64,000 nt of DNA from Paralichthys olivaceus (Eukaryota > Chordata > Actinopteri > Pleuronectiformes > Paralichthyidae): contig NC_091094.1 in the NCBI RefSeq assembly GCF_024713975.1, forward strand, positions 25,010,501 to 25,074,500, read 5' to 3'. Under the pieces are notes generated by a model. The model was not told the origin of the DNA, made no database searches, and saw only the letters and a program-made list of their open reading frames with translations. The stretch's first letter is position 1, and every line of letters starts with the position of its first letter. Positions 1 through 64,000 of this stretch are shown one piece after another. The position numbers and the translations under genes are program-made.

Positions 1-2590
1 TGCAGAGGGTTTCCTTGTTGTCTTGGTATATTGTAGACTTCCCCTCTGTATACCAACCAGAGGTTGGGATTGACACCTTTTGTATTGAGGGACAGGCCTC
101 AGCAGTAAGAGTGTTCTCCTTACTGCTGGAGAAGATGCTGCTGCTGTCGCTCGTATCGGACTCGCTGCTATGCACTGTTATAGAGGGAAGGTTACTCTTG
201 ACTCCATCCTCAGTCGAAGGGTATATGTTTGACTTTCCCTCCGTATGCCCAGCAGAGGTTGGGATTGACACCCTTTGTATAGAGTGACAGGCCTCAGCAG
301 AAAGAGCGTTCTCCTCCTTACTGCTGGAGTAGATGCTGCTGCTGTTGCTTGTATCAGACTTGCTGCCAGGCACTGTTATAGAGGGAAGGTTATTCTTGAA
401 TCCTTCATCCTCAGTCGAAGGGTATATGTTTGACTTCCCCTCTGTATACCCACCAGAGGTTGAGATTGACACCCTTTGTATAGAGTGACAGGCCTCAGCA
501 GAAAGAGCTTTCTCCTCCCTACTGCTGGAGAAGATGCTGCTGCTGTCGCTTGTATCAGACTTGCTGCCAGGCACTGTTATAGAGGGAAGGTCATTCTTGA
601 CTCCTTCATCCTCAGTCGAAGGGTATATGTTGGACTTCCCCTCTATATACCCAGCAGAGGTTGAGATTGACACCCTTTGTATAGAGTGACAGGCCTCAGC
701 AGAAAGAGCTTTCTCCTCCTTACTGCTGGAGTAGATGCTGCTGCTGTCGCTTGCATCGGACTCACTGCTATGCGCTGTTATAGAGGGAAGGTTATTCTTT
801 AATCCTTCATCCTCAGTCAAAGGGTATATGTTGGACTTCCCCTCTATATACCCACCAGAGGTTGAGATTGACACCCTTTGTATAGAGTGACAGGCCTCAG
901 CAGAAAGAGCTTTCTCCTCCTCACTGCTGGAGTAGATGCTGCTGCTGTAGCCCAAATCAGACTCGCTGCCAGGCACTGTTATAGAGGGAAGGTTACTCTT
1001 GACTCCATCCTCAGTCGAAGGGTATATGTTTGACTTCCCCTCTATATGCCCAGCAGAGGTTGAGATTGACACCCTTTGAATAGAGTGACAGGCCTCAGCA
1101 GAAAGAGCTTTCTCCTCCTGACTGCTGGAGAAGATGCTGCTGCTGTAGCCCAAATCAGACTTGCTGCCAGGCACTGTTATAGAGGGAAGGTCATTCTTGA
1201 CTCCTTCATCCTCAGTCGAAGGGTATATGTTGGACTTCCCCTCTATATACCCAGCAGAGGTTGGGATTGACACCCTTTGAATAGAGTGACAGGCCTCAGC
1301 AGAAAGAGCTTTCTCCTCCTCACTGCTGGAGTAGATGCTGCTGCTGTAGCCCAAATCAGACTCGCTGCCAGGCACTGTTATAGAGGGAAGGTCATTCTTT
1401 ACTCCTTCATCCTCAGTTGAAGGGTATATGTTTGACTTCCCCTGTATATACCCAGCAGAGGTTGAGATTGACACCCTTTGAATAGAGTGACAGGCCTCAG
1501 CAGAAAGAGCTTTCTCCTCCTGACTGCTGGAGAAGATGCTGCTGCTGTAGCCCAAATCAGACTTGCTGCCAGGCACTGTTATAGAGGGAAGGTCATTCTT
1601 GACTCCTTCATCCTCAGTCGAAGGGTATATGTTGGACTTCCCCTCTATATACCCAGCAGAGGTTGGGATTGACACCCTTTGAATAGAGTGACAGGCCTCA
1701 GCAGAAAGAGCTTTCTCCTCCTTACTGCTGGAGTAGATGCTGCTGCTGTCGCTTGTATCGGACTCACTGCTATGCGCTGTTATAGAGGGAAGGTTATTCT
1801 TTACTCCTTCATCCTCAGTCGAAGGGTATATGTTGGACTTCCCCTCTGTATACCCACCAGAGGTTGAGATTGACACCCTTTGTATAGAATGACAGGCCTC
1901 AGCAGAAAGAGGTTTCTCCTCCTCACTGCTGGAGTAGATGCTGCTGCTGTAGCCCAAATCAGACTCGCTGCCAGGCACTGTTATAGAGGGAAGGTCATTC
2001 TTGACTCCTTCATCCTCAGTCGAAGGGTATATGTTTGACTTCCCCTTTATATACCCAGCAGAGGTTGAGATTGACACCCTTTGAATAGAGTGACAGGCCT
2101 CAGCAGAAAGAGCTTTCTCCTCCTTACTGCTGGAGTAGATGCTGCCGCTGCTGTCGCTTGCATCGGACTCACTGCTATGCGCTGTTATAGAGGGAAGGTT
2201 ATTCTTTACTCCTTCATCCTCAGTCGAAGGGTATATGTTTGACTTCCCCTCTGTATACCCACCAGAGGTTGAGATTGACACCCTTTGTGTAGAGTGACAG
2301 GCCTCAGCAGAAAGAGCTTTCTCCTCCTTACTGCTGGAGTAGATGCTGCTGCTGTCGCTTGTATCGGACTCGCTGCTACGCACTGTTAAAGAGGGAAGGT
2401 TATTCTTGACTCCTTCATCCTCAGTCGAAGGGTATATGTTGGACTTCCCCTCTGTATACCCACCAGAGGTTGAGATTGACACCCTTTGAATAGAGTGACA
2501 GGCCTCAGCAGAAAGAGCCTTCTCCTCCTTACTGTTGGAGAAGATGCTTCTGCTGTCGCTCGTATCGGACTCGCTGCTATGCGCTGTCAT
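1..2590 (-). repeat. Coding minisatellite, 13 visible units of ~201 bp (copy 1)
   Basis: A tandem array lies inside exon 3 of the copy-1 USP gene. The marker gacaggcctcagcag recurs at 91, 286, 487, 688, 889, 1087, 1288, 1489, 1690, 1891, 2092, 2296 and 2497. On the minus strand each unit encodes AEACHSIQRVS, then GKSNIYPSTEDEG, then a Ser/Asp-rich stretch. The left edge corresponds to base 8768 of copy 2, so almost the whole copy-1 array is visible. It has 13 units against 25 in copy 2. Confidence 0.93.
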
Positions 2591-3012
2591 AGAGGGAAGG
2601 TCATTCTTGACTCCTTCATACTCAGTCGAAGTCTTAACCTTTTTCTTCTAGGAATAAGTAAGAAAGTGAACACAGTTAAATGCCGCTATCACGTACAGAC
2701 TCCACGTTACTGTAAAAACTTGGTCAGCTGGTAAAACCAACATCACTCAGCTCTTTGGGACAAACCTTGAAACGAAAGCAACACAGCCTACGCCACCAAG
2801 AGCTCTTCTTCTTCTTTCCTTCACCTGAGGCCTCCTGGACAACAGCCTCACTCTGTGGAGTCTGTTTAGTTTTCTGTTTGAAACAACAACATAAGCTGAT
2901 ACAGCTGAAAGAGACACAAATAACTGCAACACATTGTTAATTTGTTTATATTCAGCTCTGATCATACCTTGTTATGATGGAACCACCTAAAAATTGAAAG
3001 GAAATTGCCCAT
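1..3012 (-). CDS. USP37-like ubiquitin-specific protease, copy 1 (5' part only, runs off left edge)
   Basis: This is the first of two tandem genes, read leftward. Exon 1 is 2968-3012 (start ATG at 3010-3012, peptide MGNFLSIFRWFHHNK). Exon 2 is 2766-2873 and contains KKKKSSWWRRLCCFRFK. Exon 3 begins at 2647 after a CCTAG acceptor and stays open to base 1. Exon 3 holds 13 visible copies of the 67-residue repeat found in the neighbouring gene. Every unit spacing I measured is a multiple of three (195, 198, 201 or 204 bases), so the frame appears intact. The catalytic exons would lie left of the window. Exons 1-2 and their splice sites match copy 2 base for base as far as I compared them. The enzyme class is inferred from the complete copy-2 gene. 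The start codon has A at -3 and G at +4. Whether copy 1 is functional cannot be judged from this part alone. Confidence 0.72.
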
Positions 3013-4073
3013 CCTTATTGTTAAGTAGTAGGTGTAGATCAACCGATTAATCAATGTATAAACTTCTGTAATATTCTCTGTGTGAACAAACACTTCTATC
3101 TCCAACATTAGTCAGCGTGGGGAAATGAATGTTGGCTACTGCACCAATATTTCCTTTGAATCATTCAAAGCATTTTCCTTTAATGCTACATCATATCAAA
3201 CACACCTGTCATGGGGTTTTACCCATGTCCTTTAATATATAAGGTGGCAAATCCCTAACATACATCATGAGTGGCAGCACATCAGTAGCATTAGCATAGC
3301 TGTATCATCAGGCAGCATGGAAGCATGTTAAGCTAGCACTCACAAACCATTTAATCTTTCTAAACTGTACTGATTCACAGAGTCCACAACCAATAGTCAA
3401 AAATAATCTCAACGACACACAGTTTAATTTCACAAACATTTATTGTTATTTAATGTTTTGGGTACATGTGTTTGTGATGTTATATCCACCCTCCCTCACC
3501 TTCCTGCAGGGTCCTGGTCCCACTGGCAAACAGGAAGTGGGAAATTCCAACTCCATTTATAGAGAGGGGAATCTGGAGTGTACCACATAAAAGCTAGTCC
3601 AGAGGAGTGTTTTAAATGATATCACAGAAATGCTCTTTTAAATGCCCATCTTATATAATAGTGTGATATTTCTGTGACAGGCTAGGTCGGGTGAAATGCT
3701 GATGGGTATATTTATATTTTTCAATGTCATATCTGATAGAGATTTGTTCATTGATATTTGTCTCTATGGTTTGTCTTGTAGGAGGGGCTTCCACTATAAA
3801 GCCAGTGGGTAGATGCCCCTCAAGAGAGATCTAAGCTTGGGCCTGGAGGCCATGTGTACGAGAGCCCATGAGTCAGTGGCCTAGTAATGGGTATTTGACT
3901 TCAGTTTGAAGGGTTTTTGTTTGTTTGTTTAAAGAGTTTGTTGGTGATGTTATCATTAAAATAGTTGACGAGAAAGAATACTATATTGTGAGCTGCTGTA
4001 AACAGAGCTGCAGTTTACCATCAGAGTTGCTTGAAGCATATGATATGGTTCAAGTGCAGATCCATGAAGGGTT

Positions 4074-4288
4074 TATCACTTTCTTTAACGTTGCATATCA
4101 GGGGTTTTTTGGGGGGGGACATTTTCATTGATTTTCCAGGCAACAATTCAAGGATTTTGACGGAAAAATCCGGCACATTAAGGGAACCGATATCAGTGAG
4201 CATGTGCAATTTGGTGCAGCTTGATTAAATTAAGGAGACAAACGGGTCTTGGTGGAGGTCTGCGTTCTACTGAGTGCTGTTTTAGTTT
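4074..4288 (+). repeat. 3' part of a common teleost interspersed repeat
   Basis: The stretch running from tttaacgttgcatatcagg through aatttggtgcagcttgatta to gtctgcgttctactgagtgc matches, from memory, the 3' half of a widespread fish repeat. The 5' half of that repeat reads like 20597-20790 (CTCCACCAACGAGGTT... CCCCTGTCCATTTGTTTG). I cannot assign the family. The duplicate copy is at 15261-15475. Confidence 0.55.
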
Positions 4289-5069
4289 TTATTCAGATTT
4301 GGTTCATGCTGACTTCCAGAGTACTGCTGCACATTGTCAGACACAAATGGGAAATATCACAGTGGACGATACGAGAAGTCTAACTTTGAGTTGTTATGAA
4401 GACTAAAAAGCTGCGATATATGATGATATTTTTATGTGACAAGAGTTTGTGAGCCGGATTCCACATATGTGTTCCATGTATCTATCAAATAAAAAATACC
4501 TATTTTAAAGAAAATCACTTTTATTTTCAATCAATTCATTAAAACTGTACAACTCTTATTCTCAAGTGGCTGACATACTGTGTTACATAATATATGTAAA
4601 TACTTAACTGACATCAGCCATAAATAAAGGGTGGATTGCAAACTTGTGATAAATAAAACCCAATAAAAAAATTCCTATACAGGCCAGTTGGCACTGCACA
4701 TCAGTGACATGTTAATGTTTAATGCAAGCACCATTTACTCGACATTTTAAACTGTTCAGTTTAAAGCTACATGAATCACATGAATTAGCTTTAGTTCAGC
4801 TAGTCATACTTACAACCAGTGGCTATGAAATGCAGCATTTAACCCTAACCCTAGTTGTATATAAAGAACTAATCAAGTGAATAAAAGGAAATTTCACTCC
4901 AGCAGAGGAGTCAGACTGTAGGTGTATGGTAGATGATGCTGGGAGATTGGATTTGGACAGATTTCACTAACTCAATTCACAGCAAAATCTAATTGTTTTG
5001 GTTAATTTCTGTCTAAATACATATACTTCACGGTGCGGGGCGCTGGCCAACTGAGTGAGTGTAAGTAAA

Positions 5070-5109
5070 GTTTTGGCATGCGCAGGACCTGAGGCTGCTC
5101 TTTAATTGG
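5070..5109 (-). promoter_or_regulatory. Possible CCAAT/NRF1-like promoter patch (copy 1)
   Basis: Read on the minus strand, a CCAAT box (attgg at 5105-5109) is followed about 25 bases later by TGCGCATGCC. That is close to the palindromic NRF1 site, in a locally CG-richer stretch. It lies about 2.1 kb upstream of the USP start codon, so using it would require a spliced 5' UTR. This is motif evidence only. Confidence 0.25.
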
Positions 5110-5825
5110 TTGTTGCAGATTTTCCATGGGACGCAGCTCTCTGCTGATCACTGGATATATAGTATGTGTTCCTAATAAAGGAATAAAGGGTTCAGTGAGT
5201 GTATCTGCAGATGTTGTCTGATCAACAAGTTTATCCGAAACCTGCCACCTGCAAACTCAATCAGTGGACGTTTGAAATGATATAGACATACGATGATTAG
5301 ACCACTACAGTAGTGGGTGTGTAGTAACAGGTGGCGTCTGTCTTTCTCAGCGATAACTGAAGCAGTTTTAAACTTTGAATTAAATGTATAAGGTTGGTTG
5401 GTTTGTATGATCAGGACCGGGGCTTTTCTTTTCAAATCCCTCAAAGCTCAAGGTAACAGAATTACAACAGAGTTGGCCCCATGCTCATGCATGTGAAACA
5501 CATGGAAAAGTCATATACGTATTGAATTGAAAGGATGGTTTGGAATGATGACGAACACAAACCTGTGTAAAAAAAACTGGAAATGATGTGTGTTATGTTC
5601 CTATAATATATTACACCAATTAGTCAGATGGTGGCGCTGTAACCAATTTACAACTTTTAAACTTTGAGTCTTATTGACTCGAAGCTTGACAAACAAGTCC
5701 AACTCACTCTGCTCCACACACACACATTAACTAGAAAGCACATAGCATGTTCAATCTGTGTCGTGACAAACAAATATACTATACAAATATATTGCAAATA
5801 TAACAACAAATATACAGGTGTGAAT

Positions 5826-6331
5826 CAAAGTTATTATAGTTTTGAAATTTTCATTAGTTTTTATTTTTATTTAGTGTTTCAGTTTGCTTTTTTATTTCAG
5901 TTTAGTTTGAGTTAGTTCAACAAGTAATTTTGTAGTTTTAGTTTAGTTTTTATTTTGAGGAATCGACTAGTTTCAGTTTAGTTTTTATTTAGTTTTAGTC
6001 TTAGTTTTTCCAGGTATTAAGAGAAAGCCTTGACTTGTAGACGCTGAAAAGTGATGAAACAATGTGTGACACCAAATATGGTTTAACAAGTCCTTTCATT
6101 TCATTCTTTAACCATCACCTGCAGGAGAGGCAGTAGTCGAAGGACAAAACGAAACGACAACAAAAATGAAGCTAAATTTATCTGCAATTCAGTTTAGTTT
6201 TAGTTAGTTTTGCATTGTTCATTGTAGTTTTTATTCATTTTTTTTTGTAATTGTAGTCTTTATTTCAGTTAACTCAATTACTTTTTCATTGCGAGTTACA
6301 GTCTTAGTTTTCATCAACTATAATAACCCTG
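5826..6331. mobile_element. hAT-type non-autonomous element (MITE), 506 bp with 8-bp target duplication
   Basis: The ends are inverted repeats: CAAAGTTATTATAGTT on the left, and ending AACTATAATAACCCTG on the right. It is flanked by the identical 8-base direct repeat GTGTGAAT (5818-5825 and 6332-6339). An 8-bp target duplication with CA..G termini is the hallmark of hAT transposons. The interior is built of TTTTAGTTTAGTTTTTATT-like T-rich motifs with no coding capacity. It sits about 140 bases beyond the USP stop codon. On the minus strand it offers AATAAA at 6259-6264 and 6230-6235, so it may supply the gene's poly(A) signal. Confidence 0.8.
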
Positions 6332-6471
6332 GTGTGAATGGAGCCAGAGGTGCTGTTTCTCATTTTAGGAGCTGTTTCTCATTTTAGGAGCTGCATGCTT
6401 CCAAGTCTGCACTCTCCTGTGCTGCTGTTGGAGCTGTTGAGTATGGTGGAGTCTCTCAGTCACGTTGAAGC

Positions 6472-9400
6472 TCAACTCCACTTCTCTGACTGCAAACATT
6501 GAAAATACAAACCAATAAACTGTGTTGTTGGTTATTTACTCTAGAGGCAATTTGCTTAAAACACAAGCTTGTGTGTGTTTCTCTTTGTGTATAAGAAAAC
6601 ACATGAAATAAACTTTGTTTCAAAATGCGCGGAGCTGTTGTCTCACCTTCTTCTCATAAAACAGCATGTATGCGTCTTCCTGCCGCATTTCGCAGACAGA
6701 TGTTCCTGTTGTTTTTGTGACGTTTTGGTCGTTGTACGTTAGCCAACAGTCAGTCACGTCACATAAGTCTCTGTGAGTGCTCTCACAGATGTAATGGCCT
6801 GAAAGGAGAGTACACACTTGTTATTATCGGTACATCTGAAGAGGTTGTGAAATCTGAAATCATGAGGCTCAACTCGTTTTCAACGTGAGTGGTTGCCAGA
6901 TACCAGCAAACACTTACCATCGTTGACCGTGGAGCCGAAATGGCTGATGATGCTCACCAGAGAGTAGCGAGTCTAGAAAAGAGCAACAGTTACAGTTAGC
7001 TACACACATTTGACTGCAGGTTCTGCATGTCTGTGTCAAAGGAGAACAAATGAGCTGTGCCATTTCGTGCAATGAACATGATTTTTCACCTGTTTAGTGC
7101 AGCTGGACTGACCATCGAGCTCCAGCTCCCGCGACAGAACCAGAGGTCTTTCAAGCCTATTCTCTCCCAACTCACGGGTGAAGGTGGCTCTCATCAGATG
7201 GATGATCAACACACTGTTGACATAGGAAGGAGGAAGAGACAGAGGGAAGAGGGTTAGATCACAAACTGACTCAGCTGTGGTCAGGTTTTAGCGGCTCCAA
7301 AACTCTAGGAGTGTGGACGCCAGGCGTCACAGAATTGATGCATTTTCAAACTAAAGTGAAGCAATGTGAATGTAGCAAGAGCACAGAATTGTGATTCAGT
7401 ATCTTGCCTTCTTCTTTATGCAAAATAGAAAAAAATTGGGATCAAACTGCCGACCGATCGAAGTGGTGAGAGGACGAACCGTTCTACCTCCTCAAACACG
7501 GCTGCATCCAATTAATCAATCAATTTTTGATGGATGTGATGTTACTCACTTTGGTAGAGTCAAGAACGAGGAGCACTCTGTCGACTCCGTACCACCACAA
7601 TCACAACTACACTCAAACTGTCCCCCCTGCAACAGAGAACAAGAGGGGGAAGCAGGATTTAGTGAAGATCTCATGATGAGACAAATGACCTATTTGTTCA
7701 AAATATTACTGTCAATAAATATGGTGGGATAAATATTTGACTCACTTTAAGGTACTGCTGCAAACAGTCACTCACGGTGCCTCCAGGGACCAGATTCAGG
7801 GAGAGCTGGAGGTGGTCACTGCTCGTCATGCACTGAATATGACATCTGCAGAACAAAGGGACAATTCAAATGAAAACAAAGTGACAACACATTCTGAACA
7901 CCACAAATGGACATTCAAAAAATGGTCTCAGACTTTATGACCCCACTGGACGTAAACATGGGGATTCTCTACAGCCTGGGAATAAAACTGTGACTGTTTA
8001 CGTACTTTGTGCAGGTCCTGGTGCTCAACATTTCGAAGGCGACGTGAGCATCCACTGGGCAGGTGTAACTCATACCCTTGCTGTCTGCTATTGCCTGGAG
8101 GTCGATTGACTGAGATCTCATCATGTTAAGCACACAGCTGAGGAACTCACTGGCATCCTGCGACATGCAAAAAATAAAGTTCAATAAAGTTTACATTGAA
8201 AAAGCTAATCTAAAATAGAGAAAAATAGAGTGTTTCTATGCTATGTATTGTAACTAATACAGTATGTGTACTAACTTTTTGATAATTATCCTTAAACTCT
8301 GAATACTCTTCAGCGACAGTGTCTTTAAAGGACGCCAGGACCCTTCTCTTCTTTGCGTTTTTGTTGCGGTGGCAGAGTTTGAGCTCCATGAACTGTCTGG
8401 AAACAGTAGAAAAGAAGAGAAATGATTTTCAGTTGTTTCAGTTCACGTCAACTTATATCTTTGGACAAGCCAAAGAATTACATATGTATGTGAGTGTGTG
8501 TGTGTGTGTGTATGGTGCAGTACCTCATGAGTTTGGAGTAGGGGTACGAAGTCCACACCTTCTCCTGGTTGTGGACATCTTGAACAAAGTCAAAGAGGTT
8601 CATGAGGACTTGCAGAGAGGAGTTCATATAGCACGTCTGCCTCAGGTTGGGGAACCTTAAACACAGCAAGATAGAGGATGAATGTCAGACTGGATCTCAT
8701 TGTCTTCACCATATGTGTAATTAAAGTCTCTTTGCGGTTGCTTACCCGAGGCAGGAAATGTCCTTTTTGCAGAGGGTTTCCTTGTTGTCTTGGTATATTG
8801 TAGACTTCCCCTCTGTATACCAACCAGAGGTTGGGATTGACACCTTTTGTATTGAGGGACAGGCCTCAGCAGTAAGAGTGTTCTCCTTACTGCTGGAGAA
8901 GATGCTGCTGCTGTCGCTCGTATCGGACTCGCTGCTATGCACTGTTATAGAGGGAAGGTTACTCTTGACTCCATCCTCAGTCGAAGGGTATATGTTTGAC
9001 TTTCCCTCCGTATGCCCAGCAGAGGTTGGGATTGACACCCTTTGTATAGAGTGACAGGCCTCAGCAGAAAGAGCGTTCTCCTCCTTACTGCTGGAGTAGA
9101 TGCTGCTGCTGTTGCTTGTATCAGACTTGCTGCCAGGCACTGTTATAGAGGGAAGGTTATTCTTGAATCCTTCATCCTCAGTCGAAGGGTATATGTTTGA
9201 CTTCCCCTCTGTATACCCACCAGAGGTTGAGATTGACACCCTTTGTATAGAGTGACAGGCCTCAGCAGAAAGAGCTTTCTCCTCCCTACTGCTGGAGAAG
9301 ATGCTGCTGCTGTCGCTTGTATCAGACTTGCTGCCAGGCACTGTTATAGAGGGAAGGTCATTCTTGACTCCTTCATCCTCAGTCGAAGGGTATATGTTGG

Positions 9401-12400
9401 ACTTCCCCTCTATATACCCAGCAGAGGTTGAGATTGACACCCTTTGTATAGAGTGACAGGCCTCAGCAGAAAGAGCTTTCTCCTCCTTACTGCTGGAGTA
9501 GATGCTGCTGCTGTCGCTTGCATCGGACTCACTGCTATGCGCTGTTATAGAGGGAAGGTTATTCTTTAATCCTTCATCCTCAGTCGAAGGGTATATGTTG
9601 GACTTCCCCTCTATATACCCACCAGAGGTTGAGATTGACACCCTTTGAATAGAGTGACAGGCCTCAGCAGAAAGAGCTTTCTCCTCCTCACTGCTGGAGA
9701 AGATGCTGCTGCTGTCGCTTGTATCGGACTCACTGCTATGCGCTGTTATAGAGGGAAGGTTATTCTTTACTCCTTCATCCTCAGTCGAAGGGTATATGTT
9801 TGACTTCCCCTCTGTATACCCACCAGAGGTTGAGATTGACACCCTTTGAATAGAGTGACAGGCCTCAGCAGAAAGAGGTTTCTCCTCCTCACTGCTGGAG
9901 TAGATGCTGCTGCTGTAGCCCAAATCAGACTCGCTGCCAGGCACTGTTATAGAGGGAAGGTCATTCTTTACTCCTTCATCCTCAGTCGAAGGGTATATGT
10001 TTGACTTCCCCTGTATATACCCAGCAGAGGTTGAGATTGACACCCTTTGAATAGAGTGACAGGCCTCAGCAGAAAGAGCTTTCTCCTCCTTACTGCTGGA
10101 GTAGATGCTGCCGCTGCTGTCGCTTGTATCGGACTCGCTGCTATGCGCTGTTATAGAGGCAAGGATAGTCTTGACTCCTTCATCCTCAGTCGAAGGGTAT
10201 ATGTTGGACTTCCCCTCTGTATACCCAGCAGAGGTTGGGATTGACACCCTTTGTATAGAGTGACAGGCCTCAGCAGAAAGAGCTTTCTCCTCCTGACTGC
10301 TGGAGAAGATGCTGCTGCTGTCGCTTGTATCAGACTTGCTGCCAGGCACTGTTATAGAGGGAAGGTCATTCTTGACTCCTTCATCCTCAGTCGAAGGGTA
10401 TATGTTGGACTTCCCCTCTATATACCCAGCAGAGGTTGGGATTGACACCCTTTGAATAGAGTGACAGGCCTCAGCAGAAAGAGCTTTCTCCTCCTTACTG
10501 CTGGAGTAGATGCTGCTGCTGTCGCTTGTATCGGACTCACTGCTATGCGCTGTTATAGAGGGAAGGTTATTCTTTACTCCTTCATCCTCAGTCGAAGGGT
10601 ATATGTTGGACTTCCCCTCTGTATACCCACCAGAGGTTGAGATTGACACCCTTTGTATAGAATGAAAGGCCTCAGCAGAAAGAGCTTTCTCCTCCTCACT
10701 GCTGGAGAAGATGCTGCTGCTGTAGCCCAAATCAGACTCGCTGCCAGGCACTGTTATAGAGGGAAGGTCATTCTTGACTCCTTCATCCTCAGTCGAAGGG
10801 TATATGTTGGACTTCCCCTTTATATACCCAGCAGAGGTTGAGATTGACACCCTTTGAATAGAGTGACAGGCCTCAGCAGAAAGAGCTTTCTCCTCCTGAC
10901 TGCTGGAGAAGATGCTGCTGCTGTCGCTTGTATCAGACTTGCAGCCAGGCACTGTTATAGAGGGAAGGTCATTCTTGACTCCTTCATCCTCAGTCGAAGG
11001 GTATATGTTGGACTTCCCCTCTATATACCCAGCAGAGGTTGGGATTGACACCCTTTGAATAGAGTGACAGGCCTCAGCAGAAAGAGCTTTCTCCTCCTTA
11101 CTGCTGGAGTAGATGCTGCTGCTGTCGCTTGCATCGGACTCACTGCTATGCGCTGTTATAGAGGGAAGGTTATTCTTTACTCCTTCATCCTCAGTCGAAG
11201 GGTATATGTTTGACTTCCCCTCTGTATACCCACCAGAGGTTGAGATTGACACCCTTTGTGTAGAGTGACAGGCCTCAGCAGAAAGAGGTTTCTCCTCCTT
11301 ACTGCTGGAGTAGATGCTGCTGCTGTCACTTGTATCGGACTCACTGCTATGCGCTGTTATAGAGGGAAGGTTATTCTTTACTCCTTCATCCTCAGTCGAA
11401 GGGTATATGTTGGACTTCCCCTCTGTATACCCACCAGAGGTTGAGATTGACACCCTTTGTATAGAATGACAGGCCTCAGCAGAAAGAGGTTTCTCCTCCT
11501 CACTGCTGGAGTAGATGCTGCTGCTGTAGCCCAAATCAGACTCACTGCCAGGCACTGTTATAGAGGGAAGGTCATTCTTGACTCCTTCATCCTCAGTCGA
11601 AGGGTATATGTTTGACTTCCCCTTTATATACCCAGCAGAGGTTGAGATTGACACCCTTTGAATAGAGTGACAGGCCTCAGCAGAAAGAGCTTTCTCCTCC
11701 TTACTGCTGGAGTAGATGCTGCTGCTGTCGCTTGTATCGGACTCACTGCTATGCGCTGTTATAGAGGGAAGGTTATTCTTTACTCCTTCATCCTCAGTCG
11801 AAGGGTATATGTTTGACTTCCCCTCTGTATACCCACCAGAGGTTGAGATTGACACCCTTTGAATAGAGTGACAGGCCTCAGCAGAAAGAGGTTTCTCCTC
11901 CTTACTGCTGGAGTAGATGCTGCCGCTGCTGTCGCTTGTATCGGACTCGCTGCTATGCGCTGTTATAGAGGCAAGGATAGTCTTGACTCCTTCATCCTCA
12001 GTCGAAGGGTATATGTTGGACTTCCCCTCTGTATACCCAGCAGAGGTTGGGATTGACACCCTTTGTATAGAGTGACAGGCCTCAGCAGAAAGAGCTTTCT
12101 CCTCCTGACTGCTGGAGAAGATGCTGCTGCTGTCGCTTGTATCAGACTTGCTGCCAGGCACTGTTATAGAGGGAAGGTCATTCTTGACTCCTTCATCCTC
12201 AGTCGAAGGGTATATGTTGGACTTCCCCTCTATATACCCAGCAGAGGTTGGGATTGACACCCTTTGAATAGAGTGACAGGCCTCAGCAGAAAGAGGTTTC
12301 TCCTCCTCACTGCTGGAGTAGATGCTGCTGCTGTAGCCCAAATCAGACTCACTGCCAGGCACTGTTATAGAGGGAAGGTCATTCTTGACTCCTTCATCCT

Positions 12401-14200
12401 CAGTCGAAGGGTATATGTTTGACTTCCCCTTTATATACCCAGCAGAGGTTGAGATTGACACCCTTTGAATAGAGTGACAGGCCTCAGCAGAAAGAGCTTT
12501 CTCCTCCTTACTGCTGGAGTAGATGCTGCTGCTGTCGCTTGTATCGGACTCACTGCTATGCGCTGTTATAGAGGGAAGGTTATTCTTTACTCCTTCATCC
12601 TCAGTCGAAGGGTATATGTTTGACTTCCCCTCTGTATACCCACCAGAGGTTGAGATTGACACCCTTTGTATAGAATGACAGGCCTCAGCAGAAAGAGGTT
12701 TCTCCTCCTCACTGCTGGAGTAGATGCTGCTGCTGTAGCCCAAATCAGACTCACTGCCAGGCACTGTTATAGAGGGAAGGTCATTCTTGACTCCTTCATC
12801 CTCAGTCGAAGGGTATATGTTTGACTTCCCCTGTATATACCCAGCAGAGGTTGAGATTGACACCCTTTGTATAGAGTGACAGGCCTCAGCAGAAAGAGCT
12901 TTCTCCTCCTTACTGCTGGAGTAGATGCTGCCGCTGCTGTCGCTTGTATCGGACTCGCTGCTATGCGCTGTTATAGAGGCAAGGATAGTCTTGACTCCTT
13001 CATCCTCAGTCGAAGGGTATATGTTGGACTTCCCCTCTGTATACCCAGCAGAGGTTGGGATTGACACCCTTTGTATAGAGTGACAGGCCTCAGCAGAAAG
13101 AGCTTTCTCCTCCTGACTGCTGGAGAAGATGCTGCTGCTGTCGCTTGTATCAGACTTGCTGCCAGGCACTGTTATAGAGGGAAGGTCATTCTTGACTCCT
13201 TCATCCTCAGTCGAAGGGTATATGTTGGACTTCCCCTCTATATACCCAGCAGAGGTTGGGATTGACACCCTTTGAATAGAGTGACAGGCCTCAGCAGAAA
13301 GAGCTTTCTCCTCCTTACTGCTGGAGTAGATGCTGCTGCTGTCGCTTGCATCGGACTCACTGCTATGCGCTGTTATAGAGGGAAGGTTATTCTTTACTCC
13401 TTCATCCTCAGTCGAAGGGTATATGTTTGACTTCCCCTCTGTATACCCACCAGAGGTTGAGATTGACACCCTTTGTGTAGAGTGACAGGCCTCAGCAGAA
13501 AGAGCTTTCTCCTCCTTACTGCTGGAGTAGATGCTGCTGCTGACGCTTGTATCGGACTCGCTGCTACGCACTGTTAAAGAGGGAAGGTTATTCTTGACTC
13601 CTTCATCCTCAGTCGAAGGGTATATGTTGGACTTCCCCTCTGTATACCCACCAGAGGTTGAGATTGACACCCTTTGAATAGAGTGACAGGCCTCAGCAGA
13701 AAGAGCCTTCTCCTCCTTACTGTTGGAGAAGATGCTGCTGCTGTCGCTCGTATCGGACTCGCTGCTATGCGCTGTCATAGAGGGAAGGTCATTCTTGACT
13801 CCTTCATACTCAGTCGAAGTCTTAACCTTTTTCTTCTAGGAATAAGTAAGAAAGTGAACACAGTTAAATGTCGCTATCACGTACAGACTCCACGTTACTG
13901 TAAAAACTTGGTCAGCTGGTAAAACCAACATCACTCAGCTCTTTGGGACAAACCTTGAAACGAAAGCAACACAGCCTACGCCACCAAGAGCTCTTCTTCT
14001 TCTTTCCTTCACCTGAGGCCTCCTGGACAACAGCCTCACTCTGTGGAGTCTGTTTAGTTTTCTGTTTGAAACAACAACATAAGCTGATACAGCTGAAAGA
14101 GACACAAATAACTGCAACACATTGTTAATTTGTTTATATTCAGCTCTGATCATACCTTGTTATGATGGAACCACCTAAAAATTGAAAGGAAATTGCCCAT
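6472..14200 (-). CDS. USP37-like ubiquitin-specific protease with 25 x 67-aa repeat (copy 2, complete, 12 coding exons)
   Basis: Deubiquitinating cysteine protease. Coding exons: 14156-14200, 13954-14061, 8746-13835, 8524-8655, 8276-8396, 8006-8157, 7746-7845, 7550-7626, 7090-7213, 6918-6972, 6647-6798, 6472-6489. All have GT-AG borders and matching phases; they total 6174 nt, or 2057 residues plus stop. Exon 1 gives MGNFLS (N-myristoylation pattern), exon 2 KKKKSSWWRRLCCFRFK, exon 3 the repeat array. The C-terminal ~310 residues are the USP fold. The Cys box is GFPNLRQTCYMNSSLQ (oxyanion Asn kept, usual Gly replaced by Arg). Then come DASEFLSCVLNMM, Zn-ribbon CTKC and CSCDC, LPNVLIIHLMR, and the His box SIISHFGSTVNDGHYICES with WLTYND. 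These resemble USP37. Exon 11 could also read through to a stop at 6620. The native promoter and poly(A) site are unproven. Confidence 0.85.
8800..13778 (-). repeat. Coding minisatellite, 25 units of 67 residues (copy 2)
   Basis: This array fills nearly all of exon 3 of the complete USP gene. Units are 67 residues (201 bp), with a few of 65, 66 or 68, always in frame. Each has a Ser/Asp tract (SSESDTSDSSSIYSSS or PGSESDLGYSSS types), an EEKALSAEACHSIQRVSI core, a hinge STSAGYIEGKSNIYP and an acidic STEDEGVKNDLPS tail. The two edge units at the C-terminal side (TLTAEACPSIQKVS and neighbour) are most diverged, as expected when central units are homogenised by unequal exchange. Multi-unit blocks recur: the KTILAS-tailed unit plus a Gly-inserted unit occurs three times (about 10047-10445, 11859-12257, 12867-13265). 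The composition predicts a disordered, heavily phosphorylatable region. No known domain is recognised. Confidence 0.93.
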
Positions 14201-15260
14201 CCTTATTGTTAAGTAGTAGGTGTAGATCAACCGATTAATCAATGTATAAACTTCTGTAATATTCTCTGTGTGAACAAACACTTCTATCTCCAACATTAGT
14301 CAGCGTGGGGAAATGAATGTTGGCTACTGCACCAATATTTCCTTTGAATCATACAAAGCATTTTCCTTTAATGCTACATCATATCAAACACACCTGTCAT
14401 GGGGTTTTACCCATGTCCTTTAATATATAAGGTGGCAAATCCCTAACATACATCATGAGTGGCAGCACATCAGTAGCATTAGCATAGCTGTATCATCAGG
14501 CAGCATGGAAGCATGTTAAGCTAGCACTCACAAACCATTTAATCTTTCTAAACTGTACTGATTCACAGAGTCCACAACCAATAGTCAAAATAATCTCAAC
14601 GACACACAGTTTAATTTCACAAACATTTATTGTTATTTAATGTTTTGGGTACATGTGTTTGTGATGTTATATCCACCCTCCCTCACCTTCCTGCAGGGTC
14701 CTGGTCCCACTGGCAAACAGGAAGTGGGAAATTCCAACTCCATTTATAGAGAGGGGAATCTGGAGTGTACCACATAAAAGCTAGTCCAGAGGAGTGTTTT
14801 AAATGATATCACAGAAATGCTCTTTTAAATGCCCATCTTATATAATAGTGTGATATTTCTGTGACAGGCTAGGTCGGGTGAAATGCTGATGGGTATATTT
14901 ATATTTTTCAATGTCATATCTGATAGAGATTTGTTCATTGATATTTGTCTCTATGGTTTGTCTTGTAGGAGGGGCTTCCACTATAAAGCCAGTGGGTAGA
15001 TGCTCCTCAAGAGAGATCTAAGCTTGGGCCTGGAGGCCATGTGTACGAGAGCCCATGAGTCAGTGGCCTAGTAATGGGTATTTGACTTCAGTTTGAAGGG
15101 TTTTTGTTTGTTCGTTTAAAGAGTTTGTTGGTGATGTTATCATTAAAATAGTTGACGAGAAAGAATACTATATTGTGAGCTGCTGTAAACAGAGCTGCAG
15201 TTTACCATCAGAGTTGCTTGAAGCATATGATATGGTTCAAGTGCAGATCCATGAAGGGTT

Positions 15261-15475
15261 TATCACTTTCTTTAATGTTGCATATCAGGGGTTTTTTGGG
15301 GGGGGACATTTTCATTGATTTTCCAGGCAACAATTCAAGGATTTTGATGGAAAAATCAGGCACATTAAGGGAACCGATATCAGTGAGCATGTGCAATTTG
15401 GTGCAGCTTGATTAAATTAAGGAGACAAACGGGTCTTGGTGGAGGTCTGCGTTCTACTGAGTGCTGTTTTAGTTT
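15261..15475 (+). repeat. 3' part of a common teleost interspersed repeat (duplicate of 4074-4288)
   Basis: Same repeat fragment as in copy 1, with a few substitutions (for example gatggaaaaatcaggc in place of gacggaaaaatccggc). It was duplicated with the 11-kb unit and did not insert independently. Confidence 0.55.
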
Positions 15476-16269
15476 TTATTCAGATTTGGTTCGTGCTGAC
15501 TTCCAGAGTACTGCTGCACATTGTCAGACACAAATGGGAAATATCACAGTGGACGATACGAGAAGTCTAACTTTGAGTTGTTATGAAGACTAAAAAGCTG
15601 CGATATATGATGATATTTTTATGTGACAAGAGTTTGTGAGCTGGATTCCACATATGTGTTCCATGTATCTATCAAATAAAAAATACCTATTTTAAAGAAA
15701 ATCACTTTTATTTTCAATCAATTCATTAAAACTGTACAACTCTTATTCTCAAGTGGCTGACATACTGTGTTACATAATATATGTAAATACTTAACTGACA
15801 TCAGCCATAAATAAAGGGTGGATTGCAAACTTGTGATAAATAAAACCCAATAAAAAAATTCCTATACAGGCCAGTTGGCACTGCACATCAGTGACATGTT
15901 AATGTTTAATGCATGAACCATTTACTCGACATTTTGAACTGTTCAGTTTAAAGCTACATGAATCACATGAATTAGCTTTAGTTCAGCTAGTCATACTTAC
16001 AACCAGTGGCTATGAAATGCAGCATTTAACCCTAACCCTAGTTGTATATAAAGAACTAATCAAGTGAATAAAAGGAAATTTCACTCCAGCAGAGGAGTCA
16101 GACTGTAGGTGTATGGTAGATGATGCTGGGAGATTGGATTTGGACAGATTTCACTAACTCAATTCACAGCAAAATCTAATTGTTTTGGTTAATTTCTGTC
16201 TAAATACATAAATACATATACTTCACGGTGCGGGGCGCTGGCCAACTGAGTGAGTGTAAGTAAAGTTTT

Positions 16270-16304
16270 GGCATGCGCAGGACCTGAGGCTGCTCTTTAA
16301 TTGG
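16270..16304 (-). promoter_or_regulatory. Possible CCAAT/NRF1-like promoter patch (copy 2)
   Basis: Same arrangement as in copy 1: CCAAT (minus strand) at 16300-16304 and TGCGCATGCC at about 16271-16280. It lies 2.1 kb upstream of the complete gene's ATG. Motif evidence only. Confidence 0.25.
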
Positions 16305-16703
16305 TTGTTGCAGATTTTCCATGGGACGCAGCTCTCTGCTGATCACTGGATATATAGTATGTGTTCCTAATAAAGGAATAAAGGGTTCAGTGAGTGTATC
16401 TGCAGATGTTGTCTGATCAACAAGTTTATCCGAAACCTGCCACCTGCAAACTCAATCAGTGGACGTTAGAAATGATATAGACATACGATGATTAGACCAC
16501 TACAGTAGTGGGTGTGTAGTAACAGGTGGCGTCTGTCTTTCTCAGCGATAACTGAAGCAGTTTTAAACTTTGAATTAAATGTATAAGGTTGGTTGGTTTG
16601 TATGATCAGGACCGGGGCTTTTCTTTTCAAATCCCTCAAAGCTCAAGGTAACAGAATTACAACAGAGTTGGCCCCATGCTCATGCATGTGAAACACATGG
16701 AAC

Positions 16704-17035
16704 ATTAAAAAAAACTCATTTTTATTTTCATTCAATTCATTAAAACTGTACAACTCATATTCTCAAGTGGCTGACATACGTTACATAATATAAATACTTA
16801 ACTGACATCAGCCATAAATAAAGGTTGGATTGAAAACTTGTGACAATACATATATAGGCCAGTTGGCATTGCACATTACTGACAAGTTAATGTTCAATGC
16901 AAGCACCATTTACTCAACATATTAAGGGCACTGTTCAGTTTAAAGCTACATGAATCACTAAATTAGCTTTAGTTCAGCTAGTCATACTGACAACCAGTGG
17001 CTATGAAATACAGCATTTCAACACTAGCTGTGGTT
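16704..17035. repeat. Diverged third partial copy of the duplication unit
   Basis: From ttttattttcattcaattcat to atacagcatttcaacac, this stretch aligns with 15703-16030 and 4514-4850, with many substitutions and small indels. It is clearly older than the duplication of copies 1 and 2. It abuts the right breakpoint of copy 2 and looks like a truncated remnant of an earlier unit. A dispersed repeat present once per unit would be an alternative explanation. Confidence 0.7.
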
Positions 17036-17727
17036 AACAGTTTTTTTAGTTTAGTGTAAAATTTTTCCTTATCATGGCCATGTTAAAAAGTCTAGCACTG
17101 CATCGTTTACGTCAAAAGAGCAAGAGCAACAGATAAGAACAATCTAGCTGTAATGCTGTGGGCAATGTTATTACAGGTTGCTGCCTCTGAGACAAAGGTA
17201 ACAGACAGAAATGTTCCAACGCTTCTGGTAATAACTTCAAAAAAGATGTTAGGTTTCTGACCCAATCTACAGATATAACCATAGGGACCAAACTCAACAA
17301 GGACTTGAGTTGGGTGGTCATGTTGAGCATGATCATGAAACATTATCCAATCAGTCAAAATACTAAAATAGATCTTAGTTCTGTCTACAAAGAATGAACT
17401 TTTAACTGGTCCATTCTTCTGTATCAACACTGTAATACCTTGAGTGATTCCATGTCAAGTTCATATGAGCATATGACCTTTATAACTTGTAAATGTGAAT
17501 GTGGACACTAGTGAACATTTTTTACAAAAACTCAGTTGCCTGAGTTACATTGCCTCAATGTTAAAAAGGTTGATAATTAAGGAAAGAAAATGTCAGCCAG
17601 TTGATGTGTCTGTAGGAAATATGAAACTTCCTGCTCTCATTAAGGACACAGGGGCTGTATGTGAGAACGCAAATGTCCGAATGAGACTTTCTACAGAGTT
17701 TTTCTTGCCAGCTCCCTAGAAAAAAAC
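17036..17727. other. Intergenic DNA between the USP array and svbp
   Basis: No recognised gene. A 107-codon minus-strand open frame (17107-17430) has no identifiable domain and no support as an exon. Confidence 0.5.
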
Positions 17728-17733
17728 TTTAAT
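17728..17733 (-). terminator. Candidate svbp poly(A) signal (ATTAAA)
   Basis: On the minus strand ATTAAA lies about 410 bases after the svbp stop codon. I found no AATAAA in between. Position and motif only. Confidence 0.3.
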
Positions 17734-18141
17734 AATGATTATGTCCACAAGAGCCCAAGTGAGAACACAGCAGGATATTATCTGGAGGATTCACTAAGAG
17801 TGAGTGTGTTGATGTTTTTAACATGCAATGGACACAAAAACCCCCCCCCAAAAAAACAGTATATATAAATATCTCAGAATGAAAAGTAGTGCCACACTGA
17901 TTAAGATGTCTAGAGAGCCCTTGGTGGTGAGGGCTGATGCCTGAGTGGATATGCTGTAAACAGAAATATGTGATCTCCATTGAGGAATCAATACATGGCG
18001 TCCGGCCTCTGCATTCGGTGCCACCGCCCACTTGAACACTGCAGACATTTCTGACTGAAGTGTGTATGTAATAGCTGTATGTTGTGTATTTGGACTGTGC
18101 CAGGTGACTTTGTCCAGGTGGAAGACAGAGCAGGCAGGACT

Positions 18142-18431
18142 CTATTCTCCCTGTGACTGCATCTGTTTACAGAAGGCCTCGAACTGCTGCTGCTCCAACT
18201 CTGTCATCACCTTGTTCAAAGCATAGATCTGAAAATAAAGACGGAGGCAACATTAGATGTTTACTTTGGACATCAGATCAGGTTTGAAAATAAATGAGTA
18301 GTGATGAAGTTTGTCACCTCTGCTCTCTGTCTCTGTTTGAGCTCTTGCTGTGCAGACTTCTGTCTGCCTCTATCGCCTCTTGTCGGGGTAGAGTTCAGCT
18401 TTGGCTTGTCCTTACGGCAGGTGGGCTCCAT
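18142..18431 (-). CDS. svbp: Small vasohibin-binding protein
   Basis: SVBP is the small chaperone-like partner of vasohibins. The complex acts as tubulin tyrosine carboxypeptidase on microtubules, and SVBP is needed for vasohibin stability and secretion (family knowledge). Coding exons are 18318-18431 (start ATG at 18429-18431, GAG|GTGACA donor) and 18142-18228 (TTTCAG acceptor), joined in phase 0. The product is 66 residues, the same length as mammalian SVBP. The conserved core is fully present: [15 protein letters not shown] from the first exon and [19 protein letters not shown] from the second. It is a single amphipathic helix rich in Glu/Gln/Lys. The ATG sits in a GCCATGG context. A 5' UTR exon joins at 18451. 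The USP tandem genes follow downstream on the same strand, with no sign of a functional link. Confidence 0.96.
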
Positions 18432-19084
18432 GGCAACAGGCCTCGATCAACCTAAGAGGGTTCAAGAGAAGATAGTCTGTGAGACCATGTCAAAAATATC
18501 AACTGACTGTGTTCTCAATTATAATACAAACCACCAACAATTACACTGAGTTCCTATATAAATGCAACATACAAGTCATCAGCAAAGCCCCCTTGATCAG
18601 AGTATAACAACTTAGTGCAGACACATATGAACAATATCTGAACATGGCTATAACCTCTTTAAATAGTGATGTGATGCTCATTTGAGATGTAAAGAATATG
18701 AGACAGTTCATTAGTCTTCAGTCTTAATGTGAACGCATTTAGCAAAGTCATGTTCATCTAATTGACGGTGAGGCTGCATACATTTCAGCTAACGTCATTA
18801 TCTCACTGAGAAACAGACCGAGAGTAACGGCAAGGACGCAAAATGTTAATAAGCAACAATAACACGTGTAATCGACATTTTCTATGTTAAAGACATAGCT
18901 CCTTTACGAAGCTAAAAACATTTGTTTCTATTTTCCTCACTGTTGAAAGTCTGACATTAACCCTGGTAAGTTAAACGTCAGCAAATCAAGTCTGTCTAAA
19001 TGACTTGCTAATGTTGATGCTAGCTCACGTTTGACTTGCTGCCCAGTAACGTTAAGATATTAGTTGAGATAATGGAGCACGTAC

Positions 19085-19240
19085 CTGGGAAATATAAAAG
19101 CTGTGCAAAAACTAAATTCACGTTTAATATGGTCAGTAAGTTGACTGTAGCGAGCTACTAGCTAAGCCGAATCACAACAGCTGTTCCCAGTGTGCCACCA
19201 GTAAACAAGTCCGAGTAGAAGAGACGACTGAACAAATGTT
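19085..19240 (-). other. svbp: svbp non-coding first exon (approximate 5' end)
   Basis: A strong donor CCCAG|GTACGTGC ends this exon at 19085, and a CTCTTAG acceptor at 18452-18453 begins the exon holding the svbp ATG. The intron is about 630 bases. The 5' limit is a guess, from the change to simple TTC repeat and CG-containing sequence near 19240. Confidence 0.5.
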
Positions 19241-19263
19241 TCGGTTCCGTTTCTTCTTCTTGG

Positions 19264-19530
19264 TCTGAGGAAATACATGAATACAAAACAACAACAAACA
19301 GCAGTTTCTTTTAAAAACTCACTCACTCTTCTTCTTCTTCTTCTTCTTCTTTTTCTTCTTCTTCTTCTTCTTCTTCTTCTTCTTCACTGGCGGGTGGCAG
19401 CTAACGTCAAAGGCGCATTACCGCCCCCTACTATGCAGGAGTGTGGATTACAGTGTTTGGTCTGCGGAAATATATGAATGAAAAACAACAACCATAGCAG
19501 TTTCTTTTCAAAACTCACACAATACTTTAT
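19264..19530. repeat. TTC-microsatellite repeat module with flanking direct repeats
   Basis: A (TTC)n tract at 19326-19385 is followed by ggcgggtggcagctaacg and gcattaccgccccctact, a motif pair I know from dispersed fish repeats. The flanks are near-identical direct repeats: ggtctgaggaaatacatgaa (about 19262) and ggtctgcggaaatatatgaa (about 19459), each followed by aaacaacaac and cagtttctttt. The leucine-rich open frame here is a by-product of the TTC tract. Confidence 0.7.
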
Positions 19531-19943
19531 GTTTCCCTCCTCCAATACTCAACACATTCTTCAGTTTCCCCCTCTCTGTGTTATATATCGGACAGTTTCC
19601 TCCCCTAAACAAACCACGTTCACACTGTCCTGACTGCTGCTTCCCTATTAGATGCATTGTTTTGTTTAGTCTTGTGTCCTATTCTTAGCCTTGATATAAC
19701 TGTTTGTTCTCCCGTGTTTGTCCCTATTGTTTTCATTCCTCCCACTTTTATTTGATACAGATGTCGTCCTTTTCTCTCTCAATCCCATTGTTTTTGCCAG
19801 TCAGTCATGATGCTACTTCTAAATATTGTTTTGGCTTTGGCCTTACTGAATGTTTTAATGCTTGCTAAGCGAGTGAGTCTGCCCTTTTATCACCCTTCCC
19901 AGTGAGCTTGGATCCACATAAATCAGACTTCAGTTTGTGAATG

Positions 19944-19971
<28 letters not shown>
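19944..19971. repeat. (TA)n microsatellite
   Basis: Uninterrupted alternating TA of about 28 bases. Confidence 0.95.
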
Positions 19972-19975
<4 letters not shown>

Positions 19976-20596
19976 ACAGACCACAGTACCACAGGCCGCA
20001 CAAGTACCACTATATATATAGTGTTTCATATATTTCATAAAGAACATCTGCTCTGCAGTGGGATGACATTGATCGTAGTGATAACAATGCTGATAGTGAA
20101 TCTGAACATACTATAACCTTTTTTTAACTTGTTTAGCTCTGTCCACTGTATTTGCCATTGTTATTGCCAACATCTCCACTGCATATACTGCCAGGTGATC
20201 AGGTGTTCTTTGCTTTATATTTACCTTTTCTTGTCTTCTGCCTTTTATGACAATTTAGCTGCACAGTTTTGTACATTTTACAACTAACCAGACTCTTTCA
20301 CACACTTATTTTACTATTGCATCCATTTCTAAATCGTTGGACTCGATTGAAGTATCATACATTGTGTAAATCTAATATTAGGGTCATATTTGACGATATA
20401 TAAACCTGATGATTCTGTACAGTAGATTTCACATCCATGAATAAAAAGTGACAAACAGTAACCCTAAATTCACAGGATTTCTACATGAATTTGAATTACA
20501 TATCAAGACTCTACAACTTACAAACACTAAAAAGCAACAAAACTGTTCTAATTTTTAGGATGAACAATACCACCGGGTAAAAAAATTGTAAAGTTT

Positions 20597-20790
20597 ACCT
20601 CCACCAACGAGGTTTATTTATTTTTACCCCTGTCCATTTGTTTGTTTGTAAAAAAGATTAAACTCCAACAATCAACCATTTTTCTACAAAACTTAGTGGA
20701 AGGATGGGTCAGCAGAGAACCCATGACAGTTTGTAGATTTGGAGCAAGGGGCCGATCGAACAAATTGTGGAAAAGATCATCCACTTTTTA
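20597..20790 (+). repeat. 5' part of common teleost interspersed repeat
   Basis: The fragment has tttacctccaccaacgagg, cccctgtccatttgtttg, then an aaaacttagtggaaggatgg motif and gaacccatgac. It matches from memory the 5' half of a dispersed fish repeat of unassigned family. Related fragments are at 30598-30677 (inverted) and 32038-32165 (inverted), and the 3' half is at 4074-4288. Confidence 0.55.
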
Positions 20791-23700
20791 CATTTTCACT
20801 ATATGAGTTTTTTTTTAATTTGTAATTTAAATTATTGAATTTAAGGGGACTAGTACCATTCTGGCTTATTGATTCACCCATTTATCTATTGTGAGGTCAC
20901 AAGAGCTAATACTCAACATGGGACAAAACTTAAAAAAAAAATTGCTTGTCCACCAGTGTGAAAAATGTCTTTTGGAAGTCTCTGAGGAAGGATAATTCAG
21001 TGATCTCCGTCAGAGCTGAGGCTGAGCTGAGTTTATGCAGTGGAAGAAGACGGGAGTAGATTTACCTGCAAGCATCACCATTACGTTATCCCTGTTTTTA
21101 CACTGCATCTCTAGGTCTGACCACAAGATGTCGCCCCCTGTCCAAAAGTCCAGTTACACATCAGCTACATGTTAAAGTATTTTGATTAGCACAAATATTT
21201 TTCACATAGGACATCTTTTAACAAGAAGCTAATATTGTAAGGTGCATATGAAAAGAAGAGACGATTGGCAGCAGAGCCTCTAATCAAATAATCCTGTTGA
21301 AATCTGTGGTCTGAGCCCCTGACTCCTGATTAAATAAAAAAATAATATGATAATAATATTGAGACAATCAAATAGCTTGCCTGTATTTTCACTCTTGATT
21401 TAGAGTGGATAGCTGATAGTGAATACTCACACCATGTATATACACACACTGCACACACTTCCCCCTCAGGGCTACTCTGCAATGCATAAATCAGTTGGGT
21501 GAGGAGTGAGCCTGACACAGGTTGAAAGGTGGTCCAGGACACATTTATCACCTTTGAAACAAAAACAATCATTACGAGGGGACAGAATAACTGAACACTC
21601 TCACACACGAGGTGAGGAAATCGTCCTCTTGGACCAGGGTACCTGACAGCACTGGTAGTCTCCCGTGTTGTTGTGAACCTGAGCTCTGAATGTGTGCATG
21701 TGTGCCCTCTGGCAGCAGCTAGGCCACAGAGATTTATCGCGTGGCATACCAACGGTTTACCTGGATTTATCCTCCAACTACAGGAGAGCGCTCTCCCCTG
21801 GAATAATATCCTGCCAAGAACAACTTCAGCTGAACGCTGCAGACAACAGCCAGACCTGCTGCTCCATATGCACATAGCAGCATAAAGGAAAAACACACAT
21901 GAAAAGTCTGAAAATCTCCAGCAGAGGTTCGATGTGTTGCTGAACTCACATATCTGTGTGTTTGGTTGAATGCACTGCTTCTAAAAGTTGTATTTCCAGG
22001 AATTAAAGAATTTAATGCAGATTCCTGTCAGCAGTTAATGTAACACACAAGATGTTCTGACTCAGTTGTAGCTGATGAAATATTTTAAATAATCTGTCAT
22101 GAACCTCCAGAGCTGGGAGAGTTGCGAGGAAAAAAACAACCAAAAATGAAAGGACGTGATGTGTGTCATGCAGTTTTGGTTTATTTGAATGAAACAGTTG
22201 ACTAACTGGGCAGTTAGTGAGTCGTCAGCTGTCAGAGATGTGTGCCACCCACAGAAAATCCAGGGTGAAAGACGTCACAGCACTGACCACACTGTCTGAT
22301 TGACAAGTGATTTCTGGGAAGAGCAAAGCACAAACAGCCGCAGTAATGACAGAACCAAAGTTAGCAGCAAATCACAGGAAGAAGGTGGAGCACGACTACC
22401 CGGCACCATAATGAACCTGCTGAGATGTTGTTAATATTATAAAGATGATGTTAGATGAGCTCAGGAGCAGCTTTAACACTGGCTGCATACATGATAGAGC
22501 AGTTAGCTTGTGTGAGAGTTGGTTCAGAGACATTACAGTGGAGGGGTGGAGAAATGGTGAATTTATTGTCAGATAACTAAAGTGTAGTGCCCGATGCAAA
22601 CCTGCCTGTTTGCCTGGCCTGTGTTAATGCTCCATCAGAATTATCCCTTGTCATTAGTGAGTCTTTTAATTGTTTGTCCTGGATTTTTTGTGCAGAGTGT
22701 TTTATAAACAATCTATGGCACAGATTGAAGTTAGAATGACATGACATAGAGTGTGTTCATCTTACCTGGTTCATCTGCAATGAAGATTTTATAGTCAATG
22801 TTTTTTTCATTAAATGAAACTGTATTTGTTTTATTACAGTTCATGTGTGTGGTTCATATAGAGGTTTGAAGGATTTATTTTTTCATGCATTGCATGTTGG
22901 CTATTTCAGAGATTGTCACTTAATGTAATATGTATGTAATGTAATATGTGTCATATAGATAATTTACACACTAATACCTTTGCATCAAGCTTAGGTCTGT
23001 AAAGGCCTGCAGGTTTTCTAGTCTTAGTGTCAGATATCCATTCAAATCCCCAGAAGATTCCTTCAGTAATTCAAGACTAAACGATATTGTAGTTAAAGTT
23101 GCAAACAAAACGTTCTCATGAGAGATGTTACAAGTTAAACACTCAAAAACTCACTGGGACTGTGTGGATGTGGTAAGACAGGACAGATGCCAACAAGCCC
23201 ACAACAGCCATCACATCTTGTTTCTAAAGTTACTGAGCTGTGTTTGGTGCACAGAGCCACCATACACTTAAAACCAGTATGAAGAGCAAAGACAACCACA
23301 CACAAGTATAACTGAGTCAGGAAACTGAATGTTTGTGTGGAGGGCTATCGATCATATCAAGACAATGGTTTTCTTAAAAGACACCAGTTGCTTCATACAA
23401 ATGAAACGAGAAAAAAAACAGTTGCATGATTGTAAATTAAAATAAAGATGAGATAATATTGACTCAATTTACAACCTGAAAAACAGTTTTAAGACACTGA
23501 GGGACTTGCATCATTTTTATCTGTTGTGTGTGATACAATACTAAAACAAGTAGCTGCTGAGATCCACAGGTGAGATAATCACACGGGTTGTAAACCCGCT
23601 GAGAAAATCAAAGATTCAAATGATCAGTTGGAGATGCCTCAGTCGACTGAGATTCTTCAAGTTGAGGTCATTTCATGTCCCCTGAAGTAGCAGCAGAGTG

Positions 23701-25557
23701 AGAACTCCTCTATGTTGAAGATATCTGTGATGGTTACAAGCAGCTGCTGACTCTGACCCAGAGTGAGTCTGAGGGAGATGGAAGCAGTTGCACAGTCAGG
23801 CTACAAGATAACACCATTTTCTGCCTTCTGCTTAGAAGTGGTGAATTTACATCTCAAAATCATATTGCCTCTGGCATTTTGAAATCGTCCGTCGTCAGGA
23901 ATCCTTTAACCTCTCATTCCCTTTATTGCATCTCATGGAGGTGATGGTGTGGTCCTTGCTAATGAATTAACAGTTGTGAGAGAAACATGATTAAATCTTT
24001 GGTCTTCAATACAGAACTGTGCTCCTAGATCGTTGGACAGTCAACTTGAAACATGAGTGACCAAAGACGGGCTGTGGCAACATTTTGTCAGAAATGTAGG
24101 ATCAACATTTTTACAATGTGACTGCTACTACGAATCATGTCTATAAAGCAACCAATACAACATGAAAGAAGGCAGAAATCCACTAGCTTCAATTTCAACT
24201 TTAGGAAAAACTATTTCTCCTCCATCTTTTTGTGGTTTTCTGCACTATTTCCACTGCATGTTTATTTTTTTACTGTATTTTCTGGCGATGGATAACATGC
24301 CACTGCTTTCTTGGACCATTCTCTATTTACATAGTACCTATGAATCATCATACAGCCATCACAATCTGATATGCATCACATTGTTAGTCATGTTCACCCT
24401 AATCACCTGTTCCAATTTCAAATATACAGACCAATAGGCACATCAGTTTGTCTCCTGATCCAGCAGAGGGTGTTCAATGTCAGCTTGACCTGTCGTACGC
24501 CCTCTTGACCCATCAGTAAAGAGCCAGTGATCTTACATTGTTTTGCTACAGAAATGGAGGATGCTAGTAAGCAAAGCCATCCTGAGCGGAAGCAATCACG
24601 AGACCAGAGCATCTGAGAAGCGTCTGTTTGTCGACATTATATTATGTCACTGCCTCAAAACAAATCTGTGGGCTCACCTGTACACAGCAGCAGAGGAGGC
24701 ACCATAGACGAACAGGGCAAGGTCGAGTGGTAAACCTGGTCTTACTGCTTAAACAGGGGTTGGATATAATCAAACAAATTGTGTGTCATGTCAAATTGGA
24801 AAAATTGATTGTTCTAGCCATCAGATTGTGCATAGAAATGTGGGTCATAGTGATGTCAGGGGCGTCAGTGATTTCTGAGGGGTGAGGAGTTCACTTTACT
24901 GAGGACTTTTGAACTTTCCTGACATTTAGATACACAAAAACATCAATTCAAAATAAAAATAAAAATGATCATAAGATGCACCACGCACAGCAAACACACT
25001 CCTACATGAGAGGATTTGACTTGACGCATCCGGTGTCAAGTCGGACTCAGGCAGAGCAAAAGAGTGAGGAGGAAAAGAGATGAAAAGGTTAAGAAGTAAG
25101 GGAAGACAAGATGGAGAGATGGATAAAGTTTTATAGAGTGGCAGAGAGCGCTGGAGAGGGGATGGATGAGGTGTGGAGAGACGAGCCAAGGAGACGGCAG
25201 CGGCACAAGTGTGTGTTAGGAGCCTTGTTCTTCTAAATTAAACTGCCTCTCTCCAGGGGAAGCTCAGCTCTGACTGCTCTTTCACACCAGCGGCCCTGAA
25301 CACACAAACTTACCACAACCTCCTAATCCTGCTCGCTTGTCCGCTGCCAAAAAACACACATGCATACATACACAGCACGCACACACACGCAAGCATGATG
25401 TGTACAAATCCCCATAGTCATGTGCATATTCACACACACACAAAGTCTTTCAGGACTAAAAATAAACGACCATGGTGACTGTGCCTAAAATAACTGGACA
25501 CACACGCATCCACAAACATACGCTTACTGTACACGCACACACAAAGACCTTCATAAA

Positions 25558-25580
25558 CGCACACACACACACACACACAG
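25558..25580. repeat. (AC)n microsatellite
   Basis: A perfect AC run within a 240-base CA-rich stretch (25363-25600). Confidence 0.9.
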
Positions 25581-26164
25581 GCACAAAAATGCGTACACAC
25601 TCTGTTGCTCTCTTCACACCTGAACCCCAATAGACCCACAGCCGCCAAAGCAAACAGCAACTAGCAAAAAAAAAGAAAAAAGATATGGACAGGATGTGAC
25701 CTGACAAGCAAGGGTCAGTGTGGGTAATGTAGCGCATACACACACACCCACACACACACAAACCCACTTTGAACCCTACCAGTATGTTCCTATTTTGATG
25801 CCGGGAATGATTTTATGCCTTCTTAACACCACTCTGCTTCAAATTCATATTCATACAGCTGTGGTCACTGGGACCTCAGCAGTATCGGCTGAGACGTGTG
25901 GTGAGGAGGTGTGAGGAAAGGGCTTAAGACACACTTTCATTGGGTGATGGGGCAAAGAAAGAGCATGTTAATGTGGCTGCTCTCTCCTGAGAGAAAAACA
26001 TCCCGAAACATATTGAATGGACTGTGATGTGCAGAGCAGTTTTGGGTAAAGTTGTTTCGACGATATTATGTTCACGTGCATCATCCCTGGCGGTTTATTC
26101 CAACACCACATGAACCTGCATGTGACCACAAATGTGTCCCTGGCCACATTTGAGTGTGTGCGTT

Positions 26165-26478
26165 CACACCTGGCATTAAAATGCGGCCCCACATGCGTCT
26201 CGTGATCAGATCTCAGATTGATTGACCTTTATGCAAGAAAACACAATCATTTCCGATTGCAAAGATGCAATGCATGGCGGGACACAGCAAGGAGAAGAAG
26301 AAAAAATAAAAACAACACACAGTTCATGGCAGAGCATATTACTACAATTTAAATGATGCCTCCAGCACCAGTACGTTCATATTTCCACTTACACAGAGGA
26401 CATCAGTTGAGTAGGCGGTCACTTAGAGCTGTCCACTTGTGATCAGATCACAAAAACCTCATGTTAATACCAGGTGTG
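26165..26478. mobile_element. MITE with CACACCTGG terminal inverted repeats
   Basis: The left end CACACCTGGCATTAAAATG is mirrored by the right end CATGTTAATACCAGGTGTG. Inner inverted segments around gtgatcagatc also pair (26200-26212 and 26441-26452). It is 314 bp with no coding capacity. Superfamily not assigned; target duplication unclear. Confidence 0.7.
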
Positions 26479-27164
26479 CACCTGTATCCAGGGAAACTCT
26501 TATGTGAGCCAATCCTAACAATAGTTCAGGTCAAAACTCCAGTCAGGGGTGGATTTCGTGGTGGATTTCCCCTCCATCCTTGGAGTAACAGAGAGTTGTC
26601 CCCCTCATTATCATTGCAAGAAAAACTATATAAGTTTACATGCTATCTAAATATTGAAAGTACTTGTGCTATTTATAGAAGTAACATAAAGCCTTTTTAA
26701 GTTTTAAAAGATTGACTCCCCCCCCTCTCTTTTCACGATTAACATGAAGCATACGAACAACTGCAGTTTGTCTTTTTACTTTAATTGTGATGTTTTTAAG
26801 AATGTCTCTGATAAAGATGACTTAAAGGTTGTTGATGATATTTGTTGATGTGCGAACTTCACTCAGAAAACAAACCCAGGTCATAGAGGGAAAGGGAGGT
26901 ACATATACCCGGTTGGAATTGGCAGTTTAAATTAAAGTCATTCATTTACAGAGTTCTTACATTCATTTTTTGTTACTTGAAAAACAACAGATGCAAGCTA
27001 ATCCACTTAAAATCTGTTAACAAAACACAAAATAACCAGCACCCCGAAACTCACTTTGAGGCAATACAAAACACTCTAAGTGGTGCACTCCAACAATTTC
27101 TAGCATCCAAATCCAACACTAACAGAACTATTCAAAATTGACATTTCACAAATGCTCTATGGCG

Positions 27165-27402
27165 CTGCTAATCAGCCTTGATTGAAGATCCAGTTGGAGG
27201 TTATATAGGGCAGATGCTCTCCAGTGATTGGTAGGGCAGCCTGGGAATCCACCAATCAGGAGGAGGGGGAAGAGATGACAGCAGGTGCTGCTGAGTGAAG
27301 GCACGACACGCTCCCACCCATGGGAGCCAATCCTGCACCGGGGACCGCAGAGCCTACTTAACATAAACACACAGCAATACCTATCCCGAGGCAGCCGTAA
27401 CA
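27165..27402 (-). mobile_element. LTR-like promoter fragment, probable solo LTR
   Basis: On the minus strand it begins TGTTACGGCTGCCTCGGG and includes two CCAAT-type boxes (gattggtgg, accaatcac), then CCCTATATAACC. That is the U3/R layout of a fish Ty3-type LTR. The 3' end and target-site duplication could not be located, so solo-LTR status is inferred. No gag/pol open frame is adjacent. Confidence 0.45.
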
Positions 27403-27844
27403 GTATGAATGTGACTTGTAGTTTTAGTGTGTGACTATTTAAATGCAGTCCTTTCAATCTAAAGCCTCTAAAAACTAGATCCCTTTGCACTGAATTTGAT
27501 ATTTGACTTTTTATTTTATAATGTGTGCATTTTGACTGTTTCTGTTTTGCTGCATTGGTGCCACTACAAGACAAAAAAACAGCCTATTAGACTATTGGTG
27601 CCACTTTCAGACTGCAGACAATGTGGGCTGATTGTGGGTGTGCAAGACCCATTCATTTACCTGATTTCAGTTGAGTTTCAATTTCACTCGTGTGTCTGTT
27701 TGTCCACACGTCCACGCCCTCAATCCCCCAGCAGAGGGATAGCATTCCTATGCTGGTATTATTTCATTCATTTCAGTTTCAGGTAGCAATTCAACAAAAC
27801 CAGACACTGCACCTCTGCTTTAAAGAAATTTATTGCAAACAAGT

Positions 27845-27905
27845 GGGGGGGGGGGGGGTGTTGATCAATAACATCAACAAACACAAAAATGAAAAAAAAA
27901 AAAAA
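27845..27905. repeat. Poly-G (14) and poly-A (14) runs
   Basis: G14 at 27845-27858 and A14 at 27892-27905. These are likely polymerase-slippage sites and positions prone to assembly error. Confidence 0.95.
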
Positions 27906-28008
27906 GTTTTTATCATTAATAACATCATGATATCCATAATTATCACTCTTATTGTTTTCATTATAACAACTAGTCAGAGCTGAAACCTGATGGTGCACAA
28001 CTGTTCCT

Positions 28009-28290
28009 GGTCTCCCCCCTTCTCCTCCCTATCTATCTCTCTCTCTTCTCTTCCCTCTTTTCTCTCCTCTCCTCCCCATACATTTCTGCTCACACCAACC
28101 GGTCGAGGCAGATGGCCGCCCACATTGGTTCTAGAGGTTTCTTACAGTCATTGAGGGAGTTTTTTCTCTCCACAGTCGCTAAAGGGCTGCTCATTGTGGG
28201 TTTCTCTATAATTGTTAAGGTCTTGACCTTCTATGTAAAGTGCCTTGAGATAATGTGTAATATGATTTGGCGCTGTACAAATCCTAAATC
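28009..28290 (+). repeat. Teleost dispersed repeat, LINE-tail-like
   Basis: A pyrimidine-rich leader (28009-28078) is followed by ggcagatggccgccc, then gaggtttctt, ggagttttttctctccac, aagtgccttgagataatg and gatttggcgctgtacaaat. This series of motifs is familiar from the 3' tails of fish non-LTR retroelements. The family is not assigned. Confidence 0.55.
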
Positions 28291-29235
28291 CTGCCAATTA
28301 ATTGTAGCTGTTGTGAACACGTCTGAGCAGTGAAGCGTTGTGCATGTGCACTGCGGAGAAAGTCCAGACCCAACTCTCTGGAGATCCTCCACAGGTCATG
28401 TCTGAAAACTGTCTACGGACAGACCTCACATCTGTGAGAACACAAAAAATGTTCTCTGTGGAGCATTTTCCAACTGCACTTCACAACATAAGCTGACAAT
28501 GTGACACTGACAGATTCACTCTGACACCCGTCATAAAACACTCCAGAAAAGTCAGTCAGTTCCTGCTCCAGAAAACCCTGACTGTACAACGTTAAATACA
28601 GAAGACAGCAAGAACTTTTCCTTGAGTGCATGGCTCGTGTACAGTTTACAATAATAATTTATGTATACATTTATAAATTCCCTGGCTCATTTAATAAACA
28701 TCTGTGGAAACCAGTGAGTTCCGACAACTTCACAAGGTCTCCACCATAAATCAGGGATAAATAATAGACGTTGATTTTGTTCTTTGTAACTTATCAATCC
28801 TTAAATGTGACATATGTGTATTAAAATGAGATAGTGTGGCTTTGTGGGTAAGTCAGTACTTTTCAGCTTCTGACTCATTGAGGCATGTTCTCATGTTCTT
28901 TCTTTTCTCTAACAGCTGCTGAGCCAGTGCAGAGAAAGACTGCAGCATAACTGCCCTGTGTTTCCCACACAGCAAATGTACTTCTAATTGCATTCACTCA
29001 CCTCGTACACCCCCCTGCCCCACATGCACTCCCTCCGCCCCTCACCCCCTTCACCCTCACACCTCAGCGGTCAGAGGGAGGGCGAGAGTCAGGGGCAGGA
29101 AGGAGCTTGGAGGAGAGAGAGGGGTGAGGCTGATGAGGGTGATGGCTATAGGAGGAGGACCGAGGGGAACAGTGTGTCCTTTAAGTCCATGTGAGAGAGA
29201 CAGCGGGGTCAGTGTGTTTGGCCTGGCTGGGTCTC

Positions 29236-29276
<41 letters not shown>

Positions 29277-30041
29277 CCAAGAGCTGCTGCTTCTCATTAA
29301 CCCTGTTTGTTTTGGCCGTCTCACAGTGGCACTTAGCAGCAACACGCTCGCCCACATGTGTGCATGCAGATACACATGCATCTCACATGCACATGCGCAC
29401 GCACACACAAACACACACAGAGGTTTGTTTGTTTTGGCAGTGGCCAGGTGCCACTTAGTAGAATCTCTAAACGCCAGCGATCAGCCAAACACACCACTGT
29501 GTTTACATTTGCAGAGCGTGGACACACACACCCCTTCGATTATACACACGTCAAACCAGGCTGAAGACGTGGTGGATTGAAATGGTACACCAGGAACAAA
29601 TATGCCACAAAAGTATAACTTTACTGTCATCATAATATTTACTTTACTGATTTTTAATTGTTTGTATACTGCAGGGATGAGGTTGTACCTTTGGTTTACA
29701 GTTATTTGTTTGAAACATGCTGAGTCAACCACCAAAGAGACTTTCAATAATCAATGTATTCATTCTTTGTTTTATTCTGTTACAGTTGAGTCCCTCACTC
29801 ACTCTACTTTCTGTTCATCTTTGAAACATTTGAGTTTGCATTTCGCACAACAAACATTTCAGCAAATGATCTCTGTATACTTTAGAGGAGATTGTTGATA
29901 TGTTGTGCAGGTGATTTACACACTTGTTCTTGTTCAGGTTTCAGATGCATTAAATTCCTATCTGCCTCTCTCTTTTTCAGCATGTTTAATTTCATGAAAA
30001 TCACTTCTCTGCATCTTAATTGACACACAAGTTCCATAATG
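28291..30041. other. Intergenic; no gene recognised
   Basis: It contains a (TC)n microsatellite (29241-29273) and imperfect CA-rich DNA (29370-29420). No exon can be supported. Confidence 0.5.
29241..29273. repeat. (TC)n microsatellite
   Basis: Perfect TC run of about 33 bases. Confidence 0.95.
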
Positions 30042-30113
30042 TTCCCTGACCGGGAATCGAACCCGGGCCGCGGCGGTGAGAGCGCCGAATCCTAGCCACT
30101 AGACCACCAGGGA
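30042..30113 (-). tRNA. tRNA-Glu (anticodon CTC)
   Basis: A 72-nt cloverleaf on the minus strand. The acceptor arm TCCCTGG pairs with the 3' TCAGGGA, with A as discriminator. The D arm contains GTCTAGTGGCTAGGAT, the anticodon loop carries CTC (CGCTCTCACCG), and the T arm is CCCGGGTTCGATTCCCGG. The internal A and B boxes for RNA polymerase III are intact (TAGTGGCTAGG, GGTTCGATTCC). It decodes GAG. No intron. The nearest T4 run downstream is about 43 bases away, which is late for a Pol III terminator. It stands alone, with no other tRNA in the window. Confidence 0.96.
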
Positions 30114-30597
30114 CAACTGTTCTGACTCATAAGGCACCTGGTCTGAAATGTCTGGCCTCTGAAGGGAACAGGAGTTGAATTACCACCAACTACTTCTAGC
30201 GGTGGTGGCAGTGCACAGAAACATTCTTGGTGTTCCTCTGGAACTATGAATGGAAGAGCATTCTGTTATTATGAGCTTTCTGAGGTTTCAACTAATGCCA
30301 GACATTTCTCCTCCATCTGAGTGTTACTCAAACATTATACTTTTTGCTAAAATTAGGACAAAAGAACGATACAGCCATTAATGCACATATTGCTGCAGAT
30401 GAAGATCAGCACAGTACAGAAGAATATAACACAATGTTTACATTAGAGTACCATGGTCATCAAGACCCATGCACTGTGAGTGGAAAGCTTGATTTAATAG
30501 TTCTGATCCAATTCCATTAAATGGTTCAAAACTGCAGAATATATTCCAGAATTTCATGACGCTTGCTTATGTAACAAAGCTAAAAGGGTTCATAGAT

Positions 30598-30677
30598 CAC
30601 AGAGGTCACACCTACAAACAAACTAACCAACCAACAAACAAAATGACACTTGAAAAACTAACTTCCTTGGTGGAGGT
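30598..30677 (-). repeat. Interspersed-repeat fragment, same family as 20597-20790
   Basis: The minus strand reads TACCTCCACCAAGGAAGTT, then TTGTTTGTTGGTTGGTTAGT, matching the opening of the copy at 20597. Confidence 0.5.
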
Positions 30678-32037
30678 ATTTATGGTATTGCATTTTCATT
30701 CGCATGATACTAATTGGGAACTGTACTTCTCCTCGAAAATAACATTTCACACACTGCTCTCTCAATGCATTAGAATAATGATAATTAAACTAATAACACA
30801 GAAGTTATAACCCAGCAAAGCAAAAGCACACTGTGAACATTTTGTATGTGTAAACAAAAATAAGATTAGGTCTTTTACTGTCTGCGAGCCATCTATGATA
30901 CAGAGATGTGCAGCTCAATGTTTGTCTGCTCGTCTTCTTCAACTGCCTCCTCTCACACCCAGTGGCGGCTCTGGACAAATCTCTCATGGGGGCAATTGTT
31001 GTGATGCTGGCTAAGGTTACCTGTTTAATGGGTAAATAAATGAATCTGTGTCGTTCCGGTCACTTTAACAGTCCTGCTGTTCATGTCACGTCTCGTCTTG
31101 TACTGAGCACAAAATGCTGACGAGTCATTTTTCCTGATGTTTAAATGCAGTCTCATAAACTCAGGACACAGGAAACTCCGGCACTATCACCTATCCCCCC
31201 CTATTGGCCAGCAGCCCCAGCTCACACCTCTCCAACACTGCAGTTGAGGAGCTTGGGTCCAACAACTATTTTTAATAAACTGACAATTGCACAAGCACAC
31301 TTATTACCCACAGCAGTCAGCCAGGTATGGAGAGATGTGAAGTAGTTGAGAGTTTAACTTCTCTCAAATTCCAAACTGTGTACTGTCAGGCCTGGTTCCA
31401 GAACAGTGGGGGTGCACTAGTGCAGAGACCTTAAAGTGATCGTCGTCTGCCCAAAAAATTATAATCGCCTAGTTTATATACGTCTAGAGCTGCTTTTATC
31501 TGGATGAAATAGTCATAACATGCAAATACTCATAACTATGTTCGTCTGTGGCAACAGCAAAGGTACAGTGTGTCTTTGTGAAAATGTAACGTTCCTTGCT
31601 ATTCAGTAGTCAAGCTAAAGACATGATTGCAGTTTATGACGTAGTAGGCTATACTACAGTATAGTTTTTCTCTGATGCTTTGTATGTGTTCAGTACGTTT
31701 AATATCCTTCTTAGGCTGCATATATCTGCACGCTAGACTGCAATAAAAGACAGGAGTGACCTGGTGGTAGTATGCGTTAAATTTGAAACGGCTGCACTTA
31801 CTTTAATTTGTGTTGTATAGTAACTGCTGATGGTGTTGCTGTTGTCTCAAAGATCTGCCTAAGTCTTAAGCTGTAGACGCAGGGTGTTTTTTTCGATTAA
31901 TACAAAAGCTAGTGCCATCAGTAGAGCGCCTCCGTCCAGGCCACACAGTCAGTTTCCCTAAATGTGCATGTATTTTTTCTTCAGGACCAAATTAATCGCA
32001 AAAACAAGGAAAATGTTTAAAAACGCAATGTTTAGGT

Positions 32038-32165
32038 AAGTGAAATAAAATCCTGGATCTGCCCCATGATCAAGATCCGCACCAGAATTTAATGGGCTCT
32101 CTGAAGTTTTGTGGTAAAAGTTCCAGTAGCATTTGTGTAATCTAGCAAACAATCAATATTTGGAC
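32038..32165 (-). repeat. Interspersed-repeat fragment, same family
   Basis: The minus strand contains TTCTGGTGCGGATCTTGATC and GGGGCAGATCCAGGATTTT, which belong to the middle of the same dispersed repeat. Confidence 0.45.
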
Positions 32166-33203
32166 AATTGGCAAACTCTAGTACACAAATTGCCCATTGC
32201 CCATGCATTTCACTGAGAGCATTGCATGATTGCATTTCAGAGCACCTCACTTCCTGTCTTTGTTTGCATTCGCCTCCCATGTTTCACCCATGTCTAGTTT
32301 ACTTTGTGTATTTAGTCTCTGTGCTCCCCCTTTGTTCAGTACCAGTTCTTCTTGTCAGTTTCTGCCTGTGCTCCAGCCTTTTCCCAGTGTGTTATTAATC
32401 AAGTTTTGTTTTTTGAGGTCGCCTTTGCTTTTGTGTTTTTGGAAACCACTGCCTTCATGACACTGTACCTGTTCACCTTTCTGTAAGTCAAATTGAAAAC
32501 TCTTTGTTGGATCTGTCATAGTGTGGCATCTCTCATCCTCACCTTCGCCACACAGCATTGGATTCAATTTTCAGTTAAACACCAAAATTATCAATGCAAA
32601 TGTCATTGTCCTTTGCCAGTAACTGAGACTGAGCATCACATTGCATGGGTTTGTTATATTTAACCCCACACATGTCCCCCTGGGGTAAAAGCACACAGAC
32701 ACATGCATCGCTTGTTTTTCTTGTTTTTATATTCTTCTGAACCCTGACACCGTTTAGTTTAGATAGAATTGATAATATCCCTTAAAGAGCCCGTCACAGC
32801 GAGTTTGCTCTCGCCAACAGCTGGCCGACCCAGAAAAAAACATCTGCCACACAGCCATCACACTCCACAACACACACGCCCGCCACTGTACACACAGTGA
32901 ACACACAGTGCAGGAAACAAACGCTGCGTTCTCTTCTCTCACCGAGTGTAATTTGGACCCCAACCCTCCCAATTTTCTGTCTGGGACGGCCTGTGGACAG
33001 GCTGCGGAGAGCAGCAAGCATACAACGCTGTTAGGTTTAGGTTTCCCCACACACACCAAGAATGTGATTAACAATACATTCATTCTTAGGGGCTGGCAAA
33101 GTTATACACAGACGCGTGCACATGCAGATATACATGTAAATACACACATACAGATCTGGCTGAGCCCTCCAGCAATCATTAAAACTACTGTACATAGACT
33201 ACT

Positions 33204-33206
<3 letters not shown>

Positions 33207-33244
<38 letters not shown>

Positions 33245-33259
33245 ACACACACACACACA
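33207..33259. repeat. (AC)n microsatellite
   Basis: About 53 bases of AC with a single TC interruption. Confidence 0.95.
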
Positions 33260-35278
33260 GTGTTTCCCAACAGGGTCCAGACACACGGCAGTCCTGTGGT
33301 TAAAATGTTGCAGAATGATGTTGAATTATGATCAACAGACACTCTTTTCTTTGGAGGAATGGGAACCACTTCTGCAGCGTTGAAAAAAATACACTGTTGG
33401 CAAAACGATTATATTATTGCAACTCATGCATTTAGGAACATTCACAACTTGACATTAATATGACTCATGTAAAAATATCAACTGTGTGAAAGAGACTAAT
33501 AGCCCCGATAGAACAGGGGCTCTCTGTACACTACATCTAGTGATGATGCTTTAAACATAACTTCTTCACATAAGGGTGGCATATACAATGATCAACTACA
33601 ATGTCAAGACCAGTTACCAGTTTTACTGCTGTGCATTCTTAATGGCTGTATTGTGTCTTAATGTGTTAATTATTTTATATTGTTTTGAATTGACCCATTA
33701 GTCAGTTATATGAACCTCAGCAATGCTCTAATTATTTAGGTCCTTTACAGCTGCAAGGCAGACTGTGTTATTTATGGCACCATACGTAGACTTAATACAC
33801 TACACACAGCAAACTCCTGTTTGAACTGAAAAATATGTTTATTAAGTTTTAGAAAAAGTCAAAGCTAGGGCACGTCCAACATCCAGGGCTTGATTTCCAT
33901 CAAATACTCTTACACAGGTAATACAGCATTACAAAATTAATTATAACTGTAATGACTAAAGTTTTGGGTTAAATGCTGTTGTTATGTCAAATCTGCCGCA
34001 CTGATGCACTATTTTATTCCCAGCTTCAATGACCAACAAGTGTTTCTGTATTTGCTTGAGCTACTTTGTGGCATTTGCCGTTCCATTTCCTTGCAAAACC
34101 CAAAACCCCTTGTTCAAAATCAACAGTTGCTATTAGAATCAAAACTCCTCAAGATTTTAACAAAGTTAGCATGAGTTGCAATAACAATAGTTTTGGCCAA
34201 TAAATTAGCCTTTGAGCCACAGAGCCATTCTACAAATCAAAAATGACTCTCTCAAGTGTAATGTCTTCTTTTTTATTAAAAGTCGATACACAATTCCAGA
34301 GTTACCTCGATACAGCTGTTATATTGCCTGGATCTTCAAGTCCACTCAGGGTTTTGGAGATTTGCAGTGAGTTTCAATTTAGTGTTTGGCTGCGAGTTTG
34401 GCAAACAAAATAGTTTTGGTTCACTCTCAACATCTCAAAAAGCTCTAAAATACCACTGTACACTACCTGCTACGCATCAATCTGCAGCAGACACCAGACT
34501 AGATGGTGAACACAGAGGAGTAGTAGGCTCATAAGCTATTATCCTCCAGGTGTCGAGACCTTAGCATATATGGCTCTAAACTGCTGGAAGTGTAAAGATC
34601 ACATTATCAATTTAAATGGTGGTAATATATGAACATTGTGTTTACAATTAATTCTTAAAGATTAAATCATCCTGGAGTCACGTGTGCTCACATGCTGAGG
34701 AACTCTTGGTTTATCATTTGAAAAGATTAATTACTTGAAACCTGTGGCTCCTCCCACTTGCCATTCTATCTTAGTGACCATTTTGATGTTTTGTTGGGAC
34801 ATTTGAGTTGACGAACAGCATAGCACTAGTCTTTTCCAAATAAACGAGAAATGATTTGTTGGCAACTGTCACAGGTGACAACATGCTGGACTCTGTCAAC
34901 ACTCACATCAATGTCCATACGCTGTACCTTGAGAGTAAGAACAGAAATATTCTAACAGCGTCACAAGAGTCAGTGTCACAAGATTCCTGCAGCTTTGGAA
35001 AAAAGGAAACACTGTGTCCGTCACCATTTAATTGATAAGAATATACACATATTCTATGTGTCATCAGCAGATTCAGACTCAGTTTAGTGTGAATGTGAAG
35101 TTAAACCACACCTCTTGAATCCACCTTATGTTTAACTGTGTAAAACAGAGTTGCCTGAGCTGCAGTGTGCAGCCGGTGGCGTGTGGTGGCTACTGAGTTG
35201 CCAGGTCAAGGTTAAGGGTTATGGTTTCTGTGGGACCTCCGAGGACATGGTGCTGCCTACTTAGACCCAGCTGTCAAA

Positions 35279-35400
35279 ACACACACACACAGACACACAC
35301 GCACACACACACACACTCCAGGACAACCATGTGTCTCTGTATGAATGAGTGTAGTGTATCCCACCTACACAAACATGCGCGCGCACACACACACACACAC
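35279..35400. repeat. CA-rich cluster with a (GC)n-(AC)n junction
   Basis: CA runs at 35279-35318 and 35377-35400. The second begins with gcgcgcgc and continues as acacac, an alternating purine-pyrimidine tract of the kind that can adopt Z-form DNA. Confidence 0.9.
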
Positions 35401-36092
35401 GTTAATTCAGCATATAAACACAGCTCAGAGAGGCGAGGCTGGTGGCACTGCCTGTGTATCAGCATTGTATGCGCGTGCAGAAAGGCCTCCAGAGGGGGCG
35501 CTGTCTGTGCTGCAGGAGTAAACTACTACTACCAGCTGTCAGCAAATTGTGTGTGAGATTGAGCGTGTCTGCCTCAGTCTGTGGAGCAGGCAGGGTACTG
35601 TATGGATTCATGTGTTGACTCAGTGAGATTGGCGGCTTGGTCTCAGGGGAGCTGTGGTTTAGCCGACGCTGGCGCACTGTTAAGGCTAAACACACCTAAT
35701 TGAGGAGGACGCTTACAGGCCCTCTTCTGTGCGTGTGTGTGTTGAGAGGGAGAGAGTGTCAATTCGACAAGACTGTATAGAATGAAGAGCTTGGTAAATC
35801 TCATGGCCCGATACCTTAGTGGCTTTTTCAGTTTTTTTCTTGGCAATTTAATGAAATTACATAGTTGGTGTATTTATTCACTGTTCTCTGTGTTTGCCCC
35901 CAGAACACTTTGTTTCTAATGGCACATAAATGCATGGGTCTTCTCTGCAGTCTATAATAAATCCCAGGGATTTACACACTTCATCTCAATGTGTTTACAT
36001 ACAAAAGGGTCGAAGACCACTTTCTCATTTATCAGACTTTTGGACCCCACTGTACATGATATGCCCACATATGGCTACTGTACACTAATGCA

Positions 36093-36300
36093 TTTCACTC
36101 TTGAAGGAACAGTCCTGGCCGCCTTCCTCTGGAGGTTTTCTTGGCACGTCCAACTGGTGGGAGACCCAGGGTCAACCCAGAACATCCCGGAGAGATCTTA
36201 TCTCATTCGGCCTGGGAATGCCTCTGGATCCCTGGGAGGAGTTGACAAGGTTACCTGGGGAAAGGAATTTCTGGAACTTCATCATAGTGAAAGGGAATAG
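36093..36300 (+). pseudogene. LINE reverse-transcriptase C-terminal relic
   Basis: The fragment has caactggtgggagacccag, the tail ggaggagttgacaaggtt and agaacatcccggagagatc. In translation it shows a degenerate PRTSRRD... PLDPWEEL... PGERNFW series. This matches, from memory, the conserved C-terminal tail of fish non-LTR reverse transcriptases (GRPRTRW.. then PEELEEVAGER). Frameshifts split it between two frames, and the upstream polymerase domain is absent. Confidence 0.55.
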
Positions 36301-39300
36301 GGGGATCGCTGTCAAACAAAACTTATACATGAAAATGTATCCACTTATCCATACAACTTGCTGTTACCTGTCCATGGCACTTTTGTATTGTATATCGTAT
36401 ATTTTGTATGTTTTTAATTGTGTTGTGACATCTTTGCAATCTGTCCATCTAACATAAATACAGTTTGTTGTTGACTTGTAAACACCCTATAGGCATCTGG
36501 GGAAAACTCCTCATTTCGTTGAGGTCATTTGATTTGAATCATTTTCTAATTTCTGAACTTCAGATTTCCTTCTACATAGTAGGTTATTTCAAAATATTTA
36601 AAAACAGACAAGTCTGACCCCGTCCCGAAACCTTGTTTGTGACAGCTAAAACCGGAGAACTGAGTTCAAAGGTATTTTTCTGGCTGGAATCTGACGTGAA
36701 CAAGTTCTTAATGCTGGAATCTCATTTATGCCATCTCTCCCACATGAATGGAACGGCACATTAAACGGAGGCAGGTGTTGCAGGTGTTGCAGATCTGCTC
36801 TGGGCCGCCTCGCTCACTGAGCTGCTTTCAATGCGGGCACTGTTAAGTGAGTGCGTGATTCCAGTGTTTTCAGCAACTCCTCTGGCTGCCTCCCTCGGAT
36901 GATTACGCCAGCAGAGTTTACTTAAGGATGGGAGCGTGACAGCTTCTGGAATGCTTCTGCTCTGCCCACAGAGAACGGGACATGCGTCAAACCAGTACTA
37001 CAGTTACACAGGCCTGGGCAGCACGGTTCCACCAGGCAGCTCAAATGGGCTGTGGATTGGACTTGGTGACAGACGCTGCCATGGCTGCAGTTGTTGATGT
37101 CCTGCAGAATGTTTACATCTGTCCTTAGATTTTACACATTTTTGTTGCTTTTATATATATACAGTAATTAAATAATTACGCTTAGTAGTAACTTGGGTAG
37201 AGGGAAATTCAATGGGGCAATCACCTGGCTATCATCTGTGGTTTTAGAAGGAGGCCATTTTCTACACTGATTTAATCCACTTGAGTTTTAACTAGTGTAG
37301 TTTTAATTATATTATCTTGTTTGACAAACTCCTAATATCTGCAAAACAGTAGTATAATATATATATTTTATACCCAATTTCATAATTTACTCTTGACTAT
37401 TTGGTACAGAGAGATTTTTTAAGAAGAAGTGATACCTGATTTGTTGTTAAAAATGTTGGATTCTAGATTTCCTATTGTGTGACCTCCCAATGGCTACTGA
37501 ATACCCACATTTTGAACTATAAACGTCTTGTCTATATTGCACGCTTTTCTAAAAATGGGCCGTGTCCAAACCAAGGCAACCCTGATGACATCATCTGGGT
37601 CAGCTGGTTTTATGAGGTGACGTGATGCTAATGATGAGTAAGTCAATCTGAATTATGAACAAATTCTGTTTTATCTTCAGAACATGCATTTCTGGAATTT
37701 CTGCTCTTTCAGTTTATCGTTTAGACATACATCAGAGAAGAGGCAGCAGAGGACCTGAAAACCATCAACACATGGTTGACTGGTGCAGCTGTGTCACTGT
37801 AACTCTTTCAGTTTAGTCAGAACATGTGTTTTGACTGATTATTTATGTTTTAGTTCCAGTTTGTTAAATAGTCACACCATGTAATTCTCTTTTATTTTGT
37901 TGCTTTCAGGTGTCCTTTCATAACACCATTAATTTTATAGTTACATGAACATGCAGTTGCTGAGTGACATAATATTGAGGTCTTGTCACCTTCCCCAAAA
38001 GCCTGCCAAGAGCGAGTGTGTTGATCTGGTAGTTCCCCCGTTCTATGGAGGTTCACCTGGGACCAAACATAACTGAAAGGCGTGTTGGTCCACAGTCATC
38101 TCCAGCTGTATTTATTTCCTGGCTGGCAGCTCAGCGATGGTGACGGTGGTTCATGTTAGTCACGGCCTTGCTCCTTCAGAGCAGCCACAGAGAGTTACTC
38201 TTGGCCCTGCTTCAGCCAGGATCAGAGACCTGATTGGATGCTCAGGACGGCAGCCGGATATCAAGGCTTTGGACATGCATTCACAAAGCTGATGGTTTAT
38301 TTCTCTCGCTTGTCTATGTACATATTGACTTATTCCAGGCATGGAGGAATATTGGTATAAATTGACGTGACCTGTTTTTATTACCTGGTGGATAACATAA
38401 TGACAAAATACAAAAAAGTCCAAGTAAGTGGTAAAGGTAGACGCTCATCACTTGCCTTTTGTAACTGTTCATAGTGGGATTTTTTGCAGTCTGTTTTTCT
38501 ATGGAAGAACAGAGTTGGCAAGAGCCAGATAAACAGCTCAACATGAAAGGTGAAGATGTCCATTAGGCAAATCAACTGGATTGAAGTGGATTGAAGTGGA
38601 AATGGACTGTAGCATGAAACTGGCACTAATAGGTCCTTCGTGCGAGACAGGCACCCCACTCATTCAATATGAACTTATGAACACACACAAACACACTCAT
38701 AAACAATCAGAAAGTTAATCAAGGGTAAGTGCCTTGGCATGAATCTGTGCCCTCATCTCCCCTAGTGTCACGCACTAGCTGTTAGAGATAAGAGATCTCC
38801 AAAAATCGTAGGTAAGTGCAACATGGCAGCATGGCTGCTGGGCTCACAGTAGGGGATGTCAGTCACTTAATCAACAGCTTATACACACATACCTCAAAAG
38901 TTAGACAAAGATATGGATACAAACCTCCCAACCTGCTGACAATGAGAGCACAGAACAGTTTTGGCTCGACCGTTCAAAAGAGGGTTTTGGTTTAGAGAGT
39001 TTGTTTCATCGGATGATAGTGGCGCTACCAAGCACACAAATCTTTTAGTACTCTAGACCCATTTTATGCTGGTGTGTCACCTTTACCATTGCAGACTCTG
39101 TAACTGTGTAGACGCAAGACGTACTGTCCATTTGGTTTATTGCAGCTTTTTTCAAGCAGTTGAGTTTGGAATGGAATTAAACCAATGGACTAAAAGACAC
39201 TTCTGAGGGGCACTGCAGTCCAACAATCTTCTGTGACTTCTGTGAAAAACAACCCCTTCCACATTATACCATATAAAGACTCTCGACCAGTTGTGTGTGG

Positions 39301-40380
39301 AACAATGATTACTTCAGATTAGACTATGACCTTGCAGGGATGGCATTAGTGATCTTCTGTCAGTTACTTGAGAACAGAGGCCACATCCAACCACTGAGTG
39401 GTTTTCAGTGATATCTCTCAACAAATGCTAGACAGATTGCAATCGAATTTACTTGAGACAATTATTCCCATTAATGTCTGTTGCAGGTCTCTTTGTTCCT
39501 CTCTGTAGTTCTTCATAACTCTGACTGTATGTTTGGGCTGTAGAGTTAAGATCAGACGCTTCACTGTTTGCATCGTGGATAAGGATCTAAACATCTCAAG
39601 TGCTTAAACCCATAGCACTGGGTGAATCGTACAAGATAAAGACGGCCACTCAGATGTTAATGACCGACAATTATGTCAAACTCTGGATTTCAGGAGAAAG
39701 TACGTGTGTTGGCGTGAGCCTGTGCTCCAGATGCTTGTCATTTCTGTCTTAGCACGCACGGTCTCCTGTTCTGAATTCCCCGTCCCCTTTGCTCTGATGT
39801 GCATTTATCATGTAGTTTACGGTACAGCAGTATTCTCCATGAGGGCTTTGTTCCCCATGTGCTGCTCCACTACAAATAATAGAGCATCTGATAGGTTTCA
39901 TCATTCACAGGGCTGCAGATAAGTCTACCGTTTACATCTGCACACAAAAAGAAAGTCAGTGGGTGTTTTAACACTGTGTAATTACCTGGAGTCTCAATGC
40001 TTTGTGATTTGCACAAACAACACAGCTGCAGATGAAGGTGAATTCCGTGCTCATGTAAAACTAATGAGCTGGTTGGTACTATATGACATTATTGTCAGCA
40101 TCATCAAGTACGTGTAAATAACTTTTAAATAATTTATGTGTGAATGTATTTTGACAAATATAACTTCATATTATTTGTGCATTGTTGTTTTAGTTGTAAC
40201 ATTATTCAACTTTAATCATCTGTCAATCCTAACCCTTACATGCACACTCCCTGTTGTGTAATATTTTGTTTTTAATTATATCCAGGCTTTTATATACAGT
40301 ATAACCAGGTAATAATGTTTCTATGATTCAATATCTAGTGTCTTAGATGCCTCCACATCACAGTCATTTTTAAATTTCAC

Positions 40381-40686
40381 TTAAAGGTCCAGTGTGTAAG
40401 ATTTAGGCGTAAGGGAACTATTGCAGATAATTCAATGTAGAATAATCCTCATGATGTTTTCACTAGTAGTTTCATTTAAATTGTATGAATTGTAGTTTTC
40501 TTTACCTCAGAAAAGCCCCTTTATATTTAAATACTTTATATTTACATCAAGGGGACCCTCTCTACAGAGGCCGCCATGTTTTTTACATTAGTCCAGACTG
40601 GACAAACTAAACACCTTTTGAGTTTTTATGACAACTTCAGCTGCAACATGCAATTTCAACACTAGATTCTACACACTTACCTTTAA
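40381..40686 (+). mobile_element. TTAAAGG MITE, copy A
   Basis: Starts TTAAAGGTCCAGTGTGTAAG and ends CTACACACTTACCTTTAA, which form terminal inverted repeats. The middle carries tttatatttaaatacttta, ggggaccctctctacagagg, then gccatgttttttacattag. 306 bp. It shares all of these with copies B-D. The ends contain TTAA, compatible with a piggyBac-like target, but this is not proven. Confidence 0.8.
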
Positions 40687-41286
40687 GAATGTAAAGTTCC
40701 AATTCAATAGCTGATTACACCCTCTAAAACTTTCCCCTCAAAATTATATATTCAAAAGGTATGTCATGAAAAACTAGTTACTTTACATTTTCCTTTGTTG
40801 TTTCGTGACCGGGATCTTCAAGATTTTCATCGGAGCTGGACTTTTTTTGTGGTCCGGCTTTAAAGTTCTGTTTCACTACAGAATAGGTCTGTATTAAGAA
40901 AATATAATGTGCTTATTTCCTGTAAGAGTTCTCAATAACCTGTAACATTTGTGTGGATCTGCTGTAGAAATGTCTGGACAGGATGTTGACACTTTTCAAC
41001 CTGAACCTGTGTGAATAAAACATACTTTCTTTAAACTAATAGCTTCAGAGATGTTCATGTGCAAACTTTCACTGAGACAGAATAAAAAGTGTCTGCTGTG
41101 TGGCTGAGCTGATCACTCTCCTACCCAGACAGTGTTTTGACAGTGATGATGCCTGAGTGTGTTAGAGGACAGAGTGTGAGAATTTATATTTTATCAAAAG
41201 GTCCCACAAGATGGTTTGACTGTGCTTTAACACTATTATATATACTCAGACTTTTGCTGTAGTTGAAGACGTAAATGATAATTTAC

Positions 41287-41661
41287 TTAAAGGCTCAGTG
41301 TGTAAGACTTAGGGTAAAGGGATCTATTGGCAGAAACTGAATATAAAATAACCCTAGTGATGTTTTCACTCGTGTATTTCATCTAAATTGGATGAATTGT
41401 TGTTTTCTTCACCCCAGAAAAGGTCCTTTATATTTAAATACTTTATATTTACTTCAGGAAGGTGTCTTCTCTACGGAAGCAGCCATGTTTTTATATTAGT
41501 CCAGACTGGAAAAATTAAACAGCTTTTGAGTTTTTATGAAAACTGAAGGTTACCACAGGTTCTCTGTCATGTTTGAAGAGGAGGGTAAGGTGAGGGGTAT
41601 TCAGCTGCAACATGCAACTTCACAAGTAGATGTCACTAAATTTTACGCACTGAACCTTTAA
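41287..41661 (+). mobile_element. TTAAAGG MITE, copy B
   Basis: Starts TTAAAGGCTCAGTGTGTAAG and ends CGCACTGAACCTTTAA. 375 bp, same orientation as A. It has an extra internal piece (accacaggttctctgtcatg) that A lacks. Confidence 0.82.
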
Positions 41662-42975
41662 GAGTTAGCGAGTGAAAGACATACCTAGCTACAAGAAATG
41701 TAAGGTCCTAATTCTATTTAAAAGCCTGTAATGTTTTCAGCAAAATATTATTTTATTATCAGCATTCTCATTATGCAGAAATTATTTTACTGTATATGAA
41801 ATAATTGTAATAATAGCTTCTATCAAAATGTTACTGATACTTCCATGTGTATGGGGTATTCAACATGGTTTGGCTAATTAAATTAGACACACACACAACA
41901 AATATTATATTATTATAAATATTATTAAGATTATCATGTTGTATGTAGTGGAGTAAAATAAAACAGCATGTATTGAACTCCATATGTTTTGTTCGCGTCA
42001 TCTGTACAGATATAACAATTTACTTTGGTGTCCATGGTCAGATTTGCTCATTTGGGCTGCAGCATGGTAAGCAGACACTTGCATACCAGGATTCCTCAGC
42101 ACCTGTGTGTCTCCAGTGACAGTCCCGCTGCTGGCAGAGAGGAATCACAGCACCATCAGATAACAAAGGTGCTGGAGCATGCACGGTTATACACAGGTGA
42201 GGAGTGTGTGTATCTGTGGTGTAGTGTAGCGTGAAGCGAGCAGAGCAGCAAGGTAGATGACCCAGATAAGAGGATTATTAGTTTATAAAACATCTCACTG
42301 ATGCAGCTGGGCCGGGATCATGAAGAGCCTTGTGCGGCCTGCAGTCAGCAGCACTGTGGGTGCTGTTATAGCTCGCCACCCGGCTGCTCATCCACTCCTC
42401 TCATACAGTTACTCTCTACTGACTCTTTACATCTCATTTACTTTGGAACTGTTGCTTTAATATTTCTAATTTAATAACACCCCACACATGTCAACATACA
42501 GCATCGCAAAGCCACCGATGTCACTCTGTCCCTACACAGCAATAAAACATTTTACCACAGGAAGACATAGAAATTGTTTTGGTTGATTGTAGTTTCATAG
42601 ATCGAGTTTCTTCGAACAGATTTTCATTATATTTAGGGCTGTTTGGAAGCAACACTAAAGCAAACAGGAGCAAACAGTTACTGGACATATGTAGCAGACA
42701 TAGGGCAACATTCTCTTTCATTCTTTGTATATACTTATGTCCAGTTTTCCAGTGAAAAAACAAAAACAAGAAAATAAACACATTTTTCATTTTAAAACCC
42801 AAAATATATGTAGCCTTCTTTTTTAAATTTATTTACAACAAGCCAAAAATTGAGCCACTATTTCATTTTTGGCTTTTCATTTTCCCCCTTTCCCTTGAGA
42901 ATTGAAGACCACAGGTGAAAGGAGAGGGTGAGCTGGTAGTAAAATGAAACCGTCTAAATGAAAGTAAAAGTAAGA
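41662..42975. other. DNA between MITE copies B and C; no gene recognised
   Basis: AT-rich, with no supported exon. A 69-codon frame at 42025-42234 shows no recognisable similarity. Confidence 0.4.
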
Positions 42976-43349
42976 TTAAAGGTTCAGTGTGTAGAATTAA
43001 TTGACATCTAGAGGTGAAGTTTCATGTTGCAGTTGAATACTCCTCATCTCACCCTCCCCTTCTAAACATTAAAGAGAACCTGAGGTGAACTTCAGTTGTC
43101 ATAAAAACTCAAAATGTTTTAGTTTGTTCAGTTTGGACGACAGTAAAAAACATGGCAGCCTCCACAAAAAGGACCCCACTTCATGTAAATATAAAGTTTT
43201 TAGATATAAAGAGCTCAGTCTATGGTAAAAAAAACAACCATTCATACAATTTAGATGAAACACACCAGTGAAAACATCACTAGGATTATTTTATATTCAA
43301 TTTCTGCCAAAAATTCCTTTCACCTAAATCTTACACACTAAATCTTTAA
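42976..43349 (-). mobile_element. TTAAAGG MITE, copy C (inverted)
   Basis: Same family as A, B and D in the opposite orientation: the motif gtaaaaaacatggcagcctcc is the reverse complement of the central motif of the other copies. 374 bp. Ends TTAAAGGTTCAGTGTGTAGA and ACACACTAAATCTTTAA. Confidence 0.82.
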
Positions 43350-43519
43350 GCACTTTCCTAATGACAGGGCTTCAGATGAAACTACACTTTGCTAGTTAGT
43401 GTCATATAAAGTGATATTATTTCAACTGACTGGCATTAGTTTAGGAAATCTTTACCTCTATTCTGTATACCCTTTCCACATAAAGAGCATCTCTAACATT
43501 TTATAACATTGATATGGTG

Positions 43520-43892
43520 TTAAAGGTTCAGTGTGTAAGATTTAGGTGAAAGGGAACTATTGGCAGAAATTTAATGTAGAATAATCTTCATGGTGTTTTC
43601 ACTAGTTCTTTTCATCTAAATTATATGAATTGTAGTTTTCTTTACCCCAGAAAAGACCCTTTATATTTAAATACTTTATATTTACATCAAGGGGACCCTC
43701 TACAGAGGCCTCCATGTTTTTTACATTAGTCCAGACTGAACAAACTAAACACCTTTTGAGTTTTTATGAAAACTTAAGGCTACCACAGGTTCTTTTTCAT
43801 GTTTGGAAGGAGAGGGTGAGGTGAGGGGTGTTCAGCTGTAACATGACATTTCAACACTAAATATCACAATATTGTACACACTGTACCTTTAA
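43520..43892 (+). mobile_element. TTAAAGG MITE, copy D
   Basis: Starts TTAAAGGTTCAGTGTGTAAG and ends GTACACACTGTACCTTTAA. 373 bp. It lies only 170 bases from the inverted copy C, so the two can pair as a long hairpin. Confidence 0.82.
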
Positions 43893-46673
43893 ATAATCAT
43901 CATCATGACAAAAAATGAGTTCAATCCACTATCATGACATGTGCTGTAATTGACAGAAACAGACAATAACAAACACAGTATTGAGCTGAAAGTCTCTAAA
44001 CCTGTAACCCAAGAGCTGATAATCCTCCATGAATTCAATGACTGTTTGACATCACAGTCATTCTCCATTGTTACTATGAACATTGAACATGGACATTATT
44101 GTTTAGAGAGTGTTTATAATAGATCGTTATATTACCTCTATATGGATAGCCACACAAATGAGCTGATGATTCTTTCTGTAATGTTTAATTGAGTTGTGTG
44201 TGTACTCAGACATACTTTAGTGTATGTGTGCATGTTGTGTTGAATTCTGTGTGTAACTAGTACCACTTTAGTTGTCTGGGATTATTTATCCTCACTGTGG
44301 CTTCTCCTGTCATCGCTGGAAGCAGCAGAGACCCAGGATGAAAAACACATCACAGAGGCTAACGTGGGAACACTCGTGCGGACAGGGGGAAACGGGTTGC
44401 ATGAGGTTTTGTCAATGTCACGACAACCACGCTCGTTTCAAAACGTTCCCATCAACATTGTTATGCTAATGATCGCCCAGAAGACTTCCCGCTCCCTGTC
44501 CAATCACGCAGCTCCACCCATGGTGACAGTGGGTCAAGCTGTGGAAAGAACGAATCACACGGATGCAGACAGACGAATGAGATGCGATGACAAGGTTAAT
44601 GGACTTCATGCACGTATCAAAGCATTGCTCAGATTTGTTTCAGCAACATGTGTGTGTGTGTGGCTGTAAAGAGGGTGGGTTGAAAGACACACACACACAT
44701 TTAAAACTCTTCATTTCAGCTCTATAAACGCCCAGAGCACGGTAGTTTGTTTTTGTCTCGGACTTGATGTCTCCTTTGAAACATCTGGTTCTGCAGCTTC
44801 ACAGTCAGACTGAAGCCAGCGTCTGGTTTCCCTGCTGGGTTAAATTCACCACGCCTTGGGACGGCGACATGTTAACAGTGTCTTTCATGATACTGTCCAA
44901 CATCCACCCTTTCTTCAAAAAAATCTTTTATTTACATCATTTCTTTTCCCTTCTCTCTTCCCTTGTGCTTGTCAGTATCTGAAAAACACACTGTCACAGT
45001 TAAATGGTTTCACCCACACTCGTTATACTGACCATTTAAGTATTAGCCTTGAGAAAGTATCCTGGACTAATTACAAGTAAAATCTCAGCTAATTGACTTA
45101 AGAAGTTGACTGTGACATTTTTAGTAGCCCTGTCTGACTGAGGATACATCCATACTGCTAGATCATTGTCCATAATCCATCCATACCCACATGCCTGACC
45201 ACTTGTGTACACTGGGCACATGCCTGTTCTGCTGGACACATGAATTGCCTCGGATTTTTAAATAATAGCAGTAATAAGCAGAACAATAAATAAATATGAT
45301 CTCCTCCTCACTGTTCCCTGCTCAGCTACACTGCCACTCATGCTCTGCCTCCACCACACCGGCCTCCACCTTTTAGCACTGATTCCAAACATGGTTGTGG
45401 TAAATGTTATTTATCTTGAACAAAATGCATCTTGTCTGCTACGCCCACTGGGGTTTTTTGCATGTGTTTTATCTTAGCATGCTGCGTGGCTAATCCAGGG
45501 AACATCCAAAGAATGGAGCCATCCGCGCCAAGCATGTCTGTATTCCCATTTGTGCAATGAATGGTTAAATCATGACAAAGTGTTTCTGACTGAAATATAG
45601 GCCTGGATGATTTCTACCCAGTGCAATGAGTCTGAGACCTCAGAGTGGAAAAGATGTGACATTGCTACAGCACAAGTGAGCTTCATGATGACAACACTGC
45701 AGATATTGTTTATAATAACAGAGATAGACGCGGTATGACAAGGTCTATTAAGATAAACAGCAGGTGAAAGAGTCAGACCCAATCAGACCAAAACACATGA
45801 TGGAAATGTGACATTCATGCTTGTTTTGTCTTCATATGTCTTTGATGAAGGTCATGGCTTCACTCAGGTCTGAGGTTTTACAAACAGGAATTAATACATC
45901 CGAGCACCCGAGGCTGTCGGTTAGTTTTCTGTCAGCTTGTCAACAAATGTACGTGTACAGCTGTGTGCATAGGGTAGCCGAGAATTAATCTTGCATTTTG
46001 ACCCTTTAAGCTGCTGCTTCTAAATTTCTGCACAATAATAACTGTGAAACCATTCACTCTAAAGATTTATTTTTATTAAATATATTAAAAATATAAGTAT
46101 AAACCAAAAAAGCGTCATCACTGCAGGAGCGAGACGCACAATCCGTCCACAAGCCTTGAACTCAACATGAAGTCAAGTCCTGAGGTCGGGCGGTGCAGAC
46201 ATCCAGGACAGCTGAAACATTGAAGCGGTGGTGTGGGGGGAACATTTGATGTGTGCGTGCTGATTATTCATCACGGAGCAGCTTCTATTTGCTTTCCTAA
46301 ACCAGAATAACCGAACATTCCTGCATAATCCATCACGAGACACGAGTGCTTTCTGCTCCCAAACATCTTTATTAACATATGACCTGATCTCCTGAACTTT
46401 CCCCCTCCTCACTCCCGCTCTTCAGCCTGGAATTCCTTATCTGCTTAACACAGTGCTAATAAAACTTACACTGTGTATGCATGCATGTGTGTGTGTGGTA
46501 CTGTGCTCATTGCCTGTTTAGGGCAGGATATCAGAAGGGTCTGGAACACCTCACAGTGTGTTAACGCAGCAGGACACATGGAGGCAGCAGCAGTGAAGGT
46601 GTTTGTTTGAACAGTGACTGATAGAGAGCAGCGTGCACAGGTTCACTTCATGTTTGGAGAGTATATCTACAAT
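43893..46673. other. Intergenic; no gene recognised
   Basis: A locally GC-richer patch at 44270-44660 and short open frames show no recognisable protein similarity or convincing splice sites. Confidence 0.45.
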
Positions 46674-47655
46674 CCTCCCTTTTCTTATTAACTCCATTTT
46701 CTTTGTCCTGCTCTCTTTATTTTCATCTTCTTTCATTCTGATCCCACCTTTATCTCTGTTCCTCACCTAATCTCACCCTCCTCTTCTGTCTTACCCTCTC
46801 TTTTGTCCTCATGTCCTCTCTCGTCCTCTTCTCTCCTCTTGTTTTGTCTTCTCCTCCCTTCTCTTCCTCTCCTCTTCTGTTCCGATTGCTTTTTTTTAAT
46901 CTTCTTACCAACCCTTGTTTGTCTCCTCTCGTTTTGCTGTTATCTCTCTCACCTTCTGTCTTTCATCCCCCCTTTTCTCCTCTCCTCCTCTTTTGTCCTA
47001 TCTTTCCCCCTTTTCCCACCTCATACCATCCCTCCCCACTTCTCTCCTCTGCCCCATTATGCCATCCTTAATGTCCTCTCGTCCCTTCTTATTTCCTTTC
47101 CTTTTGTCCTTTCGCTACATATCCTCATCTGTCTTCTCTATCTTCCTCTCTTCTCATTCTACCATTTCCTCTTCTCATCTTGGACCGTCTATTCTTCATT
47201 TCCTGTCTTCTTCCCACATTTTTCTTTTTCTCCATCATGCCATCTCTATATTAGTTTTCCACTCCTCTTATTCTGCTCTTTCATCCTCTCTTTGTGCCTG
47301 TGCTCCACTTGCTCCCTCTCCTCATTTCCTTGGCTGTTTTGTCTTCTGTCCTCCACTCCTGTCCTGACCTTCTTATTTCCTTGATCGTTCTTTCATACTC
47401 ATTTTCCTCCTCATTATTCCTCATTCTTTGTCCTGGCCCTGCATCTTCTCTTACCCACCCTTCTTCCTTTAGTATTCTCTCTTCTCACCTGTCCTCTTCT
47501 GCCCTCTTCAGTCCCCTACTTGTGTCATTCTGTCTTTTCTGTCTCCTCTCCTTAGTTTCCTTTTCTCTCCTCTTGCCTTCTTTTCTTTCCTCTCTCCTCA
47601 TGTTTTCTCCTTTCGTTATTACCTCTCCTGTCATTCTCCTCTTCCGTGTTATTTG
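46674..47655. repeat. About 1-kb polypyrimidine (C/T) tract
   Basis: The plus strand is overwhelmingly C and T for almost 1 kb, in degenerate cctcttctcc, ttgtcctctc and cattcc-type words. It is not a clean microsatellite, and scattered A and G interrupt it. Long Ser/Phe/Leu-rich open frames here (for example 46803-47384) come from the composition and are not genes. Confidence 0.9.
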
Positions 47656-48221
47656 CCTTTGACCTGTTCATTGTTTTTGATGGATGGAAACACATGCACT
47701 CGTCAGCCAAGTCTCTCAGTCTCCCCTCTTCACCATCACTTTATCACAGACAACAGGCAGCCAAACGAACCTGTTCTCCGGCAGATCATTTCAAATACTA
47801 AAGAGACTTTTCCTTTTCTAACCGCACACAGCCTTTTATTGGTTTGCTGACTATATACAGTATGATAGAGCTGACATTGGCTTTTTTATCATATATGTCA
47901 AGTCCTCATATCATAAAGTTTGCAAAATAGCAATTTTTCCATAAACGTTCAATTCTTCTGAGTCATGGAGCACCTGAATCAGATCAGCATAAACATTAAC
48001 ATACATAATCAGTTCAAGATTTTCTACCACAACTTAACAATGTTTTGAAAGAAAAAAGACACTTCTGGTTATTTAATAGAAAAATATATGTATAACAAAA
48101 TACAAGTGTGGCTCTCCAAAAAAATCTATGGAATTAATTGAACAAGTAAAGACACTCAATTGAATGCATCCGCCACCCAGTGCAGTTTCAGTCTCTTTAC
48201 ATTTTTATTTTCCAGACTCAT

Positions 48222-48870
48222 ATGAAGTCATCTTGACCTTTGACCCCTGAAATCCAATCAGATAATCTTTAAGTCCAAGTGACAACTGGTCATAATTGGA
48301 AACTCCCTTTGGGCAGACTTGAGATATTTGAGGCCAAATACATAATTTTTGAGGCCACCATGACCTTGACCTTTTACCTTTGCACCAAATCTAATCTAGT
48401 TCATCTGTGAGTCTAAGTGATCATTTCTGCCAAATTTGCAAGTTCTCTGGAGGCGTCGGGAACATTCATGAGGCTAAAAACGTTTTTTGTGAGATCACAG
48501 TGACCTTGATCTTAAATATCGAATTCTAATCAGGTCATCTTTGAGCCCAAGTTTGTGCCAGATGTAATGAAACTGCCTATGCGTGTTACTGATATAAGCT
48601 ACCATGTTCACAAGAACATTAACTCACCGTGACCCTGACCTTTGAAATTTGGCACAAGATTTGGGTGGTCAAAGACTTCCCTCAAGGTGCTCTTACGATA
48701 ACAGAGTCATGAGGCAAAAAAAGGGTTTTGTGAGGACACAATGACCTTGACCTCCAAAGTCTAGTGAGTTCATCCTTGAGACCAACAGAATCAGATTTGA
48801 AGAAATACCATGTTCACAAGAATGGTACAGAAGGACAGACAACCTGAAAACGTAATAAAGCTCTCCATGC
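48222..48870. repeat. Degenerate ~130-bp tandem repeat (GTGACCTTGACCTTT family)
   Basis: Four or five imperfect units share accttgacctttgac, aatctaatcaggtcatc, gagtccaagtg and ttgaagttccctcaaggc-like words, and end near catgttcacaagaatgg then acagacaacctgaaaac. I know this arrangement from fish genomes as a dispersed satellite-like repeat. It is non-coding. Confidence 0.65.
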
Positions 48871-51564
48871 CGTATAGCCAGTTAGGTGAACTGGTAACAG
48901 GTAAAATTATTCCCATTTTGTCTTTTATTTTAGTTTTCACTTGTGTCCTTCAACTTGTTTGTTTGTTGATTTATTTATTAGGAGGATTATGCAAAACTAT
49001 GAAACTGGCGTTAAACTAAAACTACCAAACAGATTGGGGAGTTTTCCATCACTTTCTTTGACTATGTTTTACAACAACTGAATCATTTAGTTTATCAGAT
49101 TCCATGTTATTTATTGTATTTCTACTGTTAGAACGAGACAACCATGCATTTGTTGAGCCTGTAAACCTCCCTTAAAGAAACAAATAGAGAATGTAAGGGA
49201 TAACGTAATGTTAACTAAATTCATGCTTATTTTCAGCCTTCGGTCCACACGGGCCATATATCACTTAGGTTTGGCATGACCACTTGCCAGTGCTGTATGT
49301 AATTCTGTAACCATCTTCAGCAGCCAAACTTACTTCAGCTGTCCTCTGATATATTCTCATGATAATAGATAGCTAAAGACACACTGGGGTGTTTGGCTGT
49401 AATTTGTTATCTTTCTCCAGCTCTATAGGGCATCACCTACAGCCCACTCACCCATCACAGTGAAGAAGAGTGTTTTTTATACAGCCAGAAAGTAGTGCAA
49501 GTATATAGTGGACAGGATGGTAGATTAATGTTGAGCAGCAGGACCATCCCACTTAGAGGCGAGATGCCTATAAAATGGCGTAAAATAATACTTCAGTTGT
49601 GAGGATAAAAAAAAAAGAAACAAAAGTAATCATATTAATCTGTCTGTTTGACAAGCCCAGATTTGTAAACTGAACTACCCCTCCCGCTCTGTTCCACTGA
49701 AAGAGGCATTGAGGCATCAGTGGAAGAAACATGAAACTGTGAAATGTTCTGTGGAACAAATATTATATCTCTTGGCAAGAGCAGCTTTCCATTCAATCAG
49801 GTGATTTTCAGTTTGACATGAAGTGGATAGCTCGCCTGGACACATCAGTGGTGTCAGGGAGGGGCTCTGGTTCTAACGTTTGAATGCTATACTTTATAAT
49901 TTGAACAAAAAATATTGTTAGACTCAAAAACATGGAGCCAACCCAGGTGATACCTTTCAGCCAATGGGTGCAGCACATTTGTGAACTTTTGACCTTACTA
50001 AATGGAATTTGCATGGAGACTAAAAAACGTGGAAATAAAACGGACTGAAGGTGACAACAACAACGCAGTCACTGAGCAGGACCACGAAAAGCTGAATGAT
50101 GGAGATTAATTTATAGACTTGTGTATATCTCAGTGAGAAGATTTCTACTACTTGAGGCACTACTATAACTAAAACTAAACTATCACAGCAGTGATGACTC
50201 TCGAAACAGTAACCTGGCAGCTTGAGCTTCAAACTCTGAAAGAACAGCCTGGACAAAATCACTGATGCCTTTGCACTCCACCCCAACACATGACGTATTG
50301 TGTTGTCTTAACAGCAAGTGCGTTTTTTATTTCCCCCTATTGTACATTTAATGCATTTGGTGGCTGAGGCACACATGCGGACTCCTTATAGTTATCTCTA
50401 TGTAATCCTTATTGATATAACATTAGGTCTATGGAATGCTAACTGTTTATTCATTAGTACTTGTGCCGGTAAGTGGCAGCATGAAGTGATGTTAGAATTC
50501 TTTCAAACGTGTGTGTGGCTTGCTGCTGTTTTTCTGTCATCCTTATCCAGTATCTCACCTGTTTAACAGAATGACATTGTAATCACTGCAGGTACTGCGT
50601 GCATGTCCACAGGCATGTATGTGCATGTGAGGTGGTGCCTTAATAGGCAGCCCTAAATTTCAGGGCACTCTCACTGACAAGTTGGGCTCTGGGTCTGCCA
50701 CTGCACTGCACTGTGTTGTTTTACAAGCTTTGTACATACTGATGCATTTGTAAAGGACACATATTAACTTCATATTCTAGCTACAGTGTGAATAAAAGAT
50801 GACAATGTCTGTCTGTCTGTCTAGGGTTTGTTTGGTTCATGTTTCCCAGTGGATGAACCTTTATGTTCTTAATAATTCTCTTACTTTTCTACAGCCATCC
50901 TCTCTAATGCTTGTGTTTTTGAGTGGAACTCTCACAACAACTAGTAGATAGATATCATTTGGTACAGACAGTCATGTTCCCCTCTGCATGAACTGCAGTA
51001 ACTTTGCTCTTGACTGTTTATGTGGCAACATCGCAAGGTCATTTTTATATTTCGTCTGTCTACTTGCAAAAACTACAAAAAGTGTTGCCTCACAGAGCAA
51101 AGCTGAAGACACGTTTTTGTTATCAGTGGTACTTTCAGCATGTTTTGTTGTTGTTGAATTTTACTTCTTGGTTACAGAACAAAGCCTATTGGTTGCCAGA
51201 GAAACCAGAAGGGTAAGTTTGTGAGAGTCACATCTCTGCCAGCAGTTTTCATTGTTGTTTAAGGGGGAGTTTTGTTTCAGGCATACAGAGGAGGTTATTG
51301 ATGCAGTTCTTGACAGTCTGTAAAAGTTTTACTCCAAAGACTTTGATTTATAGTCTGGTTAACAGTGAAACGCCTATATTATTACTGTAAGTATTACTGT
51401 AAGTAAAAAAGCCACAACATGTTTGCACAACCTTAAATCGTATTTACAGTAACAAATAATCTTTGATGTGAATCTAAGTATCTTATAGAAACTTCAGATG
51501 GTAGACATTTGATGATGCAACGCTTTATCTCACCAGTACTGGTGACTGTGTAAAGCTTTATATG
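48871..51564. other. Intergenic; no gene recognised
   Basis: AT-rich DNA without a supported exon. Short open frames lack recognisable domains. Confidence 0.45.
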
Positions 51565-51569
51565 AGTGT

Positions 51570-51610
<41 letters not shown>

Positions 51611-51736
51611 TGCGTGTGCACTTGCATGTGTTTTGGAATGTGTGATGTATCTAGCTTCATATATCTATCTGAGCTGATGGCAGGGACAGGTAAGTCTTTT
51701 CCACCTAGCCTTCATTTGTGCCTATTTACACACACA

Positions 51737-51782
<46 letters not shown>
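51565..51782. repeat. (TG)n and (CA)n microsatellites in inverted arrangement
   Basis: A TG tract (51565-51622) and a CA tract (51728-51782) are separated by about 105 bases. They are mutually complementary on the same strand. Confidence 0.9.
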
Positions 51783-52117
51783 TCACACTTGTGGTTGAAA
51801 ACACTTCCTCTATCAGCTTTGGATGTTTTTATGATTAAGTCCAGACCAGCAGGAGTGAATGAAAGAACTAAAAGAAAACAGAAAAATATCTCCGTTTTTC
51901 ACATTTGGTTTTTATACTGTTTGAGTTCAGGAACCAGGAAACTCAAATATGCTACATACATAACAAATGTTTGTTTTAGCCATGTGTGAAACCTTCTGCT
52001 GATAGTAGACAACATGTTTGTGTGGTTATGTGGTACTGTGCATGTTTTGTGTGTGAATACATGTGCATATAACTGTGTCCAAAGAATGTGTGTGTGACAG
52101 CACAGAGGCCATTTGTG

Positions 52118-52320
52118 TTTAATTTAAACTGGGAGGGAAGGGGACCCAGACTGAGAGGCCTGTCATCACTGGGAGAGGACTGCTCCGCTCTGCTCAGCTC
52201 CCTCATCTCCATAATGGCTTCCAGTTGCTCGTAAAAACACTGAACCATGGGAAACCGTGAGAGGCTAGCGGCCATCAGAACCTCCTCAGATGGACTGACT
52301 GACCGTCTGGCCATGAAAAG
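52118..52320 (-). CDS. Possible exon of an unidentified gene
   Basis: After a good acceptor (GCTCTAGCAG, exon from 52320) the minus strand encodes LFMARRSVSPSEEVLMAASL, then SRFPMVQCFYEQLEAIMEMR, then ELSRAEQSSPSDDRPLSLGP and LPSQF. Codon third positions are G/C-rich, and the middle would form an amphipathic helix. This is unlike the surrounding low-complexity DNA and suggests real coding sequence. After about 52118 the frame stays open but looks non-coding, and no convincing donor is visible. It may therefore be a terminal exon, or I may have missed the donor. I do not recognise the protein. Confidence 0.35.
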
Positions 52321-52432
52321 CTGCTAGAGCTTGTGTGTGTTGTGGTGTCACTCAGACACAAGACGAGATGACTGGCCGATTAGGCGGGTACTGTTCATGG
52401 CAACCACTAACCGTGGACGAAATTTTCCTTTG

Positions 52433-52820
52433 AGGGCTGCATGATATGACGATACATATCGTGTGATGATAGAAAAACATCTAACATTCCATGTTATTCT
52501 CGATTATCCTCTATTATCCTCAAGTTATTTTGAAGTGCTGCAAATCACTTTTTATGGCAAAAATATTTCATCATTTGGACGCCGCTATGTGTTCTTCCAC
52601 ACGGCATGGAGTGAATGGCACAGAATGGGATAATTCCAAAGAGGAGAAAGACTCTGACCAGCCAAGACAAAACAAGAAGCCGGTACCAAAAGAAGAGGCT
52701 AGTTGTGTCACATGGATGTGGTTTAGATATGACAGGTCTGACATTGACCGAAAAGCCATAGCCTTCTTTGCAACTGATTCTGCAGACCTGTCCCCACAAC
52801 AGACACTACAACAACACTGA
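52433..52820 (+). pseudogene. hAT transposon / BED zinc-finger relic
   Basis: It opens with agggctgcatgatatgacg, similar to the GGGCTGCACGATAT end common in fish hAT elements. The open frame 52491-52820 then contains CVTWMWFRYDRSDIDRK, resembling the start of a zinc-BED finger (S-V-W-x-W-F-x-Y). The Cys ligands that should follow are missing, and the element has no transposase core. A decayed fragment, assigned by motif memory only. Confidence 0.45.
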
Positions 52821-54768
52821 TGGTTTTACCTAGCAAACAAGCATAATGAGCACAGAGACTGTCTATGGATGAGAGCTACAAGGATACATGAACAGGCTGA
52901 TGTTACAATAGGCTAACACCATTAAGCAAAGAATCAGGAGCTTGCTACTGCTGTCACTTGACATCTGTAAAGAGACGGCCCCAAGTGGTCTATTTCAGTA
53001 CAAAGTCATACCCCCACTTCCTCCCACCCTGCAAAAATTAAGTCAAAATATTCTGGATATAAAGTTTGCCATCTCGTGCATTTGGAGTCACAGTCTGTGC
53101 AGTAGCAATTGGGAGATGGAACCAGTTCCCTTCAATCCAATATGTTTGACCCAAATTTTCTTTTAATATTATCTATTATAATAATAATATTATAATATTC
53201 AATAAAACACTGACGGACACTTTACATGGTAACAGACTAATAATAAAATAAAATAATCATCCCTGTTTGATTTAACTGTGTACTTAACTATTGGTGAATC
53301 ATGATAGAGAATGGAAGAACAAAGCAATTTAGACAGTAACAGGAGTTAGTGGAGTGACTGATACTTGACTCTAACCAACCTCCAACACACCCAATGATTA
53401 TGATAATCAATTCCCAAATCCAACTCTGAATCCATATGTCCAGAGGGCGCAACACGACCACCAGCAGCAAAAGTCAGCACAGTGTTATGCCACATCAGCT
53501 GACTATGGTGCAGGTCATCTAACTAAACTGCCTCTCTCATAGTAGTAAAGTCATGCGAAATCACTGTGATCACTGAGGTTCAGCTCTAATCTTTCTTAAA
53601 TAACGAAGACTGATTTGACCAAGATGACTTCACAACCTTGTTATCTAAAAAAAAACAACCTCATGCAATGAGTCGACCTGAAACCAACATAGAAACCAAG
53701 ATAGTTAACTCGTTATCATGAGGAAATAACTTCCAAAATGAAACAAAATAATTGCGATCACAACTGACAAGTGATTTGTAATAGGCAATGACATGTAACC
53801 TTATACTGCTTAAACGTAGTCATTATGATGAAGAAATTATTTCATACAAACACTTTTCTACAGAACTGAAGTCTGTGTAATTTGCTAACATGTTGTCTAT
53901 GAACTCCATACGTATACTGTATACAGCCTGTCTGTGTACATTCCACTGGGGCACTTAAGTCCTGATCCTTGTCAACAGATTTGTGTTTTATTAGGTGGAG
54001 AAACAGCAGTAAGCGCCTGCAGCTCTGCGGGCACCATTCATACCAGCATAAACATCTCTGACGCGAACAAGCAGTTGCAATTTTGTGGGGGTGATGATTG
54101 TATCTGTGTGTGTGCACGCACATGATTGTATTGTGTATATGCATGTGTGTGTCTTTGACTGTGTGTTTGTTGCCTGATTGTGTAATCACAGGAGGAATCA
54201 GTGCCAGAGTTGAATCAAGATAAGTTGTTTGTCTCTACTGATGCAACGTGGTTATGTTGACTGATAATCTGCTTTTCAAAGCCAAATTCTCAAGAAACAA
54301 AAAATATGACAATGGAAGTAACACATCCATAATCCTAAATTGCAAAAAGTAAAAGATGTGACAGATTACAAATCTACTACACCAAATCGTTATTATATAT
54401 TATAATGAATATAAAGAATATAATGGACCATTGTAAATTACTTATGCATGTATAATTACTTTAAGTTCACTTTAAACATTATAATGTAGCTGTTTAATTG
54501 ATATTTGTTGATGTTATGTAACTATTACATACAACAACAGATATCTTCCATAGCCGTGCTCTTTGAGAAGGGTATGTTTGTCTCGCACCTGTTTTGAGCT
54601 GTTGCACCATTTTTCAGGTTTGTTTTGGAAAAAACATGTTGTTTTTTTCCCCTCATAAATGATTAAATTTTACGTACTGGTTCAAGTTCTTCCTTTCTTC
54701 CTCCAAAATAATTTAAGTACCAGTATGAACCAGTAAGCATTAAAATGCTACCTGATTCAAGTAACTAT

Positions 54769-54960
54769 TTAATCCATTATCTATATTGCTAATCCTCTTG
54801 AAGGGTCACAGGGATAGCCAATCCCAACTGTCATTTATCAAGAGGCAGTGTAATCCAGCCTATCGCAAGGCTGGCATACAGATGCAAACAACCATTCACA
54901 TCCACTCCAATTAACCCAATCCCAATCTGCTGTCTATGGAGGAATCGGGAAAAAAAAACA
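54769..54960 (+). repeat. Teleost dispersed-repeat fragment
   Basis: A series of short words: atccattatctat, cttgaagggtcacaggga, ccaatcccaactgtcat, agcctatcgcaaggctgg, caaacaaccattcacat and ccaattaaccc. It matches a very common fish repeat known to me from memory. Degenerate; family not assigned. Confidence 0.55.
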
Positions 54961-56217
54961 ACCAACATATTTTATATGTTTATATCTTGTCGACCTGTGT
55001 ATGCATGAAGCTAATGGGAAAAAAAATACAGAACTTATTTATTAACTATACAAGTTGTTCACGAGAGTATAAAAGAAAACGTCTCTGAATGATGCACCAC
55101 ACACATGTGACCTCACACAGAAAAGTGTTCAGTTGAAGCCCATTTTTTAGCTGCTGCCTTTGGTAAAATATTTTACATCTTTTCAAAAAGTTTGGGAAAT
55201 GTCATTTTTACTCTGACAGGCCAATTAGAACCAGTCGGCTCAATAAAACCTGTTATACCAACAATATACATCAAAGGCACATTTCATTTTATGTCTGCCC
55301 AAGCATCTGTTTTTTGCATGTAAAGGGTCTGCAGAGTTACTATGGCCAAAGTCTGCAGCAAAGAGAGCCCTTCTCTCCCACATGAAAAGAGCCTGAAACG
55401 ACTGGTACTGTTTTTTCCCATGAAGCTGCTACGTCACTAAATAACATGGCCGCCTACGTACAGTTTTTACTGTGATGGAATGCAATTACACAGTTATGTA
55501 TGAAATATAAGAGGAACAAGAGTTTTTGTCAGTGGTGACATAAATCCTGCTCCAGTTTTGTTTGTAAAGGTGGTTTGAGTCATTCAGCTGGTTAATCCAC
55601 GTTTTCAATATCTCAATCAGATATGCATCTGCACGGTAGCAAATACACATTTGTTAGCGGGGTTACAGCAGAGTTCGAAACTGATAAAGAAATCTCTGGG
55701 TAAGGGGCATGGCATTTGCAACAAGCACTCTAAGTGGTTGATCAATCACGAAAGGGATGGCAAACTGACCAGTCAGAGCAGACTGGGCTTTTTGGGAGTT
55801 GCACCAAGAGCTATAACAGAGCACTTGTAATGCACCCCCAAATTAAAATTATGAACCTACTTATTACCAAAGTATACCAGTATAATACGTGTAACATCAT
55901 CCGTGTATACAAATGAGTATGATCAAAATGTATACCTAAGGTTGTGACCCTTTATGACGAAAGGTCCGAAGATTTCAGGCAAGAAAAATGAGAGCAGCCA
56001 TTGATTGGTCGCATTGACCCACAACATAATAGAAGTTAACTAGTGTTGGTCTGGCCATGTGTTCCAAGCCTGAATGTACTTCCCTGGGATATTGTCACAT
56101 TCCTCTGGCCCACAGAATCTGTGGTCAGCCACACATACAGTTTTATTGTGGGAGAGTATGTTACAATGTGAGAATGCCAATGAAGTGATTGATATCGCCT
56201 ATGCTTAGGACTGTGGT

Positions 56218-56220
<3 letters not shown>

Positions 56221-56261
<41 letters not shown>
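56221..56261. repeat. (TG)20 microsatellite
   Basis: Perfect TG run of about 41 bases. Confidence 0.95.
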
Positions 56262-56263
<2 letters not shown>

Positions 56264-56506
56264 AGCGCCTTGTTCTCTGCTTTGCGAAAGGACACATGTT
56301 TGATAGATTACTTGATTTGGACCACAGACTTTTGCGTGTGGCAGACACAGATCAGAACTCTGTCAAATAACATCACCAGTACCTTCGCCAACAGAACATT
56401 TATGTGTGGGTGGATGGGTGGAACAGGACAAAGAGGGTTGATGCGTGACAGAACAATAGTGTGATTTAGCGACAGAGTTATGAAGAATTTGTAATCATAT
56501 GGCTTT

Positions 56507-56710
56507 TGTGTGTGTGTGTGTGTGTGCGCGTGGACATTCTTCAGGGATCTCATCATTGACACCAACAGGACAGAGCTTCACCGTATCAAAACACTGTCTG
56601 TGCTGCATTCAGGTTATCTAATTGGCTCCAGACGGAACAATGAACACTGATGCTGAAAATAGATCTGAGGGCTTCCACTGACACACACACACACACATAC
56701 ACACACACAC
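56507..56710. repeat. (TG)n (56507-56531) and (CA)n (56680-56710) microsatellites
   Basis: A TG tract ending in gcgcg, and a CA tract with one interruption about 150 bases further on. They are inverted relative to each other. Confidence 0.9.
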
Positions 56711-58267
56711 GGTAAATCACATGAACAATGTTTAACGCTGGTATATATAAATGTAAACACAAAAGTGAAGTCATTAACATATATATATACATACTGTATA
56801 CTATATATGTGGTGTGAAGAAAATCTGAGTGCACTTACACTAGACTTGTTTATAACAGAGGACATGCACATTGAAAAACTCCATTCAAGTAAACTTCTGT
56901 GTCCAAAACAGAATCACACCTTATTAAAGATGTTTCCAGTTTATACAGAGGGAACATTTAACTGATAGGAATTAACAACAAAATAGATATTTTTGAAGAA
57001 AAAACAAAACAAATAATACGAGAACAGAAGGAAGGCATTTTATTTTACCATTTTTTATAGTTGTTAGGGAGAGAAATTTTAAATTTTTTGTACATTCCAC
57101 AATTGAAGAGATTTAAATTCAATTTTTACATGTATTATAATGATGTAATTGTGAACAAGATTTCAGTATTGTTTGGGTTTTGTCCCATGACTAAAAAGTG
57201 CCAGAAACGATGTATTATCCCTCGTGTAAGATTGTATGATTCTGATTCTTCAGGTGACTCCTGACTAGATAGATGTGACACAAAATCTCAGTTAAATTAT
57301 TTGGAGAGTTCCATAAGCTTAGGATCATGTCACAAGAATAAAACAGCTGCTCTGCTGTTTATTTACACAGGTCTTAGTCATGTGTATCCTGAACAATTCT
57401 GCTCTAAGAGCAAACTCCTTTATGTGAAAAAATAGGAGTTCACTCCCATCTGAGAGGCAGTTCCTTTGTATTTTTCTTGTTCACCTCACTTGAAATCTAA
57501 GGAGAAAGGCAAACATGCAAAACATTAACTTAAATAATAGACTATAGTTGACGTTTGAACACTCTCCACGGTTACCTTGGTGATTATTTGCTGCCTATAA
57601 ATCTTTAAATCTAATGCTTTGCATATAAAACCAAAGACATGAGTTGCAAACAACAGCGGGTCATTCTCCATGGCCATCAAGGGAGTCCTTTGCAGGCTGA
57701 TAAAAAACCAGTAGCAAGGTGTATCCATGATGGCAACATATTGTTGGAACTGTGTTGTTGCTTCTCCAGTAGAGCAGGGAAAGGCCACATGATACAGGCT
57801 CTACATAACCCTAAAACAAACAGAAATTACAGCATGGACCCACCGCAAAGCTGATTCTGAAATTCTTGCTTCTCACCTGATGTGCTCCACCAACCACTGA
57901 GCTCAAGTTTTTATTAATAATACAAGTTTGTGATTCTGCTTAGTACAAACTTACAATGTCTAATATTGTGTAGACCACCAACAGATCCATGCTTTAATCT
58001 TTTGCAAATCATGCTGCCTTCTGTGTGACTCATGCATTGGTTCTGCTCACAGCAGCTTGTCACTGTAATGAGGCCCAGTGGAAGTCTGATAGTAGATAAC
58101 AATACTCAACACATGCAGTGGGAGGAGGTCACAGTCTCTTGACGGAAGAGTTAACTGGTTCCAGCTTCTAAATTACTTGTCACCATGGAAACCCCAGTCT
58201 CCGCCCTCGAGTGGACTGTATTGGGCAACTCCTTATGTGTTTCCAAAGCCAGAGACATTATATCACC

Positions 58268-58343
58268 TACACACGCACACACACACACACGCACACGCAC
58301 GTGCGCATACACACACACACACACACAAGGCCACACACACACA
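58268..58343. repeat. (CA)n cluster with CG interruptions
   Basis: CA-rich alternating purine-pyrimidine DNA including gcacacgcacgtgcgcatac. Confidence 0.9.
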
Positions 58344-61300
58344 GCAGTTTGCAGAGCCAGAGAGTGAATGAGATTTATTGTTATTGTGATAACCCGGGGG
58401 TCCAGCAGTGGTTGAATATGGCTGAAATAAGGCTGTTTTAATAAGGCCTGATTTAAAGAGCGACTCCTGGAGGAGTTACACAAATGCTCACACACTTAAT
58501 CTTGGAACGGTTGTCTCTCCCTCTCCCTGCACTTTCAATAAGTTTTACCTTGTCAGGCTGTGGGTGTGTGTGCAGGGAAGAGAACAGAGGTATTTATGGG
58601 GATCATTTAAAATCATCTGTCCTGAGTTGCATGCGAACCATGCCATCTCCCCTCAGTTATGAATGTGTGTGAGTATGTGAGATCCCATGGGGGATCAGGT
58701 CTCTGTATGGCTAAACTAAGCACGCAGCCATGACAAACATTAGTCTATTGAATTATGACCTGCCAGTAATACCACCAGATCAGGTTTTAAATTTAATATT
58801 AAAAATCTAGGAGGAAGACTGTGGCTTTCAGTAGCTGGATTAGTGTGAGCCCTGTGCAGTTGGTGACTCTGGGCTGATATCGAACACAATGAATCCATCT
58901 ACACATCTCTACATGTTCATATAAATGAAAAAGGCTGTTATTATGTTTTGAATAGAGGAGGAAGAGAGCGACACCTTTAGCAGGAATAGTGTTAAGTACA
59001 TAGACACATTAAAAACACTGCTTCATAATGGTTTTAGTGGTCAGAAGCTCCTGTGTGTAGCTTTACTCTTAAAGCTCCATCCACTGAAATGAAAACTTTT
59101 TTATCCACTAGAGCCTTTAACTAAGCTCTTTTACCACTATTGTATTAGAATCTACCTTTATTTTATTATTTCACACAGTTTGATGAAATGTACTTGTTTT
59201 ATTTTCACAGCAGTAATTTTTTATAATAAAAAAAAGTAACAAGCAGGTTATAATGTAGTTCATAGTAGTTCAACTTTGAACTACTATGGTTGTAATTTTT
59301 AAACAATGTTTCAAACGTTTCTTTTAACTGTGAGAATCATTCTATAACCATAATCACAAGTTAATTATTATAACCATTACAAAAGCACTTATTTAAACCC
59401 AAACCATCATCTGTTGTTGAGTCTAACCTTACCAAACCTTTGTCATAGCATTGTCACAGTGTCAAACTTTGTGCTGAAATCTGTAAGAATTACAACTCAA
59501 AATGTGAAGTTATCCAAATTCTTAAAAATGCAATTATACTCAAAGTAATCCTGCAGTTGATCTAAAATATTGCTGAATATAGTTCCTTCAAAATATGAAG
59601 TAAAAGAGGATCATGTGGCCAGATTGTTGGTTTTAGATTAGGTATGCATTTTCCCTTGACATAGGAAAATAAGTAAATAAATGTTTTATTTCTTAATCAA
59701 AAAGTTTGTATAAAGTTGGCAATCAGCACACGATTCATGTAGGCTTTGAGACCCAGCATCCCCCCCATAAATCATGGCACAATACAGGATCCACATGAAG
59801 ATCCCTCCCTTTTCTGATGGGTAATTCATCCATTTCATGGGGGAGGTTTTGTCCATAACCTTTGTTTTATTAATTCTATTGTAATTGGGAATATAGATAT
59901 ATGCCACTTAGTGGACTGCTGCCAAACAAAATGATGTTGTGTATTGATGCACAATGATAAAAAATTATCTATCCTTGGGATTAACTCAGTCCATCTCTCC
60001 TCTTCCACCCCCTACCCCACCCCCCAACTCACATGAAATGATTTAAATCAGCATGATAGGATCATGATGATACTGTCTTGCAGCCTTGCTAGTGTGATAA
60101 CCTGACATGTTACAGCCAAGGCTATTACACTGACCTCATACAAAGCAATGAAGGAGTGGTCGTTATCATGTCTGATTGCTGAAGATATACACAGTGAATA
60201 GTTTGAAAGCTCATCGACCTTCTTGAGTCCAGTAAAAGTAATTAAAGTCGGTTTGAGTCAGACAGTATGTCATGCACTTGTGTGATTGGAGACTTTCAAA
60301 ATGTACCTGGCAGAGACACTGAGAATGAAATGTTGGGGGGCACAGCACAGAGCAAGTACGCCCAGGAAAAGATAGAGGAAATAAAGTGTAATGATTGACA
60401 TGACTTTTATGAGCCTTTACAAGCAAGTCTACTTAGTCAACATTGGCCAAGTTCTGGAAATGAAAGTGTTACCAGGCAAGCGACCAGTTGTTTCAAATAT
60501 ATGAAACAAAGTGACAGTGTTCATTCAGATATTATCCAGATATTGTTCTGTCCTGTTGACACATAGAACACAGCAGGAGGTTCTCTGGTCAGATGCGTTC
60601 GCAACAATGGGAAAATCTCCGAAGGATTTAGGTGAAGGGTGCTGCATGTAGGAGGCAGGACATTATGTATTTATTCTGCTGCAGAAATCATGTGTTTTTA
60701 TTTACATCCACACAATGTCAGTGTGTATCACCAAAAGCTTTCTTGTTTTCCCAACATGTCTTTTACATGTGTGGCTCATTTTTTTCTTCCTGAGATATGT
60801 GTTTTTTTTCATTTTCACTGTGAATCCTCCAAACAATATCATGCTGCATTCTCACATGGGATTATTCGGACATAAGTTTTTACTTGGGGCTGGAAGGAAA
60901 AACTCCCTCAGCCTCTGACTCATTTTTGTGTCCTCACAACAGCTATAGTGGAGTGATATTACCACATAAGAGATAAATGGGAAAGTGCTCAGTCTGCAGC
61001 TACTTTTCAGGACTAAATGTTTGCTCATGTTCTCTGAATACACTGTCAAAAACACAAAGCTCAACTCCACGAATCTCCGCTCACACACGCAAACTTTAGT
61101 ATGGTCATTTATACCGTCACCTGGAGGACTGAGAGTCTTCTCAGCTTCACTTTTCTTTCATTCTCTCTTTCATCTGAACAATCCATTTTCTCCACACGGA
61201 CTCAAAATGATGCTCATGCATAAGTGTGTGTGACCACTCGCATGAAGCAGCCAGAGATCATATCACCTGATTACCAGCAGGCGGGAAGCTGATGGTTTAC

Positions 61301-64000
61301 AGCTCTGAGAGACTGGAGCTGCTCCGTGTTGTTTTCACTTTGATTTACCTTTTTTAGTTTAGCATATTATCACTGCCCTGAGACTTGGGGCCAATTAGCC
61401 AGTCAGGCAACTGGAAGTTCTCCCAGTGCTGCCACTGGACAGTCGAGACCTGCTGCACATACAAGCAGCCGGAATAAGGATCCTTCCCACCAGGGTGTTT
61501 GGACTCATTCTTTGGAACAAGTTGAAAAGATGAGACATCTGAAAGAGCTCAGAGTATTATAGCTGAGAAAGGTTTGAGGGACAGATTTACTACTTTAAGC
61601 CGAGCTCAGATTACCCTCAGAGCCACGAAAAACCTGCATGCATGGTGAGCTGGTTACACATGTCAATTACATGGTGAGAGAATAACAATGGAAAAAATGT
61701 ACTCAGCCTTTTTGTTTTATTTTAGGTTCCTTTAGATTTTCTTCCTAATATTTCTTTCAACATTTGCTTTTACTGTCCAGAAGCCAAAAGTTGATAAGAA
61801 TGTTGATATATTCATGTTTGAAAGTCGCCTTCGATTATTACTCTGAACTCCAAACAAAGTTAAAGGAGCACTGGTGAATGTTTTTCAGCGGACTATTTTT
61901 GCCTGTGGTTTTGCCTGTTATACTACTTACAGCACACGCGGTTTTGTTGCATGTTGCAGGAGAGAAAGACACTCCAAGTCAAATCCAGAATCGTCCCGGA
62001 ACTATTAACTTCACCCAACCCATCACCTGTGATTAAACACACTTAACATACACAGTCAGTCACATCGAATGGGTCATGGTCTACTTGTCCTCCTGTTTTG
62101 GTGGTCGAGTTGCGTTCTTGGAAAAGTATCTATAAATTGTTGCAGCACCTGAGCTCGTGCAGCTGTCAGTGTGTTTCCTCAGTGACAGGTCGTGGCTATC
62201 AAAAGCTAACACATTGTGGCACTTTTTAAAAGCAGGAGAGCCACTGAGAACCCGTCACTGGCTATTTCTGTCTTCATGTGATCCATGACCAATTTGATGT
62301 AATAACTAGTTCAGTGTCTATAATGACAGTAATCTGAATGGAAGTGAAGCGGTTAAAGTGGGTGTCATAGGGTTTCTCAATAAAACAAATCCTTTTAGAT
62401 AACTCAGCTTCGTATAAGATGATTTGGTTGTTAAAAATAATAGACAAAGCAGGGAGACCTCACCACACAAAAGAGACTCAAAGATTTTGACTATTGCTGC
62501 CTAACCAGGTAAACATGTATGCACACACCCCCCCTCTCTCTCTGGGCTTAGGAATTGATCTTCTTTGGTGTGATGGAGGATACGAGGTGAAATGGAAGGA
62601 GATAGAAGGAGAACATATCAGCAATGATTTGAGATTATAAATTAATAAAAATGTATCAAGATCACTTAAACCCTCATGAGATGGAAAGATTAACCCTCCA
62701 ATTAAGACTGAGACATGGTCTGATCTGTGTGCCCCATCATTCATTCATTTATAATATGTAATACATTATGTTATTTGGACACTTTCAACTGGCTTAGTGT
62801 TCTAGACTCTGCTGTTGTGTAATAAAGATCACAAACTCCACCTGTTCCATGTTAGCAGATAGGACAAGGACCAAATAAAGTGTCAAACTACATGCTAGAA
62901 ACATTTTTATCAAAGATGGTTTCTGTCATTTTAGGTTGTTCTTACAAATGCTATATTAACTAAATTTTGTTTTCATGTTTTATTTAATGCTGTAATAATG
63001 AGGTGAACCTCATTACATAGCCTTAGTTTAGAAATCATTCATGTATTGTAGCTCGTTTAAAATTGTGCATTGGAATGAATCATCAACTGCTATTCTCTGA
63101 TGCAGGAAAAATTTTAGAGCCACATTTCTCTAAGTCTCTGAAACAAACTTGCAAAAAGTTTGTCTTGAAAACTGCATTTTTTTCCATTTAGATGTCTGAT
63201 TCAATAACAAGCCAGCTCTCTCTCTGTCTGTCTATCTTTCTCTTTTTTCTGGTGATATGTTGATAGCTCTGATGGATGGGTGGTATGTATGAATGACTGT
63301 CTCTATTTATTGAAGGTGGAGGACACAGACGCTGTGTTGTTGGGACAGGAGTCAGACCATGACCCTATGACCCTGCGTCACACACACAATTTCAGGTGGC
63401 TTCATAATGAGTGTGTCCCGGTCACAGCAACCCCTTTCACCTGAACGCTCACACACTGATGTAGACGCAAACACATGCTGATCAGTCATCATGTCTTTGC
63501 TCCATGGAATGAGTCAGGAGGACTTTGATAAGTAAGCTGTAATGACTTCAGCCTATAGTGGACTAGTGTCTGGCCTAGTTCTCAGAAAAAGTCTCATTAT
63601 AGAGACAATCACCAACTAATTTATGGTCTCTCTTTGTTTTTTTCTTGGCAAAGAATCAAATGGTCAGTTTTGAACCACTCTCGGAGATCAGTCCAAGAAC
63701 TTTAATTAAGTTAAATTTTTGATATGCACTGCTTTTCTTCACACATCATCAGTTTTGCATTATAATGTGGCAAATAAAACGTCTTCTGGTACCTGTCCAA
63801 TACTTAGGTAAAAGCCATATATTTCTACATTTAACAAAAGAAGCAAATATTGTCAAAATGTGTCCAACGAATGCAGCCACATAAGAACTTTGTCAAAATC
63901 ATATAGTCTCTGATATTATGAAATAAAAATTATTTAAATTAGATGTAAATGTATATGGTCCCTAAAGGATAAACTCCTATGACTAAGGTAATCCCCTGGC

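Follow-up and report, generated by a model that had tools for sequence, protein, structure and literature searches.

A cluster of eight complete tandem genes (c1 to c8) spans ~67 kb of one Paralichthys olivaceus chromosome (C2) and encodes predicted USP (C19) deubiquitinases that, as their sequences indicate, belong to a USP37-like fish family. We put at about even the chance that the linker of these proteins, a disordered and unstable coding minisatellite, serves as a spacer of variable length that separates the protease domain from an N-terminus that probably binds membranes. The eight paralogues form a natural length series, with linkers of 7 to 25 units on almost identical catalytic domains, and thus allow a direct test of how spacer length affects the enzyme. 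No prior description of a repeat-stretched USP37-like cluster was found in a search of the open-access journal literature.

Gene c8 and the tandem cluster

The window (the whole 64,000-nucleotide stretch of DNA analysed) holds c8 on the minus strand from 14200 to 6472, with 12 exons and GT-AG introns, all in phase, encoding 2057 residues. Around the start ATG, position -3 is A and position +4 is G. The first exon opens with a pattern (MGxxxS) that we take to be N-myristoylation-like.

14156..14200, minus strand, exon 1 of c8, MGNFLSIFRWFHHNK, N-myristoylation-like start (MGxxxS) then basic residues
13954..14061, minus strand, exon 2 of c8, holds the basic-tryptophan motif KKKKSSWWRRLCCFRFK
8746..13835, minus strand, exon 3 of c8, 25 units of ~67 aa (201 bp) each
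8524..8655, minus strand, exon 4 of c8, Cys box GFPNLRQTCYMNSSLQ, USP domain
8276..8396, minus strand, exon 5 of c8, USP domain
8006..8157, minus strand, exon 6 of c8, USP domain with the first cysteine pair (CTKC, finished in exon 7)
7746..7845, minus strand, exon 7 of c8, USP domain
7550..7626, minus strand, exon 8 of c8, USP domain with the second cysteine pair
7090..7213, minus strand, exon 9 of c8, USP domain
6918..6972, minus strand, exon 10 of c8, USP domain
6647..6798, minus strand, exon 11 of c8, His box (GHYI) and Asp (YND)
6472..6489, minus strand, exon 12 of c8, final codons and stop

A preliminary description of this DNA had reported a 25-unit, 67-residue array in a single 5.1-kb exon, followed by an apparently complete USP domain, and both were confirmed. 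Exon 3 (13835-8746, 5090 bp) has no stop and AG/GT borders, and its in-phase splicing gives exactly 2057 residues; TRF reported a period of 201 bp, 25.0 copies and 92% matches at 8792-13819. The USP domain is encoded by the exons downstream of the array and has the catalytic motifs TCYMN, GHYI and YND; the domains of the other seven copies differ from that of c8 solely outside these motifs. In c1, residues 540-841 matched the UCH/USP domain PF00443 with 132.7 bits (cut-off 23.9; E 2e-38). The catalytic C579 and D848 were invariant and H826 was conserved in at least 90% of the sequences in an alignment of 30 of the 31 proteins found (P0031 left out). The AlphaFold model of P0001, a public prediction from the cluster, has a USP fold, with low confidence at residues 818-852, including the catalytic His and Asp; its best Foldseek matches were USP46, USP12 and USP1, and the solved-structure matches were USPs. 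All eight are putative ubiquitin-cleaving enzymes. A genome profile search with PF00443 listed 121 matches, but the cluster was not among them at E ≤0.001, so the search is not a complete survey, and additional members of the family may lie elsewhere in the genome.

What had been described as one gene is real, but is actually one of eight near-identical tandem genes, with arrays of 7, 7, 7, 18, 18, 13, 13 and 25 units in c1 to c8, respectively. Their ATGs, listed from c8 down to c1, lie at C2:25024700, 25013512, 25004745, 24995981, 24986208, 24976525, 24969056 and 24961590. The intron borders are AG/GT without exception in the eight copies, each of which has a single terminal stop. The duplication is seen inside the window, where one segment matches another, and the start of the second copy, missed by the preliminary description, occupies the left edge.

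2968..3012, minus strand, exon 1 of c7, ATG at C2:25013512
2766..2873, minus strand, exon 2 of c7
1..2647, minus strand, exon 3 of c7, 13 units; the left window edge cuts off its final 22 bases, and the USP exons fall beyond it
11201..16702, no strand assigned, duplicated segment, matches 25-5507 at 96.8% identity; homology stops at ~16702

The USP regions, including introns, were 99.48-100% identical in the 12 of 28 copy pairs compared. Copies c5 and c6 do not differ over 3 kb of upstream sequence, although their arrays number 18 and 13 units, respectively, and the order of units among the arrays revealed common blocks with inserted segments. All 86 matches to the repeat in the genome fell within C2:24959780-25024335, and the genome search found no copies elsewhere.

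Relationship to USP37 and teleost relatives

The preliminary description had named USP37 as the closest family. In support, a USP37 candidate on another chromosome (C10) had the top summed score among the nine USP loci of the same genome that were compared, the other eight being short and maybe partial. Against it, UCH_N (PF16674), presumably the N-terminal PH domain of USP37, had no match in c1 or in any of the 30 aligned proteins, and its sole match in the genome was at C10:20678049-20679543. Pfam scans of the same proteins found no UIM family, and query residues 240 and 257, 17 apart, match the C10 locus at positions ~2.8 kb apart. USP37 carries a large insert with three UIMs in its catalytic domain, according to PMC6412040; the cluster genes share the USP catalytic domain with USP37 but show no UCH_N (PH) domain and no sign of the UIM insert, and have a basic-Trp N-terminus and a repeat linker instead. 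We rejected the cluster genes as USP37 itself, since they are without the N-terminal domain and the UIM insert and the USP37 candidate lies on another chromosome. Within the USP proteins, USP37 is grouped with USP26 and USP29.

We identified 29 relatives with a homologous USP domain (36-59% identity), 18 of them named USP37 or USP37-like, and 26 of the 31 proteins were placed in a tree (P0022, P0027, P0029, P0030 and P0031 left out). The cluster has its closest USP domains in the USP37-like teleost family as defined here, together with the N-terminal K/R-rich Trp site. This site was detected in 20 of the 29 relatives (shuffled mean 4.7, maximum 10 in 200 shuffles) and was absent from nine. A Cys-plus-basic start is found in 12 relatives and absent from 17. 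Three of the 20 Trp sites, as first listed, are off the usual layout (P0023, P0024 and P0028).

Uncharacterised USP37-like proteins of Trachinotus, Dicentrarchus, Etheostoma, Centropristis, Takifugu and Merluccius share the homologous USP domain, and many have a similar N-terminal layout, but their units of ~50, 77 and 93 residues are not alignable with the 67-aa unit. Homology between that unit and the repeats of relatives was rejected at E 0.2 or worse (hhalign, with units excised by hand-written patterns and then doubled). A search with the 2057-aa protein for longer relatives returned only two proteins of the same fish and P0024.

Since the array sits in a linker native to a fish USP family, it is more likely to have grown in situ than to have arisen by the fusion to a deubiquitinase that the preliminary description proposed. 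The arrangement of the cluster resembles the human DUB/USP17 tandem family, a likeness of genomic arrangement alone: USP17 genes are intronless, whereas the cluster genes are each split into 12 exons and contain an internal coding repeat whose number varies. Mucins are coding VNTR proteins, and the cluster genes share with them a tandem repeat that is long, rich in Ser/Thr, contained in a single large exon and variable in copy number; in the cluster, by contrast, the repeat is an internal enzyme linker, present in several side-by-side paralogues of differing length.

The repeat unit and the proposed role of the linker

The preliminary reading of the repeat as disordered and as no described domain held up. 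The pLDDT of the predicted model was mostly 25-35 across the array, and the sole Pfam match inside it (Fe-ADH_2, E 0.11) was below the cut-off. The 67-aa repeat was not found in any protein outside its own contig, in a search that scored the 7991 candidates sharing most words.

In the reading that we favor, the N-terminus (MGN here, Cys-plus-basic in the 12 relatives above, followed by the basic-tryptophan patch) would probably hold the protein, if it is produced, at a membrane, the array would act as a flexible spacer of variable length, and the USP domain, at the opposite end, would remove ubiquitin. Unequal recombination or gene conversion would alter the array by whole 201-bp units; such steps keep the frame, so array length would change more rapidly than other parts of the gene. 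Spacer length would presumably matter more than repeat sequence, as the substitutions among units look neutral (17 synonymous and 46 non-synonymous; expected synonymous share 0.26; p = 0.89) and the repeat sequence barely constrained, with a pooled pN/pS of 0.83 leaving slight constraint possible. Against this reading stand the relatives that lack the Cys-plus-basic start, the Trp site or a repeat, the two public predictions (below) that start ahead of MGN, and the low model confidence around the catalytic His and Asp.

The same substitutions are consistent with a pure mutational by-product, in which a minisatellite can expand in the linker without harm, its sequence and its length both being functionless; we regard this as the less probable reading, though a serious one. 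Relatives without repeats also favor it: 13 of the 29 have no self-match of at least 45 before the USP domain (the N-terminal part is short in four of them), so the family can do without a repeat spacer. Linker repeats are found in 11 of the 29 relatives and are of several unrelated types, again as a by-product would predict, but the presence of such repeats in proteins predicted from seven further species argues against it. So does the fact that all eight arrays remain open, although evidence for selection keeping them open is weak, since the 63 distinct unit changes would by chance include no stop in 13% of cases. That repeats of unrelated sequence keep arising at a single position in this enzyme family points either to a hotspot of mutation or to length being under selection. 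A broader form of the spacer reading seems to us rather unlikely: membrane-tethered deubiquitinases of a fish family would adjust their reach quickly through the number of linker repeats, unrelated repeats would recur at one location, and a single fish would keep an eight-paralogue ladder of near-same catalytic domains on tethers of ~485 to 1695 residues.

The preliminary description had proposed, as an alternative to a spacer, a multivalent platform with phosphorylatable CK2-type sites; in such a reading every unit would be a docking site, and the enzyme would collect many partner molecules. Across 100 units, some stretches (GKSNIYP and LSAEA, for example) show little variation, and serine makes up 25% of the c8 array, both of which would fit docking. 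However, the neutral-looking substitutions and the unrelated linker repeats of relatives, none of which has the 67-aa repeat, lower the case for a sequence-specific platform. Within the unit, CK2 motifs showed no enrichment (p = 0.147), and among 20 relatives compared with shuffles a clear excess was detected in one (Lucifuga, >2 SD above; Trachinotus was >2 SD below), which speaks against these sites as a design feature. We consider the platform improbable.

Public protein models

Three public predictions (P0001, P0002 and P0032) were found on the contig, none of which is c8. P0001 equals c2 exactly, plus 32 extra N-terminal residues; P0032 equals c4 with one mismatch, and 27 residues are absent inside its array; P0002 is nearest c6 or c7, and pieces of its array are absent. 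These disagreements inside the arrays of c4 and c6/c7, and the near identity of c1 and c3 (no difference across 3 kb upstream and a single one in the USP region), might point to copies or array lengths falsely duplicated in the assembly, but this is very improbable given that the 204-kb stretch around the cluster has no N, that most copies have their own arrays and private substitutions, and that repeats also occur in relatives from other assemblies. P0032 begins at the MGN Met, and the other two begin 32 aa upstream, a start from which the glycine would be buried.

The eight-copy cluster and its arrays

The preliminary description placed a 25-unit exon 3 at 13835-8746 of the window, in exact agreement with the minus-strand gene that we assembled exon by exon (14200 to 6472; 12 exons, 2057 residues, all introns GT-AG with agreeing phases). 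Tandem Repeats Finder counted 25.0 copies in a 201-bp array at 8792-13819 and 13.0 in another array at 25-2631, and the segment 11201-16702 shared 96.8% identity with 25-5507. The cluster was cut by the edge of the window, which spans C2:25010501-25074500, and adding the chromosome to the left gave eight complete copies (c1-c8) on the same contig, C2, with ATGs from C2:24961590 to C2:25024700. All eight had AG/GT at the intron borders and a single terminal stop. They hold 108 units in total, and every one of the 86 repeat matches in the genome (588 Mb and 25 contigs searched) was inside this cluster.

Predicted protein length and number of ~67-residue units in each copy (c8, the window gene)
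c1: 849 residues, 7 units
c2: 848 residues, 7 units
c3: 849 residues, 7 units
c4: 1587 residues, 18 units
c5: 1586 residues, 18 units
c6: 1249 residues, 13 units
c7: 1250 residues, 13 units
c8: 2057 residues, 25 units

The ~87 kb left of the cluster matched the USP or N-terminal parts weakly only (E 3.6 or worse), and ORFs there resemble part of a retroelement and a gene for an integrin alpha. To the right, a small minus-strand gene (window ~18150-18440), which resembles SVBP, borders the cluster. The gene cluster is real and unusual. A USP enzyme, a coding minisatellite and tandem duplication are each ordinary in kind; for their combination, and its recurrence within one family, no description was found in the open-access literature searched.

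Many units, in the c4 and c6/c7 arrays and likewise in window 8746-13835, contain a donor-like A|GTAAGG or A|GTGAGG followed 81 bases on by an acceptor-like ACAG|AG or ATAG|AG. Pieces of 27 or 18 residues are missing from some units of the c4 and c6/c7 arrays in the public predicted proteins P0032 and P0002, which would reflect either in-frame splicing within the array or a model artefact.

Array length and unit sequence

The USP region and introns were 99.48-100% identical in the copy pairs compared (12 of 28). c5 and c6 were identical over 3 kb upstream, yet carried 18 and 13 units, and c3 and c4, 99.36% identical upstream, carried 7 and 18. Array length has thus changed faster than point substitutions built up. 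The unit strings had blocks in common with segments inserted, and neighbouring units within c8 differed at a mean of 13.9 of 201 positions (16 equal-length pairs). The faster length change fits the expectation for unequal recombination or gene conversion, and length steps of 201-bp units keep the reading frame. The c8 upstream region shared only ~91-92% identity with other copies over 3 kb, because homology stops ~2.5 kb above its ATG.

Selection was profiled on 100 internal units (45 distinct proteins, 52 distinct DNAs), the first unit and the short tail of every copy (8 of each) being excluded. Pooled pN/pS was 0.83, and the distinct changes (minimal-step rule) were 17 synonymous and 46 non-synonymous, with a neutral expectation of 26% synonymous (p = 0.89). 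The open frame is weak evidence of constraint, since the chance of no stop among these 63 changes is 0.13.

The preliminary description had proposed a spacer or multivalent platform that could be phosphorylated at CK2-type sites. The whole c8 linker contained 127 such motifs versus 78.5 in full shuffles, an excess that counts one unit many times over. Within the unit p was 0.147, with no common excess in 20 relatives, and the platform, though possible, is unsupported; the function of the spacer is putative. DSGYSS, which we take to resemble a beta-TrCP phosphodegron, occurred twice per array in c1-c3 (C2:24957504-24976525) and not in c4-c8, where DLGYSS occurred four or five times per array; the two differ by TCG-to-TTG at a CpG.

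The USP domain and its relation to USP37

Pfam identified UCH in c1 (E 2e-38), with two other matches (E 0.05 and 0.11) under the cut-off. The nearest solved structures by sequence were USP2 and USP12/46, and Foldseek matched the AlphaFold model of P0001, another predicted protein of this contig, to USP46, USP12, USP1 and further USPs. The model had a mean pLDDT of 48.5, with residues 48-578 below 50, the USP domain mostly at 68-96 per ten-residue block, and low values at 818-852, including the catalytic His and Asp. Across 30 aligned proteins (own and relatives), the catalytic Cys and Asp and C704, C707, C747 and C749 were invariant, and the catalytic His was at least 90% conserved.

In USP37, a PH domain is present together with a UIM insert of 284 residues (PMC6412040), whereas Pfam matches to UCH_N and UIM were absent from c1 and all 30 aligned proteins; their absence rules out identity as USP37. 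In the own genome UCH_N was found only on contig C10, beside UCH matches. Descent from USP37 is likely, because this C10 locus had the top summed score among nine own USP loci compared (the other eight being short pieces).

Fish relatives and the N-terminus

Searching with the USP part (E up to 1e-10) retrieved 31 proteins, two from the own contig, and a separate search added a third own protein; the relatives are known from predictions rather than reads. Ahead of the USP domain, 11 of 29 relatives carried strong repeats, with self-match scores of at least 195 (P0003, P0005, P0006, P0011, P0012, P0023, P0024, P0025, P0026, P0028 and P0029), from Trachinotus, Dicentrarchus, Centropristis, two Etheostoma, Merluccius and Takifugu. 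Four of the 11 are hake proteins, which had about two units before the domain, and P0024 had more after it. Eight proteins had no self-match of at least 45 anywhere. P0004 (Mastacembelus armatus) had a 29-residue repeat array at 563-876, after the USP domain instead of before. In profile comparisons, the Dicentrarchus units (~50 residues) joined those of Trachinotus, Etheostoma and Centropristis (E 8e-6 or better); the 67-aa unit matched no other repeat type (E 0.2 or worse), nor did the Takifugu 77, Merluccius 93 and Mastacembelus 29 units (E 0.5 or worse). Repeat-bearing and repeat-free proteins were intermixed in the tree, whose deep forks were weak.

The window gene begins MGNFLS, an N-myristoylation-like pattern, and its start codon has A in position -3 and G in position +4. 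Among the relatives, 12 of 29 had a Cys within the first six residues and a basic cluster at the start, and 20 of 29 had an N-terminal Trp with at least six K/R nearby (200 shuffles: mean 4.7, maximum 10); the Trp counted lies at residue 4 in P0023 and P0028, and within a doubtful N-terminal extension in P0024. These features suggest a membrane-held enzyme. The starts of P0001 and P0002, 32 residues upstream of MGN, count against this reading; that of P0032, at MGN, does not. The basic-Trp motif sits inside the repeated unit in P0023, P0024 and P0028 of hake (Merluccius polli), so the putative membrane patch would itself be multiplied there, and in P0003, P0005 and P0007 a second basic-Trp motif flanks the repeat region towards the USP domain.
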